The notes beneath the pieces were generated by a model that was not told the DNA's origin, made no database searches, and saw only the letters and a program-made list of their open reading frames with translations. Positions 1-64,000 of a stretch of 64,000 nt of DNA are shown here, one piece after another. The DNA is taken from positions 62,001 to 126,000 of the forward strand of contig NZ_QYYD01000001.1 of assembly GCF_003591005.1 (NCBI RefSeq). The letters run 5' to 3'. Numbering within the stretch: position 1 is the first letter of the stretch; every line of letters starts with the position of its first letter. The stretch is from Rhodopseudomonas palustris (GTDB taxonomy: Bacteria; Pseudomonadota; Alphaproteobacteria; Rhizobiales; Xanthobacteraceae). The position numbers were made by a program, and so were the translations under genes.

Positions 1-87
1 GCCAACGAGATGGGCCGCGCCGCCGTCATCGATCGGCGCCGGGATCGTACTCCAGTCCACCTCATTCAAGCTGTCCTGATTGGCCAT
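1..87 (-). CDS. Peroxiredoxin-like protein, N-terminal fragment (partial)
   Basis: Only the first 29 codons lie in the window; the gene runs off the left edge. The ATG at 85-87 follows a strong ribosome site (GGGGAGG). The peptide includes DWSTIPAPIDDGGAAHLVG, which resembles the start of AhpC/TSA-family peroxiredoxins, where a Pro/Asp-rich leader and an 'AAHL.G' stretch come before the thioredoxin fold. The catalytic cysteine would lie outside the window, so the family call rests on a short N-terminal resemblance. It follows smpB by 29 bp on the same strand and may be the last gene of the dapA-mscL-smpB unit. Confidence 0.45.
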   Translation of the reverse strand, partial: MANQDSLNEVDWSTIPAPIDDGGAAHLVG

Positions 88-116
88 CCATCCTCCCCAT
101 CCGTCGATGCCTGCAC

Positions 117-590
117 TCAGCCGCGGGCGCGGAGCAACCGGCCCTTCTCGCGGCTCCAGTCTCGCTTCTTCTCGGTCTCGCGCTTGTCGTGCAGCTGCTT
201 GCCCTTGGCCAGCGCCAGCAGCAGCTTGGCGCGGCCCTTTTCGTTGAAATACAGCTTCAGCGGAATCAGCGTCATGCCCTGGCGCTCGACGGCACCCATC
301 AGCTTGTTGATCTGCTTGCGGTGCAGCAGCAGTTTGCGCGGCCGCTTCGGTTCGTGGTTGAAGCGGTTTGCCTGCAGATATTCGGGGATGGTCGCGTTGA
401 TCAGCCAGATCTCGCCGCCGCGCGAATCCGCGTAGGACTCCGCGATGGTCGACTTGCCGCTGCGCACCGACTTCACCTCGGTGCCGGTCAGCGAGATGCC
501 GGCCTCAATGGTGTCCTCGATCGCATAGTTGAACCGCGCCTTGCGGTTCTCGGCCACGACCTTGATCGGGCGCTCGTTCTTGTCGGCCAT
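117..590 (-). CDS. smpB: SsrA-binding protein SmpB
   Basis: SmpB binds the tRNA-like part of tmRNA and delivers it to stalled ribosomes for trans-translation. The 157-residue length is normal. The beta-barrel core carries the family signature [11 protein letters not shown] (about residues 36-46) followed by ESYA. The basic C-terminal tail ([13 protein letters not shown]), which enters the decoding centre in known SmpB proteins, is complete. The ATG at 588-590 is the only good start. It lies 36 bp after mscL on the same strand. The tmRNA gene itself is not in this window. Confidence 0.97.
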
Positions 591-626
591 AGCGGCTGAA
601 ACCTCGTTGGCGGCCGTTCGGCCGGC

Positions 627-1103
627 CTAAACCTGTGGGCGCGAGCCCTTCAGGAGATCGCGGATTTCGGTCAGCAGTTCCTCCTGCCGGGTCGGAGTGG
701 GCGGTGGCGGCTTGGTTTCTTCCGCCTGCTGCTTGAGCTTGTTGAGCGACCGAATCACCGCGAACAGCACCGCCGCAACGATCAGGAAATTCAGCGTCAC
801 GGTCAGGAAATTGCCCCAGGCGAGCACCGCCCCCTGTTTCTTCGCCTCGGCCAACGTGTTGGCGGTAACGGCCTTAGAGAGCGGCGTGAAGTAGTTCGAG
901 AAGTCCAGCCCGCCGGTGATTGCGCCGATGATCGGCATGATCACGTCGCCAACCAGCGAGGTGACGATGGCACCGAACGCCGCACCGATGATGACGCCGA
1001 CCGCGAGGTCGACGACGTTGCCCTTCATGGCGAAGTCGCGAAACTGCTTGAGCAACTTCGATCCCTTCTGTTCCAGACCTCGGACCGACTCTCCAGTGTC
1101 CAT
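627..1103 (-). CDS. mscL: Large-conductance mechanosensitive channel MscL
   Basis: MscL is an inner-membrane homopentamer that opens under membrane tension and releases solutes on osmotic downshock. The signature [17 protein letters not shown] opens the first membrane helix, which continues through [11 protein letters not shown]. The second helix is near residues 98-118 ([13 protein letters not shown]). The charged C-terminal bundle helix ([12 protein letters not shown]) is present. I use the ATG at 1101-1103 (158 residues); a TTG two codons earlier is possible. The N-terminus is about 20 residues longer than the E. coli protein. The gene starts 10 bp after dapA ends, so co-transcription is likely. 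Confidence 0.95.
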
Positions 1104-1113
1104 GCGCAACCCG

Positions 1114-2007
1114 TCAGTTCAGCAGGCCGGCGTGCATCATCGCAGAGCGGATGACCTGGCCGGTCGGCTCGGTGACTGGCATCAGCGGCAGCCGCACCTT
1201 TTGCTCGATCCGACCGAGCAATGTCAGACCATGCTTGGCCCCCGCCACGCCCGGCTCCTTGAACACTGCGTCGTGCAGCGGCACCAGCCGGTCCTGGATC
1301 TTCAGTGCCCCGGCATAATCGCCTGCGAACACCGCGCCCATCAAATCCGAACACAGCTTAGGCGCCACGTTCGACACCACGGAAATGCAGCCGTGGCCGC
1401 CGGCGGCCATATAGGCCAACGCCGTCATGTCCTCGCCGGACAGTTGCAGAAAGTCGGCGCCCATCGCGTGGCGCTGTTGCGATACCCGGCCGAGATTGGC
1501 GGTGGCGTCCTTGACGCCCGCGATATTCTTCAGCTCGTACAGCCGGGTCATGGTCTCGACCGACATGTCGACCACAGAGCGCGGCGGGATGTTGTAGATG
1601 ATGATCGGAATGCCGATCGCGTCGTTCACCGCCTTGAAGTGGTGATACATGCCCTCCTGGGTGGGCTTGTTGTAATACGGCGTCACCACCAGCACGGCGT
1701 CGGCGCCGGCCTTTTCGGCGTGCTTGGCGAGTTCGACGGCTTCACGCGTCGAGTTCGAGCCGGCGCCGGCGATCACCGGTACCCGGCCCTTGGCTTCCTC
1801 GACGCACCATTCCACGACCTTGTGGTGCTCGTCATGGCTCAGCGTCGGGCTTTCGCCGGTCGTGCCGACCGGCACAAGGCCGTGGCTGCCCTCGTCGATT
1901 TGCCAGTTCACCAGGCTGCGAAACGCCTGCTCGTCGAGCGAGCCGTCTTTTTTGAACGGCGTGACCATGGCGGTAAACGATCCCCGAAAATTCGCCTTGG
2001 CTGCCAT
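1114..2007 (-). CDS. dapA: 4-hydroxy-tetrahydrodipicolinate synthase DapA
   Basis: DapA condenses pyruvate with aspartate semialdehyde, the first committed step to lysine and diaminopimelate. The 297-residue TIM barrel shows the [10 protein letters not shown] pyruvate-binding loop, the catalytic-triad Tyr in [10 protein letters not shown], and the Schiff-base Lys in GVKDATANL. An upstream in-frame extension exists, but the ATG at 2005-2007 has a good ribosome site (AGGAGA, 6 bp upstream) and gives the normal family length. It heads a minus-strand run with mscL and smpB. A biosynthetic DapA is likelier than a catabolic paralogue because the core motifs are canonical. Confidence 0.95.
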
Positions 2008-2187
2008 TGTCTTCTCCTGACGCCCCTCGTCCACAAACGAACTGTCTTCATAACGACTTCACGACAGGCGCGAAAGACCTGAAATCGCAAAGAAAACCGA
2101 ACTCGCAGGTTGCCTGGATCGGGCTTGCACAGGGCGCGCAGCAACAGTCGGAAGCGCTTAACTTCCGATGTTCATGTCCTGTGGGAA

Positions 2188-2211
2188 CTCTGCCGGGGTA
2201 GACCGGCAGAG
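2188..2211. terminator. Perfect inverted repeat between cupin gene and dapA
   Basis: Arms CTCTGCCGG (2188-2196) and CCGGCAGAG (2203-2211) enclose a 6-base loop. It lies after the end of the cupin gene (minus strand) and before dapA. No T-run follows on either strand, so this may be a weak or Rho-assisted terminator rather than a classic intrinsic one. Confidence 0.4.
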
Positions 2212-2237
2212 CTCATTCAAAGTTTTGAAATCTGCCA

Positions 2238-2645
2238 TTAAGCGGATGGAGTGACGGAATATTCTTCGTCGTTCACATGTTCCATCCAAGTTGCGAAGCT
2301 GCCGTCGAGTGCTTCCTGCATGGCGATATGAGTCATGCCGTTACTCGGAGATGCACCATGCCAATGCTTCTCGCCTGGCGGGATCCAAACCACATCGCCG
2401 GCGCGAATCTCCCGAACCGGCCCCCCTAACGTCTGCACCCGGCCGATGCCGGCGACGACGTACAACGTCTGCCCGAGGGGATGGGTGTGCCACGCGGTGC
2501 GGGCGCCGGGCTCGAACGAGACCCGTGTCGCTGCCAGCCGTGCCGGCGCAGGCGCTGACACGATCGGGTCCTGCCATACGGTCCCGGTGAAGTAGTCGGT
2601 CGAGGCGCGCTGGGTCGGGCGCGTGCCGGCTGCGAAGATGTCCAT
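2238..2645 (-). CDS. Cupin-domain protein (mandelonitrile lyase-like type)
   Basis: This is a 135-residue single-domain cupin. The first cupin motif is WHTHPLGQTLYVVAG (about residues 52-66) and the second is PPGEKHWHG (about 89-97). Together they give the His/Gln/His cluster expected to hold one divalent metal. The sequence type matches small cupins annotated as (R)-mandelonitrile lyase-like or carboxymuconolactone-decarboxylase-associated proteins. The true substrate is unknown. The ATG at 2643-2645 is used; a longer open frame upstream overlaps the RraA-family gene and is not coding. It lies 17 bp after the RraA-family gene, so a two-gene operon on small oxo- or hydroxy-acids is likely. 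Confidence 0.85.
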   Translation of the reverse strand: MDIFAAGTRPTQRASTDYFTGTVWQDPIVSAPAPARLAATRVSFEPGARTAWHTHPLGQTLYVVAGIGRVQTLGGPVREIRAGDVVWIPPGEKHWHGASPSNGMTHIAMQEALDGSFATWMEHVNDEEYSVTPSA

Positions 2646-2662
2646 ATATCGGCCTTCCCGGC

Positions 2663-3376
2663 TTATGCCTTGCCTGCCTTCTCTTTGAACGCGGCGTAGC
2701 GCGCCTTGGTTTCGGCATTCATTGGATAGAGGCCTGGCAGCACCGCGCCGTTGTTGACCTCCTCGACGATCCAGCCTTCCATCCGCTCCTGCTCCGGGCC
2801 TTCGGCCAGCACGTGGTCGAGCAGCGCCTGCGGGATCAGCACCGCGCCGTCCTGATCGGCGACGATGATATCCTTCGGAAACACCGCGACGCCGCCGCAG
2901 CCGATCGGCTCGCCCCAGCCGACGAAAGTGAGCCCCGCCACCGATGGCGGCGCCGCTGCGCCGTTGCACCACACCGGCAGGCCGGTGCCGAGCACGCCTT
3001 CGAGATCGCGGACCACGCCATCGGTGATCAGCGCGGTGATGCCGCGCTTGACCATGCGCGCGCACAGGATGTCGCCGAACACGCCAGCGTCGCTGACCCC
3101 CATCGAATCGATCACGGCGATCACGCCTTCCGGCATCGCCTCGATCGCCGCACGAGTCGAGATCGGCGAGCCCCAGGATTCCGGCGTGGCGAGGTCTTCA
3201 CGCGCGGGCACGAAGCGTAACGTGAACGCCTCGCCGACAAGCCGCGGCTGCCCCGGACGCAGTGGCCGCGCGCCGCGCAGCCAGACGTTGCGCAGTCCCT
3301 TCTTGAGCAACACCGTGGTGATGGTCGCGGTCGAGACGCGCGCAAGAGTGACGATGGCTTCCGGGGTCAGTGACAT
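2663..3376 (-). CDS. RraA-family protein (HMG/CHA aldolase-like)
   Basis: This 237-residue protein belongs to the RraA/demethylmenaquinone-methyltransferase-like fold. The central region has GVFGDILCARMVKRGITAL followed by TDGVVRDLE. This resembles the metal-binding Gly-Asp and Arg-Asp motifs of the family's pyruvate aldolases (4-hydroxy-4-methyl-2-oxoglutarate / 4-carboxy-4-hydroxy-2-oxoadipate aldolases). Many such proteins are misnamed as RNase E regulators. The paired cupin gene favours a catabolic aldolase or decarboxylase role, but the substrate cannot be read from sequence. It is transcribed away from the pxp operon, with 231 bp between them. Confidence 0.85.
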   Translation of the reverse strand: MSLTPEAIVTLARVSTATITTVLLKKGLRNVWLRGARPLRPGQPRLVGEAFTLRFVPAREDLATPESWGSPISTRAAIEAMPEGVIAVIDSMGVSDAGVFGDILCARMVKRGITALITDGVVRDLEGVLGTGLPVWCNGAAAPPSVAGLTFVGWGEPIGCGGVAVFPKDIIVADQDGAVLIPQALLDHVLAEGPEQERMEGWIVEEVNNGAVLPGLYPMNAETKARYAAFKEKAGKA

Positions 3377-3526
3377 GGGTACGCGGCTCCTCGAGAGAAT
3401 TGGTGGCGCATCTTGCGGGCGCGCCCCTCGCCGTCAAGTCGCAACGCACGCTCGGCTGCCCCTCGCAAACGTCGGATCATCGGAGCTTATCGCTCGTACC
3501 TTCAATGAGTTATCGCCACACATTGC

Positions 3527-3539
3527 ATCACGAAGTGAT
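3527..3539. promoter_or_regulatory. Palindrome upstream of pxpB (candidate operator)
   Basis: ATCAC-GAA-GTGAT is a perfect 13-bp dyad in the divergent region between the RraA-family gene and pxpB, 69 bp before the pxpB ATG. Its position suits a repressor or activator site for the 5-oxoprolinase operon. No regulator gene is adjacent, so the binding protein is unknown. Confidence 0.3.
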
Positions 3540-3607
3540 TTTCATGCACGCGCAAAACACGCTATGGCTGGTGCAGTGCTGATGAGATCAGGGGACACGG
3601 CGCTCAC

Positions 3608-4336
3608 ATGGCGCTTACCACTCCACGCATGTTGCCGAGCGGCGATGCCGCCATCACCGTCGATTTCGGTCGCGAGATCAGCGACGAATCCAATCGCCGC
3701 GTGCTCGCTCTCGATCGCCTGCTGAGTAGTGAAGCCTTAGCCGGCATCCGCGAGACGGTCCCGACCTATCGCTCGTTATTGGTGCATTACGATCCGGAGC
3801 AGATCAGCTTCGACGCTCTCGCCGACCAGCTGATGCGCCTGGCACAGACGCCGAGCTTGAGTGAAACCACGGTACAGCGCCGCTGGCGCATTCCAGTATG
3901 CTACGGTGGCGAGCACGGCATCGATCTGGAAGAAGCTGCAGCGAGCCTCAACACCAGCGCCGACGATCTGATCGCCCGCCACGCTGGCGGTGACTACCGG
4001 GTGGCGATGATCGGCTTCACGCCGGGCTGGTCGTATCTGTCAGGGTTGAATTCGTCTCTTGCGATTCCCCGCCGGCAGGCGCCGCGGCTGCTGACTCCTG
4101 CCGGCACGATCTCGATTGGCGGCGTGCAGACCGGCATCCAGTGCCTTCCGGGTCCAAGCGGCTGGCATCTGCTCGGCCGAACGCCGGTGCGGACTTATCA
4201 GCTGCACCGCGATCCGATCTTCCTGCTCGAGCCCGGCGACGCGATCAGCTTCACGCCGATCGACGCCAAGCTATTCACCGAACAGGATCGCGCCGCGGAA
4301 GCCGGCGAGATCGTCGCCGAACTGGTGAACGCATGA
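3608..4336 (+). CDS. pxpB: 5-oxoprolinase subunit PxpB (KipI family)
   Basis: With PxpA and PxpC, PxpB forms the prokaryotic ATP-dependent 5-oxoprolinase that opens pyroglutamate to glutamate. The 242-residue length is normal. The C-terminal cyclophilin-like domain carries the family motif GFTPGWSYLSGL (about residues 137-148) and the block PAGTISIGGVQTGIQ (about 165-180). The N-terminal part (MLPSGDAAITVDFG) is also typical. The ATG at 3608 fits the family start although its ribosome site is weak. Its stop codon overlaps the pxpC start (ATGA), showing translational coupling. Confidence 0.95.
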   Translation: MALTTPRMLPSGDAAITVDFGREISDESNRRVLALDRLLSSEALAGIRETVPTYRSLLVHYDPEQISFDALADQLMRLAQTPSLSETTVQRRWRIPVCYGGEHGIDLEEAAASLNTSADDLIARHAGGDYRVAMIGFTPGWSYLSGLNSSLAIPRRQAPRLLTPAGTISIGGVQTGIQCLPGPSGWHLLGRTPVRTYQLHRDPIFLLEPGDAISFTPIDAKLFTEQDRAAEAGEIVAELVNA

Positions 4337-5340
4337 GCCGACTTGTCATCGACAACGTCGGCCCGGCGAGTTCGGTGCAGGATGGCGGCCGCCACGGTGC
4401 GCAGCGTTACGGTCTGACGCCGAGCGGCGCGATGGACCGGCCGTCGCTCGCCGTCGCCAATGTGTTGGTCGGCAACGCACCGTTCGCCGCCGCGATCGAA
4501 TTCGGCCCGCTCGGCGCCAGCGTGACAGCCGGTGATGGTCCGCTACGACTCGCGCTCAGCGGCGCGGAGCGGCCCGCGGCAATCGACGGCAAACCGGTTC
4601 CGCTCAACGAATCGTTTCTGCTCGGCGCTGGCAAGACGCTGACGCTCGGCGTCGCGCGCAGTCAGGTCTTCAGTTATCTGGCGATCGCTGGCGGCATCAG
4701 CGGCGAGCCGATGTTCGGCAGCCTTGCGGTCAACGCCCGCGCCGGCCTCGGCAGCCCCTATCCGCGGCCGTTGCAAGCTGGCGACATCATCCCGGTCCAA
4801 GCTGCAAGCCCCAGCGACGAACGACGTCTCGATCTGCCCAAACGGGCTGACGATCCGATCCGTGTCCTTCTCGGCCCGCAAGACGATGAATTCGGCGACG
4901 CCGTCGCGACGTTTCTCGGCGGCGAATGGAAGATCTCCGCTACCAGCGACCGGATGGGCTACCGGCTCGAAGGTCCGCCGATCCGGCATCTGCACGGCCA
5001 CAACATCGTCTCCGACGGCACCGTCGACGGCAGCATCCAGGTCCCAGGCAACGGCCAACCGATCGTGCTGATGGCCGACCGCGGCACCAGCGGCGGCTAC
5101 CCGAAGATCGCCACGGTGATCACCGCGGATCTCGGCCGCCTGGCACAACGCCAACCGGGCCAGCCCTTCCGCTTCGCCGCGGTGAGCATGGGCAACGCGC
5201 AGGACGCGTATCGGGCCATGGCGCAGCAAATCCGCGCCCTGCCTGACCGCCTTCAGGAAGCACGACATACGACGCTCGATCTCGACGCACTGGCGACGGC
5301 AAACGTCGCCGGCGCCGCCGTGGACGCGCTCGATAGCTAG
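4333..5340 (+). CDS. pxpC: 5-oxoprolinase subunit PxpC (KipA family)
   Basis: This is the large KipA-type subunit of 5-oxoprolinase, 335 residues. The N-terminal signature is [18 protein letters not shown], followed by [19 protein letters not shown] longer in-frame opening exists upstream, but the ATG at 4333 overlaps the pxpB stop and gives the canonical start ([11 protein letters not shown]). The C-terminal block [20 protein letters not shown] and the glycine-rich [12 protein letters not shown] are family hallmarks. PxpA follows after 26 bp. Confidence 0.95.
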
Positions 5341-5366
5341 AACCACCCCGGGGGAGGAAAGACAGG

Positions 5367-6131
5367 ATGAAGATCGATTTGAACTGCGACCTCGGCGAAG
5401 GCTTCGGCGCCTGGAGCATGGGCGACGATGCGTCGATGATGAGCATCGCCACCAGCGTCAACGTCGCCTGCGGCTTTCACGCAGGCGATCCCGACATCAT
5501 GCACAAGACCGTCACGATGGCGAAGCAGCACGGCGTCTCGATCGGCGCGCATCCCGGCTTCCGCGATCTGCACGGTTTCGGCCGCCGCCCGGTGCCCGGC
5601 ATCACCGCCGCCGAGATCGAGAACCTCGTCGCCTATCAAATCGGTGCATTGCAGGCGGTCGCATCGCTGGCCGGCCACAAGGTCACGCATGTGAAGGCGC
5701 ACGGTGCGCTTTCGAACGTCGCGTGTGAGGACGACATGACGGCTCGCGCGATCGCCGCCGCGATCAAAGCGGTCGATCCGTCACTGATCTTCGTCGTGCT
5801 GGCAAATTCCAAACTCGTCGATGCAGGCGAAGCCGCTGGCCTGTCGCTCGCACATGAGGTGTTCGCCGATCGCGCCTATGAAGACGACGGCAATCTGGTG
5901 TCGCGCCGCAAACCGGGCGCTGTGCTGCATGATCCCGCCGAAATTGCTCAACGGGTGCTGCGGATGGCGCAGGACAGCGCCGTCGTGTCGGTCACCGGCA
6001 AGGTCATCAAAATGCGCACCGAAACGGTCTGCGTCCACGGCGACACAAGCGGCGCCGTCGACATCGCCCGCCGCGTTCGCGGCCTGCTGGAGCAGAACGG
6101 CATCACCGTCGCGCCGTTCGCGCGGGCTTAG
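5367..6131 (+). CDS. pxpA: 5-oxoprolinase subunit PxpA (LamB/YcsF family)
   Basis: PxpA is the YcsF-type subunit thought to handle the pyroglutamate amide bond within the PxpABC enzyme. It has 254 residues. The opening [16 protein letters not shown] and the [12 protein letters not shown]-like block ([12 protein letters not shown], about residues 31-42) are diagnostic, as is [16 protein letters not shown] strong ribosome site (GGGGAGGAAA) comes before the ATG. It is the last gene of the pxpBCA operon. No pyroglutamate transporter is beside it, which is a common arrangement for detoxifying spontaneously formed 5-oxoproline. Confidence 0.95.
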
Positions 6132-6159
6132 GCGTTGGCCTCAAGATCGGTCTGATCGC

Positions 6160-6315
6160 TCACGGCAGCCGCAGATGCGGCGCGCCGATAACGATCGCGG
6201 CAATCAGGCCGAATGCGGCACTGACCATCAGGATCTCGGCATTCGCGAGGAAGGCCGGCCAGGTCCGCGCACGCGGAGTCGCCTCGGTCTGTATGGTTGA
6301 AACCTGCCGTCGCAT
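6160..6315 (-). CDS. Small single-span membrane protein (51 aa, hypothetical)
   Basis: This short frame lies opposite the gap between pxpA and rimO. It starts with ATG at 6313-6315 behind a plausible ribosome site (GGGAG, 8 bp upstream) and ends at TGA 6160-6162. A basic N-terminus comes before a single hydrophobic stretch ([17 protein letters not shown], about residues 28-44). It resembles the many unnamed small membrane proteins of this group. No function can be given, and coding status rests only on the ribosome site and membrane-like composition. Confidence 0.45.
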
Positions 6316-6545
6316 CGTTCGCACTCCCGTGTTCCGGAGGAACAGAAAAGCCTGAACGCCTCCTCCCGCAAGGCGGCCGGCGAAATAACAAGGAAGCTGT
6401 CGCTGAGGTCCTCGCGCTGAGACGATTTCTCTCTTCGGAACCGCCGCCGGAGACGGCTGTTCTCGCCTCCTTTCGCTCAGGCCGGGCTTGTCACAGCGGC
6501 CGTTCGGGTTTAGCTCGGGGCCTTCAATCAGGCAGTTTTGAACCG

Positions 6546-7871
<1,326 letters not shown>

Positions 7872-7927
7872 GGGCTCGCTCAACGCACGCGGAGTTCAGA
7901 GCAGCTGCAGGCCAATCACGCTCACTC

Positions 7928-8033
7928 ACGTCATCGCTCGGCTTGACCGGGCGACCCAGTATTCCAGAGCGCTCGCTTGGACTAATCAGCGCCCTGGCAT
8001 ACTAGATCACCCGCATGCGCGGGGGATGACGGT
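7928..8033. repeat. Dispersed imperfect palindromic repeat
   Basis: After rimO the sequence runs from ACGTCATCGCTCGGC through TTGACCGGGCGACCCAGTA to TACTAGATCACCCGC and GCGGGGGATGACGGT. The outer CGTCATC/GATGACG ends and the inner CAGTA/TACT parts are inverted. This is the layout of the small non-coding palindromic elements scattered between genes in Bradyrhizobium-type genomes. It lies downstream of both flanking genes (rimO plus, quinone reductase minus), a common position. Confidence 0.6.
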
Positions 8034-8070
8034 AGTTTGTGGGATGGGCGCTGTGCGCAACACGCCGGCG

Positions 8071-9045
8071 CTACGGCTTCAAGATCGACGCCCCGGTCGT
8101 GGCGCGCGCTTCCAGATCGATGTGCGCTTTCGCAGCGTCTTTCAGCGCATAGGCGTGGTTGATCGGGATGTGCAGCTTGCCCTCGATCACGGCGGAGAAC
8201 AGCGTGTCGGCGCCTTCGATCAGTTCCTTGCGGGTGCCGACGTAGTCGTTCAGCTTCGGCCGGGTCGCGAACAGCGATCCGTGATTATTCAGTTCGGCGA
8301 GCGAGAACGGCGGCACCGGTCCTGACGCGTTGCCGAACGACACGAACAGGCCGCGCGGCTTGATGCACTTCAGCGAGCCCGGGAAAGTGGTCTTGCCGAC
8401 GCCGTCATAAACCACGTCGCATAGTTCGTTGCGGCTGATCTGCTTGACCCGCGCGACGAAGTCCTCTTCGTTGTAAAGGATGACGTGATCGCAGCCATTG
8501 GCGAGCGCCAGATCGGCCTTTGCCTTGGAGCCGACGGTGCCGATCACATGCGCGCCAAGCGCTCGCGCCCACTGACAGGCCAGCAGGCCGATGCCGCCGG
8601 CCGCTGCATGGATCAGCACACGATGGCCGGGCTCGACCTTGAAGGTTTTGTGCAGCAGGTACCACACCGTCAGCCCCTTGAGCATCAACACGGCGCCCTG
8701 CTCGTAAGTGATGTGATCGGGCAGCTTGACCAGCTTGGCGGCTTCAATGTTGCGTTCGGACGCATAGCCGCCGAGGTTGGAATAATAGGCGACGCGGTCG
8801 CCGGGATGAAAATTGGTGACGTGCGGACCGACTGCGACCACCTCGCCCGCCGCCTCGTTGCCGACGACGAACGGCATCGTCGGCGCCTTGTACAGGCCCG
8901 TGCGGAAGTAGACGTCGATGTAGTTGAGGCCGACGGCGTGCTGGCGGATGCGGACTTGGCCGTCGCCCGGCGGCGGCAGGTCTACGGCTTCGTAGACCAG
9001 GGCTTCCGGGCCGCCGACCTGATGCACCCGCACCGCTTTCGTCAT
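8071..9045 (-). CDS. NADPH:quinone oxidoreductase (zinc-free MDR family)
   Basis: This 324-residue protein is a medium-chain dehydrogenase/reductase of the quinone oxidoreductase (Qor) type, expected to reduce quinones with NADPH by one-electron steps. It has the GroES-like N-terminal half (VGLNYIDVYFRTGLYKA and GNEAAGEVVAVG) and a Rossmann half with AAAGGIGLLACQWARA. The zinc-binding cysteines of alcohol dehydrogenases are absent. The ATG at 9043-9045 has a good ribosome site (AGGGGA). The in-frame upstream extension of 11 codons is unlikely. Confidence 0.9.
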   Translation of the reverse strand: MTKAVRVHQVGGPEALVYEAVDLPPPGDGQVRIRQHAVGLNYIDVYFRTGLYKAPTMPFVVGNEAAGEVVAVGPHVTNFHPGDRVAYYSNLGGYASERNIEAAKLVKLPDHITYEQGAVLMLKGLTVWYLLHKTFKVEPGHRVLIHAAAGGIGLLACQWARALGAHVIGTVGSKAKADLALANGCDHVILYNEEDFVARVKQISRNELCDVVYDGVGKTTFPGSLKCIKPRGLFVSFGNASGPVPPFSLAELNNHGSLFATRPKLNDYVGTRKELIEGADTLFSAVIEGKLHIPINHAYALKDAAKAHIDLEARATTGASILKP

Positions 9046-9145
9046 TCTCGTCCCCTTGGGAATAAATCTGCACGGCAACCGAATGCCATCCCCACGACGT
9101 TGTCAACCGACCGCCGTGGGAAGAGTTCGTGGCGACAGTCGGCGG

Positions 9146-9868
9146 TCAGAGCGCTTTGCTGCGGTTGCGTTTGGCCAGCACGTTGAACAGCTCCACCGCC
9201 GCCGAGAACAGGATCGCGAAGTAGATGTAGCCGCGCGGAATATGAAACTGGAAGCCGTCAGCCACCAGCGCCACGCCGATCAGCACCAGGAACGCCAGCG
9301 CAAGCATCTTGGTCGTCGGATGCTCGGCGACGAAGCGCGACACCGGACCCGACGACAGATACATCACCGCCATCGCGATCAGCACCGCTGCGACCATGAT
9401 CTCGATGTGCTCGGCCATGCCGATCGCAGTCAGGATCGAGTCGACCGAGAACACCAGGTCGATGATCACGATCTGCACGATCACCCAGAAGAACGCTTTC
9501 TGAACGCTTGAGGTCTTGTGCTCGGCCTCCCTGGCCTCGACCTCGGCGTGAATCTCGTGCGTCGCCTTGGCGATCAGGAACAGGCCGCCGACAATCAGAA
9601 TGATGTCACGCCACGAGAACGCCTGCTCGGCGATCGTGAACACGGGCGCCGTCAGGCCGGTCAGCCAAACCAGCAGGCTCAGCAGGATCAACCTGAAGAT
9701 CAGGGCCAGCGCCAGGCCGATCTGCCGCGCCCTCGTCGCCTGCGGCTCGGGGATGCGTGACACCAGCACGGAGAGGAAGATGATATTGTCGATACCGAGC
9801 ACGATTTCGAGCGCGGTCAGCGTCAGCAGAGCAGCCCAGGCTTCCGGGCTGTAGAGCAGGTCGATCAT
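9146..9868 (-). CDS. TerC-family integral membrane protein
   Basis: This is a 240-residue polytopic protein of the TerC/YgdQ family. Acidic motifs lie within membrane helices: LEIVLGIDNIIFLS (about residues 21-34) and VIIDLVFSVDSILTAIGM (about 135-152). These repeated Asp motifs are proposed to bind or move metal ions such as manganese or calcium. There are about seven hydrophobic segments. Its ATG overlaps the pcs stop (ATGA), so it is translationally coupled to pcs. Some relatives help manganese export or metalation of secreted proteins; the specific role here is not known. Confidence 0.88.
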   Translation of the reverse strand: MIDLLYSPEAWAALLTLTALEIVLGIDNIIFLSVLVSRIPEPQATRARQIGLALALIFRLILLSLLVWLTGLTAPVFTIAEQAFSWRDIILIVGGLFLIAKATHEIHAEVEAREAEHKTSSVQKAFFWVIVQIVIIDLVFSVDSILTAIGMAEHIEIMVAAVLIAMAVMYLSSGPVSRFVAEHPTTKMLALAFLVLIGVALVADGFQFHIPRGYIYFAILFSAAVELFNVLAKRNRSKAL

Positions 9869-10599
9869 CTTCGGACTCGTTGAAAGAGGCGGATAGCGGC
9901 GTCAGCCGCGACTATATAGAGCGCTATCGCACAAAGTGTGATGGTGATGGGGGCCGGCACGGCGAAGTGTCGCACGGGGGCGTAGGCCGCCAGCACGCTC
10001 CAGAGCGCCATCAGCGTCAGGTTGAATCCGCGCAGGCGCGCCACCCGAACCGGATGCAGTACATGGACAGGGATAAACGTCAGCACGATCAGGGCGGCGA
10101 TAACGAGACTCCCGACGACAGCGGGCGGGGTCAGCAAGAACAGATAGAAGGCCGCCGCGTTCCATAACGCCGGGAAGCCCCGGAAGTGATTGTCGGCCGT
10201 CTTCATCCGCCGGTCGGCGAAATACAATGCCGAGCTGACCACGATGCCGACACCGAGCACCGGCGCGGCGATCGGCAACAGCAGTCCGCTGGCGGCGATC
10301 GCATAGGCCGGCACGAATACGTAGGTCAGAAAGTCGACCACCAGGTCGAGCACGTCCCCGGACCAGTCGGGCTGCAGCCGGCTGACCTCGAGGCGCCGGG
10401 CGAGCGGACCGTCGACGGCGTCGACCAGCAGCGCCAGGCCGAGCCAGCCGAACATCGCCGCCCAGTGCGCGCGGACAGCCTCCAGCATCGCCAGCAACGC
10501 GAGGCCGGCGCCGGCGGCGGTCAGCAGATGCACCGAAAATGCCGCCCATCGGCGGGTGCGCGAGGCCTGCGGCGGTGGCGTCTGGTCCAATGGTGTCAT
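9865..10599 (-). CDS. pcs: Phosphatidylcholine synthase Pcs
   Basis: Pcs makes phosphatidylcholine in one step from CDP-diacylglycerol and choline at the inner membrane. The 244-residue protein has about eight hydrophobic segments. The CDP-alcohol phosphotransferase motif is in the spaced form typical of bacterial Pcs: DGPLARR, then WSGDVLDLVVD. It is the first gene of a pcs-terC pair with a 4-bp overlap and is divergent from the UbiH-type gene. A PmtA-like methyltransferase 2.5 kb away could provide the second, methylation route to the same lipid. Confidence 0.93.
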   Translation of the reverse strand: MTPLDQTPPPQASRTRRWAAFSVHLLTAAGAGLALLAMLEAVRAHWAAMFGWLGLALLVDAVDGPLARRLEVSRLQPDWSGDVLDLVVDFLTYVFVPAYAIAASGLLLPIAAPVLGVGIVVSSALYFADRRMKTADNHFRGFPALWNAAAFYLFLLTPPAVVGSLVIAALIVLTFIPVHVLHPVRVARLRGFNLTLMALWSVLAAYAPVRHFAVPAPITITLCAIALYIVAADAAIRLFQRVRR

Positions 10600-10731
10600 C
10601 GGATCATCGGCATAGCAGGTTCGTTGCGGCTCTGCCTATCCGTCCGGCCGAGCGGCGACGCCAAACCGCAGCAGCGTTAATGTTCCGGTACGGACTTGAA
10701 ATCGGGCCGCCGACTGACGATTGTCTGCGCC

Positions 10732-11928
10732 ATGACCCAGAGCCTGATCGAACCCAACCGTTATGATGTCATCGTCGTCGGCGGCGGCCCCGCGGGGCTG
10801 GCTGCCGCGCTGGCGGTCGCTGGCACCGGCGCCCAAACCGCGCTCGTCGCCCGCAAGGTGCCCTATGCGGACAACCGTACGACCGCCCTGCTCGGCGATT
10901 CGATTGACCTGCTCGAGAAGCTCGGCGTCTGGGGGCGGTGCGCCAGCAAAGCCGCGGCGCTGCGCACGATGCGGCTGGTCGACGACACCAACCGGTTGAT
11001 CCGCGCCCCGGAGGTCCGGTTCACCTCCTCCGAAATCGGCATGGATGCGTTCGGCTACAACATTGAGAATCGCAACCTGATGGTCGCGCTGGAGGCGGCC
11101 GCCGAAGAGATCGGCAGCCTTGATCGCTTCGACGATGAGGCCGAATCGGTGGCTCCGCGGGAAGACGTCGCGGTGGTGCGTACTCGACAGGGCCAGACGC
11201 TCGCCGGCCGGCTGGTGATCGGCGCCGACGGCCGGCACTCGCCGTGCCGCGAGGCCGCCGGCATCACCGTTAGAAGCCGGCCGCTGAACCAGTCCGCCCT
11301 CACCTTCAACATCGCCACGTCTCGTCCGCACAACGAGGTGTCGACCGAATTCCACACTCCCGAAGGCCCGTGCGTATTCGTGCCGCTGCCCGGCCGCCGC
11401 ATGAGCATCGTTTGGGTCGCATCGCCGAAGGAAGCGCAGCGCATGATGGCGCTCAGCGATGAGGAACTCTCGGCAGCCGCGGAGAAACAGTCCCACTCGA
11501 TTTTCGGCAAGGTCAGCGTCGAGCAAGGGCGCAACCTGTTCCCCCTCGCCATCGAGAAGCCGAGCGCCTATGGCCGCAATCGCATTGTCTTGGCCGGCGA
11601 AGCCGCGCATGTCGTGCCGCCGATCGGGGCGCAGGGGCTCAATATGGGGCTGCGCGATGCCGGGGACATTGCCGATATCGTCGAGGACGCGCTGGCGCGG
11701 GATCAGGATCCCGGCAGCGATGCGGTCATTGCGCGATTCGGCCGCGCGCGGGGCGCCGACGTCGCCAGCCGCACCTTCGCGATCGACATGGCCAACCGCA
11801 CCCTGCTGAGCGACCTTTTGCCGGCCCAGGCGGTCCGCGCGGTCGGTATGCAGCTGATCAGTTCGGTCGGGCCGCTGCGGCGGATCGCGATGCGCGAAGG
11901 GCTGTCGCCGTTCTGGCGATCGATCTGA
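10732..11928 (+). CDS. UbiH/UbiF/COQ6-type FAD-dependent hydroxylase
   Basis: This flavin monooxygenase of about 398 residues belongs to the ubiquinone-ring hydroxylase family. The N-terminal FAD dinucleotide motif is DVIVVGGGPAGLAAAL. The mid DG motif is LVIGADGRHSPCR, and the third FAD motif is LAGEAAHVVPPIGAQGLNMG, the UbiH-type signature. Which ring position it hydroxylates cannot be told from sequence; alphaproteobacteria often carry one or two UbiH-like enzymes with broadened regioselectivity (UbiL or UbiM types). The ATG at 10732 is preferred over a start 12 codons upstream. It is divergent from pcs. Confidence 0.88.
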   Translation: MTQSLIEPNRYDVIVVGGGPAGLAAALAVAGTGAQTALVARKVPYADNRTTALLGDSIDLLEKLGVWGRCASKAAALRTMRLVDDTNRLIRAPEVRFTSSEIGMDAFGYNIENRNLMVALEAAAEEIGSLDRFDDEAESVAPREDVAVVRTRQGQTLAGRLVIGADGRHSPCREAAGITVRSRPLNQSALTFNIATSRPHNEVSTEFHTPEGPCVFVPLPGRRMSIVWVASPKEAQRMMALSDEELSAAAEKQSHSIFGKVSVEQGRNLFPLAIEKPSAYGRNRIVLAGEAAHVVPPIGAQGLNMGLRDAGDIADIVEDALARDQDPGSDAVIARFGRARGADVASRTFAIDMANRTLLSDLLPAQAVRAVGMQLISSVGPLRRIAMREGLSPFWRSI

Positions 11929-11931
11929 GCC

Positions 11932-12885
11932 TCACAGCAGCGGCATGTGGCCGGTCTTGATCAGCCACATGACCGTCGTCAGCGTCACCACCGAGACGAA
12001 GGTGCCGATCAGCACCGCGACCGACGCCGGCTCGACCCAGGTATCGTATTGACGCGCGATCACGAACACGTTCAGCGCCGGCGGTAGCGACGCCATCAGA
12101 ACGGCGGTGCCGGCCCATTCGGGCGAGAACGGCCCGAACGCCAGCATCAGCCCAAGTGCGATCACCGGGTGCAGCAGCAGCTTCACCCCGATGAGCGACG
12201 GGATCTCCCACGGCACGCGCCCAAAAGGGCGTAGCGCAACCGTGACCCCCAGCGTGAACAGCGCTACCGGCGCCGCGGCGTTCTGCAGAAACTGCAGCGT
12301 GTTGTCGACCGCGGCCGGCAGATGCAAATGCAGCGCCGCGGCGGCGGCACCGAGATAGGCGGCAACGATCAGCGGATGCAGCACGATTTCGCGGACGACG
12401 TGCAGGATGGTCGGCAGCAGCGGGCGCCGCTGCCCCGCGGTCAGCGCCATCGCCACCGGCACGACCGAGAACAGGAAGATGCTGTCGAAGCAGAAGATCA
12501 GCGCCACCGGCACGGCAGCCTTGGGGCCGAGCACCGCCAGCGCCAGCCCCGGTCCCATATAGCCGATGTTGCCGTAGCCGCCGGCAAGGCTCGCCATCGT
12601 GGCTTCACGGATCGACAGACCGCCGATGACGCGGCCGAGTAGGCCCGACAGAAAGAACGCGATAGCCGTGCCGAGGGTGGTCGCGAGCACGAATGGCAGG
12701 TTGTTGAGTTCCTCGAACGGCGTCTTCGACATGATGCGGAAGAACAGCGCCGGCAGCGACACGTACAGCAGGAAGAAGTTCATCCAGGCGAGGCCGTTCT
12801 CCGGCAGCCGCTTCAGTCGGCCACAGGCGAAGCCGACGAAGATCAGCCCGAAATACGGAAGCGCCAGATTGAGGATATCGATCAT
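11932..12885 (-). CDS. AEC-family permease (auxin efflux carrier-like)
   Basis: This 317-residue membrane protein has about ten hydrophobic segments in two inverted halves, typical of the auxin-efflux-carrier (AEC) family that also contains malonate and other organic-anion transporters. Recognisable blocks are GYGNIGYMGPGLAL near the centre and LPPALNVFVIARQY near the C-terminus. The ATG at 12883-12885 begins with the first membrane helix; an upstream extension of 18 codons is hydrophilic and unlikely. It is convergent with the UbiH-type gene, with only 3 bp between them. The substrate is unknown. Confidence 0.88.
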   Translation of the reverse strand: MIDILNLALPYFGLIFVGFACGRLKRLPENGLAWMNFFLLYVSLPALFFRIMSKTPFEELNNLPFVLATTLGTAIAFFLSGLLGRVIGGLSIREATMASLAGGYGNIGYMGPGLALAVLGPKAAVPVALIFCFDSIFLFSVVPVAMALTAGQRRPLLPTILHVVREIVLHPLIVAAYLGAAAAALHLHLPAAVDNTLQFLQNAAAPVALFTLGVTVALRPFGRVPWEIPSLIGVKLLLHPVIALGLMLAFGPFSPEWAGTAVLMASLPPALNVFVIARQYDTWVEPASVAVLIGTFVSVVTLTTVMWLIKTGHMPLL

Positions 12886-13057
12886 GCGGAACTGCAACGA
12901 GGCGGGATGCCGAGAGACGGAGGGGCCCGCCTTCGGCACTTATAGGCAACGTTCTGCCTCGCTGCGACGCGATTCTTCCGCTCTCCCCGCATGCAGATGC
13001 TTCGGCCGCCTGGCGTTCCGCCGAGCCTCGCGAGCGCGTGCCAGAATCACGCCGCGT

Positions 13058-13777
13058 TCAAACGGAAGAGACGTCCTTTGACTCGCGGGCAAAATCGATC
13101 GACCGTGTCGGTCGTGGTATTCGCCGTGTGAGGCGATAAACCGTGGCCGGCGGCAAATTCAGGATGGCCGTGTCGACGCGGACCGCCTTGAGGCCGAGTC
13201 GGTCGAGGATCGGGCGGCTCACCGGACATCCCACCCCGTAGGTGAACTGATAGAAGGCGCCGCCGGACCGAAGGACGGCGAACGCCCCCTCGAGGATCGC
13301 CATCACCTTGCGGGGCGACATGCTCAGCAAAGGAAGGCCGCTGACGACGGCGCCGATCTCGCCAGGCTGGAATACACCGGATGCCCCGATACTCGCCGCA
13401 TCCATCCAGATCACGCGAATGCCAGGGAAGCGAAGCTGCAGCATCGGAATGAACTCCGAGCCATATTCGATGAGTGTCAGATCCTCCTGCCGGACGCCGC
13501 GCCTCAGCAGCATGTCGGTGAACGCCCCGGTGCCCGGCCCAAGTTCGACGACGGCGCCGGTGGTCTCGCCAATGTCGCGTGTGATGATTTTTGCGAGCGC
13601 GTCGCTGGACGGTGCCACCGCTCCGACACGACGCGGTGCGGCGAGCCACGCCAGGAAAAACGAGACCGGGTCGAACGACGAAACGTTTCGCCAGCGCGGG
13701 CGCGCCTCGCGTCGCTCGCGCGGCTTGCACCAGCTTTGATAGGACCAATGGCACCGTGACGTATCAACGCTCGACAT
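13058..13777 (-). CDS. PmtA-like SAM-dependent phospholipid methyltransferase
   Basis: This 239-residue class I methyltransferase is closest by eye to the rhizobial phospholipid N-methyltransferases (PmtA), which convert phosphatidylethanolamine to phosphatidylcholine in three methyl transfers. The lead-in FFLAWLAAPRRVGAVAPSS and the SAM-binding loop VELGPGTGAFTDMLL are typical, with SGLPLLSM as post-motif. A relaxed rRNA-dimethyladenosine-type methyltransferase is the alternative. The ATG (13775-13777) has the ribosome site GAGG inside the end of an upstream ORF. A strong TetR-type promoter/operator lies about 125 bp upstream, so the divergent TetR gene probably represses it. Confidence 0.75.
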   Translation of the reverse strand: MSSVDTSRCHWSYQSWCKPRERREARPRWRNVSSFDPVSFFLAWLAAPRRVGAVAPSSDALAKIITRDIGETTGAVVELGPGTGAFTDMLLRRGVRQEDLTLIEYGSEFIPMLQLRFPGIRVIWMDAASIGASGVFQPGEIGAVVSGLPLLSMSPRKVMAILEGAFAVLRSGGAFYQFTYGVGCPVSRPILDRLGLKAVRVDTAILNLPPATVYRLTRRIPRPTRSIDFARESKDVSSV

Positions 13778-13780
13778 TGG

Positions 13781-13870
13781 TCACCTCGCCGCTTCGAGGC
13801 AGACAGGACGACGAGCCGTCGAGCACGATTGCGGCGGGGCGTTCGCGGCGGGCAACTTCATGACGATCAT
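13781..13870 (-). CDS. Upstream leader ORF of the PmtA-like gene (29 aa)
   Basis: This short frame starts at ATG 13868-13870 behind a very good ribosome site (AAGGAAG) and ends at TGA 13781-13783, three bases before the PmtA-like ATG. It fills most of the predicted 5' leader. The ribosome site of the PmtA-like gene lies in its last codons, so translation of the two is probably coupled. The peptide begins MIVMKLPAAN and contains two Cys and several Arg residues. I recognise no family; it may be a leader peptide or simply a coupling ORF. Confidence 0.45.
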   Translation of the reverse strand: MIVMKLPAANAPPQSCSTARRPVCLEAAR

Positions 13871-13899
13871 TCGGCTTCCTTGATTCAAATCTGCACTCC

Positions 13900-13936
13900 G
13901 TGTAAAATAATAATTACACCCAGTGTAGTTTTTCAA
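13900..13936 (-). promoter_or_regulatory. TetR-type operator embedded in a sigma-70 promoter
   Basis: Read on the minus strand there is a -35 TTGAAA (13931-13936), an 18-bp spacer and a -10 TATTAT (13907-13912), pointing to the PmtA-like gene. Within the spacer is the perfect dyad TACAC-CCA-GTGTA (13915-13927). A second dyad, GTGTAA-N8-TTACAC (13900-13919), shares its middle half-site and covers the -10. The three GTGTA half-sites are where the divergent TetR protein would block this promoter and probably its own. Confidence 0.7.
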
Positions 13937-13965
13937 GTGACCGACGGATCGATGCCGAAGACGTG

Positions 13966-14559
13966 ATGGCGGGCGACGATAACAAGGACATCGGACTGCG
14001 CGAGCGCAAGCGTCGCGAGACGCTGGCGCGGATCACGGAAACCGGAGTTAGTCTGTTCCTGTCGAAGGGCTACGACAGCACGACGTTGGAAATGGTCGCG
14101 GAGGCGGCCGGAATCTCTCGCCGCACCTTCTTTTATTACTTCAAGTCCAAGGAAGAGATCATCCTTGCCTGGCAGAGCAATTTCACCTCTCTGATCCGCG
14201 AAGCCATCCTGGCGCAGCCGTCCGATATCCCGCCCCTCGCGGTCGTCGAGAATGCGCTCCGGCATCTTGTCATCGGCTTCGACCCGAAACAGAGCATTGC
14301 GCTGGACAGCGTCCTCCGCAAGAACGAGACGCTTCGCGCGGCGCGCAATGCAAAATACATCGCGCAAGAGCAAGCCGTGTTCGAAGCTCTGTGCGAGAAA
14401 TGGCCCCAGCCCAAGCGACGAAACTCGCTGCGCTTTGTCGCCATGCTGTCGATCGGCGCATTCCGCCTGGCGATCGATGCCTGGAGCGAAGACAACGGCA
14501 GGCGGCCGCCCCTGCACCATTTGCGCGAGGCGTTTGCGAGCTTGCGCCACGCGTTGTGA
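13966..14559 (+). CDS. TetR-family transcriptional regulator
   Basis: This 197-residue protein has an N-terminal TetR helix-turn-helix (about residues 10-60). The recognition region TLEMVAEAAGISRRTFFYYF and the following KSKEEII are textbook. The C-terminal ligand-binding part shows no named subfamily. I use the ATG at 13966; a GTG directly before it is also possible. The gene is divergent from the PmtA-like methyltransferase, and the shared region carries a clear GTGTA/TACAC operator, so autoregulation and repression of the neighbour are likely. The 298 bp downstream to hspQ show no gene. Confidence 0.92.
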   Translation: MAGDDNKDIGLRERKRRETLARITETGVSLFLSKGYDSTTLEMVAEAAGISRRTFFYYFKSKEEIILAWQSNFTSLIREAILAQPSDIPPLAVVENALRHLVIGFDPKQSIALDSVLRKNETLRAARNAKYIAQEQAVFEALCEKWPQPKRRNSLRFVAMLSIGAFRLAIDAWSEDNGRRPPLHHLREAFASLRHAL

Positions 14560-14857
14560 CTCCGCGGCGCGACATGGAACACCCGCCCGGATCCGCACAG
14601 CGACGGGGGTGCAGCGTGCGTGTGCCGCGACCGGTGCGCCAATCCGGCAGGCACGCCATGCAACTCTCGGGAGCGAGCAGGCCCTCGGCCCGCCCCGCCC
14701 GCACCAGGGCCGTATGCGGCGAGACCGGGAATCGGCTTGAAATCAAGACTTTGCGACCCGGCCCGAGGTTCACGCCAGCCGGCCCGAGGGGGTGATGGCG
14801 GACCGCCCCGGTCCCGAGGCACTAGCATCGGCCGCAATCCTGGTTTATGCGACTCCG

Positions 14858-15190
14858 ATGATCAAAACGCGAACCGCCAAATTCCAGATCGGGCAGATCG
14901 TCCGCCACCGGATCTTTTCGTTCCGGGGTGTGGTGTTCGACATCGATCCGGAATTCAACAACACCGAAGAATGGTGGCTGTCGATCCCCGAAGAGGTCCG
15001 GCCGCACAAGGACCAGCCGTTTTATCACCTGCTCGCGGAGAACGCGGAGTCGGAATACGTCGCCTATGTGTCCGAGCAAAATCTGCTGCCCGATGATTCC
15101 GGCGAGCCGATTCGGCATTCGCAGGTCGCCGAGATTTTCGTGAAGGACAAGGCCGGCGGCTATCGGCCGCGCAATTCGTCTCTGAACTAA
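14858..15190 (+). CDS. hspQ: Heat shock protein HspQ
   Basis: HspQ is a small hemimethylated-DNA-binding-type (YccV fold) protein that, in enterobacteria, acts as a heat-shock specificity factor enhancing Lon proteolysis. The 110-residue protein has the family core FQIGQIVRHRIFSFRGVVFD (residues 8-27), the EEWW motif and the block HLLAENAESEYVAYVSEQNL. The ATG at 14858 gives the canonical length; a longer upstream frame is unlikely. It is a single-gene unit closed by a strong terminator. I found no convincing RpoH-type promoter in front of it. Confidence 0.92.
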   Translation: MIKTRTAKFQIGQIVRHRIFSFRGVVFDIDPEFNNTEEWWLSIPEEVRPHKDQPFYHLLAENAESEYVAYVSEQNLLPDDSGEPIRHSQVAEIFVKDKAGGYRPRNSSLN

Positions 15191-15260
15191 TTCGCGCGAG
15201 TTTTCGTTTCGCTTTGAAAAAGCGACCGCACGACGGTCTGCCAACGCGGTCCAGCAACGA

Positions 15261-15290
15261 AAAGGGCGCCCCTGCGGGCGCCCTTTTTTT
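15261..15290 (+). terminator. Intrinsic terminator after hspQ
   Basis: The perfect stem GGGCGCCC (15264-15271) / GGGCGCCC (15276-15283) has a CTGC loop and is followed by seven T residues. An A-run before the stem extends the pairing and gives the minus strand a short T-run, so it may also stop the opposing IalB transcript. Confidence 0.9.
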
Positions 15291-15308
15291 GTCGGCGGAA
15301 GAATGCTG

Positions 15309-16106
15309 TTACTTCGCGGCCGGATTGGCGCCGGCCGGAGCCTGAGCCTCGAGCTTCTTGCGCTGCTCTTCGGCGCGCTTCTGCAGCTCTTCCTGTAGCT
15401 TCTTCTGGGTCTCTTCGAACTGCTTGGGGTCGGTCGGCGGACCGTCATAGGCCTTGGCGAATTCCGCCAGCGGCAGCGGCAGCGTTAGCGGCGCACCGTT
15501 GGAGTTGATCGCCTGAACGACCAGGTTCTGGCCCTTCTTCATGTTGGCGATCATCTCGGGGGTGGCTTCGTAGTCCGACATGCAGCCATTGGCGAAGCAG
15601 ATCACATAGGGGCTCTGCTGCGGCGCATTGCTGTCCACGATGATGCGGGTGCCGTGCACGAGTTGCATGCCGAGCGGCAGAGTCACGCGCAGGATCTTCT
15701 TGGGCTCACCTTCCGGCTCGATGATCACCGCGGCGATGACCGGCTGGCCCGACTCGATGCGGCCATCCTTGCCGGTGAAGCAAACCTGCTTGGCGCCGGC
15801 ATCCTGGCCCTTCAGGCAGAATTTGGTCCACGGCGCGTAGATCAGCTGAACCTGCTGCTGTTCCTGCGCCTGGCCGGCGGCCGGAGCACCAGCGGCCGGC
15901 GCCTGAGCGGCGGGAGCACCCTTCGCCGGCGCCTTCGGAGCCGGTGCGGCCTTTGGCGCGGCCTTCGGAGCGGCCGGCTGCTGCGGCTGCGGGGCTTGCG
16001 CTTGTGCGGCGGAAGTGACGGCCAGGGCGGAAACAGCTGCCGCCGTCAGCAGAGCGAATGCCCGCCCGCGCGGCCCTGCCGACGCGACCAAGTTGCAAGA
16101 CATCAT
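15309..16106 (-). CDS. Invasion-associated locus B (IalB) family secreted protein
   Basis: This 265-residue protein has a signal peptide (hydrophobic run FALLTAAAVSALAVTSAAQAQ, cleaved after AQA), then a Pro/Ala-rich low-complexity linker of about 60 residues, the IalB domain (about residues 85-215) and a charged helical tail (QKKLQEELQKRAEEQRKKL). Cysteines at WTKFCLKG, QVCFTG, VICFANGC are conserved in the family and probably form disulfides. In Bartonella IalB aids erythrocyte entry; in free-living alphaproteobacteria the family role is unknown. Two adjacent ATGs occur; the upstream one (16104-16106) is used. Confidence 0.85.
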   Translation of the reverse strand: MMSCNLVASAGPRGRAFALLTAAAVSALAVTSAAQAQAPQPQQPAAPKAAPKAAPAPKAPAKGAPAAQAPAAGAPAAGQAQEQQQVQLIYAPWTKFCLKGQDAGAKQVCFTGKDGRIESGQPVIAAVIIEPEGEPKKILRVTLPLGMQLVHGTRIIVDSNAPQQSPYVICFANGCMSDYEATPEMIANMKKGQNLVVQAINSNGAPLTLPLPLAEFAKAYDGPPTDPKQFEETQKKLQEELQKRAEEQRKKLEAQAPAGANPAAK

Positions 16107-16325
16107 TGCGGAAAACCCTTTCTGAAACGGTCGCGCACCCCACAGCGACGCGGGAGCCGGCATCTGGCCGTTCGGCCGGTGTCTCTGAGCCAATTGAGGC
16201 AGTTACGTGACGGCCCGGTCAGGCGCCGCCGCGCGCTCGCTTTCAATACAACGGCACACGAAAAGATCAATGCCGGCAATCTTCCGTGGCTCGTTCGATC
16301 ACTCCCTTGTGGTAAATCCCCTCGG

Positions 16326-18197
16326 GTGCAGAACACCGAATCACAGAGCCGATTCGCGACCGGTGCGCGCCTGCTCGCGAGCACGCTGGCGATCCTGATC
16401 GCCACGGCGTTTTCGGGTCCGCTGGCCAGCGGTGCTAACGCCGAGCCTGGAGACAGAGCGAAGCCATTGCACGCGCTGGCGATGCACGGCGAGCCCGCCC
16501 TGCCCGCCGACTTCTCGGCGCTGCCTTACGCCAATCCCGATGCGCCGAAAGGCGGCCGACTGGTCGAAGGCGTGCTGGGCACCTTCGACAGCCTCAATCC
16601 GTTCATCGTGCGCGGGCTCGCGGTGCAGCGCATCCGGGGCTATGTGGTGGAAAGCCTGATGGCGCGCGGCAACGACGAGCCGTTCACCCTCTACGGCCTG
16701 CTCGCGCAAACGGTCGAAACAGACGACGCGCGCAGCTACGTCACCTTCCGCATCGATCCGCGGGCCAAATTCTCCGACGGCACGCCGGTGCTCGCAGAGG
16801 ACGTGCTGTTCTCCTGGCGGTTGCTGCGTGACAAGGGCCGTCCCAACCATCGGCTGTACTACGCCAAGGTGGTGCGCGCCGAGGCGCCCGATCCACGCAC
16901 CGTCCGGTTCGATTTCGGAGACCTGCAGGATCGCGAACTGCCGCTCATTCTCGGGCTGATGCCGATCTTCCCCAGGCATGCGGTCAATGCCGAAACGTTC
17001 GAAGACACCACCATGGCGCCGCCGATCGGATCGGGGCCGTATCGAGTCAGCGCGGTCAAACCAGGCAGCAGCGTGACCCTGACGCGCAATCCGGATTATT
17101 GGGGCCGCGACCTGCCGATCAATCGCGGGCTATGGAACTTCGACGAGGTCCGGATCGAGTATTTCCGGGAGGCGAATTCACAATTCGAAGCCTTCAAGCG
17201 CGCCATTTACGATTATCGGGTCGAGACCGAACCGCTGCGCTGGCACGACGGTTACAATTTCCCGGCCGCTCGCAGCGGCGACGTGGTCCGTGACGTCATC
17301 AAATCAGGCACCCCGCAGCCGACCGAATTCCTGGTTTTCAACACCCGCCGCTCGGTGTTCACCGACATCCGCGTCCGCGAAGCGCTGTTGCAGATGTTCG
17401 ATTTCGCCTGGATCAACCAGAACTACTTCTTTGATCTGTACAGCCGCGCCGGCGGATACTTTGCCGGCTCGGAACTCTCCGCCTATGGTCGCGCCGCGGG
17501 TCCTGATGAATTGCGGCTGCTGCAGCCATATCTGGCTCGGCTGCGACCCGACATGCTCGACGGCAGCTACCGGCTGCCGGACAGCGATGCGTCCGGGCGC
17601 GACCGCAGCGCGCTGCGCCGTGCGCTGACGTTGCTGTCGGAGGCCGGCTATCAGCTCGACGGCACGGTGATGCGACGCCGCGACACGCATCAGCCGCTGA
17701 GTTTCGAGATCCTCGTCACCACCCGTGAACAGGAGCGCATCGCGCTCGCCTTCGTGCGCGACGTCAAGCGGATCGGCGTACAGGCGACAGTCCGCGTGGT
17801 CGACGCTGTCCAGTTCGATCAGCGGCGCATCACGTTCGATTTCGACATGATCCCGAACCGCTGGGACCAGTCGCTGTCGCCGGGCAACGAGCAGTCCTTC
17901 TATTGGGGCGCCGAGGCAGCCGATACCCAGGGCACGCGCAACTACATGGGCGTGAAGGACCCGGCCATCGACGCGTTGATCGCCACGATGATCGCCGCGC
18001 GCGGCCGTCCGGAGTTCGTCGCCGCAGTGCGTGCGCTCGACCGCGTCCTGACCTCGGGCTTCTACGTGATCCCCCTCTACAATATCCAGGAGCAATGGAT
18101 CGCCCGCTGGAATCGGATAGAACGGCCCGAGGTGACGGCTCTGACCGGTTATCTGCCCGAGACCTGGTGGGCGCGTGCGACGGTACCGCAGCAGTGA
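16326..18197 (+). CDS. Periplasmic peptide-binding protein (SBP family 5, YejA-like)
   Basis: This 623-residue family-5 solute-binding protein would capture oligopeptides for an ABC importer. A signal peptide (ARLLASTLAILIATAFSG, cleaved near SGANA) comes first. Next is HALAMHGEPALPADFSALPY, the lead-in typical of YejA-type proteins, and the family core GTFDSLNPFIVRG. The conserved block SGPYRVSAVKPG is near residue 235. The open frame extends far upstream, antisense to the IalB gene; I chose the GTG at 16326 because it starts the signal peptide, with no strong ribosome site. No permease or ATPase genes are adjacent, so this binding protein is an orphan here. Confidence 0.85.
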   Translation: MQNTESQSRFATGARLLASTLAILIATAFSGPLASGANAEPGDRAKPLHALAMHGEPALPADFSALPYANPDAPKGGRLVEGVLGTFDSLNPFIVRGLAVQRIRGYVVESLMARGNDEPFTLYGLLAQTVETDDARSYVTFRIDPRAKFSDGTPVLAEDVLFSWRLLRDKGRPNHRLYYAKVVRAEAPDPRTVRFDFGDLQDRELPLILGLMPIFPRHAVNAETFEDTTMAPPIGSGPYRVSAVKPGSSVTLTRNPDYWGRDLPINRGLWNFDEVRIEYFREANSQFEAFKRAIYDYRVETEPLRWHDGYNFPAARSGDVVRDVIKSGTPQPTEFLVFNTRRSVFTDIRVREALLQMFDFAWINQNYFFDLYSRAGGYFAGSELSAYGRAAGPDELRLLQPYLARLRPDMLDGSYRLPDSDASGRDRSALRRALTLLSEAGYQLDGTVMRRRDTHQPLSFEILVTTREQERIALAFVRDVKRIGVQATVRVVDAVQFDQRRITFDFDMIPNRWDQSLSPGNEQSFYWGAEAADTQGTRNYMGVKDPAIDALIATMIAARGRPEFVAAVRALDRVLTSGFYVIPLYNIQEQWIARWNRIERPEVTALTGYLPETWWARATVPQQ

Positions 18198-18241
18198 CCC
18201 AGCAAGGTCCTCAGCAAAGGTGACGCAGCAAAGGTGATCCA

Positions 18242-19765
18242 TTGAGCCAGCCCAACGCTTCACCGACCCTCGACGGCCTGTTCCGCCGAATTCTGGCGCG
18301 GCAGCCCGACGCGATCGCGCTGATTGATCCGGCCGACAAGCAACGCGTCACCGGCCAGCCGCCGGCCCGCCTGACCTATGCGCAGGCCGATCGGGCGATC
18401 TCGGCGCTCGCCGCGCACTTTTCAGCAGCCGGCCTGCCCGAGAATGCGGTGATTGCGCTGCAACTCGCCAACACCATCGAATTTCCGCTGACGATTCTTG
18501 CCGCGCACCGCGCCGGCCTGGTGGTGGCTCTGCTGCCGCAGCTGTGGCGCCAGGCCGATATCACCACCGCGCTGAACCGCACCGGGGCTCGCGCGATCGT
18601 CTCGTCGCGCTGGATCGACGGCGTCAGCCATGCCGATCTGGCGATGAATGCCGCGGCAGAAGCGTTCTCGATCCGCTATGTCGGCGGCTATGGCGACGAT
18701 CTGCCTGAGGGCATGGCGTCGCTCGACACTGCGATGACCGAGGACGTGCCGGACAATGAGCCGGCCATTCAGGACGCGCGGCGCGCCGCAATCATCACCT
18801 TCGATACAACGCCAGAAGGTGTCCGCGCCATTCCGCGCACTCATCTGCACATGATCGCCGGCGGTCTCGCGGTATTTCTCGAAGCCGGCGTCCCGCAAGG
18901 CGCGATGCTGATGTCGGCGCAAACCTTGTCGTCCTTCGCCGGCCTCGCCTCCACAATGGTGACCTGGCTGCTCAGCGGCGGCACCTTGGCGCTGCACCAC
19001 CCGTTCGATGAAGCGCTGCTCGAATCCGAAATTCAGGAGCTCGGCTGCGACACGCTGGTCGCGCCGGCCCCGCTGGCGCTGCGGCTGGGCGATGCCGGGC
19101 TGCCGTTCCGCGCGCCGACGCTGCAACAGGTGATCGGGATGTGGCGCGCGCCGGAGCAAGTCGCGGCCAGTCCGGCCTGGACCGCCGGACCGTCGGGCTT
19201 CACCGACGTCTATCTGTTCGGTGAGGCTGGCCTGTTCGGCGGTCGCCGCGGCGCGGACGGCGCGCCGGTGCCGATCATGCCCGGCCCGCACACGGCGCCC
19301 CGGGATCAGCCCGGCGGCAGCGTCGCCGGCGAGCTCCTGATCACTCCGAAAGGCACGCTTGGACTGCGCGGCCCGATGGTGACGCTTGCGGCCTATGCGC
19401 CGCTGTCGTCGCACAACGGCGCGGCGCGGCCCTCGGCAGCTCCCGATTTTGTCGACACCGGGTTCGCGGCGCGGCTCGATCGCACCACCGGCGCGGTGTG
19501 CATCACTGCGCCGCCGTCCGGCATCATGGCAGTCGGCGGCTATCGCTTCCTGGCTCAGGACCTCCAGGAATGGGCCCAGCGGCTTGGCCAGGGCGCGCTG
19601 CTGACGGCGCTCCCCGATCGATGGAGCGGCTATCGGCTCGCCGGCCGCGCCCAAGACAACGCACGAGCTCGCGAAGCACTTTCAGAACTCGGGCTAAACC
19701 CTTTGATGGTCGAGGCCTTCCGCGAAGGCCCGGCACGTCCTGAAGAAACCGCGGGTTCGCATTGA
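18242..19765 (+). CDS. Degenerate adenylate-forming (AMP-ligase-like) protein
   Basis: This 507-residue protein has the overall layout of ANL-superfamily acyl-CoA synthetases. LTYAQADRAISALAAHF and NAVIALQLANTIEFPLTILA match the N-terminal domain. The catalytic motifs are eroded. The Gly/Ser/Thr-rich ATP loop reads ITFDTTPEGVRAIPRTH (about residues 185-201). The YGxTE motif is replaced by VYLFGEAGLFGG, and the TGD motif appears as VDTGFAARLD. Catalysis is doubtful. The start is a TTG with a ribosome site (AAGGTGA) just upstream. It sits 44 bp after the peptide-binding protein and before a PleD-like gene. Confidence 0.7.
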   Translation: MSQPNASPTLDGLFRRILARQPDAIALIDPADKQRVTGQPPARLTYAQADRAISALAAHFSAAGLPENAVIALQLANTIEFPLTILAAHRAGLVVALLPQLWRQADITTALNRTGARAIVSSRWIDGVSHADLAMNAAAEAFSIRYVGGYGDDLPEGMASLDTAMTEDVPDNEPAIQDARRAAIITFDTTPEGVRAIPRTHLHMIAGGLAVFLEAGVPQGAMLMSAQTLSSFAGLASTMVTWLLSGGTLALHHPFDEALLESEIQELGCDTLVAPAPLALRLGDAGLPFRAPTLQQVIGMWRAPEQVAASPAWTAGPSGFTDVYLFGEAGLFGGRRGADGAPVPIMPGPHTAPRDQPGGSVAGELLITPKGTLGLRGPMVTLAAYAPLSSHNGAARPSAAPDFVDTGFAARLDRTTGAVCITAPPSGIMAVGGYRFLAQDLQEWAQRLGQGALLTALPDRWSGYRLAGRAQDNARAREALSELGLNPLMVEAFREGPARPEETAGSH

Positions 19766-19801
19766 CGGCGCATTAACAGTACCGAGCTAAGGTTGGCCGC
19801 T

Positions 19802-21052
19802 GTGACTGCGGAGAACCGGCTCTCGTCGATGTCGTATCACGCGCCCATCCTCGTCATCGCCGATGACGACAGCTCGCCGGTTCTGGCGGCGCTTTCCGAG
19901 GACCGACTGGTGCCTTCGGCGGGTGCTCGCTGGCACGAGGCGCCAGACACGGTCGCGCGCCTGCAACCGTCTGCCATTGTCGCGATTGCTGGGCACGATG
20001 CCGAGCTCGACGGGCTGGCGCGCCAGGTCGCAACTATCAATCCTTATGTCCCGCTGATCGCGCTCGGGCCGCGCCGTGCTTTGCCCGACAATGTCATCGG
20101 CTTCGCCGGCGACGATCTGGGCCGCCTCACCGCCCGGCTGCGTGCGGCGCTCCGGGTCCGCACCCTGCATGCCACGACGCTGCGCCGCCTGATCGAAGAC
20201 GGCGGCGTCCCCCCGACGCCGGCTCACGACCCGGTCCAGGACGCCACCGTGCTGCTGATCGGCCGCGGCGCCGCCTACCCGGCCTTGTCGGTTGCACTCG
20301 GCGAACGCGTCGGCGTGGTCGGCGCGCTATCGATCGAGGCGGCGGCGAAGCATCTCAACGCCCGCGAGCTCGACGGCATCATTCTGGCCGAAGGCTTCAG
20401 CCCCCGCGTGGTCGATGCGTTTCTGACCGTGCTGTCCGAGGACGCGCGGTTTCGCAATCTGCCGATCGTCGTCACCGCGCCGCCGTCGGAGCAGCCGTTC
20501 GACCTGCCCAACCTGGATTTCGCTCAGGGCGAGCCGGGGCGTATCGTCGCCGATGCCCTGCCGCTGATCCGCCAGCACGCGTTCGAAATGCAACTCGGGC
20601 GCCTGCTGCGCTCGCTCGACGCCGGCGGTCTGATCGAGCCCCGCACCGGCCTGCTGACGCCCGCAGCGTTCGAACGCGACTTCGCCGCCGCGGTGTATCA
20701 CGCGCAATCCCGCGGCGAAGGCCTGTCCGTGGCGAAGTTCGTGCTACATCGCGCCGACCCGCGCTCGCGTTTCGACACCGCGCGTCTCGTCGGCCGGCTG
20801 ATGCGCAAGATGGATTTTGGCACGCTGCAGCAGGACGGCAGCATTCTGGTGGTGTTCGCCGAAACCGATCTGCGCGGCGCGCAGACGATTGCGCGGCGGC
20901 TGATGGCGGTGATGAAGCAGACCTCGCATTCCGCGCGCCGCGAGACCCGCATCGATCCCGACGTCTCGCTGGCGACGCTGCAGCCCGACGACTCCGCCCG
21001 CGCCATCCTGTCCCGCCTGACCAAACTCGACACCCGCCGCGCGGCGTCATAG
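19802..21052 (+). CDS. PleD-like protein with degenerate receiver and GGDEF domains
   Basis: This protein of about 416 residues shows three domains in the order of the diguanylate cyclase PleD. A first receiver-like domain spans about residues 13-110 (APILVIADDD start). A second spans about 148-230 (ATVLLIG ... ELDGIILAE ... NLPIVVTAPP). A GGDEF-like domain spans about 275-385. The GGDEF entry motif is kept (EPRTGLLTPAAFERDF), but the GGDEF loop reads LQQDGSILVVFAET, so c-di-GMP synthesis is unlikely. The phospho-acceptor Asp positions are also not convincing. I prefer the GTG at 19802; TTG 19793 and ATG 19829 are alternatives. Confidence 0.7.
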   Translation: MTAENRLSSMSYHAPILVIADDDSSPVLAALSEDRLVPSAGARWHEAPDTVARLQPSAIVAIAGHDAELDGLARQVATINPYVPLIALGPRRALPDNVIGFAGDDLGRLTARLRAALRVRTLHATTLRRLIEDGGVPPTPAHDPVQDATVLLIGRGAAYPALSVALGERVGVVGALSIEAAAKHLNARELDGIILAEGFSPRVVDAFLTVLSEDARFRNLPIVVTAPPSEQPFDLPNLDFAQGEPGRIVADALPLIRQHAFEMQLGRLLRSLDAGGLIEPRTGLLTPAAFERDFAAAVYHAQSRGEGLSVAKFVLHRADPRSRFDTARLVGRLMRKMDFGTLQQDGSILVVFAETDLRGAQTIARRLMAVMKQTSHSARRETRIDPDVSLATLQPDDSARAILSRLTKLDTRRAAS

Positions 21053-21082
21053 GCGCTCGCTCTTTGTCACAAGGACGAGTTA

Positions 21083-21178
21083 CTTCGTCAGGGCCGGGCT
21101 CGTCCCGGCCATCCACGCCTTGCTACTTCGCGGCGCCGAAAGGCGTGGATGCCCGGCACAAGGCCGGGCATGACGAAG
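21083..21178. repeat. Long inverted repeat, dispersed palindromic element type A
   Basis: The left arm (21083-21122, CTTCGTCAGGGCCGGGCTCG onward, ending ATCCACGCCTT) pairs with the right arm (21139-21178, starting AAGGCGTGGATGCCCGG, ending GGGCATGACGAAG). The loop is about 16 bases. It occupies the gap between the PleD-like gene and mfd. A single related arm occurs at 39284-39317. Confidence 0.85.
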
Positions 21179-21233
21179 GAAATAACTCACGCGATGGATG
21201 AAGTGCCAAAGCCTTTACCGGTGCAAAGCCCAT

Positions 21234-21324
21234 CCCCGTCATTGCGAGCGCAGCGAAGCAATCCATGAGCGCAGTGCACGGCGCTGGATTGCTTCGTCGG
21301 CTTCGCCTCCTCGCAATGACGGGG
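21234..21324. repeat. Long inverted repeat, dispersed palindromic element type B
   Basis: The left arm (21234-21265) starts CCCCGTCATTGCGAGCGCAG and ends GAAGCAATCCA. The right arm (21285-21324) starts TGGATTGCTTCG and ends CTCGCAATGACGGGG. It is the well-known 'CGTCATTGCGAG...' small palindromic element of alphaproteobacterial genomes, placed tail-to-tail between two converging genes, where it may act as a bidirectional terminator. Confidence 0.85.
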
Positions 21325-21357
21325 AGAGGCTGAACGCGTAGTCAGCTAACTCCGTCC

Positions 21358-24872
<3,515 letters not shown>

Positions 24873-24876
<4 letters not shown>

Positions 24877-25163
24877 GCCGCGCCGCCCTGGTGGCCGTAG
24901 GTCCGGATTCGCTCGAACAGCCCGTTCTTGAATTCGGCCGGCAGCGTGTCCGCGCCCGAGACCGCGGCGTAGAGGTCGTGGTCGTTGAGTTCGATCAGCG
25001 CTTCGAGCTCGCCCAGTTCGGCGTCGGTCAGGGTCCCGATCTCGGCGTCGGCGAACTGGCCGAGAATCAGGTCCATCTCGCGGGTGCCGCGGTGCCAGCA
25101 GCGGAACAGCAGGCGCTTGCGACGGTCATCGAGCCCGCCGCTCGATCGTGTGGTGCCGGTCAT
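24873..25163 (-). CDS. sdhE: FAD assembly factor SdhE
   Basis: SdhE promotes covalent flavin attachment to succinate dehydrogenase subunit A. The 96-residue protein has the diagnostic RGxxE motif in CWHRGTREMDLILGQFAD (about residues 21-38), where Gly and Glu are essential in known members. The C-terminal half is helical (LGELEALIELNDHDLYA). The ATG at 25161-25163 gives the normal family size; a longer frame upstream is not supported. It overlaps mfd by 4 bp and is divergent from recG, a conserved arrangement in this order of bacteria. Confidence 0.93.
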
Positions 25164-25318
25164 GGGGAGAAACCTTCGGTCAACGACGAAAGCCCGGACG
25201 TGCCGGGCGGAGCTGATATAGCCGCCGCCGCGGCGGCTGTCAGCCCGCGGCGGCGCATTGCAATCCGCGCCAAATGCATTCAAGCCTGCAGCAAACGTCA
25301 GCCACCCGAACCGGTTCG

Positions 25319-27421
25319 ATGCGCCCCGCTCTGCTCAATCCCCTGTTCGCGCCGGTCACCAGCCTGACCGGGGTCGGTCCGAAGCAGGACAAGCTGTTCC
25401 GCTATCTGCTGGATCGCGACGACACCCCGCGGCTGGCCGATCTGCTGCTGCACCTGCCGGTCAGCGTGATCGACCGCCGCTCCCGGCCCAAGATCCGCGA
25501 CGCCCAGCCCGGCACCGTGGTGACGCTGGAGGTCACCGTCGACCGCCACCGCCCGCCGCCGCCCGGCCGCTCGCGCGCGCCGTATCTGGTCTACGCCAGC
25601 GACGACACCGGCGACGTCATCCTGGCGTTCTTCCGCGCCAAGGCCGAATACATCGAGAAGCTGCTGCCGGTCGGCGAGATCCGCTACGTCTCCGGCACCG
25701 GCCAGCTCTATGACGGCACGCTGCAGATGGTGCATCCGGACCGCGTCGTCGACGCCGAAGGCTTCGCCAAGCTGCCGAAGATCGACCCGGTCTATCCACT
25801 CACCCAGGGGCTGGCGATCGGCGCGATGCGCCGGGCGGTGGCGCAGGCGCTGACCAGGCTGCCGGCGCTGCCGGAATGGATCAGCCCCGAGGTGCTGCGC
25901 CGCTGCAGCTTTCCGCCCTTCGCCGAGGCGCTGCAGCGCGTCCACATCCCGGTTGAGCCGACCGACATCCTGCCGGCCGGGCCGTATTGGTCCCGTCTCG
26001 CCTATGACGAGCTGCTGGCCGGCCAGCTGGCGCTGGCGCTGGTCCGCGCCCAGCTCCGCCGCCCCGCCGGCGCGCGCAATGCCGGCGACGGAAGGCTGCG
26101 GCACAAGATCATCGACGCGCTGCCCTACGCGCTCACCAATTCGCAGCGCGACGCCGCGGCCGCGATTGCCGAGGATTTGCAGCAGCCGGTGCGGATGCTG
26201 CGGCTGCTGCAGGGCGACGTCGGCAGCGGCAAAACCGTGGTGGCGCTGCTCGCCGCCGCGGCGGTCGCCGAGGCCGGCAAGCAGACGGCGCTGATGGCGC
26301 CGACCGAAATCCTCGCACGCCAGCACATCAAGACGATCGCGCCGCTGGCCGAGCGCGCCGGCCTGCACGTCGCGATCCTGACCGGCCGCGAGAAAGGCAA
26401 AGAGCGCCGCGAGATCCTGGCGCGGCTGCAGAGCGGCGAGATTGACTTCCTGGTCGGCACCCACGCGCTGATCCAGGACGATGTGATCTACAAATCGCTG
26501 GCGCTCGCCGTGGTCGACGAGCAGCATCGCTTCGGCGTCCGCGAGCGGCTGGCGCTGACCAGCAAGGGCGCCGATGTCGACGTGCTGGTGCTGTCGGCGA
26601 CGCCGATCCCGCGCACGCTGGTGCTGACTTATTTCGGCGATATGGATGTCTCCGAGCTGCGCGAAAAGCCGGCCGGCCGGCAGCCGATCGATACGCGTGC
26701 GCTGTCCGAACAGCGGCTGCCCGAAGTGATCGACGGCATCGGCCGCGCCATCGGCGCGGGCAAGCGCGTGTACTGGATCTGCCCGCTGGTCGAGGAATCC
26801 GAGAACGTCAAGCTCACCGACGCCGAGCAGCGCTACGAATCGCTGCGTCAGCGCTTCGGCGATCATCAGGTCGGCCTGGTGCACGGCCGGATGAAAGGCA
26901 CCGAGAAAGACCGGGTGATGGCGCAATTCGCCAGCGGCGAGATCAGCGTGCTGGTCGCCACCACCGTGGTCGAGGTCGGCGTCGACGTACCCGAAGCGAG
27001 CATCATGGTGATCGAAAACGCCGAGCGCTTCGGCCTCGCGCAACTGCATCAGCTGCGCGGCCGCATCGGCCGCGGCAGCGAAGCGTCGACCTGCCTGCTG
27101 CTGTACAAGGAGCCGCTCGGCGAAATGTCGGCGGCGCGACTGCGGGTGATCCGCGAGACCGCCGACGGCTTCCGCATCGCCGAAGAGGATCTCAAACTAC
27201 GCGGCGAAGGCGACGTGCTCGGCACCCGGCAGAGCGGCCTGCCCGGCTATCGTATCGCGCGCTCCGAAGTGCACGCCCAGCTGATTACCCAGGCCCGCGA
27301 CGAAGCGCTGCGCATCCTCAAAGACAACCCGAAACTGGAGGGCGAGCAAGGCGAAGCGCTCCGGTGTTTGCTTTACTTGTATGAGCGCGACGAAGCGATT
27401 CCGCTGCTGGGTGCGGGATAA
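25319..27421 (+). CDS. recG: ATP-dependent DNA helicase RecG
   Basis: RecG reverses stalled replication forks and branch-migrates Holliday junctions. The 700-residue protein has an N-terminal wedge/OB domain (TGVGPKQDKLFRYLLDRD is the classic lead-in) and a superfamily-2 motor. Motor motifs are Walker A GDVGSGKTVVAL, Walker B VVDEQHRFGV, VLSATPIPRTL and QLRGRIGRG. The C-terminal part ends EGEQGEALRCLLYLYERDEA, as in other RecG proteins. I chose the ATG at 25319; an upstream in-frame start 15 codons earlier is possible. A dispersed repeat follows the stop. Confidence 0.97.
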   Translation: MRPALLNPLFAPVTSLTGVGPKQDKLFRYLLDRDDTPRLADLLLHLPVSVIDRRSRPKIRDAQPGTVVTLEVTVDRHRPPPPGRSRAPYLVYASDDTGDVILAFFRAKAEYIEKLLPVGEIRYVSGTGQLYDGTLQMVHPDRVVDAEGFAKLPKIDPVYPLTQGLAIGAMRRAVAQALTRLPALPEWISPEVLRRCSFPPFAEALQRVHIPVEPTDILPAGPYWSRLAYDELLAGQLALALVRAQLRRPAGARNAGDGRLRHKIIDALPYALTNSQRDAAAAIAEDLQQPVRMLRLLQGDVGSGKTVVALLAAAAVAEAGKQTALMAPTEILARQHIKTIAPLAERAGLHVAILTGREKGKERREILARLQSGEIDFLVGTHALIQDDVIYKSLALAVVDEQHRFGVRERLALTSKGADVDVLVLSATPIPRTLVLTYFGDMDVSELREKPAGRQPIDTRALSEQRLPEVIDGIGRAIGAGKRVYWICPLVEESENVKLTDAEQRYESLRQRFGDHQVGLVHGRMKGTEKDRVMAQFASGEISVLVATTVVEVGVDVPEASIMVIENAERFGLAQLHQLRGRIGRGSEASTCLLLYKEPLGEMSAARLRVIRETADGFRIAEEDLKLRGEGDVLGTRQSGLPGYRIARSEVHAQLITQARDEALRILKDNPKLEGEQGEALRCLLYLYERDEAIPLLGAG

Positions 27422-27427
27422 TCAGCG

Positions 27428-27573
27428 TTCGTCATTCCGGGGCGCGCGAAGCGCGAGCCCGGAATCCATAGTCCCTGGCTTCGCGATTGAATGCCGGCGA
27501 TTCCTCGCACACCACCAGCGTCTGTGGTTATGGATTCCGGGCTCGCCGCTGCGCGGCGCCCCGGAATGACGAA
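27428..27573. repeat. Long inverted repeat, dispersed palindromic element type C
   Basis: The left arm (27428-27470) starts TTCGTCATTCCGGGGCGCGC and ends GAGCCCGGAATCCATA. The right arm (27529-27573) starts TATGGATTCCGGGCTCG and ends GCCCCGGAATGACGAA. A spacer of about 58 bp separates them. Like the type B element, it lies between two converging genes (recG and the DUF502 gene), directly after the recG stop. Confidence 0.85.
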
Positions 27574-27602
27574 TGTGAGGGTTCGATCGCGACCGAAGCT
27601 AA

Positions 27603-28388
27603 CTAATCGACCTTATCCGGCGCCTTCATCCGGCGCCGTGAGAATGCCGACTCGGGCTCGTCGGTGGCCTTCTTGGCAGCGAGCGCGGTCGCGGCCAGCG
27701 CGGCGATCTTCTTCTGCGGGTCGGAGCCGGGCTGCACCACGCCGGCCGACATGATCAGCGTCGCGGCTTCCTCGGCGCTGAGGTCGATCGGAATCACCTT
27801 GTGGCGCGGCACGTAGAAGAAGAAGCCGGTGGTCGGGTTCGGCGCGCATGGCAGGAACACCGAGATGTGCTCCTCCTGGCTCGGGATCCTGGTCGCGACC
27901 TCCGGATTGGGCGGCAGCGAGATCAGCACGATCGACCACATTCCCGGCGACGGAAACTCGACCAGCCCGACCTTGCGCAGGCTGTTGCCGTTGCCGGAGA
28001 ACAGCGTTTCGAACACCTGCTTGAGGCCGCGGTAGATCGCACGCACCACCGGCATGCGGCCGAGCAACCGCTCGCCGAGATCCACCAGCGAACGGCCGAT
28101 GAGATTGGCGGTGAGAAAACCGAGCAGCGTCAGCGCGACAAACGCGACCACCAGCCCCGAGCCTGGCACGGCGAACGGCAGATAGGTCTCCGGCCGATAA
28201 TCCATCGGCACGAACGGACGCACGAAGCCGTCCACCCAGTTCACGAACCACCAGGTCAGATAGAAGGTGATCGCGACCGGGCCGGCGACGATCAGGCCGG
28301 TCAGGAAGTAATTGCGGATTCGTCCCATGAATCCACGCGGCGGATCCTGGACGGTCTCACCGAGAGGCGGCGTAGGCATATCGTTCAT
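27603..28388 (-). CDS. DUF502-family membrane protein
   Basis: This 261-residue protein of the DUF502 family has no proven biochemical role. Two hydrophobic helices near the N-terminus (FLTGLIVAGPVAITFYLTWW, and LVVAFVALTLLGFLTANLI) flank a loop. They are followed by the conserved RMPVVRAIYRGLKQVFETLF. A soluble beta-rich domain contains GMWSIVLISLPP and NPTTGFFFYVPRHKV. The proline/charged C-terminal tail is variable. Family members are often near recG in alphaproteobacteria, as here. Membrane topology suggests an inner-membrane anchor with the C-terminal domain in the cytoplasm, but that is not proven. Confidence 0.88.
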   Translation of the reverse strand: MNDMPTPPLGETVQDPPRGFMGRIRNYFLTGLIVAGPVAITFYLTWWFVNWVDGFVRPFVPMDYRPETYLPFAVPGSGLVVAFVALTLLGFLTANLIGRSLVDLGERLLGRMPVVRAIYRGLKQVFETLFSGNGNSLRKVGLVEFPSPGMWSIVLISLPPNPEVATRIPSQEEHISVFLPCAPNPTTGFFFYVPRHKVIPIDLSAEEAATLIMSAGVVQPGSDPQKKIAALAATALAAKKATDEPESAFSRRRMKAPDKVD

Positions 28389-28663
28389 GCGGCGTCCAGG
28401 TCGGCAACATTCAAATTCGCGGCGAAGCGCCGGCGCGCAGCCAGTCTACTGCAGATCGGCGCCCAATGGCATTGGAACCGTTCGGCTACGGCCGGTTTCG
28501 GCGGCCCTTTCCACCGATCCGCGGAGGCCGAAAGCGGCCAACGGATCAAGAAGCCTCCAAAGCGGCATCGGGCAAGCCGCGAGGCCCCGCGCCGAATGCA
28601 GCGAGATATAAGCGGTCCGGACGTTCCCGCCAACAGCCGACTGGAACAGTTTTGCGGCGCGGC

Positions 28664-30490
28664 CTACTCGACCGTCACCGATTTCGCCAGATTGCGCGGC
28701 TGATCGACGTCGGTGCCCATGACGACGGCCGTATGGTAGGCGAGCAGTTGCACCGGGATCGCATACACCAGCGGGGTGAACGCCGCCGCCATATCGGGCA
28801 GCACGATCGTCACCAGCGATTTGACGGTTGCCTCCTCGGCCCCCTTGGCGTCGGTGATCAGGATGATGCGGCCGCCGCGGGCGGCGACCTCCTGCATGTT
28901 CGACACCGTTTTTTCGAACACGCGGTCGTAAGGCGCGATCACCACCACCGGCATCTTCTCGTCGATCAGTGCGATCGGGCCGTGCTTGAGCTCGCCGGCG
29001 GCGTAGCCTTCGGCATGGATATAGGAGATTTCCTTGAGCTTGAGAGCGCCTTCCAGCGCCAGCGGATAAGAGGTGCCACGGCCGAGATACAGCACGTCCT
29101 GCGACTTGGCGATGTCGCGGGCGAGCCGCTCGACCTGGTGCTCGGTGGCGAGCGCCGCGGCCATCAGTCGCGGCAGCTCGATCAGACCACGAACCAGCTT
29201 GGACTCGTCTTCCTCGGACAGTTCGCCCCGCGCCCGCCCGGCCGCGACCGCAAGGGCCGCGAGCACGGTGAGCTGACAGGTGAAAGCCTTGGTGGACGCG
29301 ACACCGATCTCTGGCCCCGCCAAAGTCGGCATCACGGTTTCGCTGTCGCGCGCGATCGTCGAGGTCGGCACGTTGACCACCGACAGCGTGTGCAGTCCCT
29401 GCTCCTTGGCGTAGCGCAGCGCCGCCAGCGTGTCGGCGGTCTCGCCGGACTGCGAGATGAAGATCGCCAGATCGCCCTTGCGCAGCGGCGCCTCGCGGTA
29501 GCGGAATTCCGATGCGATATCGATCTCGACAGGTAGCCGCGCGAAGCGCTCGAACCAGTATTTCCCGATGTAGCCGGCGTAGTTGGCGGTGCCGCAGGCG
29601 GTGATCGAGATCCGCTGGATATCCTTGAAGTCGAACGGCAGCCGGGTCGGCAGCGCTACGCGCTCCGTATCCATGTCGAGATAGCGCGCCAGCGTGTGGC
29701 CGACGACTTCCGGCTGCTCGTGAATTTCCTTCGCCATGAAGTGGCGGTAATTGGCCTTGTCGACCACGAAGGACGAAGCGCCCGACTTCATCACGCCGCG
29801 CTGGACGATGTCGCCCTTGGCGTCGTGCACCTGCGCGCCCTTGCGGGTCAGCACCACCCAATCGTCGTCGTCGAGATAGCTGATGTCGTCGGTGAGCGGC
29901 GCCAAAGCGATAGCGTCGGAGCCGAGATACATCTCGCCGTCGCCATAGCCGATCGCCAGCGGCGAGCCCTTGCGGGCGCCGATCATCAGGTCGTCGTGGT
30001 CCTTGAACAGAAACGCCAATGCAAATGCGCCGCGCAGCCGTGGCAGCGCCGCCTTCACCGCGTCGACCGGCGAGGCGCCCTTGCGGATGTAGCTGTTCAC
30101 CAGGTGCGCGACCACTTCGGTGTCGGTCTCGCTGGCGAACTTGGCGCCTTCGCTCTGCAGTTCGTTCCGCAGTTCGCGGAAATTCTCGATGATGCCATTA
30201 TGCACGACGGCAACGCCATCGGCGGCGTGCGGATGCGCGTTGGTCTCGTTCGGCTTGCCGTGGGTCGCCCAGCGGGTGTGGCCGATGCCCGAATGTCCGG
30301 ACAGCGGCTCGCGCGCCAGCCGCGCCTCGAGATTCTTGAGCTTGCCTTCGGCGCGGCGGCGCGCCAGCTGCTCGCCCTCCAGCGTGGCGACGCCGGCGGA
30401 ATCGTAGCCGCGATACTCCAACCGCTTCAGTGAATCGACCAGTTGCCCAGCAACGGGTCCACGTCCGAGAATGCCGATGATGCCGCACAT
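28664..30490 (-). CDS. glmS: Glutamine-fructose-6-phosphate aminotransferase GlmS
   Basis: GlmS makes glucosamine-6-phosphate from fructose-6-phosphate and glutamine, the first step to UDP-GlcNAc. The 608-residue protein begins MCGIIGILG, with the catalytic Cys directly after the initiator Met. It has the glutaminase motif IGHTRWATHGKP (about residues 70-81) and two SIS domains (SQSGETADTLAALRYAK, and YLGRGTSYPLALEGALKLKE). The C-terminus ends KSVTVE, as in other GlmS proteins. It follows glmU by 137 bp on the same strand, so the two enzymes of the pathway are clustered. No glmS ribozyme is visible in the leader. Confidence 0.98.
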   Translation of the reverse strand: MCGIIGILGRGPVAGQLVDSLKRLEYRGYDSAGVATLEGEQLARRRAEGKLKNLEARLAREPLSGHSGIGHTRWATHGKPNETNAHPHAADGVAVVHNGIIENFRELRNELQSEGAKFASETDTEVVAHLVNSYIRKGASPVDAVKAALPRLRGAFALAFLFKDHDDLMIGARKGSPLAIGYGDGEMYLGSDAIALAPLTDDISYLDDDDWVVLTRKGAQVHDAKGDIVQRGVMKSGASSFVVDKANYRHFMAKEIHEQPEVVGHTLARYLDMDTERVALPTRLPFDFKDIQRISITACGTANYAGYIGKYWFERFARLPVEIDIASEFRYREAPLRKGDLAIFISQSGETADTLAALRYAKEQGLHTLSVVNVPTSTIARDSETVMPTLAGPEIGVASTKAFTCQLTVLAALAVAAGRARGELSEEDESKLVRGLIELPRLMAAALATEHQVERLARDIAKSQDVLYLGRGTSYPLALEGALKLKEISYIHAEGYAAGELKHGPIALIDEKMPVVVIAPYDRVFEKTVSNMQEVAARGGRIILITDAKGAEEATVKSLVTIVLPDMAAAFTPLVYAIPVQLLAYHTAVVMGTDVDQPRNLAKSVTVE

Positions 30491-30627
30491 GCGGTTGAAG
30501 TTCTCCCGACGGCCGGCGACCCCGGCCCAAGTACTATCTAGCGAGTTCGGCGAAACCGAAGGTAGTCAATAATTATTGCCGATTGCGACAGGGTTAAGCG
30601 TAAAATCGTTAACCACTTTGCGTCGAC

Positions 30628-31986
30628 CTACTCCGGCTTCGGCGTCTTGGCCCGTGCCTTCGCTTCGCGGAAGCGTTTGGCCCAGCCTTCGCGCAGCGTC
30701 TGGTCGTTGCGTTCGACCGCCAGCGCATCGTCCGGCACCGGCTTGGTGATGACCGAGCCCGAGCCGATATAGGCGCCCGCCCCGATCTTCACAGGAGCGA
30801 CCAGCGACGAGTTTGAACCGACGAAGGCGCCGGCGCCGATCTCGGTCTTGTGCTTGTTGAAGCCGTCGTAATTGCAGGTGATCGTGCCCGCCCCGATATT
30901 GGCGCCCGCGCCGATATGGGCATCACCAATATAGGTCAGATGATTGACCTTGGCGCCGGCGTCGATCTGCGCCGCTTTGGTCTCCACGAAATTGCCGATC
31001 TTGGCGCCGTCGCCCAGCGACGTGCCCGGCCGCAGCCGCGCATAGGGGCCGACGGACGCCTTGGCGCCGATGCTGGCGTCGACGATGTGCGAGAACGAAT
31101 GGATCACCGCACCATCGGCAATCCTGACCCCGGGGCCGATCACCACGAAGGGCTCGATCGTCACGTCCCGGCCGAAGGTCGTGTCGGCGGCAAGATGGAT
31201 CGTCTCGGGGGAGATCAGCGTGACGCCCGCAGTCATCGCGGCCTGACGCAGCCGGCTCTGCATCACTGCTTCGGCTTCGGCGAGCTGCGCCTTGGTGTTG
31301 ATGCCGCGGACTTCGTCCTCGTCGGTCTCGATCACGCTTGCGGTCAAGCCGCGCCCGCGGACCAGACCGACGGCGTCCGTGAGGTAGTACTCGCCCTTGT
31401 TGTTGGCATTGCCAATCTGGCCCAGCACGTCGAGCGCGATCTTGCCGTCAATCGCCATCACGCCGGCGTTGCACAGCGTAATTTTCCGCTCGTCGTCACT
31501 GGCATCGGCCTGCTCGCGGATCGCGGCGAGTTGGCCGCCCTCGACCACCAAGCGGCCATAGCCGGTCGGATCGGCCGCCCTAAAGCCCAGCACAACCAGC
31601 GACGCGTCTTGACGAAGCGGCTCACGCAGCCGCGCAAACGTCTCGGCGGAAATCAGCGGCGTATCGCCGAATGCGATCAGGAGATCGTCGGCACCTTTGG
31701 CAATGGCATCTTTGGCGGCCAGCACCGCATGCGCGGTGCCGAGCCGTTCGTGCTGCACGTAGATCTCCGCATCAGGACGCGAGCGCCTGACCTCGTCGGC
31801 GACCGCCTGATGGTCCGGGCCGATCACCACAGCGATCCGATTGCCCTCACCCTGCGGCGCCGCCGCCAGCACATGCGCCAGCAACGGACGGCCCGCCACC
31901 GGATGCAGCACCTTCGGCAGCGACGATCGCATCCGCGTGCCCTCGCCGGCCGCAAGCACGATCGTCAGGCTGGATCTCGTGGTCAT
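30628..31986 (-). CDS. glmU: Bifunctional GlmU (uridylyltransferase/acetyltransferase)
   Basis: GlmU acetylates glucosamine-1-phosphate and then transfers UMP to give UDP-GlcNAc for peptidoglycan and lipopolysaccharide. The N-terminal pyrophosphorylase has [20 protein letters not shown] (about residues 8-27). The C-terminal half is a left-handed beta-helix with hexapeptide repeats ([18 protein letters not shown], then [19 protein letters not shown]). The length of 452 residues is normal. I use the ATG at 31986; a TTG three codons upstream is possible. It lies upstream of glmS in the same direction. Confidence 0.97.
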
Positions 31987-32155
31987 GGCAAACAATCCCG
32001 TCAGCTCGATGTGCCGCCCTCATAATGGGTTTTGCGCCGGAGGGGAAACGGCTTTCCGGCCGCCAAAGTGACGCCTGGGCGACTGCGGCGGAACATTTCC
32101 CTGATAATGTTGGGGTCGTGATTCGCGTATGCGACAGGGGTTTCAGGCGTTCGGA

Positions 32156-33445
32156 ATGGCGAGGAAGAGCGACGATCTGGCGGACAGTTTCGCGACCGAC
32201 GAACCAAGCGGTTGGATGACGCGTCTGCTGGCGGACGAAGAGGAACTCGACGGACGCGCCAAGTGGCGACTGGCGTTTTGGGCGGCGGGGTCGCTCGGCG
32301 CACTGGTGATCGCCATCCTGGCCAGCCAGGCCTCGATCGAGCGCCGCCGCGATCAAGTCGCTGCCGCCGATCTGGCGCGGCAATCGCAGCAGATCCAGCG
32401 CCTGGCCAAAGAGAGCCAGCACGAAGCGACCCGCCTCGCCGCTGCGATCGACACGCTGAATGCCGACCGCGACCGGCTTTATGCTCGGCTCGGCTCGCTC
32501 GAGCAGGGCCTGGACTCCGTGACAGGCTCGATCGCCAAGGCACAGGCCTCGACCAAAGCGCAGGCCGCGGCCGACAAGGCGCTGGCCGCGTTGCTGCCGG
32601 AGATCCCCGTCAAGGAAGCCGCGCCACCAGTCGCCGGCGTCGAGTCCAAAGCAGCCGCTCCGCAATCCGCCGCGCACGCGCCGGTGATGCCTGCGCCTGC
32701 AAAGCGCGCCGCCGAGTCGGCTCCACCCACCGCTGCGGCAGAGCCATCTCTGCCAAGCGCAGCATCCACGCCTGCTGCTGCGCAGGCCGTCGCGCCTCAA
32801 CCGACACCGGATCCCGCGGCATCCAAGCCTGAACCGACCCGGTCCGAGCGACCCGCGCCGGGGGCCATCGCCTCGATGCCGCCCCCCGGCCAACCCCTGA
32901 TGGCATCGCGCTCGGTACTGGCGCCGCCAGACGCTGGCGCCAGCAAACTGAGCGCGCCCGCAAGCCTCGCCGCCGTGGCGGCGCCCGCCGCTGTGCCGGA
33001 GGCCGAGGCGTCGGAGGACACGCCGGTCGCGGTGCCGCGGACGTCCTTCGGTGTCGACCTCGGCGGTGCCAACTCGGTTGAGGGCCTGCGCACCCTGTGG
33101 CGTCGCATGACGAAGACGCACAAAGCCCTCGGCGAACTGCGGCCGATCATCATGGTCAAGGAAAACGTCAGCGGCGGGCAATTCCGCCTTGTGGCCGGGC
33201 CGTTCGACGATGCCGCCGAGGCGGCGAAGCTGTGCGTCACGCTGGGCGCTGATCGAGGCTGCGAGACGACGGTATTCGACGGCCAGCGCCTGCCGCTGGC
33301 GTCGACCGCGCCGCCGCCGCGTCAGCCGCGCAAACGGCAGCCGAACGTGACGGCCGCCCCGGCGGAGCCGCCGCCTGCGACAGAGCAACCCCCGCCGCCG
33401 CAGCCCAAGCCGAGCCCGCTGTCGTCGATCCTCGGCATCCGCTGA
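32156..33445 (+). CDS. Membrane-anchored coiled-coil protein with SPOR-like C-terminus
   Basis: This protein of about 429 residues has one membrane helix (LAFWAAGSLGALVIAILASQ, about residues 40-59), then a coiled-coil (RDQVAAADLARQSQQIQRLA onward to about residue 130). A long Ala/Pro-rich linker follows to about residue 290, then a compact domain, about residues 300-390, with SVEGLRTLWRRM and GGQFRLVAGPFDDAAEAAKL. That last part looks like a SPOR-type fold, which in other proteins binds denuded peptidoglycan at the division site. A Pro-rich tail ends the protein. The cell-division role is inference. The start may also be the ATG at 32129. Confidence 0.75.
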   Translation: MARKSDDLADSFATDEPSGWMTRLLADEEELDGRAKWRLAFWAAGSLGALVIAILASQASIERRRDQVAAADLARQSQQIQRLAKESQHEATRLAAAIDTLNADRDRLYARLGSLEQGLDSVTGSIAKAQASTKAQAAADKALAALLPEIPVKEAAPPVAGVESKAAAPQSAAHAPVMPAPAKRAAESAPPTAAAEPSLPSAASTPAAAQAVAPQPTPDPAASKPEPTRSERPAPGAIASMPPPGQPLMASRSVLAPPDAGASKLSAPASLAAVAAPAAVPEAEASEDTPVAVPRTSFGVDLGGANSVEGLRTLWRRMTKTHKALGELRPIIMVKENVSGGQFRLVAGPFDDAAEAAKLCVTLGADRGCETTVFDGQRLPLASTAPPPRQPRKRQPNVTAAPAEPPPATEQPPPPQPKPSPLSSILGIR

Positions 33446-33509
33446 CGACAGCCGAGTTGCTCCATCCTGCCGGGTTGTTCGCAACCGCAAACCACCGCAT
33501 AATCGCGCC

Positions 33510-33890
33510 ATGAAGAAAGAACCCTTCCGTCTCTCCCCGTATCAGGTGCAATGGCTGCTGGTGGTCGGTTTCGTCACCGTCGGCTACGCGCTGTATCTGC
33601 GCTATCTGGCGATCGAACTCTCGACGGTTGCGCTGGCCTGCGACGCCGGTCAGCAGTCGATGCTGTGTACGACGCGGTTGCTGATGACCTATCTGTTCCG
33701 CAATTCGGTGTTCGGGATCGCGGCGCTGGTAATCGCCGTGCTGCACGTCATCCGGCCGTCGATCGTGCTGCTGACCGCCGGCCTGATCGCCGCCGGCCTC
33801 GGCATCGTGCTTTACAATATCGGCCTTTCGGGAATCGCGATCGGGCTGCTTATTTTGGGCTTTGCGCGCCCCGCGCCTGCCACAGCGTGA
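33510..33890 (+). CDS. Small polytopic membrane protein (hypothetical)
   Basis: This 126-residue protein is mostly membrane: about four hydrophobic helices (WLLVVGFVTVGYALYLRYL, the LLMTYLFRNSVFGIAALVIA region, SIVLLTAGLIAAGLGIVLY and GIAIGLLILGFA). Two cysteines lie between the first and second helices (LACDAGQQSMLCTT), a spacing that could allow a disulfide, as in some small redox-active membrane proteins; this is speculative. I recognise no named family. Its last 41 bp overlap the end of the convergent GH17-type gene. Confidence 0.7.
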   Translation: MKKEPFRLSPYQVQWLLVVGFVTVGYALYLRYLAIELSTVALACDAGQQSMLCTTRLLMTYLFRNSVFGIAALVIAVLHVIRPSIVLLTAGLIAAGLGIVLYNIGLSGIAIGLLILGFARPAPATA

Positions 33891-35544
33891 TCGCCAGCAT
33901 CGCATAGACCGCGCAGGTCCACAGCGACTGCCAATTCTTCGGTCCCTCGTTGAACAGCGTGTAGACCGTCGACACCACGAATATTCCGGCAAACACCGCT
34001 TCGGCGATCGGCCGCGCGCCCTGCGTCGGCCGATTGAGCAGCATCAGCAGAAACAGCGGCAGCACCGCCATCGTCAGCGAGGCGAACGGGAAGTCGCGGT
34101 ATCGCGGATCGAAGGTGAAGCCGAGTGCCGTTTGGGCACCGATCAGTACCGTCACGACCATCGCCAGCCCGAGCCCATAGGTCAAAACCGAGCGGTCGCG
34201 CATCTCGCGTGGGCCGAACATTGCCAGGAAGGTCGGCGCCGGCCGCCCCACCATCAGCGCATATGCGGCGAAGATCGGCGTCAGCACACCACTCGCCAGC
34301 AGTAAGCCCCACTGCAGCCAGCGGCCCCAGCCGTAGCTTTCGACCAGCATCTTGTCGACCGCGATGCCGAGCAGCACGCCGGCCGCCGTCGCCGTTGCGC
34401 CGACCGCCAGCCACGATACCAGCCGCGGCGCCCACGGCTTGCGACGCAGCGACAGCATCGCGGTAGCGAACACCAAAATGCTCAGCCCCATGCCGGCCGC
34501 CATCGACAGCTTCCATTGCGGGAAGTTGCTGATCGGCACGCCGGCCGGATATTTCAGCGCGCGATTGTCGGCATCGATCAGCCCCCAAAAGCCGCCGACC
34601 GTGCCTTCGAGGTCGCGCTTCCAAGGCTGATCGTAGGCTTCGATCAGATTGACGCGGAAGTTCTCGAGCTTGGCGAGCTGCAGGATTTCCGACACCACCC
34701 GCGCCTGGTTGGCACGCGACGGCAGCGCGCCCTCACGCATCCGCCCGGCGCTCGGCCAGCCGGTCTCGCCTATCAGGATCTCCTTGCCGGGGAACGCGAC
34801 GCCGACACGCTTGCGGATCTGGTCGACATGCGCGGCGGCATTGCGGGCGCGAACCGGGATGTCCTCCCAATACGGCAGGATGTGAATCGTGACGAAGTCG
34901 ACCGCGTCATAAATCTCGCGATTGCGCAGCCAGTACTCCCAGACGTCGGCGTAGGTCACCGGCGTCTTCACCTGAGACTTCACCAGCCGGATCGTCGCGG
35001 CGAGATCGCCGACGGTCAGTTCACCGCGCAGCAGCACTTCGTTGCCGACGATCAGCGCCGTGATGACATCCGGGTAGTCCTTGGCGAGTGCCACCGCCCC
35101 GGCGATCTGCGCGAGGTTCTTGGCACGCTCGTTGCCGAGCCAGATGCCTTGCATGACCTTGAGCCCGACCCGGCCGGCGATCGCAGGTAGCTGCTCGAGA
35201 CCATTGTCGATCGAATAGGTCCGCACACATTTCGAGATCTTGGCGAGCTGGACCATGTCCTGCTCGATCTGCTCGGCGGGGATTCGCGTGGTCGGATCGA
35301 GCGGCGTCTGAGCGCCGCGGAACGGCGCATAGGACACGCATTCGAGCTTGGCGCTCGGATCGATCGGGGCGCGGGACAGCGTGACCGGCGTGGCGATCCA
35401 CCACCAGACGCCGAAGATGATGCCGAGAGATATCGGGAGAAGCGCCAGCGGCGTGCGAAAAGAAATTGGTTCCGTCCTCCAGAAGGACCGTCGATTACCC
35501 GCTCGCAGCCGATCTGCCAAGACCATAAGAGGACGCACGATCAT
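33850..35544 (-). CDS. ndvC: GH17-type beta-1,3-glucan protein, NdvC-like
   Basis: This 564-residue protein has an N-terminal membrane anchor, a glycoside hydrolase family 17-like domain (about residues 65-320) and seven or more C-terminal membrane helices. GH17 hallmarks are visible: SYAPF near the start, the acid/base Glu in IVGNEVLLRG and the nucleophile Glu in IGETGWPSAG. Bradyrhizobium NdvC, required for beta-1,6 linkage of cyclic beta-glucans, has this architecture, and the neighbouring NdvB-like gene supports the call. Orientation is divergent from ndvD/ndvB. It probably acts on periplasmic glucan as a transglycosylase. Confidence 0.8.
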   Translation of the reverse strand: MIVRPLMVLADRLRAGNRRSFWRTEPISFRTPLALLPISLGIIFGVWWWIATPVTLSRAPIDPSAKLECVSYAPFRGAQTPLDPTTRIPAEQIEQDMVQLAKISKCVRTYSIDNGLEQLPAIAGRVGLKVMQGIWLGNERAKNLAQIAGAVALAKDYPDVITALIVGNEVLLRGELTVGDLAATIRLVKSQVKTPVTYADVWEYWLRNREIYDAVDFVTIHILPYWEDIPVRARNAAAHVDQIRKRVGVAFPGKEILIGETGWPSAGRMREGALPSRANQARVVSEILQLAKLENFRVNLIEAYDQPWKRDLEGTVGGFWGLIDADNRALKYPAGVPISNFPQWKLSMAAGMGLSILVFATAMLSLRRKPWAPRLVSWLAVGATATAAGVLLGIAVDKMLVESYGWGRWLQWGLLLASGVLTPIFAAYALMVGRPAPTFLAMFGPREMRDRSVLTYGLGLAMVVTVLIGAQTALGFTFDPRYRDFPFASLTMAVLPLFLLMLLNRPTQGARPIAEAVFAGIFVVSTVYTLFNEGPKNWQSLWTCAVYAMLAITLWQARGAQSPK

Positions 35545-35757
35545 ATGCGACCCCGCGCGTCGTTGGAATGAACGCGCATTAAGCTACATGAATTCGTCGC
35601 CATCTCGGCTCTGCTCAATTGTCATTGCTGGACAAATCCTGAAATGTCCGTCATGGGAATCGTGCAGGGTCACGCCGCAACGGCGAGGACTTTAAGTGGC
35701 ATCGGGTGGATGGGGACCGACGCCGCCGATGGCCCGGCCAACCAGATCGGGGACGCT

Positions 35758-36372
35758 ATGCGACGAGTAATCCTTGAGTTCCAGAACGCGCTGTTGCGTG
35801 GCCTGGCCGCGACCGGACTTGCCCTGCTGATCGGCATCGGCGGCGCGATCGCCCAGAGCGGCGATCTGCGCGCTCAGGATCAGAATGCCAAACAACCGGC
35901 GAACGCCAATCAGCCAGCGCAGGCCCCCGCCGATGCGCTCAAGGAAAGTCAGCGCAAGACCGACGAGTTCGCCGAGGCCGCGCAGGCGATCAACGGCCCG
36001 GCTGGCAATCCGGAATGCGTCTGGCTCGGCCGCCGCGTCGTGGTGCTGATGTGGCGTGACGACCTCGACACCGCCTTCCGCCACCTCGATCTGTACGACC
36101 GCTTCGGCTGCCCGACCGGCCACATCCAGGCGGCTTTCCGCTGCCTCGTGCGCTCCGGCCCGATCGACCCGAAGGTGCCGGAAGGTCTGAGCGGCCGCGT
36201 CCACGCCTGCTGGATCAATCCGAGCGCTCAGCCGCAGCCCGCTGCCGCCACCGCCGCGCCGGCAGCGCCTTCCGGCAAGCCGGCTACTCCGCAGCCGCAG
36301 CCGACGACGCCTTCGCCCGCTCCGGCGACACCGGCGCCCGCGCCGACTCCCGCACCCGCGCCGGCCAAATAA
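35758..36372 (+). CDS. ndvD: Secreted cyclic beta-glucan biosynthesis protein, NdvD-like
   Basis: This 204-residue protein has a signal peptide (LRGLAATGLALLIGIGGAIA, cleaved near AQS), a small central domain of about 110 residues and a Pro/Ala-rich tail. The central domain has NPECVWLGRRVVVLMWRDDL and DRFGCPTGHIQAAFRCLVR with three conserved-looking Cys residues. The place between NdvC-like and NdvB-like genes and the small exported design match NdvD of Bradyrhizobium, which is needed for cyclic beta-1,3/1,6-glucan synthesis. The ATG at 35758 is chosen to give the signal peptide; a longer frame exists upstream. The biochemical role of NdvD is unknown. Confidence 0.6.
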   Translation: MRRVILEFQNALLRGLAATGLALLIGIGGAIAQSGDLRAQDQNAKQPANANQPAQAPADALKESQRKTDEFAEAAQAINGPAGNPECVWLGRRVVVLMWRDDLDTAFRHLDLYDRFGCPTGHIQAAFRCLVRSGPIDPKVPEGLSGRVHACWINPSAQPQPAAATAAPAAPSGKPATPQPQPTTPSPAPATPAPAPTPAPAPAK

Positions 36373-36374
36373 GC

Positions 36375-36394
36375 AGGCGCTCTCCGGAGCGCCT
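36375..36394 (+). terminator. Hairpin after ndvD
   Basis: AGGCGCTC-TCCG-GAGCGCCT is a perfect 8-bp stem two bases after the ndvD stop. It lacks a clear T-run (TCCAAATCTTT follows), so termination may be partial and allow read-through toward ndvB. Confidence 0.5.
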
Positions 36395-36560
36395 CCAAAT
36401 CTTTGCGGTTTGGCATCAAAACCGCCCTCAAATCGCCACGGCGACATATGAATTGATCGCCGTCGGGGCCGAGCTTTATGCTTGAGTTGCTGCCGCTTTG
36501 GTCGGACCTCGGGGACGGGTCCGCAGACCAGCCATCAGGGCCCCGTATGGTTTAGTTGCG

Positions 36561-39248
36561 ATGCGCGTCGTCGTCGCCGTTCTGCTGTTCGTCACTGCTG
36601 CTCACGCCGGTCTCTGGGGTCTGCTCCGAGACAAACAACAAGCCCCCGACTTCTCCGGCATCCTGCCGAGCGTGTCCTACGCGCCGTACGAGGGCTCCGG
36701 CCATCCGGACGTCGACAACTTCCCGACCGCCGAGCGGATCCGCTCCGACCTCAAGACGCTGGCGCCGCTGACCCGCGCCATCCGTCTGTATTCGTCGACC
36801 GGCGGCCAAGAATTGGTCCCCCCGATCGCTAACGAGGTCGGCCTCAAGGTGATGGTCGGCGCCTGGATCGACAAGTTCACCGACCGCAACGAACGCGAAA
36901 TGCAGGCGGCCGTCGAGCTCGCCAAGCGCAACAGCAACGTCAACGGCATCGTGGTCGGCAACGAAACCATCTACCGCGCCGATCAAAAGGTCGAAGACCT
37001 GATCAAGCTGATCCAGCGGGTGAAGAGCCAGGTCAACGTCCCGGTCACCACCGGCGAGATCTGGAACATTTGGCTGGAGAATCCCGAGCTCGCCTCCTCG
37101 GTCGACTTCATCGCCGCGCACATCCTACCCTATTGGGAAGGCTTCTCGGACAAGCAGGCGGTCGACCAGGCGCTGATCATCTATCAGAAGCTGCGCGATG
37201 CTTTCCCGGGCAAGCGCATCGTCATCGCCGAGTTCGGCTGGCCGAGCTCCGGCTACAATCTCAAGGCCGCGGTGCCCGGCCCGTTCGAACAGGCGGTCAC
37301 GCTGCGCAACTTCGTCAGCCGCGCCGAAGCGATCGGGATGGAGTACAACATCGTCGAGGCGATCGATCAGCCCTGGAAATACTTCGAAGGCGGCGTCGGT
37401 CCGTATTGGGGCATCCTCAACGCCTCGCGGCAGCCGAAATTCGCCTGGACAGGCCCGGTGGTCGACCCGGCCTACTGGAAGCTGGCCGGCATCGCGCTGC
37501 TGGTCGGCATCCTGCTGTCGCTGCCGATTCTGCAGCTCGCCGCCCCAACGGTGATGCAGACCGCGCTATTGTCCGCTGCCGCACACGGCGTCGGCGCCTG
37601 GGCCGCGACCGTGTTCTCGTTCTGGGCGGGGCATTACTTCGTGTTCGGCTCGGCTTTCGCTCTGACGCTCGGCATAATCCTGCTGACGCCGCTGGTGATC
37701 ATCGCGCTGGCCCGGATCGAGGAGATCGCCGCGGTCGCGTTCGGCCGCAAGCCGCGCCGGCTGATCACCCGCGCGCTAACCAATGCGCAGCAGGCCAAGC
37801 TTAAGGCCGACGGCACGACGCATGCTCCGAAGGTGTCGATCCACGTCCCGGCCTATTTCGAACCGCCGGAGATGCTGAAGCAGACGCTGGATGCGCTGGC
37901 ACGGCTCGACTATCCGAATTTCGAAGTCGTGGTGATCATCAACAACACCCCCGACCCGGCCTTCACCCGGCCGATCCAGGACCATTGCCGCGAACTCGGC
38001 GAGCGCTTCAAATTCATCAACGCCGAGAAGGTGCAAGGCTTCAAGGCCGGCGCGCTGCGGATCGCGATGGAACGCACCGCGGTCGACGCCGAGATCATCG
38101 GCATCATCGACGCCGACTACGTCGTCACGCCCGACTGGCTGAAGGACCTCGTCCCGGCGTTCGACGATCCGCGTGTCGGCCTGGTGCAGGCGCCGCAGGA
38201 GCATCGCGACGGCGACCGCTCGCTGATGCACTACATCATGAACGGCGAGTATGCCGGCTTCTTCGACATCGGCATGGTCCAGCGCAACGAATATAACGGC
38301 ATCATCGTGCACGGCACGATGTGCCTGATTCGCCGCGCCGCGATGGACATGGCCGGCGGCTGGTCGAGCGACACCATCTGCGAGGACTCAGATCTCGGCC
38401 TCGAGATCATGGAGCACGGCTGGCTCACCCACTACACCAACACGCGCTATGGCTTCGGCCTGCTGCCAGACACCTACGAGGCGTTCAAGAAGCAGCGCCA
38501 TCGCTGGGCCTATGGCGGCTTCCAGATCATCAAGAAGCACTGGCGCCGTTTTCTGCCCGGCAACAGCCGGCTGTCGCAGGACCAGCGGCGCGAGTTCGGG
38601 CTCGGATGGCTGAACTGGCTGGGCGCCGAGAGCCTCGGCGTGGTGGTGGCGATCCTCAATCTGATCTGGGTGCCGATCGTCGCCTTCGCCGACATCGCCA
38701 TCCCGGACCGCATCCTGACGCTGCCGATCATCGCCTCGTTCATCGTCACGCTGGCGCACTTTTTGACGCTGTATCGGCTGCGGGTGAAGATCAACGTCTG
38801 GCAGATGCTGGGGGCGATGATCGCCGCGATGTCGGTGCAATGGACGGTGTGCCGCGCCGTCGCCCAGGGCCTGATCACCGAGCACCTCGCCTTTAATCGC
38901 ACCTCCAAGGGCGGCCTGACGATGATGTCGGTCGAGTTCCAGGCGTTCTGGGAGGCGGTGATCGGCGTGCTGCTGCTGATCGGCGCCGGCGTGCTGGTGG
39001 CGTCCAACAGCTTCCGGCAGATCACCGAGATCTACATCTTCGCCGGCGTGCTGGTGTTGCAGAGCCTGCCGTTCCTGGCCGCAGTCGCGATCGCCATCCT
39101 GGAGAACTCGCGAATCAACGCGTTTCAGTGGTGGACCGCCACCCGCATCCGCACCGCCGAATTGATCGGCCTGCGTCCGGTCACCCTGCCCCCGGCTATC
39201 CCGGCGCGGCAGAAGGTCGCCCAGGAGATCCACACCGACGCGGCGTGA
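36561..39248 (+). CDS. ndvB: NdvB-like GH17-glycosyltransferase family 2 fusion
   Basis: This 895-residue inner-membrane enzyme matches the cyclic beta-1,3-glucan synthase NdvB of Bradyrhizobium. An N-terminal signal/anchor comes before a periplasmic GH17 domain with both catalytic Glu residues (VVGNETIYR, Glu 135; IAEFGWPSSG, Glu 224). Membrane helices at about 308-390 lead into a cytoplasmic GT2 domain with IIDADYV, CEDSDLGLEIM and the KQRHRWAYGG motif. Five C-terminal helices complete the channel part. GT2 would make the beta-1,3 chain and GH17 could cyclise or branch it. The ATG at 36561 is used. The GH17 half is paralogous to the NdvC-like gene. Confidence 0.85.
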   Translation: MRVVVAVLLFVTAAHAGLWGLLRDKQQAPDFSGILPSVSYAPYEGSGHPDVDNFPTAERIRSDLKTLAPLTRAIRLYSSTGGQELVPPIANEVGLKVMVGAWIDKFTDRNEREMQAAVELAKRNSNVNGIVVGNETIYRADQKVEDLIKLIQRVKSQVNVPVTTGEIWNIWLENPELASSVDFIAAHILPYWEGFSDKQAVDQALIIYQKLRDAFPGKRIVIAEFGWPSSGYNLKAAVPGPFEQAVTLRNFVSRAEAIGMEYNIVEAIDQPWKYFEGGVGPYWGILNASRQPKFAWTGPVVDPAYWKLAGIALLVGILLSLPILQLAAPTVMQTALLSAAAHGVGAWAATVFSFWAGHYFVFGSAFALTLGIILLTPLVIIALARIEEIAAVAFGRKPRRLITRALTNAQQAKLKADGTTHAPKVSIHVPAYFEPPEMLKQTLDALARLDYPNFEVVVIINNTPDPAFTRPIQDHCRELGERFKFINAEKVQGFKAGALRIAMERTAVDAEIIGIIDADYVVTPDWLKDLVPAFDDPRVGLVQAPQEHRDGDRSLMHYIMNGEYAGFFDIGMVQRNEYNGIIVHGTMCLIRRAAMDMAGGWSSDTICEDSDLGLEIMEHGWLTHYTNTRYGFGLLPDTYEAFKKQRHRWAYGGFQIIKKHWRRFLPGNSRLSQDQRREFGLGWLNWLGAESLGVVVAILNLIWVPIVAFADIAIPDRILTLPIIASFIVTLAHFLTLYRLRVKINVWQMLGAMIAAMSVQWTVCRAVAQGLITEHLAFNRTSKGGLTMMSVEFQAFWEAVIGVLLLIGAGVLVASNSFRQITEIYIFAGVLVLQSLPFLAAVAIAILENSRINAFQWWTATRIRTAELIGLRPVTLPPAIPARQKVAQEIHTDAA

Positions 39249-39283
39249 AGCGGCGCCGTTCGGCAGCGGACCTCTCACCCCCT

Positions 39284-39317
39284 CATGTCCGGGTTTGTCC
39301 CGGCCAACCACGCCTTG
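39284..39317. repeat. Solitary arm of the type A dispersed repeat
   Basis: CATGTCCGGGTTTGTCCCGG followed by CCAACCACGCCTT closely resembles one arm of the long inverted repeat at 21083-21178. The opposite arm is missing here. The rest of the 39249-39481 gap before tRNA-Lys shows no gene. Confidence 0.55.
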
Positions 39318-39481
39318 AGCACCTCAACGCCTTCAGCGCCGGTTTTCCGCCGCTGGCGCGCCACATCAGGATCGCCGCGCAAATCCCTGTGTAAACGAGC
39401 CAATCGCCCACAAACACGGAACCGCCGGCGCTCCCGGCCTATTGACCCCAGCGCCCTCGCCCCCTACACAGCCCCCCACGT

Positions 39482-39557
39482 GAGCGCGTAGCTCAGCCGG
39501 TAGAGCACGTGACTTTTAATCATGGGGTCGAGGGTTCGAGTCCCTCCGCGCTCACCA
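39482..39557 (+). tRNA. tRNA-Lys (anticodon UUU)
   Basis: This is a 76-base tRNA with encoded CCA. The acceptor stem GAGCGCG pairs with CGCGCTC. The D-arm region is TAGCTCAGCCGGTAGAGCA, the anticodon loop CTTTTAA holds anticodon TTT, and the T-arm is GAGGGTTCGAGTCCCTC. The AAA-reading anticodon gives lysine. I saw no second copy of its 3' end nearby, so there is no sign of an integrated element at this tRNA. Confidence 0.98.
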
Positions 39558-39725
39558 TGCAATCCGTTTCAGAGTTGTCCGCGGAGCACCGGCTCTCCCG
39601 CCGAATTGTCTCGCAGCACGGACGCGGCGCCGCCTCGCCGGCCGCACAAGCTTCCTTCTGACACATCGCTTTCAGCCGGCATCATCGCCATCTCCACGGT
39701 CTGAGATGATGAGCGGAGGTTACGC

Positions 39726-39971
39726 GTGCTTTGGGGTCTCCTGGCCATCCTTGTGGTCGCCGGCATCGCGGCGATCGTCAATGACGGCGTCTACTCCGGC
39801 AGCCTGTTCGAGTCGGACATGCTGATCCGCAGCGCGGTGCTGATGGCGCTGGCGCTGTTCATCGGGCGCGGCCTGTTGCGGCGCGGAGCGCCGGCGAAAT
39901 GGCTGAAGCATGGGGCGATCTGGCTGGCGATCGCGCTCGGCATCGCACTGCTGTATCGTTGGAGCCAATAG
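39726..39971 (+). CDS. Small membrane protein (81 aa, hypothetical)
   Basis: This short protein starts at GTG 39726, with a strong ribosome site (GGAGG, 6 bp upstream) deciding the start. Three hydrophobic segments are visible: the N-terminal WGLLAILVVAGIAAIV, the middle LIRSAVLMALALFIGRGLL and the C-terminal GAIWLAIALGIALLY. No motif or family is recognised. It is alone between tRNA-Lys and the polycysteine leader region. Confidence 0.65.
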   Translation: MLWGLLAILVVAGIAAIVNDGVYSGSLFESDMLIRSAVLMALALFIGRGLLRRGAPAKWLKHGAIWLAIALGIALLYRWSQ

Positions 39972-40308
39972 ACCAGCTCGATGGCTGATTGAAACGATCC
40001 GCACCTTCCGCAACTGAGCTCGCATTCTGAGACGCCCAGATGCGACACACTCTTAGTTGCACGGCAGCACATTTTCCTCATCGGCGCATCCGCCTCGCAC
40101 GCGCCGTTTCGCCGTCAAACGCGCGCGGGGCAAATCGACCTTATTTTTCCGCACGCGTTGACTTGATGTCCGGCTCTGGCAGAGTTTGCCTCGTTCGATC
40201 TCGTTTGAGGTCGGATCGCGGGATTTGACGGAGCAGCTTGCGCCGCGGGTTTAATCGCTAAAGCGCCACGACATGGTCGTGGGCTCCTTATTACTTGGAG
40301 AACGACAC
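39972..40308. other. Gene-free stretch before the polycysteine leader
   Basis: I see no credible gene in these 337 bases. A TTGACT hexamer at 40158-40163 could be the -35 of a promoter for the leader peptide, but I cannot place a good -10 at the right distance. The ribosome site of the leader ORF (TTGGAG) ends at 40300. Confidence 0.4.
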
Positions 40309-40413
40309 ATGAAAGCCATCGTCTCGACGGCCCCTTCATCTGATCTCATCGCCTCCGGACTGCTCTCCTCCTCCTCGCGGTGTTGTTGCTGCTGTCGTTG
40401 TACGCTCGGCTGA
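40309..40413 (+). CDS. Polycysteine leader peptide (34 aa)
   Basis: This 34-codon frame has a good ribosome site (TTGGAG, 8 bp spacing) and the start MKAIVSTAPSSDLIASG. Near the end come four Ser, Arg and then the run CCCCCRC (codons TGT TGT TGC TGC TGT CGT TGT), four codons before the TGA. A cysteine run at the end of a tiny ORF is the design of ribosome-mediated attenuators that sense charged tRNA-Cys. Polycysteine uORFs of this kind are known before sulfur-assimilation genes in mycobacteria. Downstream are a 63-residue gene and metQ, a sulfur amino-acid uptake gene, which fits. The regulatory role is inferred. Confidence 0.7.
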   Translation: MKAIVSTAPSSDLIASGLLSSSSRCCCCCRCTLG

Positions 40414-40461
40414 CGCCGGCGCCATCCAGCACTTTTCGTATCACCGATCATCAGGATTACC

Positions 40462-40492
40462 AGGAGGCACTGGCTTTGCCAGTTGAGCACCC
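40462..40492 (+). promoter_or_regulatory. Ribosome site separated from its start by a perfect hairpin
   Basis: The strong ribosome site AGGAGG (40462-40467) is 25 bases before the ATG at 40493, too far for normal use. The perfect hairpin ACTGGC-TTT-GCCAGT (40469-40483) lies between them. Folding it leaves about 10 bases between ribosome site and ATG, the ideal distance. A TGA in frame at 40484-40486 rules out an upstream start for the same gene. Confidence 0.5.
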
Positions 40493-40684
40493 ATGTCCGA
40501 CGCTTACGTCATCGAAGTCCACTCACGCACGGCCGGCATCGTCGTCCGGGAAGGCCGCAACTACTGCTTCTTCGCCTCGCACCACGATTTCAACAGCCTC
40601 GAACGCCAAGAGTTCGGATCGCTGGTCGCGGCCCAGAAGGCGGCGACGCGGTGCGCCAAGGAAGCCCGCCCGAGGCTGCAATAA
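40493..40684 (+). CDS. Small conserved-looking protein (63 aa, hypothetical)
   Basis: This 63-residue soluble protein begins MSDAYVIEVHSRTAGIVVRE. The alternating hydrophobic pattern (YVIEVHSRTAGIVVREGRNYCFFA) suggests a beta-hairpin, and the C-terminal half (LVAAQKAATRCAKEA) a helix. I recognise no family; similar tiny proteins occur in this bacterial group. The start is fixed by an in-frame TGA just upstream. It lies between the polycysteine leader and metQ, so it may belong to the attenuated transcript. The 248 bp from here to metQ hold no gene, only an imperfect hairpin near 40801-40820. Confidence 0.65.
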   Translation: MSDAYVIEVHSRTAGIVVREGRNYCFFASHHDFNSLERQEFGSLVAAQKAATRCAKEARPRLQ

Positions 40685-40932
40685 GGCTCTTGGCAACGCG
40701 CATCTGCGCTGAAGACCGCGGCGACCGCACCATTGCTTCTGCACGGTTGGCCGTCGCGATCTGGCCGATCGCCGCTCTCTCCCATTTGCAAAACGAAAAT
40801 CTCCCGGTGGCTCCATCGGGAAAACAACAGCCTCGTTTCGCGGCCGAATTCAAAATGGCCGCTGGCGGCAGCGGCTTGTAGTTTCCGTCCACCTCGACCA
40901 CGCGATGGTCATCACTCGAAGGTTCGCATCAC

Positions 40933-41718
40933 ATGACACGGAAGTTTGTTTTCGCCGCTGCGGCGCTCGCCGCGCTGTCGGCGTTCTCGCCCGCCTTCGC
41001 CAGCGACGTGGTCCGCATCGGCACCACCGCGGGTCCTTACGCGGAGATTCTGCGCTACGCCGGCGACCTCGCCGCCAAGCAGGGAATCGAGCTGAAGATC
41101 ACCGAGTTCACCGACTACACGGTGCCGAACGCGGCGCTGGCGCAGGATGATCTCGACATCAACAATTTCCAGCACCAGCCTTATCTCGACAACCAGGTGG
41201 CGCAGCGCGGCTATGACATCGTCTCGATCGCCAAGAGCATCATCGTGCCGATCGGGATCTACTCCAACAAGGTCAAGAGCATCGCCGACATCAAGACCGG
41301 CGCCACGGCGGCGATTCCGAACGATCCGTCGAACGGTGCGCGGGCGCTGGAATTGTTCGAGAAGGCCGGCCTGATCAAGCTGAAGCCGGGCATCGGCATC
41401 AAGGCGACGATCGCCGATATCGCCGACAATCCGAAGAAGCTGAAGATCGTCGAACTCGACGCCGCCCAGCTGCCGCGCTCGCTGAACGACCTCGACTTCT
41501 CGGCCGTCAACCTCAACTACGCGCTCAGCGCCGGGCTCGACCCGAAGACGGCCTTGCTGCTCGAGGACGCCGACACCAATTGGAATCTGGTGTTCGCGGT
41601 CCGCGCCAAGAACAAGGACAATCCGGTACTGAAGAAGTTCGTCGAGATCTATCGCTCGCCGGAAGTCAAAGCCTTCACCGAGCAGCGCTTCAACGGCACC
41701 ATCCTCACCACCTGGTGA
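40933..41718 (+). CDS. metQ: MetQ/NlpA-family methionine-binding protein
   Basis: This 261-residue periplasmic protein of the NlpA/MetQ family binds methionine for the MetNI importer. A signal peptide (FVFAAAALAALSAFSPAFA) leads into VVRIGTTAGPYAEILRYA. Family blocks include DDLDINNFQHQPYLDNQVA, VPIGIYSNKVKSIADI and AIPNDPSNGARALELF. There is no lipobox cysteine, so it appears soluble rather than a lipoprotein. MetN and MetI are not next to it; the following gene encodes a PaaK-like ligase. The polycysteine leader 0.5 kb upstream suggests sulfur control. Confidence 0.92.
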   Translation: MTRKFVFAAAALAALSAFSPAFASDVVRIGTTAGPYAEILRYAGDLAAKQGIELKITEFTDYTVPNAALAQDDLDINNFQHQPYLDNQVAQRGYDIVSIAKSIIVPIGIYSNKVKSIADIKTGATAAIPNDPSNGARALELFEKAGLIKLKPGIGIKATIADIADNPKKLKIVELDAAQLPRSLNDLDFSAVNLNYALSAGLDPKTALLLEDADTNWNLVFAVRAKNKDNPVLKKFVEIYRSPEVKAFTEQRFNGTILTTW

Positions 41719-41740
41719 CGCACCACTCTCCGCATATCTA

Positions 41741-41768
41741 AGACCGGCCGCCGCTGCGCGGCCGGTCT
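41741..41768 (+). terminator. Strong hairpin after metQ
   Basis: AGACCGGCCGC (41741-41751) and GCGGCCGGTCT (41758-41768) form a perfect 11-bp stem with a 6-base loop, 22 bases after the metQ stop. No T-run follows. It probably ends or weakens the metQ transcript before the PaaK-like gene. Confidence 0.55.
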
Positions 41769-41784
41769 GCGTTCAGGAACCTAC

Positions 41785-43119
41785 ATGACACACGCCGATG
41801 ATCGTCCGTTTTGGGACGCCAAGCTCGAGACCCAATCACGCGCCGACTGGGACGCCCTGAAACTATCGCTGCTGCAGAAGCACGTCGCCCACGCTTATGC
41901 GGGCTCGCCGGCCTATCGCGCGGCCTTCGACGCCGCCAAGGTGTCGCCGGGACAGATCAAATCGCTCGACGACATTCGCCGCTTCCCGCTGATCGACAAG
42001 GCCACGCTACGCGACCGCCAGCTCGCGGTGCCGCCGTTCGGAGATCTCGTCGCGGTGCCGGAGCGCGACATCGTCTACATCTCCGCCTCGTCCGGCTCGA
42101 CCGGGGTGCCGACCGCCTCGCCGTTCACGCAGGATGATTTCGACGGCTGGATCGACTATGAGGCGCGGCAGTTCTGGTCGTCCGGGATGCGGCCGTCGGA
42201 CCGTTACGTGCATTCGCTCAACTTCTCGCTGTTCATCGGCGGTCCCTGCGTGCTCGGCGCGCAGAAGCTCGGCGCGCTGACGATCCATGCCGGCACGCTG
42301 CCGTCCGAGCGGCTGCTGCAGATCCTGCGGCAATTCCAGGCGACGGTGATCTGGACCACGCCGTCCTATGCCTGGTACCTCGGCGAAACCGCCGTCAAGG
42401 AAGGCTACGACCTGCGCAAAGATCTCAGCGTGCGGCGGATCTTCGTCGCCGGCGAACCCGGCGGCTCGATCCCGGAGACGCGGGGCCGCATCGAGCAACT
42501 GTGGGGCGCCTCGGTCTACGACTACTACGGCCTGTCCGACATCTTCGGCTCCTGCGCCGGGATGTGCGAGCAGAAGGACGGCCTGCACTGGGCCGAGGAT
42601 CATATTCTGGTCGAAGTGATCGATCCCGACAGCGGCGAGCCGGTCAAGCCGGGCGACCGCGGCGAGATGGTGCTGACCACCCTGCAGAAGGCGGCGCGGC
42701 CGATGATCCGTTTCCGCACCGGCGACATCGTCAGCTTCAACCCGGAGCCGTGCCGCTGCGGCCGGACCGCGATCCGTCTCAACGGCGTGCATGGCCGCCG
42801 CGACGACATGCTGATCATCAAGGGCGTCAATCTGTTCCCGAGCGACGTCGAGGCGGTGGCGCGGCAGGACCACGAACTCACCGGCGAGTATCGGCTGGTG
42901 GTCGACCGCATCAATCATCTCGACCACCTCACCGTGGAGGTCGAGCACATCCACGGCTACAACGGCGCGCCGGAGCATCTTGCAGACCGCTTCGGGCGCA
43001 AGCTCAAGGCGGTCACCGGCGTGTCGGCCGCGGTGTCGGTGCTGAAGCCGGACACGCTGCCGCGTGCGACCCACAAGGCCAAACGCGTCGAGGATCGTCG
43101 CAGCGGCGTCTGGAGCTGA
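41785..43119 (+). CDS. Phenylacetate-CoA ligase-like adenylating enzyme
   Basis: This 444-residue protein of the PaaK family activates an aromatic or other carboxylic acid to its CoA ester with ATP. The ATP loop SASSGSTGVPTASPFT (about residues 96-111) is intact, as are YDYYGLSDIFG, FRTGDIV, CRCGRT and the C-terminal hinge GRRDDMLIIKGVNLFPSDVE. Four cysteines around GMCEQK and PCRCGRT suggest the zinc site seen in some relatives. Phenylacetate itself is not certain: no paa genes are nearby, and benzoate, indoleacetate or coenzyme F390-type substrates are possible. The ribosome site is CAGGAA. Confidence 0.88.
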   Translation: MTHADDRPFWDAKLETQSRADWDALKLSLLQKHVAHAYAGSPAYRAAFDAAKVSPGQIKSLDDIRRFPLIDKATLRDRQLAVPPFGDLVAVPERDIVYISASSGSTGVPTASPFTQDDFDGWIDYEARQFWSSGMRPSDRYVHSLNFSLFIGGPCVLGAQKLGALTIHAGTLPSERLLQILRQFQATVIWTTPSYAWYLGETAVKEGYDLRKDLSVRRIFVAGEPGGSIPETRGRIEQLWGASVYDYYGLSDIFGSCAGMCEQKDGLHWAEDHILVEVIDPDSGEPVKPGDRGEMVLTTLQKAARPMIRFRTGDIVSFNPEPCRCGRTAIRLNGVHGRRDDMLIIKGVNLFPSDVEAVARQDHELTGEYRLVVDRINHLDHLTVEVEHIHGYNGAPEHLADRFGRKLKAVTGVSAAVSVLKPDTLPRATHKAKRVEDRRSGVWS

Positions 43120-43122
43120 GGC

Positions 43123-43326
43123 TCAGGCCTTCAGCTTCGGCGCGGCCAGCTGCGTCGCGGTGCGCTTGATGGTCTTGGCCACCAGCAGCGCCTGCTCCTT
43201 GGTCATGGCGAAATCCTGCACGCCCTTCTGGGTGGTCAGTGACAGAATCATCACCTCGGGCTGATTCTCCGGCCAGCCGGTCGCAAAGCCCTGGACGAAA
43301 TCGGCCGCGGTGGAACGCTGGGTCAT
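43123..43326 (-). CDS. Small hypothetical protein (67 aa)
   Basis: This 67-residue protein is convergent with the PaaK-like gene (3 bp between the stops). The start MTQRSTAADFVQGFATGW at 43324-43326 has an AAGGAG-type ribosome site (GCAAGGAGTTCGACCC). A short beta-pair (EVMILSLTTQKGVQDFAM) followed by a helix (KEQALLVAKTIKRTATQLA) is predicted by eye. I recognise no family. Confidence 0.65.
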   Translation of the reverse strand: MTQRSTAADFVQGFATGWPENQPEVMILSLTTQKGVQDFAMTKEQALLVAKTIKRTATQLAAPKLKA

Positions 43327-43407
43327 GGGTCGAACTCCTTGCAAGCTGGCGGGCTTGTTGGCCGAAACCCGCCTGGCTTGCAAGCCGCATGGTGGTCCGG
43401 CAAGCCC

Positions 43408-43809
43408 CTAGCGGGCCGGCACGAAGGCGGTGACCTCGATCTCGACCTTGGCGCGCGGATCGACCAGACCGGAGATGTACAGCAGCGTCGACGGCGGGAA
43501 ATGCCGGCCCAGCGTCTCGCGCCATGCCGCGGCGATGCCGGCGCCCGCGGCCGCATAGTCGTCGCGGCTGGTGAGGTACCAGGTCAGCCGCACAATATGC
43601 TCGGGCCCCGCCCCGGCCTCGCGCAGCAGCGTGACGATCCGTTTCAGCGCTGCACCGACCTGCACGGCGAGATCGTCCGATTCGTACTCGCCCTGACCAT
43701 TGGTGCCGGTCTGGCCCGCGAGCACCAGCCACTGCCCCGGCCCAATGAACGCCACGCCATGCGAGAAGCCCTTCGGCTTGGCCCAATCCACCGGCTGCAA
43801 GGTCCGCAT
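43408..43809 (-). CDS. RidA/YjgF-family protein
   Basis: This 133-residue protein of the Rid superfamily has the usual fold: GVAFIGPGQWLVLAGQTG near the start, VGAALKRIVTLLREAGAGPE, and the C-terminal PPSTLLYISGLVDPRAKVEI. RidA proteins hydrolyse reactive enamine/imine intermediates. The key Arg of RidA (IxxR in the active site) appears to be replaced near SGLVDPRAKVEIEV, so this may be one of the Rid1-7 subgroups without proven deaminase activity. The ATG at 43807-43809 follows a strong ribosome site (AGGGGAG). Confidence 0.85.
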   Translation of the reverse strand: MRTLQPVDWAKPKGFSHGVAFIGPGQWLVLAGQTGTNGQGEYESDDLAVQVGAALKRIVTLLREAGAGPEHIVRLTWYLTSRDDYAAAGAGIAAAWRETLGRHFPPSTLLYISGLVDPRAKVEIEVTAFVPAR

Positions 43810-43989
43810 GCGAAATCTCCCCTGTTGTCGAGCCGACTGCTGCGGCTCTTGCCACTTCAAGGCTGCATCGGGGCATAGGACATGGCGGAAATCAACCACG
43901 CGCATACCCGCAGCGGTTGCCAATCGCGACGCGGTCGCCGATAGAGCAAGCGGAAACGCCGCGGCGATCACGAAGCAGAACAAACGCCA

Positions 43990-44871
43990 ATGACCCGACA
44001 CCCTTCGAAAAGCATGGCCGCCGTGTGGATGGCCGGATGGCTCGGCCTGATGGTGATCATCGCGGTCGCCGGCCGGGAGGCGGCGCGCGGGCTGCATCTG
44101 TTCCAGGTGATGGAACTGCGCTCGACGATCGGCTTCCTGCTGCTCTATCCGCTGATTCACGCCGCCGGCGGCTTCGCCGCGATGGGCACGTCGCGCCCCT
44201 GGTCACACGTCAGCCGCAACGTGGTGCACTACGCCGCCCAATATTGCTGGTTTGCGGCGCTGCTGATCATCCCGATCGGCCAAGTGGTGGCGATCGAGTT
44301 CACCATGCCGATCTGGATCGCGATCCTGGCCGCAATCTTTCTCGGCGAACGCCTCAACCCCGGCAAGGTCACCGCCGTGGTGCTCGGCTTGATCGGCGTC
44401 ATCGTGATCGTTCGCCCCGCCACAGGCTCGGTCGAACCGGGCCAACTGATCGCGCTGGCCGCTGCGTTCGGCTTCGCGATTTCGATCACCATCGTCAAGT
44501 CGCTGACCCGCATCGACAGCACGCTGACCATCATGTTCTGGATGCTGGTCATCCAATCGGCGATCGGCCTGCTGCCGGCGATCTATGTCTGGCAGTGGCC
44601 GTCGACGGTCGGCTGGATGTGGATCGTCGTGATCGCGTTCTGCGGCACGTTCTCACACTACTGCATGGCGCGGGCGCTGACCTACGCCGATGCGACGATC
44701 GTGATCCCGATGGATTTCCTGCGCGTGCCGCTGACCGCAACCGCCGGCTGGCTAATCTACGGCGAGCGGCTCGACATCTACACCGTGCTCGGCGCAGTTC
44801 TGATCCTGACGGGCAATTTGCTGAACCTGCGCAGCGCGCCAAGCCCAACGGCGGTGCGCAAGGCGCCATAG
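43990..44871 (+). CDS. EamA/DMT-family transporter
   Basis: This 293-residue membrane protein has about ten hydrophobic helices in two EamA repeats. Each repeat ends with the typical glutamate-containing stretch: ILAAIFLGERLNPGKVTAVV in the first half and TAGWLIYGERLDIYTVLGAV in the second. DMT transporters export or import small metabolites, often amino acids or nucleotides; the substrate here cannot be read from sequence. It stands alone, downstream of the divergent RidA-type gene. The 227 bp after it show no gene. Confidence 0.88.
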   Translation: MTRHPSKSMAAVWMAGWLGLMVIIAVAGREAARGLHLFQVMELRSTIGFLLLYPLIHAAGGFAAMGTSRPWSHVSRNVVHYAAQYCWFAALLIIPIGQVVAIEFTMPIWIAILAAIFLGERLNPGKVTAVVLGLIGVIVIVRPATGSVEPGQLIALAAAFGFAISITIVKSLTRIDSTLTIMFWMLVIQSAIGLLPAIYVWQWPSTVGWMWIVVIAFCGTFSHYCMARALTYADATIVIPMDFLRVPLTATAGWLIYGERLDIYTVLGAVLILTGNLLNLRSAPSPTAVRKAP

Positions 44872-45098
44872 GCAACGCGAGAGCCGATCTTCGCTTCATA
44901 GAGCAAAGCAAGCCGATCTGGATGTTCGCTGCATCCGCGACCTGTTGGTGCCCTGCCGACCGAAGAATTGCAGGAACGGCATGGATGGCATGACCAGTCC
45001 GGCAGGACGGAGGCCGCAAGCGACCGAGGCGATTTGCGAGACGCCGACAATGCACTTCGAAGCTTGAGTCTGGTTCTCAGGACTTCGGCGCTCGGGCG

Positions 45099-45341
45099 TT
45101 ACAGACCCGATGCCTTGCGTAGCGCGGCGTTGATGCGGTCCTGCCAGCCCGGACCATCCGATTGGAAGTGCTCGAGCACGTCCTGATCGATCCGCAGCGA
45201 AACCATTTCCTTGATGCCCGGTAGCGTCTGCCGCTTGAGCGCCGGAGTTTCGACCGGTTTGGTGGTCACCTTCTTGAAGGCCGCCTCGGCCTCGGTTCGT
45301 GCGTCATTCAAAGTGCGCGGGCGGCGTGGCGGCTGAGACAT
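45099..45341 (-). CDS. BrnA-family antitoxin (orphan)
   Basis: This 80-residue protein has a BrnA-type C-terminal motif: EMVSLRIDQDVLEHFQSDGP followed by GWQDRINAALRKASGL, a ribbon-helix-helix DNA-binding unit. BrnA normally pairs with the RNase toxin BrnT encoded just upstream, but no BrnT-like frame occurs within 1 kb on either side. A perfect palindrome 25 bp before its ATG suits autoregulation. It could be a remnant of a toxin-antitoxin pair or an independent regulator. Confidence 0.8.
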   Translation of the reverse strand: MSQPPRRPRTLNDARTEAEAAFKKVTTKPVETPALKRQTLPGIKEMVSLRIDQDVLEHFQSDGPGWQDRINAALRKASGL

Positions 45342-45365
45342 GGTATCCTCTTCGGCGCTTGGTTA

Positions 45366-45380
45366 GTCAGCAGCGCTGAC
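45366..45380. promoter_or_regulatory. Palindrome upstream of brnA (candidate operator)
   Basis: GTCAGC-AGC-GCTGAC is a perfect 6-bp dyad with a 3-base centre, placed 24 bases before the brnA start on the minus strand. RHH antitoxins bind such short palindromes in their own promoters. Confidence 0.5.
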
Positions 45381-45651
45381 AAAATAGCAAAAAAACGCGT
45401 CGCAGATCGAACACGATCAAAGCGAACGCAATTTGGTAACTAACTGTTCACGACGCGCGCGTCCCGGCGCACGTTGCTCGCGGAAAGTGCATCGGCAAGA
45501 GTCGTGGCCGCATGACGCTGCGACGCGAGCGCTGCGTTGCAGAATCGAATTTCGCGAAAGCAACGCATTTCTGTTGCGACATCGTCAGAGTTCCGGGTGT
45601 ATAGTTTATGCAACTCGCAAGGTCAGTCCCAAACGATGTGAGGAGGTCACG

Positions 45652-45867
45652 ATGCCGGCAAGTGCTGAGTTCCTGTCGACCAAGGCCCCTCGTCCGGCGC
45701 CGCGCGGTTGCGATCTGCCGGCCTGCCCGGTCTGTTCGGATTCCATGATCGCGGCCGAGGCCTCGGCGTATCTTACCGAGAGCATGATTAGCTACCTGTG
45801 GACCTGCGACACCTGCGGATTTGGCTTCGTCACCAAGCATGCGCTGAAGCGATTCACCTGTAATTGA
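45652..45867 (+). CDS. Zinc-ribbon microprotein (71 aa)
   Basis: This 71-residue protein starts at ATG 45652, directly behind an excellent ribosome site (AGGAGG). Its core is CPVCSDSMIAAEASAY ... WTCDTCGFGFVTKH, two CxxC pairs 28 residues apart that would hold one zinc in a rubredoxin-type ribbon; a further Cys is at residue 22 and at the C-terminus. No catalytic part is present. I know no named family; it may bind nucleic acid or a protein partner. It opens the stress-gene block of this window, and the 310 bp before it hold only the brnA palindrome. Confidence 0.7.
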   Translation: MPASAEFLSTKAPRPAPRGCDLPACPVCSDSMIAAEASAYLTESMISYLWTCDTCGFGFVTKHALKRFTCN

Positions 45868-46502
45868 TGACGACTGGGGCGAGTGTCTCCCGTACACTTT
45901 GTTGTCTGCTTTCGGCACCTTCCAATCCATCGCAGGCTTGCCTCTATGCCGTGCCTTCGTGAGATATCGATAAAGATTCGCGTGATGTCACGCTCTGCTT
46001 CGGCGTAACCGCCGTTCGCCCTTCGCCGTCGGCTAGCGTCCGGATTTCGCGCAAATTCGGCTTCGTTTACACCTTCCCACCTCAATATCAACCACGTCCT
46101 CTGTCCACTGGAACCGCGTTTTGCGGTCGCGGATGGCGATCAATTGACCGAAGGCCCTGTCGGCTCGTGAGCTGATCGGAGATCGGCCCCTCCGGTGACG
46201 TTACCGCAGACGGACCGCGAACCGGCAGCCTCTGGGAGGATCGACACGAAGCCGCGGCGCCTCACGGAGCCGGAGCTCCGCCAGCGCAAGCATCTGCGCG
46301 ACGTCGCCATGGGCTTTTTCAACGAATCGGATCGATCCAGGCTGATCCCCACGAGAAGACGATCAGGGACCAAGAGCAGCAGCTGCGGAGAAATTTTCGA
46401 TTGCTAGAGTCCGGTGGCAAGCTCAGGACGCTCGCCACCAAGCACGTCCCAGCTCGCCCGTCCACCGACCTGCAGCGCGCAGCGCCGGAGTGGTTGCATC
46501 AT
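45868..46502. other. Gene-poor stretch between zinc-ribbon gene and psiE
   Basis: These 635 bases hold no gene I can support. Two modest frames occur (45792-46091 minus, 46195-46407 plus, GTG start). Neither has a good ribosome site or a recognisable family. The base composition is less GC-rich than the flanks, as expected for non-coding DNA. Confidence 0.5.
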
Positions 46503-46976
46503 CTAGGCAGTCCCGTCACGGCGGCGATCGCTATCGCGTATCAGCCAATACACCATCCCGAGCGCGAGGATCACCATCGCGAATGCCAGCGTATGCAATG
46601 CGTCCGTTTCGGCGAGATCCAGGATGATCACCTTTCGACAGATGGCAAGCAGCGCGATCACGATCACGGACCGGATCTGTACCACGGCTTCTCGGCGTTC
46701 AGCCACCACCAGCAGCGACTTTTTGAATTCCAATGCAATGATCACGGTGAGGATCATGCCGAAAACAGACTGAAATACTCGGTAATCTGACGGATCGAGA
46801 CTGCCGGCGAGTACCAACCCGAATAGAATCTTCAGGCTGAGCGTCCAGACCGCCGCGATCACGACGATTGCAATCAGGAACGTCAGCAAAAGTACGACAG
46901 CTCGCTCGAACCATTCGTAAAGCGATGCCAGCTTGAGTTCGCTCTTCTTCTCCTCGAATTCATCCTTGATCGACAT
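46503..46976 (-). CDS. PsiE-family membrane protein
   Basis: This 157-residue protein resembles phosphate-starvation-inducible PsiE. After a charged N-terminus (MSIKDEFEEKKSELKLA) come four hydrophobic helices: AVVLLLTFLIAIVVIAAVWT, the FQSVFGMILTVIIAL stretch, SVIVIALLAICRKVIIL and TLAFAMVILALGMVYWLI. The motif ALEFKKSLL and the RKVIILDL block are typical of the family. Function is unknown, but PsiE is a standard part of transmissible heat-resistance loci, several other parts of which occur in the next 15 kb. The ATG has a good ribosome site (AAGGTGA). Confidence 0.85.
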   Translation of the reverse strand: MSIKDEFEEKKSELKLASLYEWFERAVVLLLTFLIAIVVIAAVWTLSLKILFGLVLAGSLDPSDYRVFQSVFGMILTVIIALEFKKSLLVVAERREAVVQIRSVIVIALLAICRKVIILDLAETDALHTLAFAMVILALGMVYWLIRDSDRRRDGTA

Positions 46977-47490
46977 GATCACCTTCGCCCTCAACGTTTC
47001 GCCAGCCCAACGCGGAATGTCGGGCGACGGCTTCAGTCAGGATCGACGGGGACTATATGGGCGGAGGACGCTGTTGCGCACTGACTGCTGTCAGCAGACA
47101 TCGAGCGCCCCAGGCGCCGCGCTCCGCATTTCTATGGCGATCCGATTGAGACCTATCAATGCACGGCGCCCTGGCCGTTGCGATGATAGAGATGCGATGC
47201 GTCGCACCATTGTGGCCCCTTCTCGGGCGTCCTCCCTAGACTTGGACCGCCGTCAGCACGCAGCTACGCGGTCCTTTCCTTTTTTCGGCGCGATGATGCG
47301 GCTACGGGATCATGTACGCCGGTTCGCGCTGACGAGTACGGCTTGATAGAAATGCAAGGATGGCAGGTTGCGGATTCCGGGTCGCTTCGGTCAGGCAGTC
47401 ATCGTCTTTATCCAACTGGTCGCGTCATTCGGACGGAAAGCGACCGTTTTGTCCAATCGGCGCCGGCCGCATGACTGGAAAAGGACTGCC
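46977..47490. promoter_or_regulatory. Divergent psiE/usp control region with a FixK/FNR-like box
   Basis: No gene is visible in these 514 bases. The sequence TTGA-GACCTA-TCAA at 47146-47159 fits the FixK2/FNR consensus TTG(A/C)-N6-(T/G)CAA exactly. It lies 170 bp from the psiE start and 332 bp from the usp start, so either gene could use it. A looser copy (TTGATAGAAATGCAA, near 47343) has one base too many between half-sites. Confidence 0.5.
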
Positions 47491-48282
47491 ATGATCAAGG
47501 ACATCCTGGTTCGTCTCGACGGAACGGCGCAGGACGATGTTCGTCTGGCGGCCGCCGATCAGATCGCCACGATATTTTCATCTCACATCACCGGTCTCTC
47601 CTTCATTTCGCAGTCTCCTCTCACCACTGGCGAAGCCGGGAAGGAGGACGGCCGCGCCGTCGAAGCAGCTGCGATCGCGCGTTTGGAGCGTCTGCAGCAG
47701 GAAACGCACCTTCGTCGCTTTGAGGTTGCCGGTGAGGAGGACGTCCCGGATACGGCCATGCGGCCGGCGCGCGCTGCTGACACGTTCGTGGAACTCTGTC
47801 CCGACGGCCTATCGAGCAACTCGGAGCGCTTGATCGAGCGCCTCCTTTTCGGAGCGGGCCGCCACCTTTTCCTGGTGCCGCACGAGCTCAGACCGCTTCG
47901 ATTCCTGAAGCATGTCATCGTTGCATGGAATGGCAGTCGTGAGGCGGCACGCGCAATGGCCGAAGCCATGCCGTATCTGCAACGGGCTGAGAAAGTTGGT
48001 CTCCTGGTCGTCGAAGGAGAGAATCCGACGGAGGCGGACCGCCTCATGGGAAACGATGCGGTACAACATCTTCGGCATCACGGCATCAACGCCGTCAAGC
48101 ACCGAGCGTTCGGCGAAGAAGACGAAACCGCCGGCGTGCTGATCGAAGAATGCCGCACGCTGGACGCCACTCTGCTGGTGATGGGCAGCTTCGGCCATTC
48201 TGCCCTTCATGAACTGTTGCCCGGCAGTACGACGCGCCGCCTGCTCCGTCGCTCGCCGATCCCGCTCGTCATTGCGCATTGA
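47491..48282 (+). CDS. Universal stress protein (tandem UspA type)
   Basis: This 263-residue protein has two Usp folds. The N-terminal one (MIKDILVRLDGTAQDDVRLA) lacks a clear nucleotide loop. The C-terminal one has VIVAWNGSREAARAM and ends in the ATP-binding pattern G-2x-G-9x-G(S/T): MGSFGHSALHELLPGSTTRR. Such proteins bind ATP and are raised under starvation or low oxygen. The ATG at 47491 has a clear ribosome site (AAGGA); the longer upstream frame is not supported. A FixK-like box 0.33 kb upstream and the FixK-type regulator 2 kb downstream suggest oxygen control. Confidence 0.88.
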   Translation: MIKDILVRLDGTAQDDVRLAAADQIATIFSSHITGLSFISQSPLTTGEAGKEDGRAVEAAAIARLERLQQETHLRRFEVAGEEDVPDTAMRPARAADTFVELCPDGLSSNSERLIERLLFGAGRHLFLVPHELRPLRFLKHVIVAWNGSREAARAMAEAMPYLQRAEKVGLLVVEGENPTEADRLMGNDAVQHLRHHGINAVKHRAFGEEDETAGVLIEECRTLDATLLVMGSFGHSALHELLPGSTTRRLLRRSPIPLVIAH

Positions 48283-48394
48283 TAAGCCGAGCCATGCTCG
48301 ACAGAACCTGTCAGGCCGCCAGCTCTCCGGTCTTCCCCGCTCGCGACAGACGCGTGTTGGCAGTTCACGCCGCCTGATTGCAGCCGTTCCTCCT

Positions 48395-48568
48395 CTACGA
48401 AGGGTGGCCAGGATCCAGATGATAGAGCGGCGTCTTCTTGGCGCGCTGCGGTGTCATCTTGGCCGGGTCGGGCGCGCCAGGAACGCCGCGGGGACCCAAC
48501 AACTCACGTTGGATGTCATCCTCGGACTTCTCAGGTTCAACCCCGTTCATGGGAGGCTTGGCTGGCAT
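48395..48568 (-). CDS. Small hydrophilic protein (57 aa, hypothetical)
   Basis: This 57-residue, Pro/Lys-rich, probably disordered protein (MPAKPPMNGVEPEKSEDD ... YHLDPGHPS) starts at ATG 48566-48568, after a GGAG ribosome site. It is divergent from hdeD with 213 bp between. I recognise no family; composition is like small stress-induced proteins. A TTGT-N6-GCAA sequence (48625-48638), one mismatch from the FixK consensus, lies between it and hdeD. Confidence 0.55.
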   Translation of the reverse strand: MPAKPPMNGVEPEKSEDDIQRELLGPRGVPGAPDPAKMTPQRAKKTPLYHLDPGHPS

Positions 48569-48781
48569 TGCATCGTCTCCTTTGTCTCGGCACAAATTCC
48601 GCCCGCACCAATCCCCGAGACTGCTTGTAAAGTCGCAACACTGCGATTCAGCAATACTACGTAAGCCATGACATCCGAATGGTCCCGCAGCCAGCAGGGT
48701 CTGACAGCTGTCAAGGCACGTCGTCGTGGAAACTCATCACTATGGCCGCACCCGAAGCGACAGCCATTTTCGGAGCCAGAC

Positions 48782-49393
48782 ATGACCAGTACGACCGACA
48801 ACAGTAATGCCGACGTTAAGATCGACCTTCCCTCCGCGAGGCTCGCCAAGAATTGGTGGCTGTTCCTGCTGCGAGGCGCCTTCGGAATTATCTTCGGATT
48901 GCTCGCGTTCTTCTTGCCGGGCCCCACGATGCTTTCACTGGTGCTGCTGTTCTCGGCCTACATGCTGGTCGACGGCGTCGCAGCGATCATTTCTGCCGTT
49001 CGCGCCATGCGAAAGTCCGGTCAATGGGGACTGCTGTTGTTTGAAGGCCTTCTCAATATCGCCGTTGGTGTCGCCGCCTTCATCTGGCCTGGCCTGACGG
49101 TGATCGCCTTTGTCCTGCTGGTCGCCGCCTGGGCGATCGTCTCGGGTGTGCTGATGACGACTGCTGGTTTCCGTCTCAAGCTTGATCATGGCCGCTGGTG
49201 GATGGTGTTGGGCGGGCTGCTGTCCATCGTGTATGGCGCGCTGTTGGTGGCTATGCCGCTGATCGGCGCCGTCGTGCTGACGTGGTGGATGGGAGCTTAT
49301 GCGGTGGCCTTTGGAACCGCGTTGATCATTCTGTCCTTCAAGTTGCGCGCCCGCCAGCGCGAGCAGGCTGGCACCCTTGCTGCAGCGGTGTGA
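48782..49393 (+). CDS. HdeD-family membrane protein
   Basis: This 203-residue protein of the HdeD/DUF308 family protects enterobacteria from acid at high cell density. Six hydrophobic helices are visible, arranged as three pairs: FLLRGAFGIIFGLLAFFLPG with LSLVLLFSAYMLVDGVAAI, then LLLFEGLLNIAVGVAAFIWP with the VLLVAAWAIVSGVLM stretch, then MVLGGLLSIVYGALLVAMP with the final helix. The ATG at 48782 follows GGAG. HdeD is also a constant part of transmissible heat-resistance loci. It is downstream of a divergent region shared with a small hypothetical gene. Confidence 0.9.
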   Translation: MTSTTDNSNADVKIDLPSARLAKNWWLFLLRGAFGIIFGLLAFFLPGPTMLSLVLLFSAYMLVDGVAAIISAVRAMRKSGQWGLLLFEGLLNIAVGVAAFIWPGLTVIAFVLLVAAWAIVSGVLMTTAGFRLKLDHGRWWMVLGGLLSIVYGALLVAMPLIGAVVLTWWMGAYAVAFGTALIILSFKLRARQREQAGTLAAAV

Positions 49394-49459
49394 GCCATTC
49401 TGCTGATGATCTCGGGCGCCGGCCGTGCAGGAGCCTGGCGCCCGACAAGACGCGACGCA

Positions 49460-50182
49460 TCAGATCGGGCGCAACTCGGCCGAGACGGCAGCGAGGCCGG
49501 CATTCGGATACTTTCTTCCGATTTGGTGCTGCAGTGCATTGCGATTCACGATGCGGACCGTTCGTATCCCGATCAAGGCAATGACCCCGCGCTGCTGCAG
49601 ATCTGAAAACGCGCGACACACGGTCTCCACGGACACTGCGAGGTACTCCGCCAGATCATACCGGGTGATCGGAAGCCGTATGTCTCCACGCTGATCGCCA
49701 TAGCGCACCTCGAGATGCAGCAGGAACGCGCTCACCTTGTCCGCCGCCGTGACGCCGCCGAGCACGACGAGCTGCTGTCGGGAGCGTTCGAGTGATTGAA
49801 ACGTGATCTCTCGCATTTCTCTGGCAAAGCGGTGATCGCGCTCGCCCAGATTTTCCAGCCGCGCTCCGGAATAGCTCGCGAGCACAGTCTCTTCCGTGAC
49901 GGCCTCAATGGTGTCGTCTCGCTGGCTGCTCCCGACAAGGAAGAAATCTCCTATCAGCATCAGGTCGAGGAGCTGCCGTCGACCATCTGGACGGATGGTC
50001 GAATAACGCACGGCGCCGGCAATGACGTAGTACCAGCGCCCCGCGGGGCCTGCGTCCTCCGGAACCTGCTGGTCACGGTTCAATTTGACAATCGCGACCG
50101 AGGCATCGAGCGACTTCAGCGCGTGAGGCTGAGCGGCGAGAATCTTCCGATAATAGTCCGCTGGGTGAATGATCGGCTTCAT
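49460..50182 (-). CDS. Crp/Fnr-family regulator, FixK type
   Basis: This 240-residue regulator has an N-terminal cyclic-nucleotide-like beta-barrel and a C-terminal winged helix. The DNA-recognition helix is AVSVETVCRAFSDLQQRGVI; Glu and Arg in the ExxxR pattern are the residues that read TTGA half-sites in FNR/FixK proteins. No N-terminal cysteine cluster is present, so it is not an oxygen-sensing FNR but closer to FixK, which is controlled by another system. It sits in the middle of the stress block and is convergent with hdeD. Candidate TTGA-N6-TCAR sites occur near neighbours. Confidence 0.9.
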   Translation of the reverse strand: MKPIIHPADYYRKILAAQPHALKSLDASVAIVKLNRDQQVPEDAGPAGRWYYVIAGAVRYSTIRPDGRRQLLDLMLIGDFFLVGSSQRDDTIEAVTEETVLASYSGARLENLGERDHRFAREMREITFQSLERSRQQLVVLGGVTAADKVSAFLLHLEVRYGDQRGDIRLPITRYDLAEYLAVSVETVCRAFSDLQQRGVIALIGIRTVRIVNRNALQHQIGRKYPNAGLAAVSAELRPI

Positions 50183-50687
50183 TTCCCTGTCCTTCCCTTC
50201 CTGGCGCCCTCGGCGGCAGTGACGCTCTGCCTTCCGGTCATCAACTATCAGCCGCGCGCTCGGGTAAACTTGGGAAATTCTCGTAACGTAAAAACACGTA
50301 ACGGCTCTTCAGCCTAAACTGGATCCCGACCATGTGAACCAATCGGCAGCGAGTTCCGCCACCCGGCGAGGCGCTGCAAGGCATTCAGCAGACCGGACCG
50401 CGTGGTGACAGGCGGCTCGGGCGACCATCTCGGCGATGTGCACGGCCGCAGTAATGCCATTCCGCTGATCTCACCCCGCATTGCGTCACGATGGTCGCTC
50501 GCGATGTCGCATCTCTCGGGCAAACCATGCGGGTGCAATTGCAGCAAATGTGCAGCCCTGGTGGTCTGACAACCGGCGGATTCTGCCGCGGCGTCGATTA
50601 AGCGGCCTGCAAATTGACAATGGTCAGCGCACTCCAGGGTCGAACAGAGGTACCCGCTAGATCACCGATCGTCCCGAGGAGAGAGAC
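50183..50687. promoter_or_regulatory. Regulatory gap between the FixK-type and PRC-barrel genes
   Basis: These 505 bases hold no credible gene. The sequence TTGA-CAATGG-TCAG at 50614-50627 matches seven of eight positions of the FixK2 consensus and is followed by CGC. It lies about 61 bp before the PRC-barrel ATG, a usual activator distance. The same TTGA-N6-TCAGCGC pattern recurs at 57407-57420 before the old-yellow-enzyme gene. Confidence 0.45.
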
Positions 50688-51149
50688 ATGAAAACCACCC
50701 CATCCGCTCGCCTTTCGAATCTCATCATCAGTGCAACTCCGCCGAGCCATCGCAGGGGGGCGAGGAAGCTGCGAAACAGCGGCCTGGCGGCGCTTGTCGG
50801 AATGTTGGCTGTGCTGAGCTGCAATCCCGCACTGCCGCAGGCTGGCGTAGCTCTCGTCAAGGTCGACGTAAGCGTCGTTGCTCAGGGCTATCGCATGAGC
50901 AAACTGATCGGCAGCACCGTCATGAACGACAAAAATGAGAAGATCGGAAGCCTCGACGACGTGATCGCCGGGAAAGACAAGAAACAACTCGACTTCGCGA
51001 TTCTGCAGGTCGGCGGCTTTCTCGGCGTCGGCGCTCGTCTCGTCGCAGTGCCGTTCAACAGCATCGTCATTGACGACACCGGCAGCAAGGTCACCCTTCC
51101 CGGCGCATCCAAGGAAGAACTGAAGAAGCTGACGGAATTCAAATACTGA
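50688..51149 (+). CDS. PRC-barrel domain protein, exported
   Basis: This 153-residue protein has a long basic N-terminus, a hydrophobic helix (LAALVGMLAVLSCNPALP) and a PRC-barrel domain from about residue 70 (SKLIGSTVMNDKNEKIGSLD, then DFAILQVGGFLGVGARLVAVP). The cysteine after the hydrophobic run could be a lipid-attachment site, although the lipobox (VLSC) is not ideal. PRC-barrels are small beta-barrels first seen in photosynthetic reaction centre subunit H and in RimM. The ATG has a strong ribosome site (GAGGAGAG). It heads a plus-strand run toward the BON, Hsp20 and DnaK genes. Confidence 0.85.
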   Translation: MKTTPSARLSNLIISATPPSHRRGARKLRNSGLAALVGMLAVLSCNPALPQAGVALVKVDVSVVAQGYRMSKLIGSTVMNDKNEKIGSLDDVIAGKDKKQLDFAILQVGGFLGVGARLVAVPFNSIVIDDTGSKVTLPGASKEELKKLTEFKY

Positions 51150-51170
51150 TCAGATTGACGGTCACATCAC

Positions 51171-51830
51171 ATGACGACGGCAACATCAACCGACACGATC
51201 CTGGACCATGACCGGTCCCGCGAAGTAACCGGTGTCTTTCACTCCCGGCGTACGCTCGACGACGCGGTCCAGGATCTTCTTTTGTCGGGCTTCGATCGCT
51301 CCGACATCGACGTCAGCGCATCTCCCGACGAACTGCAGCGTCGGCTGAATTACGTGGCGATTCCCCCTTCCGATCTCGCCGACCTGCCGACCACGCCGAG
51401 ACAGCCCTTCTTCGGTGACGACGATTTGCTCGGCGCCGAAGCCGTCGCCAGCGGCGTTCTCGGTTGCATTACGGCAGTCGGAGTCGCCGCTTTCCTGGCG
51501 CTCAAAGGGTATGACGCTCTCGCGGTCGCCATGTGGTCGATCCTGATCGGGACCGTCACGGGCGTCATGATGATATGGCCCATCTATCGGCTCCTGCGCC
51601 GCGAAAAGGTCAGAGGCTTGGAGCCGATTGCGGAGTGGTTCGGCCTGCTGATCTGGGTTCGGGTCCGCGACCCTGAGAAGGAGGCGTTGGCCCAGGAAAT
51701 TCTGGTGCGGCATGGCGGACATGCCGTGCACGTTCATGAAATCGACCTCATCAAGACGCCGGAAGATCTGCCGCTGCACTCACTTCGGCCGGATCCCTGG
51801 CTGAGTGACGAGCGTCTCGGGCGACCATAA
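51171..51830 (+). CDS. Two-helix membrane protein with stress-protein-like domain
   Basis: This 219-residue protein starts 21 bp after the PRC-barrel gene. A soluble N-terminal part (GVFHSRRTLDDAVQDLLLSG FD repeat-like, split here) resembles the general-stress-protein 17M-type fold in which an N-terminal motif covers FHSRRTLDDAV. Two membrane helices follow (GVLGCITAVGVAAFLAL and AVAMWSILIGTVTGVMMIW), then a C-terminal domain repeating the fold (LLIWVRVRDPEKEALAQEIL, ending HAVHVHEIDL). Related proteins in other bacteria sit near chaperone genes. Biochemical function is unknown. Co-transcription with its neighbours is likely. Confidence 0.6.
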   Translation: MTTATSTDTILDHDRSREVTGVFHSRRTLDDAVQDLLLSGFDRSDIDVSASPDELQRRLNYVAIPPSDLADLPTTPRQPFFGDDDLLGAEAVASGVLGCITAVGVAAFLALKGYDALAVAMWSILIGTVTGVMMIWPIYRLLRREKVRGLEPIAEWFGLLIWVRVRDPEKEALAQEILVRHGGHAVHVHEIDLIKTPEDLPLHSLRPDPWLSDERLGRP

Positions 51831-52058
51831 CGAGGCTGCGGCATAGCTGCGCGCGCGTCATTCATCCGCGCCGTGCTCACCCGCTTCGACGATCATCGTT
51901 GCCGATCTTCAATCAGCGCGGCTTCACAAGCTCCAGCGAGAAACACGAGCCGGAAGTTGACGATCGTCATGGCTCGCACGCTTACCACGCGTAGATTGCC
52001 TCCACCGGCGATGACGGGGCGGCGCCGACAATGCACTCGCAAACGCCAGGAGCCAATC

Positions 52059-52712
52059 ATGAAGTCAGACAGTGAGATCGAACGCGACGTCCGTGACGAG
52101 TTGAAATGGGATCCGCACGTCGATGACAGCGACATCGCCATTTCGGTCAAGGACGGCGTCGTCACGCTCGCAGGTTTCACCCACAGCTACGCCGATCGAC
52201 TCGAGGCCGAGTCCGCTGCGAAGCGCGTAGCGGGTGTGCGCGCCGTAGCCAACGACATCGAGGTTCGTCTGCCATCGATCGATCAGCGGCCGGATCCCGA
52301 TATCGCGCGCGACGCGCTCGCGGCGCTCAAGTCCGAGCTTCCTATCTCACACGAGAAGATCAAGGTCACCGTTCGAGACGGCTGGATTACGCTCGAAGGC
52401 TCCGCCGAATGGCAATATCAGAAGACCTCAGGCGAGAAGGCGGTTCGCAAGGTCAAGGGCGTGAAGGGCGTCATCAACCTCATCACGGTCAAGCCGAAGG
52501 TCCAGCCCTCTGAACTCAAGCAGAAGATTCTGGACGCGTTCAAGCGGAACGCGGAAGTCGACGCCAACCGGATTCAGGTCGAGGCCAACGGCAGCGAAGT
52601 CGTCCTCAAGGGAACGGTGCGTTCCTGGATCGAAAGGGAGGAAGCCGAGCGCGTTGCCTGGTCGGCGCCCGGCGTGAGCAAGGTCGACGATCGCATCGTC
52701 GTCAGCCCCTAG
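52059..52712 (+). CDS. Triple BON-domain protein
   Basis: This 217-residue protein is made of three BON domains (about residues 1-70, 76-145 and 150-217). Each shows the pattern of a short helix, then 'V.V..G.V.L.G.V': ISVKDGVVTLAGFTHSY, VTVRDGWITLEGSAEW and VEANGSEVVLKGTVRSW. No signal peptide is seen, so it is probably cytoplasmic, unlike OsmY, which is exported and has two BON domains. BON proteins bind phospholipid or act as osmotic-stress chaperones. The ATG at 52059 follows an AGGAG ribosome site; the longer upstream frame is rejected. Hsp20 follows after 39 bp. Confidence 0.88.
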   Translation: MKSDSEIERDVRDELKWDPHVDDSDIAISVKDGVVTLAGFTHSYADRLEAESAAKRVAGVRAVANDIEVRLPSIDQRPDPDIARDALAALKSELPISHEKIKVTVRDGWITLEGSAEWQYQKTSGEKAVRKVKGVKGVINLITVKPKVQPSELKQKILDAFKRNAEVDANRIQVEANGSEVVLKGTVRSWIEREEAERVAWSAPGVSKVDDRIVVSP

Positions 52713-52751
52713 GATCCAGAACTGCATCGCGAGCCGAAGAAGGAGACTCCA

Positions 52752-53231
52752 ATGAGGTTACGATCACTCGTCCCGTTGCGTGACGCGGGAATACCGATGC
52801 CACCCGGCTTCGGCCTGTTCGGCCTTCACCGGGAGATCGACCGCCTATTCAGCGAGTTCTCACAGGGAGTGGGCGCCCAAGGACAGCAACTCGTTCCGAA
52901 GATCGATATCACGGAGACAGACAAAGCGATCGAAGTCACCGCTGAAATGCCGGGTCTCGAGCGCAAGGACGTCGATATTTCGCTCGAAGATGATACGCTG
53001 ACTATTCGCGGCGAAAAGAAGATGGAGCAGGGTTCGGACGGCGGCAACACCGACAAGAATGTTCAGCACAGCGAACGCAGCTACGGGGTGTTTCTTCGTG
53101 TTCTGCAATTGCCGCCTGGCATCGATCCCTCCTCCGTCCAGGCGACGATGACCAACGGCGTGCTGAAGATCACGATTCCGAAGCCCGCGAAGCCCGAGCC
53201 GAAGAAGATCGAGGTCAAGGAAGCCGCCTGA
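52752..53231 (+). CDS. Hsp20 small heat-shock protein
   Basis: This 159-residue protein of the alpha-crystallin/IbpA family holds unfolded proteins ATP-independently. The N-terminal segment ([15 protein letters not shown]) leads into the alpha-crystallin domain, about residues 45-140, with [20 protein letters not shown] and [19 protein letters not shown]. The GVL/ITIPK motif ([10 protein letters not shown]) is intact. The strong ribosome site (AAGGAGA) is 8 bp before the ATG. It sits 39 bp after the BON gene and 137 bp before dnaK, so holdase and foldase could be expressed together. No ROSE thermosensor or CIRCE element is visible. Confidence 0.95.
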
Positions 53232-53368
53232 TTGTCGGCACGGCGAGCCGCCCGAGCCATCGGTGTCCTCACAGGCCGGTTCGTGCGTCTCGCCTCTTCA
53301 TCGAACAGCAGAAACACAGCTCAGGACGGCTGCAACCTCCCAGGATTCAAACCCGAAGGAACCTGATC

Positions 53369-55282
53369 ATGGCAAAGGCAATCGGCATCGATCTCGGAAC
53401 TACCAACTCTTGCGTGGCTGTCATGGAAGGCAGCAAAGCCAGGGTTATTGAGAATGCCGAAGGCGGGCGCACCACGCCGTCGATGGTTGCCTTCACGGAC
53501 GACGGCGAAGTGCTGGTCGGGCAGCCGGCCAAGCGGCAAAGTATCACCAACCCCGAGAACACGGTTTATGCCATCAAGCGACTGATCGGCCGTCGCTACG
53601 ATGATCCGATCACGGCCAAAGACAAGACCATGGTGCCGTATCACATCGTGCCGGGCGACAACGGCGACGCCTGGGTCGATATCCGGGGCAAGAAGTACAG
53701 TCCCAGCCAGATCAGCGCCTTCATCCTCACCAAGATGAAGGAAACCGCGGAAGCCACGCTCGGTGGCGCCGTCACACAGGCTGTGATCACCGTGCCCGCC
53801 TATTTCAACGACGCGCAGCGTCAGGCAACCAAGGACGCCGGCCGGATCGCCGGGCTGGAAGTCCTGCGCATCATCAATGAGCCGACTGCGGCCGCCCTCG
53901 CCTACGGTCTCGACAAGAAAGGCAGCGGCAAGATCGTGGTCTACGATCTCGGTGGCGGAACGTTCGACGTCTCGATCCTGGAGGTCGGCGACGGCGTGTT
54001 CGAGGTCAAGTCAACCAATGGCGACACCTTTCTCGGTGGCGAAGATTTCGACAAGCGGATCATCGATTATCTGGCGGACGAGTTTCGCAAGGAGAACGGC
54101 ATCGACCTCCGAAAGGATCGTCTTGCCTTGCAACGGCTCAAGGATGCCGCCGAGAAGGCCAAGATCGAACTCTCCAGCGCCACCCAGACCGATGTCAATC
54201 TTCCGTTCATCACCGCAGACCAGGCCGGACCAAAACATCTCAATGTCAAGCTGTCGCGCGCCAAGCTCGAAGCGCTGGTCGACGATCTCATCCAGCGCAC
54301 CATCGATCCCTGCAAGGCGGCGTTGAAGGACGCCGGCCTGCAGCCATCGGATATCAACGAAGTCGTCCTTGTCGGCGGCCAGACCCGCATGCCGAAGGTT
54401 CAGGAGACCGTACAGCAGCTGTTCGGACGCGAACCCCATAAGGGCGTCAATCCCGATGAAGTGGTCGCGGTCGGCGCCGCGATCCAGGCCGGCGTTCTCC
54501 AAGGCGACGTCCAGGACGTCCTGCTGCTCGACGTCACACCCTTGTCGCTCGGCATCGAGACGCTGGGCGGCGTCATGACGAAGCTGATCGAGCGCAACAC
54601 CACCATCCCGACCAAGAAGAGCCAAACGTTCTCGACGGCGGAGGACAATCAGACCGCCGTCACGATCCGGGTCTTCCAGGGCGAACGCGAGTTGGCGGCG
54701 GACAACAAGCTGCTGGGTCAGTTCGATCTGGTCGGAATTCCGCCGGCGCCTCGAGGCGTGCCGCAGATCGAGGTGACGTTCGATATCGACGCCAACGGCA
54801 TCGTCAATGTATCGGCCAAGGACAAGGCGAGCGGTAAGGAGCAAAGCATCCGGATCCAGGCGTCCGGAGGCCTGACCGAAGCCGACATCCAGAGGATGGT
54901 CCGGGAGGCCGAAGCCCATGCCGACGAGGACAAGCGGCGCAAGGAGCTGATCGAAGCCCGCAACCAGGCCGACGCGGCAATCTACAGCTCCGAGAAGGCC
55001 CTGAAGGATGCCGAAGGAAAGATCCCTGCCGACGTCAAGAGCGAGGTCGAACAGGCGATCGCCGAGGCCAAGCAACGGCTGAGCGGCGAGGACGTGACAG
55101 CGATCCAGCAGGCCGCCCAGCGGCTGCAACAGGCGGCGTCGAAAATCGGCGAAGCCCTGAACCGCGCGGCGTCCCAAGGCGGCGCGACCGGCAGCGAACA
55201 AGCGGGATCTTCTGAGTCCAATGACGACGTCGTCGACGCGGAATTCGAGGAAATCGATCCCGGCAGCCGGAAGGCTTCGTGA
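53369..55282 (+). CDS. dnaK: Chaperone DnaK (Hsp70)
   Basis: This 637-residue Hsp70 has all ATPase signatures: [16 protein letters not shown] at the N-terminus, [17 protein letters not shown] (about residues 190-206) and [12 protein letters not shown] (about 332-343). The substrate-binding part ([17 protein letters not shown]) and the helical lid follow. The C-terminus ends in [15 protein letters not shown], a variant of the EEVD-type tail. It is followed by grpE, a CbpA-type J gene and cbpM. Because housekeeping dnaK-dnaJ is usually elsewhere in these genomes, this is probably a second DnaK. I saw no CIRCE in the 137 bp upstream. Confidence 0.98.
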
Positions 55283-55323
55283 AGCCTCCCCATCCGGGGC
55301 GAACATCACGAGTGGAGCACGAC

Positions 55324-55863
55324 ATGGCGACCAACACCGTCGACGATGGGCTTGGCGAGCTGCCCGCGGGTGAGCACGACGCAAGCAATCGAGCGCAGGA
55401 AACCAGCTCCGAGCGCGACCGCCTGTTGCGCGCACTCGCGGATGCCGAAAACACGAGGCGCCTCACTGAGCGCCGGGTGCAGGATGCCCGGCAATATGCG
55501 ATCGCCGACTTCGCCCGCGAACTGCTGCAAGTGGCGGACAATCTGCGACGCGCTATCGAGGCCGGCTCGCCGGATCCTGGCGCCAAGGACGACAGCCTGC
55601 ACGCCGGGGTCGTTGCCACCGACCGCATCCTGACGCAGATCCTGAAACGCTTCGGTGTTGAAGTCATCGATGCTCTGAACCAGCCATTCGATCCGATGAA
55701 ACATGAAGCCGTGATGGAAGCGGATCGGTCCGACCAGTCTCCCGGCAACGTCGTGGACGTTCTGGAGACAGGCTACATGCTTCACGACCGGCTGTTGCGG
55801 CCGGCCAGAGTTGTTGTCGCCAAACCGCCCAAACCGCAATCGTCCTCACCCCCGCAACAATGA
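55324..55863 (+). CDS. grpE: GrpE nucleotide-exchange factor
   Basis: GrpE releases ADP from DnaK. The 179-residue protein has the family layout: acidic, disordered N-terminus, a long coiled-coil (LLRALADAENTRRLTERRVQ, then YAIADFARELLQVADNLRRA) and a C-terminal beta-domain (FDPMKHEAVMEADRSDQSPG, VDVLETGYMLHDRLLRPARV). I use the ATG at 55324 (GGAG ribosome site). A GTG at 55279, which overlaps the dnaK stop as GTGA and has GGAAGG upstream, would add 15 residues and is a real alternative. It is the second gene of the dnaK operon. Confidence 0.93.
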   Translation: MATNTVDDGLGELPAGEHDASNRAQETSSERDRLLRALADAENTRRLTERRVQDARQYAIADFARELLQVADNLRRAIEAGSPDPGAKDDSLHAGVVATDRILTQILKRFGVEVIDALNQPFDPMKHEAVMEADRSDQSPGNVVDVLETGYMLHDRLLRPARVVVAKPPKPQSSSPPQQ

Positions 55864-55905
55864 CCCGGGGTCCGATCGGTCGGGCCGACGCGCAATCAGG
55901 AGCTG

Positions 55906-56820
55906 GTGTTGGCCACAGACCCGTATGCAACGCTGGGCGTCGAGCGAGACGCGACACAGGCCGACATCCAGAAGGCCTACCGTCGGCTCGCGAAAAAGCT
56001 GCATCCTGATCTCAATCCAGGCAACAAGGCGGCAGAGGACAAATTCAAAGAGCTGTCCGCCGCCAACACACTTCTCAGCGACCCGGAACAGCGAGCCCGC
56101 TTCGACCGCGGCGAGATCGATGCATCAGGCACCGAGCAGCAGCCCCGGCGATACTACCGGGATTTTGCCGAGCGGGACGGCTGGTCCGGTTACACCAATG
56201 GCGCCGGCTTCGCCGATTTCAGCGACCTCTCCGGCAGCGAGGACCTTCTCTCCGAAATCTTTGGGCGCGCCGGCCGCTCCACCCGGCGCGGTCGCGGCGC
56301 TGACATCCGCTATCACCTCGAGCTCAGCTTTCTCGATGCCGTCAACGGCGGCAAGCAATCCATCGTCCTCCCAGACGGGACGACTCTCGAGGTGAACATT
56401 CCTCCCGGCACCCGCGACGGCCAAACTCTGCGCCTCAAGGAGAAGGGGCGTCGGGGAGCCGGCGACGGTCCTGCAGGCGACGCTTTGATTGAAATCAGCG
56501 TCCTGCCGCATCCTTACTTCGTCCGCAAAGGCGATGACATCCTCCTGGAGCTGCCGATCTCACTGAAGGAAGGCGTGCTGGGCGCCAAACTGAAGGTCCC
56601 GACCGTGAGCGGCGCCGTCACCGTCTCAGTGCCGAAATGGTCGAGTTCGGGCCGCAAGCTGCGGATCAAGGGACGAGGCGTGCCGCGCGCCGATGGCGGC
56701 AGAGGTGACCAGTACGTCACGCTCAAGCTCGTTCTGCCGAAAAAGCCCGACCCAGATCTCGAACGGTTCATGAGTGACTGGCAGCCTTCTGATAGCCCGC
56801 GACAGTCGATGCGAGTGTGA
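55906..56820 (+). CDS. CbpA-type DnaJ co-chaperone
   Basis: This 304-residue J-domain protein begins with DPYATLGVERDATQADIQKA and the HPD motif in KLHPDLNPGNKAAEDKFKEL. A Gly/Phe-rich region follows (about residues 75-130). It lacks the cysteine-rich zinc region of DnaJ, so it is CbpA-like (class B). Two beta C-terminal substrate-binding domains follow (IRYHLELSFLDAVNGGKQSI; YFVRKGDDILLELPISLKEG). The start is GTG 55906 or TTG 55909; AGGAG is just upstream. The next gene is its modulator CbpM, as in enterobacteria. Confidence 0.92.
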   Translation: MLATDPYATLGVERDATQADIQKAYRRLAKKLHPDLNPGNKAAEDKFKELSAANTLLSDPEQRARFDRGEIDASGTEQQPRRYYRDFAERDGWSGYTNGAGFADFSDLSGSEDLLSEIFGRAGRSTRRGRGADIRYHLELSFLDAVNGGKQSIVLPDGTTLEVNIPPGTRDGQTLRLKEKGRRGAGDGPAGDALIEISVLPHPYFVRKGDDILLELPISLKEGVLGAKLKVPTVSGAVTVSVPKWSSSGRKLRIKGRGVPRADGGRGDQYVTLKLVLPKKPDPDLERFMSDWQPSDSPRQSMRV

Positions 56821-56822
56821 CA

Positions 56823-57101
56823 ATGCAGCTGCAGGAATTCGCCGATCGATCTCACCTCGATTCAGCCACGATCGAGACCTGGATAAAGGCAGAATGGTTG
56901 CTGGCGGATCGGCCAGGGCATCACTTCTCCGAGCAGGATCTCGCCCGTGCGCGTCTCATCCAGGACCTTCAGGATGATTTCGGTGTCAACGACGAGGGTA
57001 TCGCGCTCGTCTTGTATCTGCTGGATCAACTCTATGGGCTGCGCTGCCTGCTCCGGGACATCCAGACCATGCGGAATACGGATGTAACGCCCCCGCATTG
57101 A
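56823..57101 (+). CDS. cbpM: Chaperone modulator CbpM
   Basis: This 92-residue protein of the CbpM/MerR-like family, in other species, binds the J-domain of CbpA and blocks its action on DnaK. The N-terminal helix region (MQLQEFADRSHLDSATIETW) and the helical C-terminus (NDEGIALVLYLLDQLYGLRC) are typical; the central EQDLARARLIQDLQDDFGV is a family hallmark. The ATG at 56823 is used; a GTG at 56817 overlaps the stop of the J-protein gene. It completes a hsp20-dnaK-grpE-cbpA-cbpM group. Confidence 0.88.
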   Translation: MQLQEFADRSHLDSATIETWIKAEWLLADRPGHHFSEQDLARARLIQDLQDDFGVNDEGIALVLYLLDQLYGLRCLLRDIQTMRNTDVTPPH

Positions 57102-57526
57102 AGCGTCGGGACCCGATCGGCGATCATGAGCTTGCGCGTCGAGCCTTCCTGCACTCTCTAGCCCAACGATCGTGCCGTCGCTCCTCCCGACACTACACGG
57201 CGCAGCATGGCTTGGCTCCTGGTAACAGCAGGCGTCGCGCCGGTCGGTCGAACCTGGCCAGTCGCCCCACTCATCGCGCTCGGTCATGTAGGGTCACGGC
57301 GACTCTATCGCCGGCCCTGCCGCAGTCACTTCGGCGCTGCGGCGACGGCCCCGCGTAGCCACGCTCGCTGTATAGTTCCTGCTGTCCGTTCTCAATGACA
57401 GCCGCATTGAGGATTGTCAGCGCGGCGGATCTCTCATCCGTTACGTTATCGCGTCGAGACCGAAACGTCTCCATAGGCCTGTTTAGCCACAGCTTGACTC
57501 AGTCAACTCTTTGGACACGAGGCAAC
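57102..57526. promoter_or_regulatory. Control region upstream of the old-yellow-enzyme gene
   Basis: These 425 bases hold no credible gene. Three sites stand out. The inverted repeat CTCAATG-N7-CATTGAG lies at 57391-57411. TTGA-GGATTG-TCAG (57407-57420) is a near FixK site with the same TCAGCGC tail as at 50624. The perfect palindrome TTGACT-C-AGTCAA (57494-57506) is 20 bases before the ATG, well placed for a repressor. Confidence 0.45.
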
Positions 57527-58738
57527 ATGTTCACCGCTTCCACGCGCAGCCGCGCGCTGAATGGCGCTCTAAATGGAAACGCTAACCCACTGTTCCAGGG
57601 ATATCGACTGGGGCCGTTTATCCTCCCCCATCGGGTGGTAATGGCGCCATTGACCCGCTCACGAGCCCGACAGCCGGGCAACGTGCCATCGCAACTCGCG
57701 GCCTGTTACTATGCGCAGCGAGCGTCCGCTGCCCTCATCATCAGCGAGGCCACCCAGATCTCGATGCAGGGCCAGGGCTATGCCTGGACGCCGGGTATCC
57801 ATAGCCGCGAGCAAGTCGAAGCTTGGCGGCAAGTCACGACGGCCGTGCACAAGGCTGACGGACTGATCTTCAATCAACTATGGCACGTCGGTCGCATTTC
57901 GCATCCGGCCCTGCAGCCGGACAACATGCTGCCCGTTGCGCCCTCGGCGATCACGCCTGCCGGCAAGGCCTTCATCGAAAACGAGCTCGGCGAGGGACAG
58001 CTGGTTCCGTTCGTGCGTCCACGCGCGCTGACTCTCGAGGAGATACCCTATCTAATCAGACAGTACGAGCGTGCGGCGAGGAACGCGGAGGCTGCCGAAT
58101 TCGACGGCATCGAGATCCATGCGGCCAACGGCTACCTGATCGATCAGTTCATCGAGAGCAGCACCAACTGTCGCAGCGATGCGTATGGCGGCACGATTCA
58201 GAATCGCGCGCGTCTGCTGCTCGAAATCACGGAAGCCCTAATCCCCATTCTCGGAGCGGACAGGATCGGCGTCCGGCTTTCACCTCTTGGCAAGATGAAC
58301 GACATCAGTGACGACGCTCCTGAGTCGACGTTCGGCTATCTCGCCGAACAGCTTTCCGGCTATGGCTTGGCCTATCTGCACGTCGTCAATCCGGCACTCG
58401 AGCAGATGCAGAATGGCCAGAACCCGGACCCGGTCGCTCTGGGCATGGCCAGACTGATACGCACCAAATATCAGGGAACCCTGATCGTGGCCGGAGGCTT
58501 TGACGCCGACAGCGCCACGCAATGGCTGCACGACGGGCTAGCCGACTTGATTGCGTTCGGCCGCAAGTTCATTGCCAATCCCGACCTGCCCGAACGGCTG
58601 CGGGTCGATGCACCACTGAACGTGGACGACCCGACGACGTACTATGGCGGCGGCGAGAAGGGTTACACGGACTATCCTTCGCTGCAGCAGGACCGCGGCG
58701 ACAAGGCGAAGGCTTGTGTCGATCAGCGTTGGCGATGA
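57527..58738 (+). CDS. Old yellow enzyme / alkene reductase
   Basis: This 403-residue FMN-dependent ene-reductase is of the OYE/NemA family. Typical blocks are VVMAPLTRSRARQPGNVPS, TQISMQGQGYAWTPGIHS, FNQLWHVGRISHP and the substrate-binding His/Asn motif GIEIHAANGYLIDQFIE. The FMN phosphate loop is near LIVAGGFDAD and GRKFIANPDLPERL. Such enzymes reduce activated C=C bonds and nitro compounds, clearing reactive electrophiles. The ATG at 57527 has GAGG upstream and suits the length; about 20 residues more than usual precede the family start. A palindrome just before the ATG suggests a dedicated regulator. Confidence 0.93.
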   Translation: MFTASTRSRALNGALNGNANPLFQGYRLGPFILPHRVVMAPLTRSRARQPGNVPSQLAACYYAQRASAALIISEATQISMQGQGYAWTPGIHSREQVEAWRQVTTAVHKADGLIFNQLWHVGRISHPALQPDNMLPVAPSAITPAGKAFIENELGEGQLVPFVRPRALTLEEIPYLIRQYERAARNAEAAEFDGIEIHAANGYLIDQFIESSTNCRSDAYGGTIQNRARLLLEITEALIPILGADRIGVRLSPLGKMNDISDDAPESTFGYLAEQLSGYGLAYLHVVNPALEQMQNGQNPDPVALGMARLIRTKYQGTLIVAGGFDADSATQWLHDGLADLIAFGRKFIANPDLPERLRVDAPLNVDDPTTYYGGGEKGYTDYPSLQQDRGDKAKACVDQRWR

Positions 58739-58989
58739 TACGACGAGCGGCGCCCAAGGACCTCAGTCATCGATCATCCTCTAGACAGCAGGTCGCGAGC
58801 ACCATCGATGGGCGGAAGCTTCAAGTCCTATTCCTGTCCGGGATGTGCGAAGATGCTGCGTCTGGCCAGCGAACTAGCCGCCGATGCCCGGCGCTCAGGC
58901 GTCACTTTCAGTGATCCGATGCAGCGACAGGATATCAGGAACCTCCTCAACAGCGAATTGCGGCCGCCACGGCAAACCTGTTCGGCAAA

Positions 58990-59451
58990 TCATGAGACAG
59001 CGGGCGCGGCTGCGGGCGCATACTGGCGCAGCCAGTCGCGCAACGCCTCGCCACCGACAGCGCCGGCGCGCTGAGCGACGATGTTGCCTTTGTGGAACAG
59101 CATCAGCGTTGGGATGCTCCGAATGTTGTAGCGCGCGGACAGCTCGCCTTCCGCCTCGGTGTCGACCTTCAGAAAGCGAAACTCGGGTTCGAGTTCGCCG
59201 GCGGCGCGTTCGAGAACCGGCGCCATCGCTTTGCAAGGCCCGCACCACGCCGCCCAAAAGTCGATTACCACCGGAATATCGTTGCGCTGGATGTGAGTGG
59301 CGAAGTCACGTGCGGAAACCGACACGGGATGCCCTGTAAAGAGTTGCTGTCGACATCGTCCGCATTTTGCCTGCCGCGCATCCCGCCGGTTCGGAACGCG
59401 GTTGGTTGCCGTGCAATGGGGGCACACGATGCGGCGGATCTCGTTGCTCAT
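58990..59451 (-). CDS. trxC: Thioredoxin with N-terminal zinc ribbon (TrxC type)
   Basis: This 153-residue protein is Thioredoxin-2-like. The N-terminal zinc ribbon has two CxxC pairs (VCPHCTATNR and KCGRCRQQLF). The thioredoxin fold follows, with active site WAAWCGPCKAMAPVLERAA and the cis-proline in IRSIPTLMLFHKG. TrxC is induced by oxidative stress and reduces a wide set of proteins. The ATG at 59449-59451 is chosen; a start six codons upstream is possible. Thioredoxin is also found in transmissible heat-resistance loci. It heads no obvious operon. Confidence 0.93.
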   Translation of the reverse strand: MSNEIRRIVCPHCTATNRVPNRRDARQAKCGRCRQQLFTGHPVSVSARDFATHIQRNDIPVVIDFWAAWCGPCKAMAPVLERAAGELEPEFRFLKVDTEAEGELSARYNIRSIPTLMLFHKGNIVAQRAGAVGGEALRDWLRQYAPAAAPAVS

Positions 59452-59700
59452 GGCTGAAGCTCTCCACAATCAATGCCATGCCAGAGGCTGTGTGCGATCC
59501 GCGGACAGGTCGTATCGAGCTTGGCCAAATCCAGGTGTCAGCCGGCCATCGAGCGCACCACGGTTCATCGGGCAGGTGCTCCGGTTTGCGATCGTGGCCG
59601 ATGCCGTGCCGGCAGATAGTGACGGGCCCTGATCGATCAGCGAGATCACCGCCAGGCGGCTCCCATATCAATGGGCGAACTCCAGCATTGATTGCAACGG

Positions 59701-60186
59701 CTACAGCAGCAAGTCGAACATTCGCGACGCGAGCTCCCAATGTCTCGTCTGCGGATTTTTCAGATCCGGCTCGACGAGCTTCATGGCTCGGGCAACCGCG
59801 ACGCCAAGTCCTCCGACAACATCGGGCAGCATTGCTTCGGCCTCGTCGCTGTAGGTGAACTGCAGCGGCGGTCGATGCGCGAGACGGTCGAGAATCGGCG
59901 CCAGCTCTATCGTTTCATCCAGCTTCCTGAATTGCTCGATGCATTCCTGGAGGCCGGCGGTGATCGGCAGATGCCAGGGCTCGATCAGGACGTCGCCGCC
60001 AGCTTTGGCGTCAGCTTCGGCGCGAATGAGCAGCCGATACACCCTGTGATCGACGAACTCTTCGAAGCGCTTGAGGTCGGCCTTGTCCAAATTTAGATCA
60101 GCCGCCTTGCGAAAGAGTCGCTGCAGCTGTAGCACGCCCTCTGGGCGCGCAGGCGGCATCTTGTCATGGGGAAGTTGCGCGATCAT
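59701..60186 (-). CDS. DUF1931 histone-fold protein
   Basis: This protein of about 161 residues belongs to the DUF1931 family, whose known structures are two histone folds fused in one chain. Diagnostic blocks are LFRKAADLNLDKADLKRFEE, IEPWHLPITAGLQECIEQF, LDETIELAPILDRLAHRPPL and VEPDLKNPQTRHWELASRMF. The ATG at 60184-60186 is used; a GTG 17 codons upstream is possible. Whether the family binds DNA like archaeal histones is not established. It lies among stress genes and upstream of the cNMP/TrxB-like gene, all on the minus strand on this side. Confidence 0.85.
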   Translation of the reverse strand: MIAQLPHDKMPPARPEGVLQLQRLFRKAADLNLDKADLKRFEEFVDHRVYRLLIRAEADAKAGGDVLIEPWHLPITAGLQECIEQFRKLDETIELAPILDRLAHRPPLQFTYSDEAEAMLPDVVGGLGVAVARAMKLVEPDLKNPQTRHWELASRMFDLLL

Positions 60187-60303
60187 CCGGCCACTCTGCC
60201 ATGCCTCGTCGCGGCCGCGTTGACAGATGTCATTCACGCGTAGTTATTTCGTGTCGAGCCGTTCGGTCATCGTCCAGGCGGCGAAGGCTGCCTGCTCGGA
60301 CCA

Positions 60304-62055
60304 TCATGCCGCGGAGGCCTGCGCCGACTGTTCACATCGGTTGGTCCGGGCCGCCTCGAGGAACGCGTGGATCTGCGGCACCACGGTGGCTCCCTCACCG
60401 ATCGCTGCGCCGACGCGCTTGACGGACCCGAACCGCACATCGCCCACGGCGAACACACCCGCCACGCTCGACTCGAGCGACGCGGGCGAGCTTGCGCCGT
60501 CGGCCGAAGACCGGTCGCCATCAGGGATGTCGGCGCCGGTCTGGACAAACCCCTTGCTGTCACGGCTGACGTTGCAATCGCTCAGCCACTCCGTTGCGGG
60601 CTCCGCACCGATGAACATGAAAACGTTGCGGATTGCTTTCTCGACGTCCCCGCCGGTCCGGTCGCGCCAGCGCACCCGCGCGAGTTGTCCCTGCTCGTCA
60701 CCGGACAACTCCACGATCTCCGTGCAAGTCAGCAACTCGATATTCGCCGTCGCTGCGATCCTATCGATCAGATATTGCGACATGCTCTGCGAAAGGCTGG
60801 AGCCCCGCACCAGCATCCAGACTTTCTTGGCATAATGGCTGAGAAACACGGCCGCTTGCCCTGCGGAGTTGCCTCCGCCGACCAGCACGACTTCCTCGTT
60901 TCGGCACAGACGGGCCTCGATCGGGGAAGCCCAGTACCAAACTCCCCGCCCCTCGAAATGCTCCAGATTCGGTATGTTCGGCCTGCGATAGCGTGCGCCG
61001 CTGGCGATCACGACACTGAGCGCGGCAACGCTCCGACCATCGACGAGCCCGATCGCGAATGGATATTGCTCACAGCGAAGATTGGTGACCGTCTCGGGAA
61101 TGATCATCTCGACACCGAACTTCTGGGCCTGCACGTAGGCACGTCCCGCCAGTGCCTGGCCTGAAATTCCCGTCGGGAAGCCCAGATAATTCTCGATACA
61201 GCTGCTGGCACCGGCCTGCCCCCCGAACGCCCTTGCGTCGAACACGCCGACCGACAATCCTTCGGACGCCGCATACACGGCAGCCGCAAGCCCTCCCGGG
61301 CCGGCGCCGACAATCGCCAAATCGTAGCAGCGCCCTTCCAGGTCCGGCGGCACCATGCCCAGCGCTCGCCCCAACTCGACCTCGCTGGGATTCTTGAGAA
61401 TTACCCCGTTCGGACAGACCACCAATGGCAGTTCTTCCGGCCTGCAGGGATAGTGCTGCAAGAACGCCTGCGCGTCGGGGTCCTTTGTGGGATCCATCAC
61501 CTGGTGTGGATAGGCGTTGCGGGCCAGAAATTCCAGCAGACGCACCATTCCGGGGTGGGCGTCATGCCCGATCAGACAAGGGCCACCTGAACCGGTCTCG
61601 ATGAGGAATACCCGTCGCAAGACCAGAGCGCGCATGATGCGCTCGCCGAGTTCAACGTCGGCGATCAGCAAGGCGCGAAGTCTGGATGGCAGAATGATCA
61701 GCGACTCGACGGGTTCGATGGCGCGTGCATCGACAAGCGCGAGTCCGCCGGAGAGCTGGGCAACTTCGGCAATGAAATCGCCTGCACCCAATTCCACGAT
61801 TCTCTCTGTTCGGCCGGGTCGATCGCGAGCTTCGATGGATACCCGGCCGGCGATGATGACGAACATCCCCGGCGGAATTTCACCCGTCAGGAACAGGTAC
61901 TCATCGCCCGCATAATGTCTGATCTCGCCGAACCGGCGCATGCGGTCGATTTCGTTCGGCGCGAACTTGGGAAACATCTGCTCGCGGCGGGACTCAAGCA
62001 TGCCGCTGCCGCCCGCCTGCAGACCCTCGACAACCGTGTTGGATAAGTCGTCCAT
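60304..62055 (-). CDS. cNMP-domain / thioredoxin-reductase-like fusion lacking CxxC
   Basis: This is a 583-residue three-part protein. Residues about 25-140 are a cyclic-nucleotide-binding-type barrel. Residues about 160-235 look like a glutaredoxin-like fold without cysteine pair (HPGMVRLLEFLARNAYPHQV; LPLVVCPNGVILKNPSEVEL). Residues 243 onward are an FAD/NAD(P) pyridine-nucleotide oxidoreductase (AIVGAGPGGLAAAVYA; VLVGGGNSAGQAAVFL; GVFAVGDVRFGSVKR). At the place of the redox CxxC of thioredoxin reductase (CATC) the sequence reads VWYWASPIE, so disulfide reduction is not expected. Electrons probably pass to another acceptor. The ATG at 62055 is used; 62076 is an alternative. Confidence 0.85.
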   Translation of the reverse strand: MDDLSNTVVEGLQAGGSGMLESRREQMFPKFAPNEIDRMRRFGEIRHYAGDEYLFLTGEIPPGMFVIIAGRVSIEARDRPGRTERIVELGAGDFIAEVAQLSGGLALVDARAIEPVESLIILPSRLRALLIADVELGERIMRALVLRRVFLIETGSGGPCLIGHDAHPGMVRLLEFLARNAYPHQVMDPTKDPDAQAFLQHYPCRPEELPLVVCPNGVILKNPSEVELGRALGMVPPDLEGRCYDLAIVGAGPGGLAAAVYAASEGLSVGVFDARAFGGQAGASSCIENYLGFPTGISGQALAGRAYVQAQKFGVEMIIPETVTNLRCEQYPFAIGLVDGRSVAALSVVIASGARYRRPNIPNLEHFEGRGVWYWASPIEARLCRNEEVVLVGGGNSAGQAAVFLSHYAKKVWMLVRGSSLSQSMSQYLIDRIAATANIELLTCTEIVELSGDEQGQLARVRWRDRTGGDVEKAIRNVFMFIGAEPATEWLSDCNVSRDSKGFVQTGADIPDGDRSSADGASSPASLESSVAGVFAVGDVRFGSVKRVGAAIGEGATVVPQIHAFLEAARTNRCEQSAQASAA

Positions 62056-62066
62056 CGATTCGCCTT

Positions 62067-63641
62067 TCAGGACCATGGCCCCTGCACGGCAGAAGCGCTC
62101 CAGGGAAAGGCACGCCGGGTGTGCTGCACGGTCAGCCACTGGTCCGTCGTGAAAGCCTCGATCACCCAATCGCCGTTGAATCGGCCGATCCCGGAATTCT
62201 TCTCGCCGCCGAACGGACAGGTCGGCAAGTCGATCACGGGCTGATCGTTGACGTGGGCCATGCCGACCTGCATCTGCCGGGCGAAGTGCGCGCCGCGGTG
62301 GAGGTTGCGCGTGAATACGGCGCCGCTCAGTCCGAAACTTGTTTGATTGGCCACCGCCAGCGCCTCTTCGGCGTTGCTGACCCGGATGATCGGCGCCACC
62401 GGGCCGAATATTTCTTCTGCTGCGAGCTGCATTTGGTTAGTGACGTTCACAAAGACATGCGGCGGCAGCACCAAGCCGTCCGGCTCGCCTCCGAGCACCT
62501 GTTTGCAGCCGTCATCGCGGGCACGGCGAATGCGCGCCATCAGCTTGTCGAGCTGCGCCTTGTTGATGATCGGACCGATCACGGTGTCGCCGTCGCTGGG
62601 ATCGCCGACTTTCAAGTTCGCCACCCGCTGTGCAAAGCGATCGACGAACTTGGGGTAGACGGACTCCTCGACAATGATGCGGTTGATCGCGATGCAGATC
62701 TGGCCTTGATGCAAGAACTTGCCGAACGCAGCGGCTTCGACGGCCTGATCGAGATCTGCGTCCGCGAGTACGACGAACGGCGCATTGCCGCCGAGCTCCA
62801 GATCGACGCGCTTGATAATCGGCGCCTTCGCCGCGAGTTCCGCTATCCTGCGGCCGACCGGCGTCGAGCCGGTGAACGAAATCACACGCGGAACGGGATG
62901 ACTGACGAAGCCGTCACCGATTTCGTCGCCGGCGCCGACGACGACGCTGAGGAGACCAGCCGGCAGCCCGGCCTCCTCGAAAATTTTGGCCAACAACAAT
63001 CCCCCTGTGACAGGCGTCTCACTTGACGGCTTGATCACGACGGCGTTTCCCACAGCGAGCGCGGGCGCGACCGTGCGATTGCTCAGGTGGAGCGGCCAAT
63101 TCCACGGGCTGATTGCTCCCACCACGCCGACCGGTTTGCGCATGACCAGATTCTCCTTGCCCGGAATGTCGGACAAAACGGAGCGTCCTTCGACCGCGTG
63201 CGGCACGGATGTCGCCCACAGCATGACGGTGTGAGTTACTTCCCACTCCAGGTTGGCTTTTAGTCGCGTGCTGCCGGATTCCTTGATCAGCCACTCGACG
63301 ATTTCGCTGCGGCGCGCTTCCATCACGCCTGCCGCGCGGCGAAACACCTGTGCCCGCACCGCTGGCGTTGAGACAGCCCACGCCGTTTGAGCCCTGGCGC
63401 CTGCCGCAAACGCCGCATCGACATCGTCGCGATCGGCCTGCTTGATCTCGAGCAGAACATCGCCGCTAAACGGATTGGTGTCGGCCAGCCGATGCTCCGA
63501 CCGACCCTGGCGCCAGTTGCCGGCGATCGGCAGCAGATCGAACTGATCGTAAAGTTGCGGATCTCGCGTCTGGACGTTCGTGCCATCCGATGCTTCGGCT
63601 TCGCGACGGTTGGCACTACGGCTGGCACTGGGCGCGACCAT
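62067..63641 (-). CDS. NAD(P)-dependent aldehyde dehydrogenase
   Basis: This 524-residue aldehyde dehydrogenase has the catalytic Cys in HQGQICIAINRII, the general-base Glu in VDLELGGNAPFVV and the substrate/NAD block SPWNWPLHLSNRTVAPALA. The overall type is nearest to benzaldehyde/vanillin dehydrogenases. An N-terminal extension of about 30 residues is rich in Arg and Asp. The ATG at 63639-63641 is preferred because the AGGGAG ribosome site is 6 bp upstream; the ATG at 63647 would be too close. It lies upstream of the cNMP/TrxB-like gene, with 11 bp between, so they are probably one operon for aldehyde or electrophile detoxification. Confidence 0.92.
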   Translation of the reverse strand: MVAPSASRSANRREAEASDGTNVQTRDPQLYDQFDLLPIAGNWRQGRSEHRLADTNPFSGDVLLEIKQADRDDVDAAFAAGARAQTAWAVSTPAVRAQVFRRAAGVMEARRSEIVEWLIKESGSTRLKANLEWEVTHTVMLWATSVPHAVEGRSVLSDIPGKENLVMRKPVGVVGAISPWNWPLHLSNRTVAPALAVGNAVVIKPSSETPVTGGLLLAKIFEEAGLPAGLLSVVVGAGDEIGDGFVSHPVPRVISFTGSTPVGRRIAELAAKAPIIKRVDLELGGNAPFVVLADADLDQAVEAAAFGKFLHQGQICIAINRIIVEESVYPKFVDRFAQRVANLKVGDPSDGDTVIGPIINKAQLDKLMARIRRARDDGCKQVLGGEPDGLVLPPHVFVNVTNQMQLAAEEIFGPVAPIIRVSNAEEALAVANQTSFGLSGAVFTRNLHRGAHFARQMQVGMAHVNDQPVIDLPTCPFGGEKNSGIGRFNGDWVIEAFTTDQWLTVQHTRRAFPWSASAVQGPWS

Positions 63642-63803
63642 CGCCATCTCCCTAGGTTGGCTTAGCAACTGACGATGACGCGTCGAGCGGCGTGCAACCT
63701 TGACAGGCGTCAGCACAAACACCGGAAAACATCATGCGCCATCGATGGGTCTGCGTTCGTCCGGACGTTCGGCGTCTTTGATCGGGCAACGTGGCCCGGC
63801 ACG

Positions 63804-64000
63804 TCAATAGAACCGCGGGATCGGACCCAGACGTGGCGTCGGCCTGTCAGACAAGTCAAAGATGAGCTGGTCCACGTAGCACCAGCCCCAGCCCTCCGGC
63901 GGATCATAGGCTTCTATGATCGGGTGACCGGTCGCATGGAAGTGTTTGGTCGCGTGCCGATTGGGCGACTGGTCACAGCAACCGACGTGGCCGCAGGTCC
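63804..64000 (-). CDS. UBP-type zinc-finger protein (5' end off window)
   Basis: Only the last 64 codons lie in the window; the gene begins beyond the right edge. The peptide has TCGHVGCCDQSPNRHATKHF, then HATGHPIIEAYDPPEGWGWC and YVDQLIFDL. The Cys/His pattern (C..C..C..H..H..H) is that of the ubiquitin-specific-protease zinc finger, which in eukaryotes binds the ubiquitin C-terminus. Stand-alone bacterial versions exist, and their role is unknown. It is upstream of, and in the same direction as, the aldehyde dehydrogenase gene, with 162 bp between. Confidence 0.8.
   Translation of the reverse strand, partial: TCGHVGCCDQSPNRHATKHFHATGHPIIEAYDPPEGWGWCYVDQLIFDLSDRPTPRLGPIPRFY

Follow-up and report, generated by a model that had tools for sequence, protein, structure and literature searches.

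A SAM-II-like aptamer with an inserted hairpin precedes a conserved cysteine-ended leader peptide upstream of alphaproteobacterial sulfur genes

Comparison of related loci indicates that the short open reading frame ending in cysteine codons in the window, a 64,000-nucleotide stretch of Rhodopseudomonas palustris DNA, is a real and conserved leader peptide that is coupled to a variant of the SAM-II aptamer and stands before sulfur genes. In a BLAST of the region the strongest conservation is found not in the ORF but in the 75 bases 5' of it. The most economical reading is one of two sensors. We think it reasonably likely that the leader has two inputs, a SAM-II-derived aptamer being coupled to a Cys attenuator that controls the sulfur genes. 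We also lean slightly towards the wider view of a single mRNA leader, widespread in alphaproteobacteria, in which two sulfur-metabolic end-products are read together: SAM by an aptamer of a new SAM-II subclass bearing the inserted hairpin, and charged Cys-tRNA by the Cys-run leader peptide. On this view the leader would be a logic gate that governs genes of sulfur uptake along with the uncharacterised family of 63-residue proteins. The positions of the features in the window are given in Table 1.

Table 1 Features of the aptamer, the leader and the downstream genes in the window
Feature	Position	Strand	Remarks
Whole SAM-II-like aptamer with inserted hairpin	40213-40287	+	97 bits with model R1 (built from the same family)
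P1 5' strand CGCGG	40217-40221	+	Pairs with CCGCG at 40243-40247; paired in 100% of 63 sequences
AUUUGA, equivalent of the SAM-II third strand lining the ligand pocket	40223-40228	+	Near-invariant; role from PMC6061858
P2a pseudoknot 5' strand GGAGC	40230-40234	+	Pairs with GCUCC at 40283-40287
GCUUGC, P2b pocket strand	40236-40241	+	Pairs with GCUAA; 99.2% of cells paired, near-invariant
GCUAAA pocket strand	40257-40262	+	Invariant in compared elements
Inserted hairpin CCACGAC-aug-GUCGUGG	40266-40282	+	Lacking in canonical SAM-II; 98% of cells paired
Shine-Dalgarno (SD) GGAG of leader	40297-40300	+	Complementary to P2a 3' strand CUCC
Leader ORF	40309-40413	+	ATG at 40309, 34 codons, product MKAIVSTAPSSDLIASGLLSSSSRCCCCCRCTLG
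Cys run CCCCCRC near leader end	40381-40401	+	Codons TGT TGT TGC TGC TGT CGT TGT
Hairpin ACUGGC-UUU-GCCAGU just 5' of small gene	40463-40480 (approximate)	+	Read from sequence
63-codon gene, first structural gene	40493-40684	+	Family without Pfam or NCBIfam model
metQ, methionine-type substrate-binding protein	40933-41718	+	PF03180 (Lipoprotein_9), E 4e-86

The conserved bases resemble a SAM-II-derived aptamer variant and would be expected to bind SAM. A scan of the whole window against Rfam at gathering thresholds gave a tRNA as its sole match; the best Rfam match of the element itself is SAM_alpha (RF00521), at 16.5 bits against a cut-off of 36. The low score is explained by the last strand of the pseudoknot, GCUCC, having been displaced downstream by the inserted hairpin. 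The same genome also holds two canonical SAM-II elements, scoring 85–89 bits. The pocket strands AUUUGA, GCUUGC and GCUAAA are near-invariant in sets of 63 and 83 aligned elements, and from the structures of SAM-II and SAM-V the U in the GCUAAA strand would read the SAM adenine (PMC6061858). The inserted hairpin is present in the aligned elements between the pocket strand and the P2a 3' strand; the distance from P1 to GCUAAA is ~ 9 nt, and the hairpin sits elsewhere.

The architecture of the aptamer is shown by comparison of 63 distinct elements, in which 96.5% of cells preserve the pairs proposed for P1, P2a, P2b and the inserted hairpin. Double changes occupy 33 cells; shuffles gave 11.0, none of the 500 reaching 33, and sliding the partners gave no more than 12. 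P2a, whose pairing lies outside the covariance model, is paired in 88% of cells and has A-U to G-C double changes in 9 sequences together with other compensations. The closing pair of the inserted hairpin covaries between A-U and G-C in 15 sequences, the lengths of its arms and loop being highly variable. P1 has a single double change, C-G to U-A (L245); both P1 and the pocket hardly vary and so give little covariation signal. The covariation supports the pseudoknot.

The covariance model R1, built from the family of the window element, finds matches in 61 of 297 genomes of the bacterial family, 80 of 397 of the order and 69 of 385 of the class (48 of 277 genera in the class sample). A phylum-wide sample gave alphaproteobacterial matches only, the share of sampled genomes that lie outside the class being uncertain. 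Pattern scanning of named genomes found 107 stretches, in Bosea, Microvirga, Labrys, Rhodopseudomonas, Rhodoplanes, Kaistia and others; the pattern required an exact core, so that the invariance of the core in these loci is in part a product of how they were chosen, and did not include the leader. The window locus was also found in named Rhodopseudomonas genomes. The SAM_alpha scores of the other variant elements are graded, mostly 19–34 bits, and only L240 and L244, at 36.8 bits, exceed the SAM_alpha cut-off; both have Cys leaders.

The 34-codon ORF with its ribosome site and cysteine codons is exactly as described in the earlier note, which had set as a check that the Cys run should be kept in relatives with variable flanks. 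This is what we have found. At 12 loci of the same genus the position of the ORF is constant, its body and length vary (29–55 residues) and the terminal Cys cluster stays (RCFCCPCTLG, CCCCCPRALD, LCCRCRMILG, CCCCCRPALD and RCCRCRGSLD). To look more widely, we took at each locus the nearest ATG with an SD 3' of the element, blind to Cys. In 78 of 85 non-redundant loci it opens an ORF of no more than 70 codons; Cys is present in 76 of these leaders, and 58 have two or more. Within the last eight residues the Cys share is 22.4%, compared with 3.7% in the rest of the leader and an expectation of 3.6% from base composition. The loci are related, and the binomial p of 2e-34 for this enrichment therefore overstates their independence. 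By frame, the share is 10.0% in that of the leader and 4.9% and 2.2% in the other two, and both Cys codons are used, UGU 119 times and UGC 66 times. The leaders range from 6 to ~ 64 residues; examples are MTGSVLRPVEPLRRSMMCCCRR in Bosea, MIVVSGMDIEKPDGKMCCGCCCC in Labrys, and MTCIEHC, MTRLLC and MMSHCCCP. Other families have leaders such as MNTLPIPVTSASCYCRMGTCC and MNTDREIRILITALCCGGTCC, and outside the family Cys-ended leaders are found at L245, L246, L247 and L255.

The association with the aptamer variant is specific. None of 31 canonical SAM-II loci of the same family has a Cys leader, and in most of them metY, metX or metA comes directly next; the Cys leader therefore belongs to the hairpin variant and not to SAM-II generally. 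The variant element does occur without a Cys leader at some metZ, metX or cysG loci of other lineages, among them metZ and cysG loci of other orders. In Rhodoplanes (L062-L064, L106, L173 and L197) it lies directly before a gene of the 63-residue type, again with no Cys leader. Elements of this kind count against the two-input reading.

The genes that follow define a sulfur regulon. Both genes reported downstream of the leader, that of 63 residues and metQ, are present; metQ matches the MetQ models of NCBIfam at scores under their cut-offs. When downstream clusters were named by Pfam, NCBIfam or likeness to named members, the pattern-scan loci gave MetQ 65 times, the small-protein family, which includes the 63-residue protein of the window, 46 times, MetN 38 times and MetI 27 times. 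Elsewhere the genes downstream are metY, metX, metZ, cysG, those of SsuA/TauA (sulfonate)-type binding proteins and of a rhodanese, and an FMN reductase gene accompanied by that of a luciferase-type monooxygenase. The sulfur-related setting proposed from the window alone thus extends across the class, and the small-protein family stands after the leader in most of its 46 loci. The family also occurs in distant lineages. The 63-residue protein has no match in Pfam or NCBIfam. Structure prediction (pLDDT 92) gives it a sheet of three strands plus two helices; a Foldseek search of the PDB with this fold found nothing significant (best E 1.1), and the Bacillus subtilis protein YkuJ (Z 4.8) is a weak lead only. 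Further DNA matches to the 63-codon gene in the same genome (G000:C34:23666-23868 and G000:C1:102847-102990) are likely paralogs. In several Rhodopseudomonas genomes metQ is joined, at a distance of a few kb and in the opposite orientation, by a second metQ-like gene (e.g. G003:C1:668451-668983). In the window the small gene and metQ are separated by 249 nt, and a terminator-like hairpin at 40857-40876, ~ 57 nt 5' of metQ, means that metQ may be transcribed or attenuated apart from the small gene.

The earlier note had read the locus as a cysteine-responsive attenuator. That reading stands in so far as the Cys run is kept and sulfur genes lie downstream, but it overlooked the most conserved part, the SAM-II-like aptamer directly 5' of the leader, and cysteine is therefore probably not the sole input. 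In the two-input leader that we propose, the pseudoknot, stabilised by SAM and placed directly 5' of the leader ribosome site, would set the loading of ribosomes on the leader. The terminal Cys codons would set how long ribosomes dwell there, scarce Cys-tRNA holding them on the leader. A ribosome so held would keep the next start region, that of the 63-residue protein followed by metQ or metNIQ, unfolded, whereas termination at the leader stop would let it fold shut. The predicted net outcome is highest expression when both SAM and cysteine are low.

The direction of the first step is where the two-input reading meets a rival. That SAM lowers ribosome loading on the leader is the sign that we tentatively prefer, following SAM-II precedent (metX, and metA of Sinorhizobium meliloti, where SAM-II acts translationally at a distance; PMC9373788). 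The pseudoknot ends ~ 9 nt 5' of the leader SD, and once the P2a 3' strand is taken the opening energy of the SD falls from 2.6 to 1.1 kcal/mol in the window and from 3.3 to 2.25 kcal/mol in the mean of 86 loci. Capture of this strand thus eases the SD by ~ 1 kcal/mol, by which SAM would favour leader translation, opposite to the sign given above. In a scheme with the same two sensors and this step reversed, SAM would capture the anti-SD CUCC in P2a and free the leader SD, and leader translation would then shut the next gene unless ribosomes stalled at cysteine. Besides the complementarity of the P2a 3' strand to the SD and the opening energies, it is favoured by altered P2a strands that still pair with altered SD regions (L065, L036 and L183). 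However, CUCC complements any SD of GGAG type and may pair here by coincidence; the effect is also small, and at loci without a leader SAM would have to activate metZ and metX, contrary to SAM-II precedent. We consider the reversed step rather unlikely. As to the second step of the two-input reading, the 3' part of a leader shows greater complementarity to its own start region than to those of other loci (− 37.3 vs − 35.1 kcal/mol, permutation p 1.5e-4). Against dinucleotide shuffles the same complementarity is weak (mean z − 0.68), and it is absent in most Bosea and Microvirga loci. A modelled ribosome opens the start region by ~ 2 kcal/mol in mid-leader and by 0.4 at the stop codon; in such footprint modelling, masking the Cys codons had no greater opening effect on the start region than masking codons elsewhere in the leader (p 0.68). 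The mutually exclusive hairpins anticipated at 40370-40500 find lineage-dependent support only: strong pairing of leader and start region is confined to some lineages (L073, L180, L094/L095, L187, L115 and L111), and a ribosome on the Cys codons does no better than one elsewhere. A classical two-hairpin attenuator was considered for these positions and rejected, with no consistent structure found. The poor support for a ribosome-access hairpin favours a leader that would act instead on transcription, its translation being coupled to Rho-dependent or intrinsic termination, and SAM-II switches are mostly transcriptional (PMC6061858). In the window, however, no intrinsic terminator was found between the leader and the small gene, and we give this route a low probability, though not a negligible one. 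A simple scan of the window found no promoter of sigma-70 type upstream of the aptamer. GC-rich hairpins like that just 5' of the small gene are, as read from the sequence, also found before it in relatives.

The remaining alternatives concern the meaning of the Cys codons themselves. Recurrent CC and CxC patterns and the conservation of the ORF would be expected if a SAM-II-type riboswitch were joined to a small functional peptide, binding metal or taking part in redox, with no attenuator. The body of the peptide is unconserved, its length varies widely, down to leaders that are just MTCIEHC or MTRLLC, and the cysteines are at the end, as a leader would have them; a functional peptide is thus improbable. 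It is more improbable still that the codons are a by-product of an RNA motif, UGUUGUCG, read by a non-ribosomal factor. UGUCG does recur in several groups, but Cys is enriched in one frame with both of its codons in use, and some leaders end in Cys without UGUUGUCG.

Among the closest known systems is SAM-II itself (SAM_alpha, RF00521), which has the same P1, the same H-type pseudoknot of P2a and P2b, the AUUUG, GCUUGC and GCUAAA strands and a place before alphaproteobacterial sulfur genes (PMC1273637). What sets the variant apart is an additional hairpin, variable in length, that separates GCUAAAG from the P2a 3' strand, together with scores that are mostly below the cut-off. The SAM-II pocket is placed in the strands kept here, and no helix is described at the position of the inserted hairpin (PMC6061858). 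Reported SAM-II targets are metA, metX, metY and metZ, and the available part of PMC4239095 does not name metNIQ; the variant is alike in type of target, being upstream of metNIQ, metX, metY and metZ, and of cysG as well. SAM-V has the same pocket and pseudoknot, bears an extra stem-loop, P3, and is translational, but P3 lies between P1 and P2, whereas the hairpin of the variant is between P2b and P2a (PMC6061858). The SAM-II long loops family (RF01726) is likewise a relative of SAM-II with longer loops; unlike the variant, it is described in Bacteroidetes and marine samples, and the variants score 22.7–24.2 bits against its cut-off of 44. On the leader side, the mycobacterial polycysteine ORFs (Canestrari 2020, as cited in PMC13236596), reported to be cysteine-responsive and leaderless, are also short ORFs with consecutive Cys codons before sulfur genes. 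As so described they differ in being leaderless, the variant leader being SD-led behind a SAM-II-like aptamer, and the comparison gave no sign of shared descent. In S. meliloti metA a SAM-II switch is similarly followed by an SD with AUG1 and by a downstream start; there the aptamer is canonical, AUG2 is in frame and no Cys leader is mentioned (PMC9373788). A literature search, with most subscription journals outside it, gave no description of the hairpin variant or of a SAM-II and cysteine-leader pair. If the two-input reading is true, it would add a SAM-II subclass mostly missed by Rfam 15, a candidate regulator for alphaproteobacterial metNIQ, an unusual wiring of a metabolite aptamer to an amino-acid-sensing leader peptide, and an unannotated small protein family tied to sulfur control.

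In Microvirga (e.g. L103:3942-4023) the 3' strand of the inserted hairpin, CCUCGUGG, has two complementary partners, its own 5' strand and the CACGAGG of the leader SD region, which makes it a clear candidate for an alternative hairpin. At three loci, L242:1623-1701 (−), L251:1357-1435 and L258:1621-1698 (−), a SAM-II-like element scoring 28.6–35.1 bits lies ~ 110–140 nt upstream of the hairpin-bearing variant, and in L242 and L258 a T-run follows a GC-rich stem between the two. In these pairs a SAM switch acting on transcription may stand in tandem with one acting on translation.
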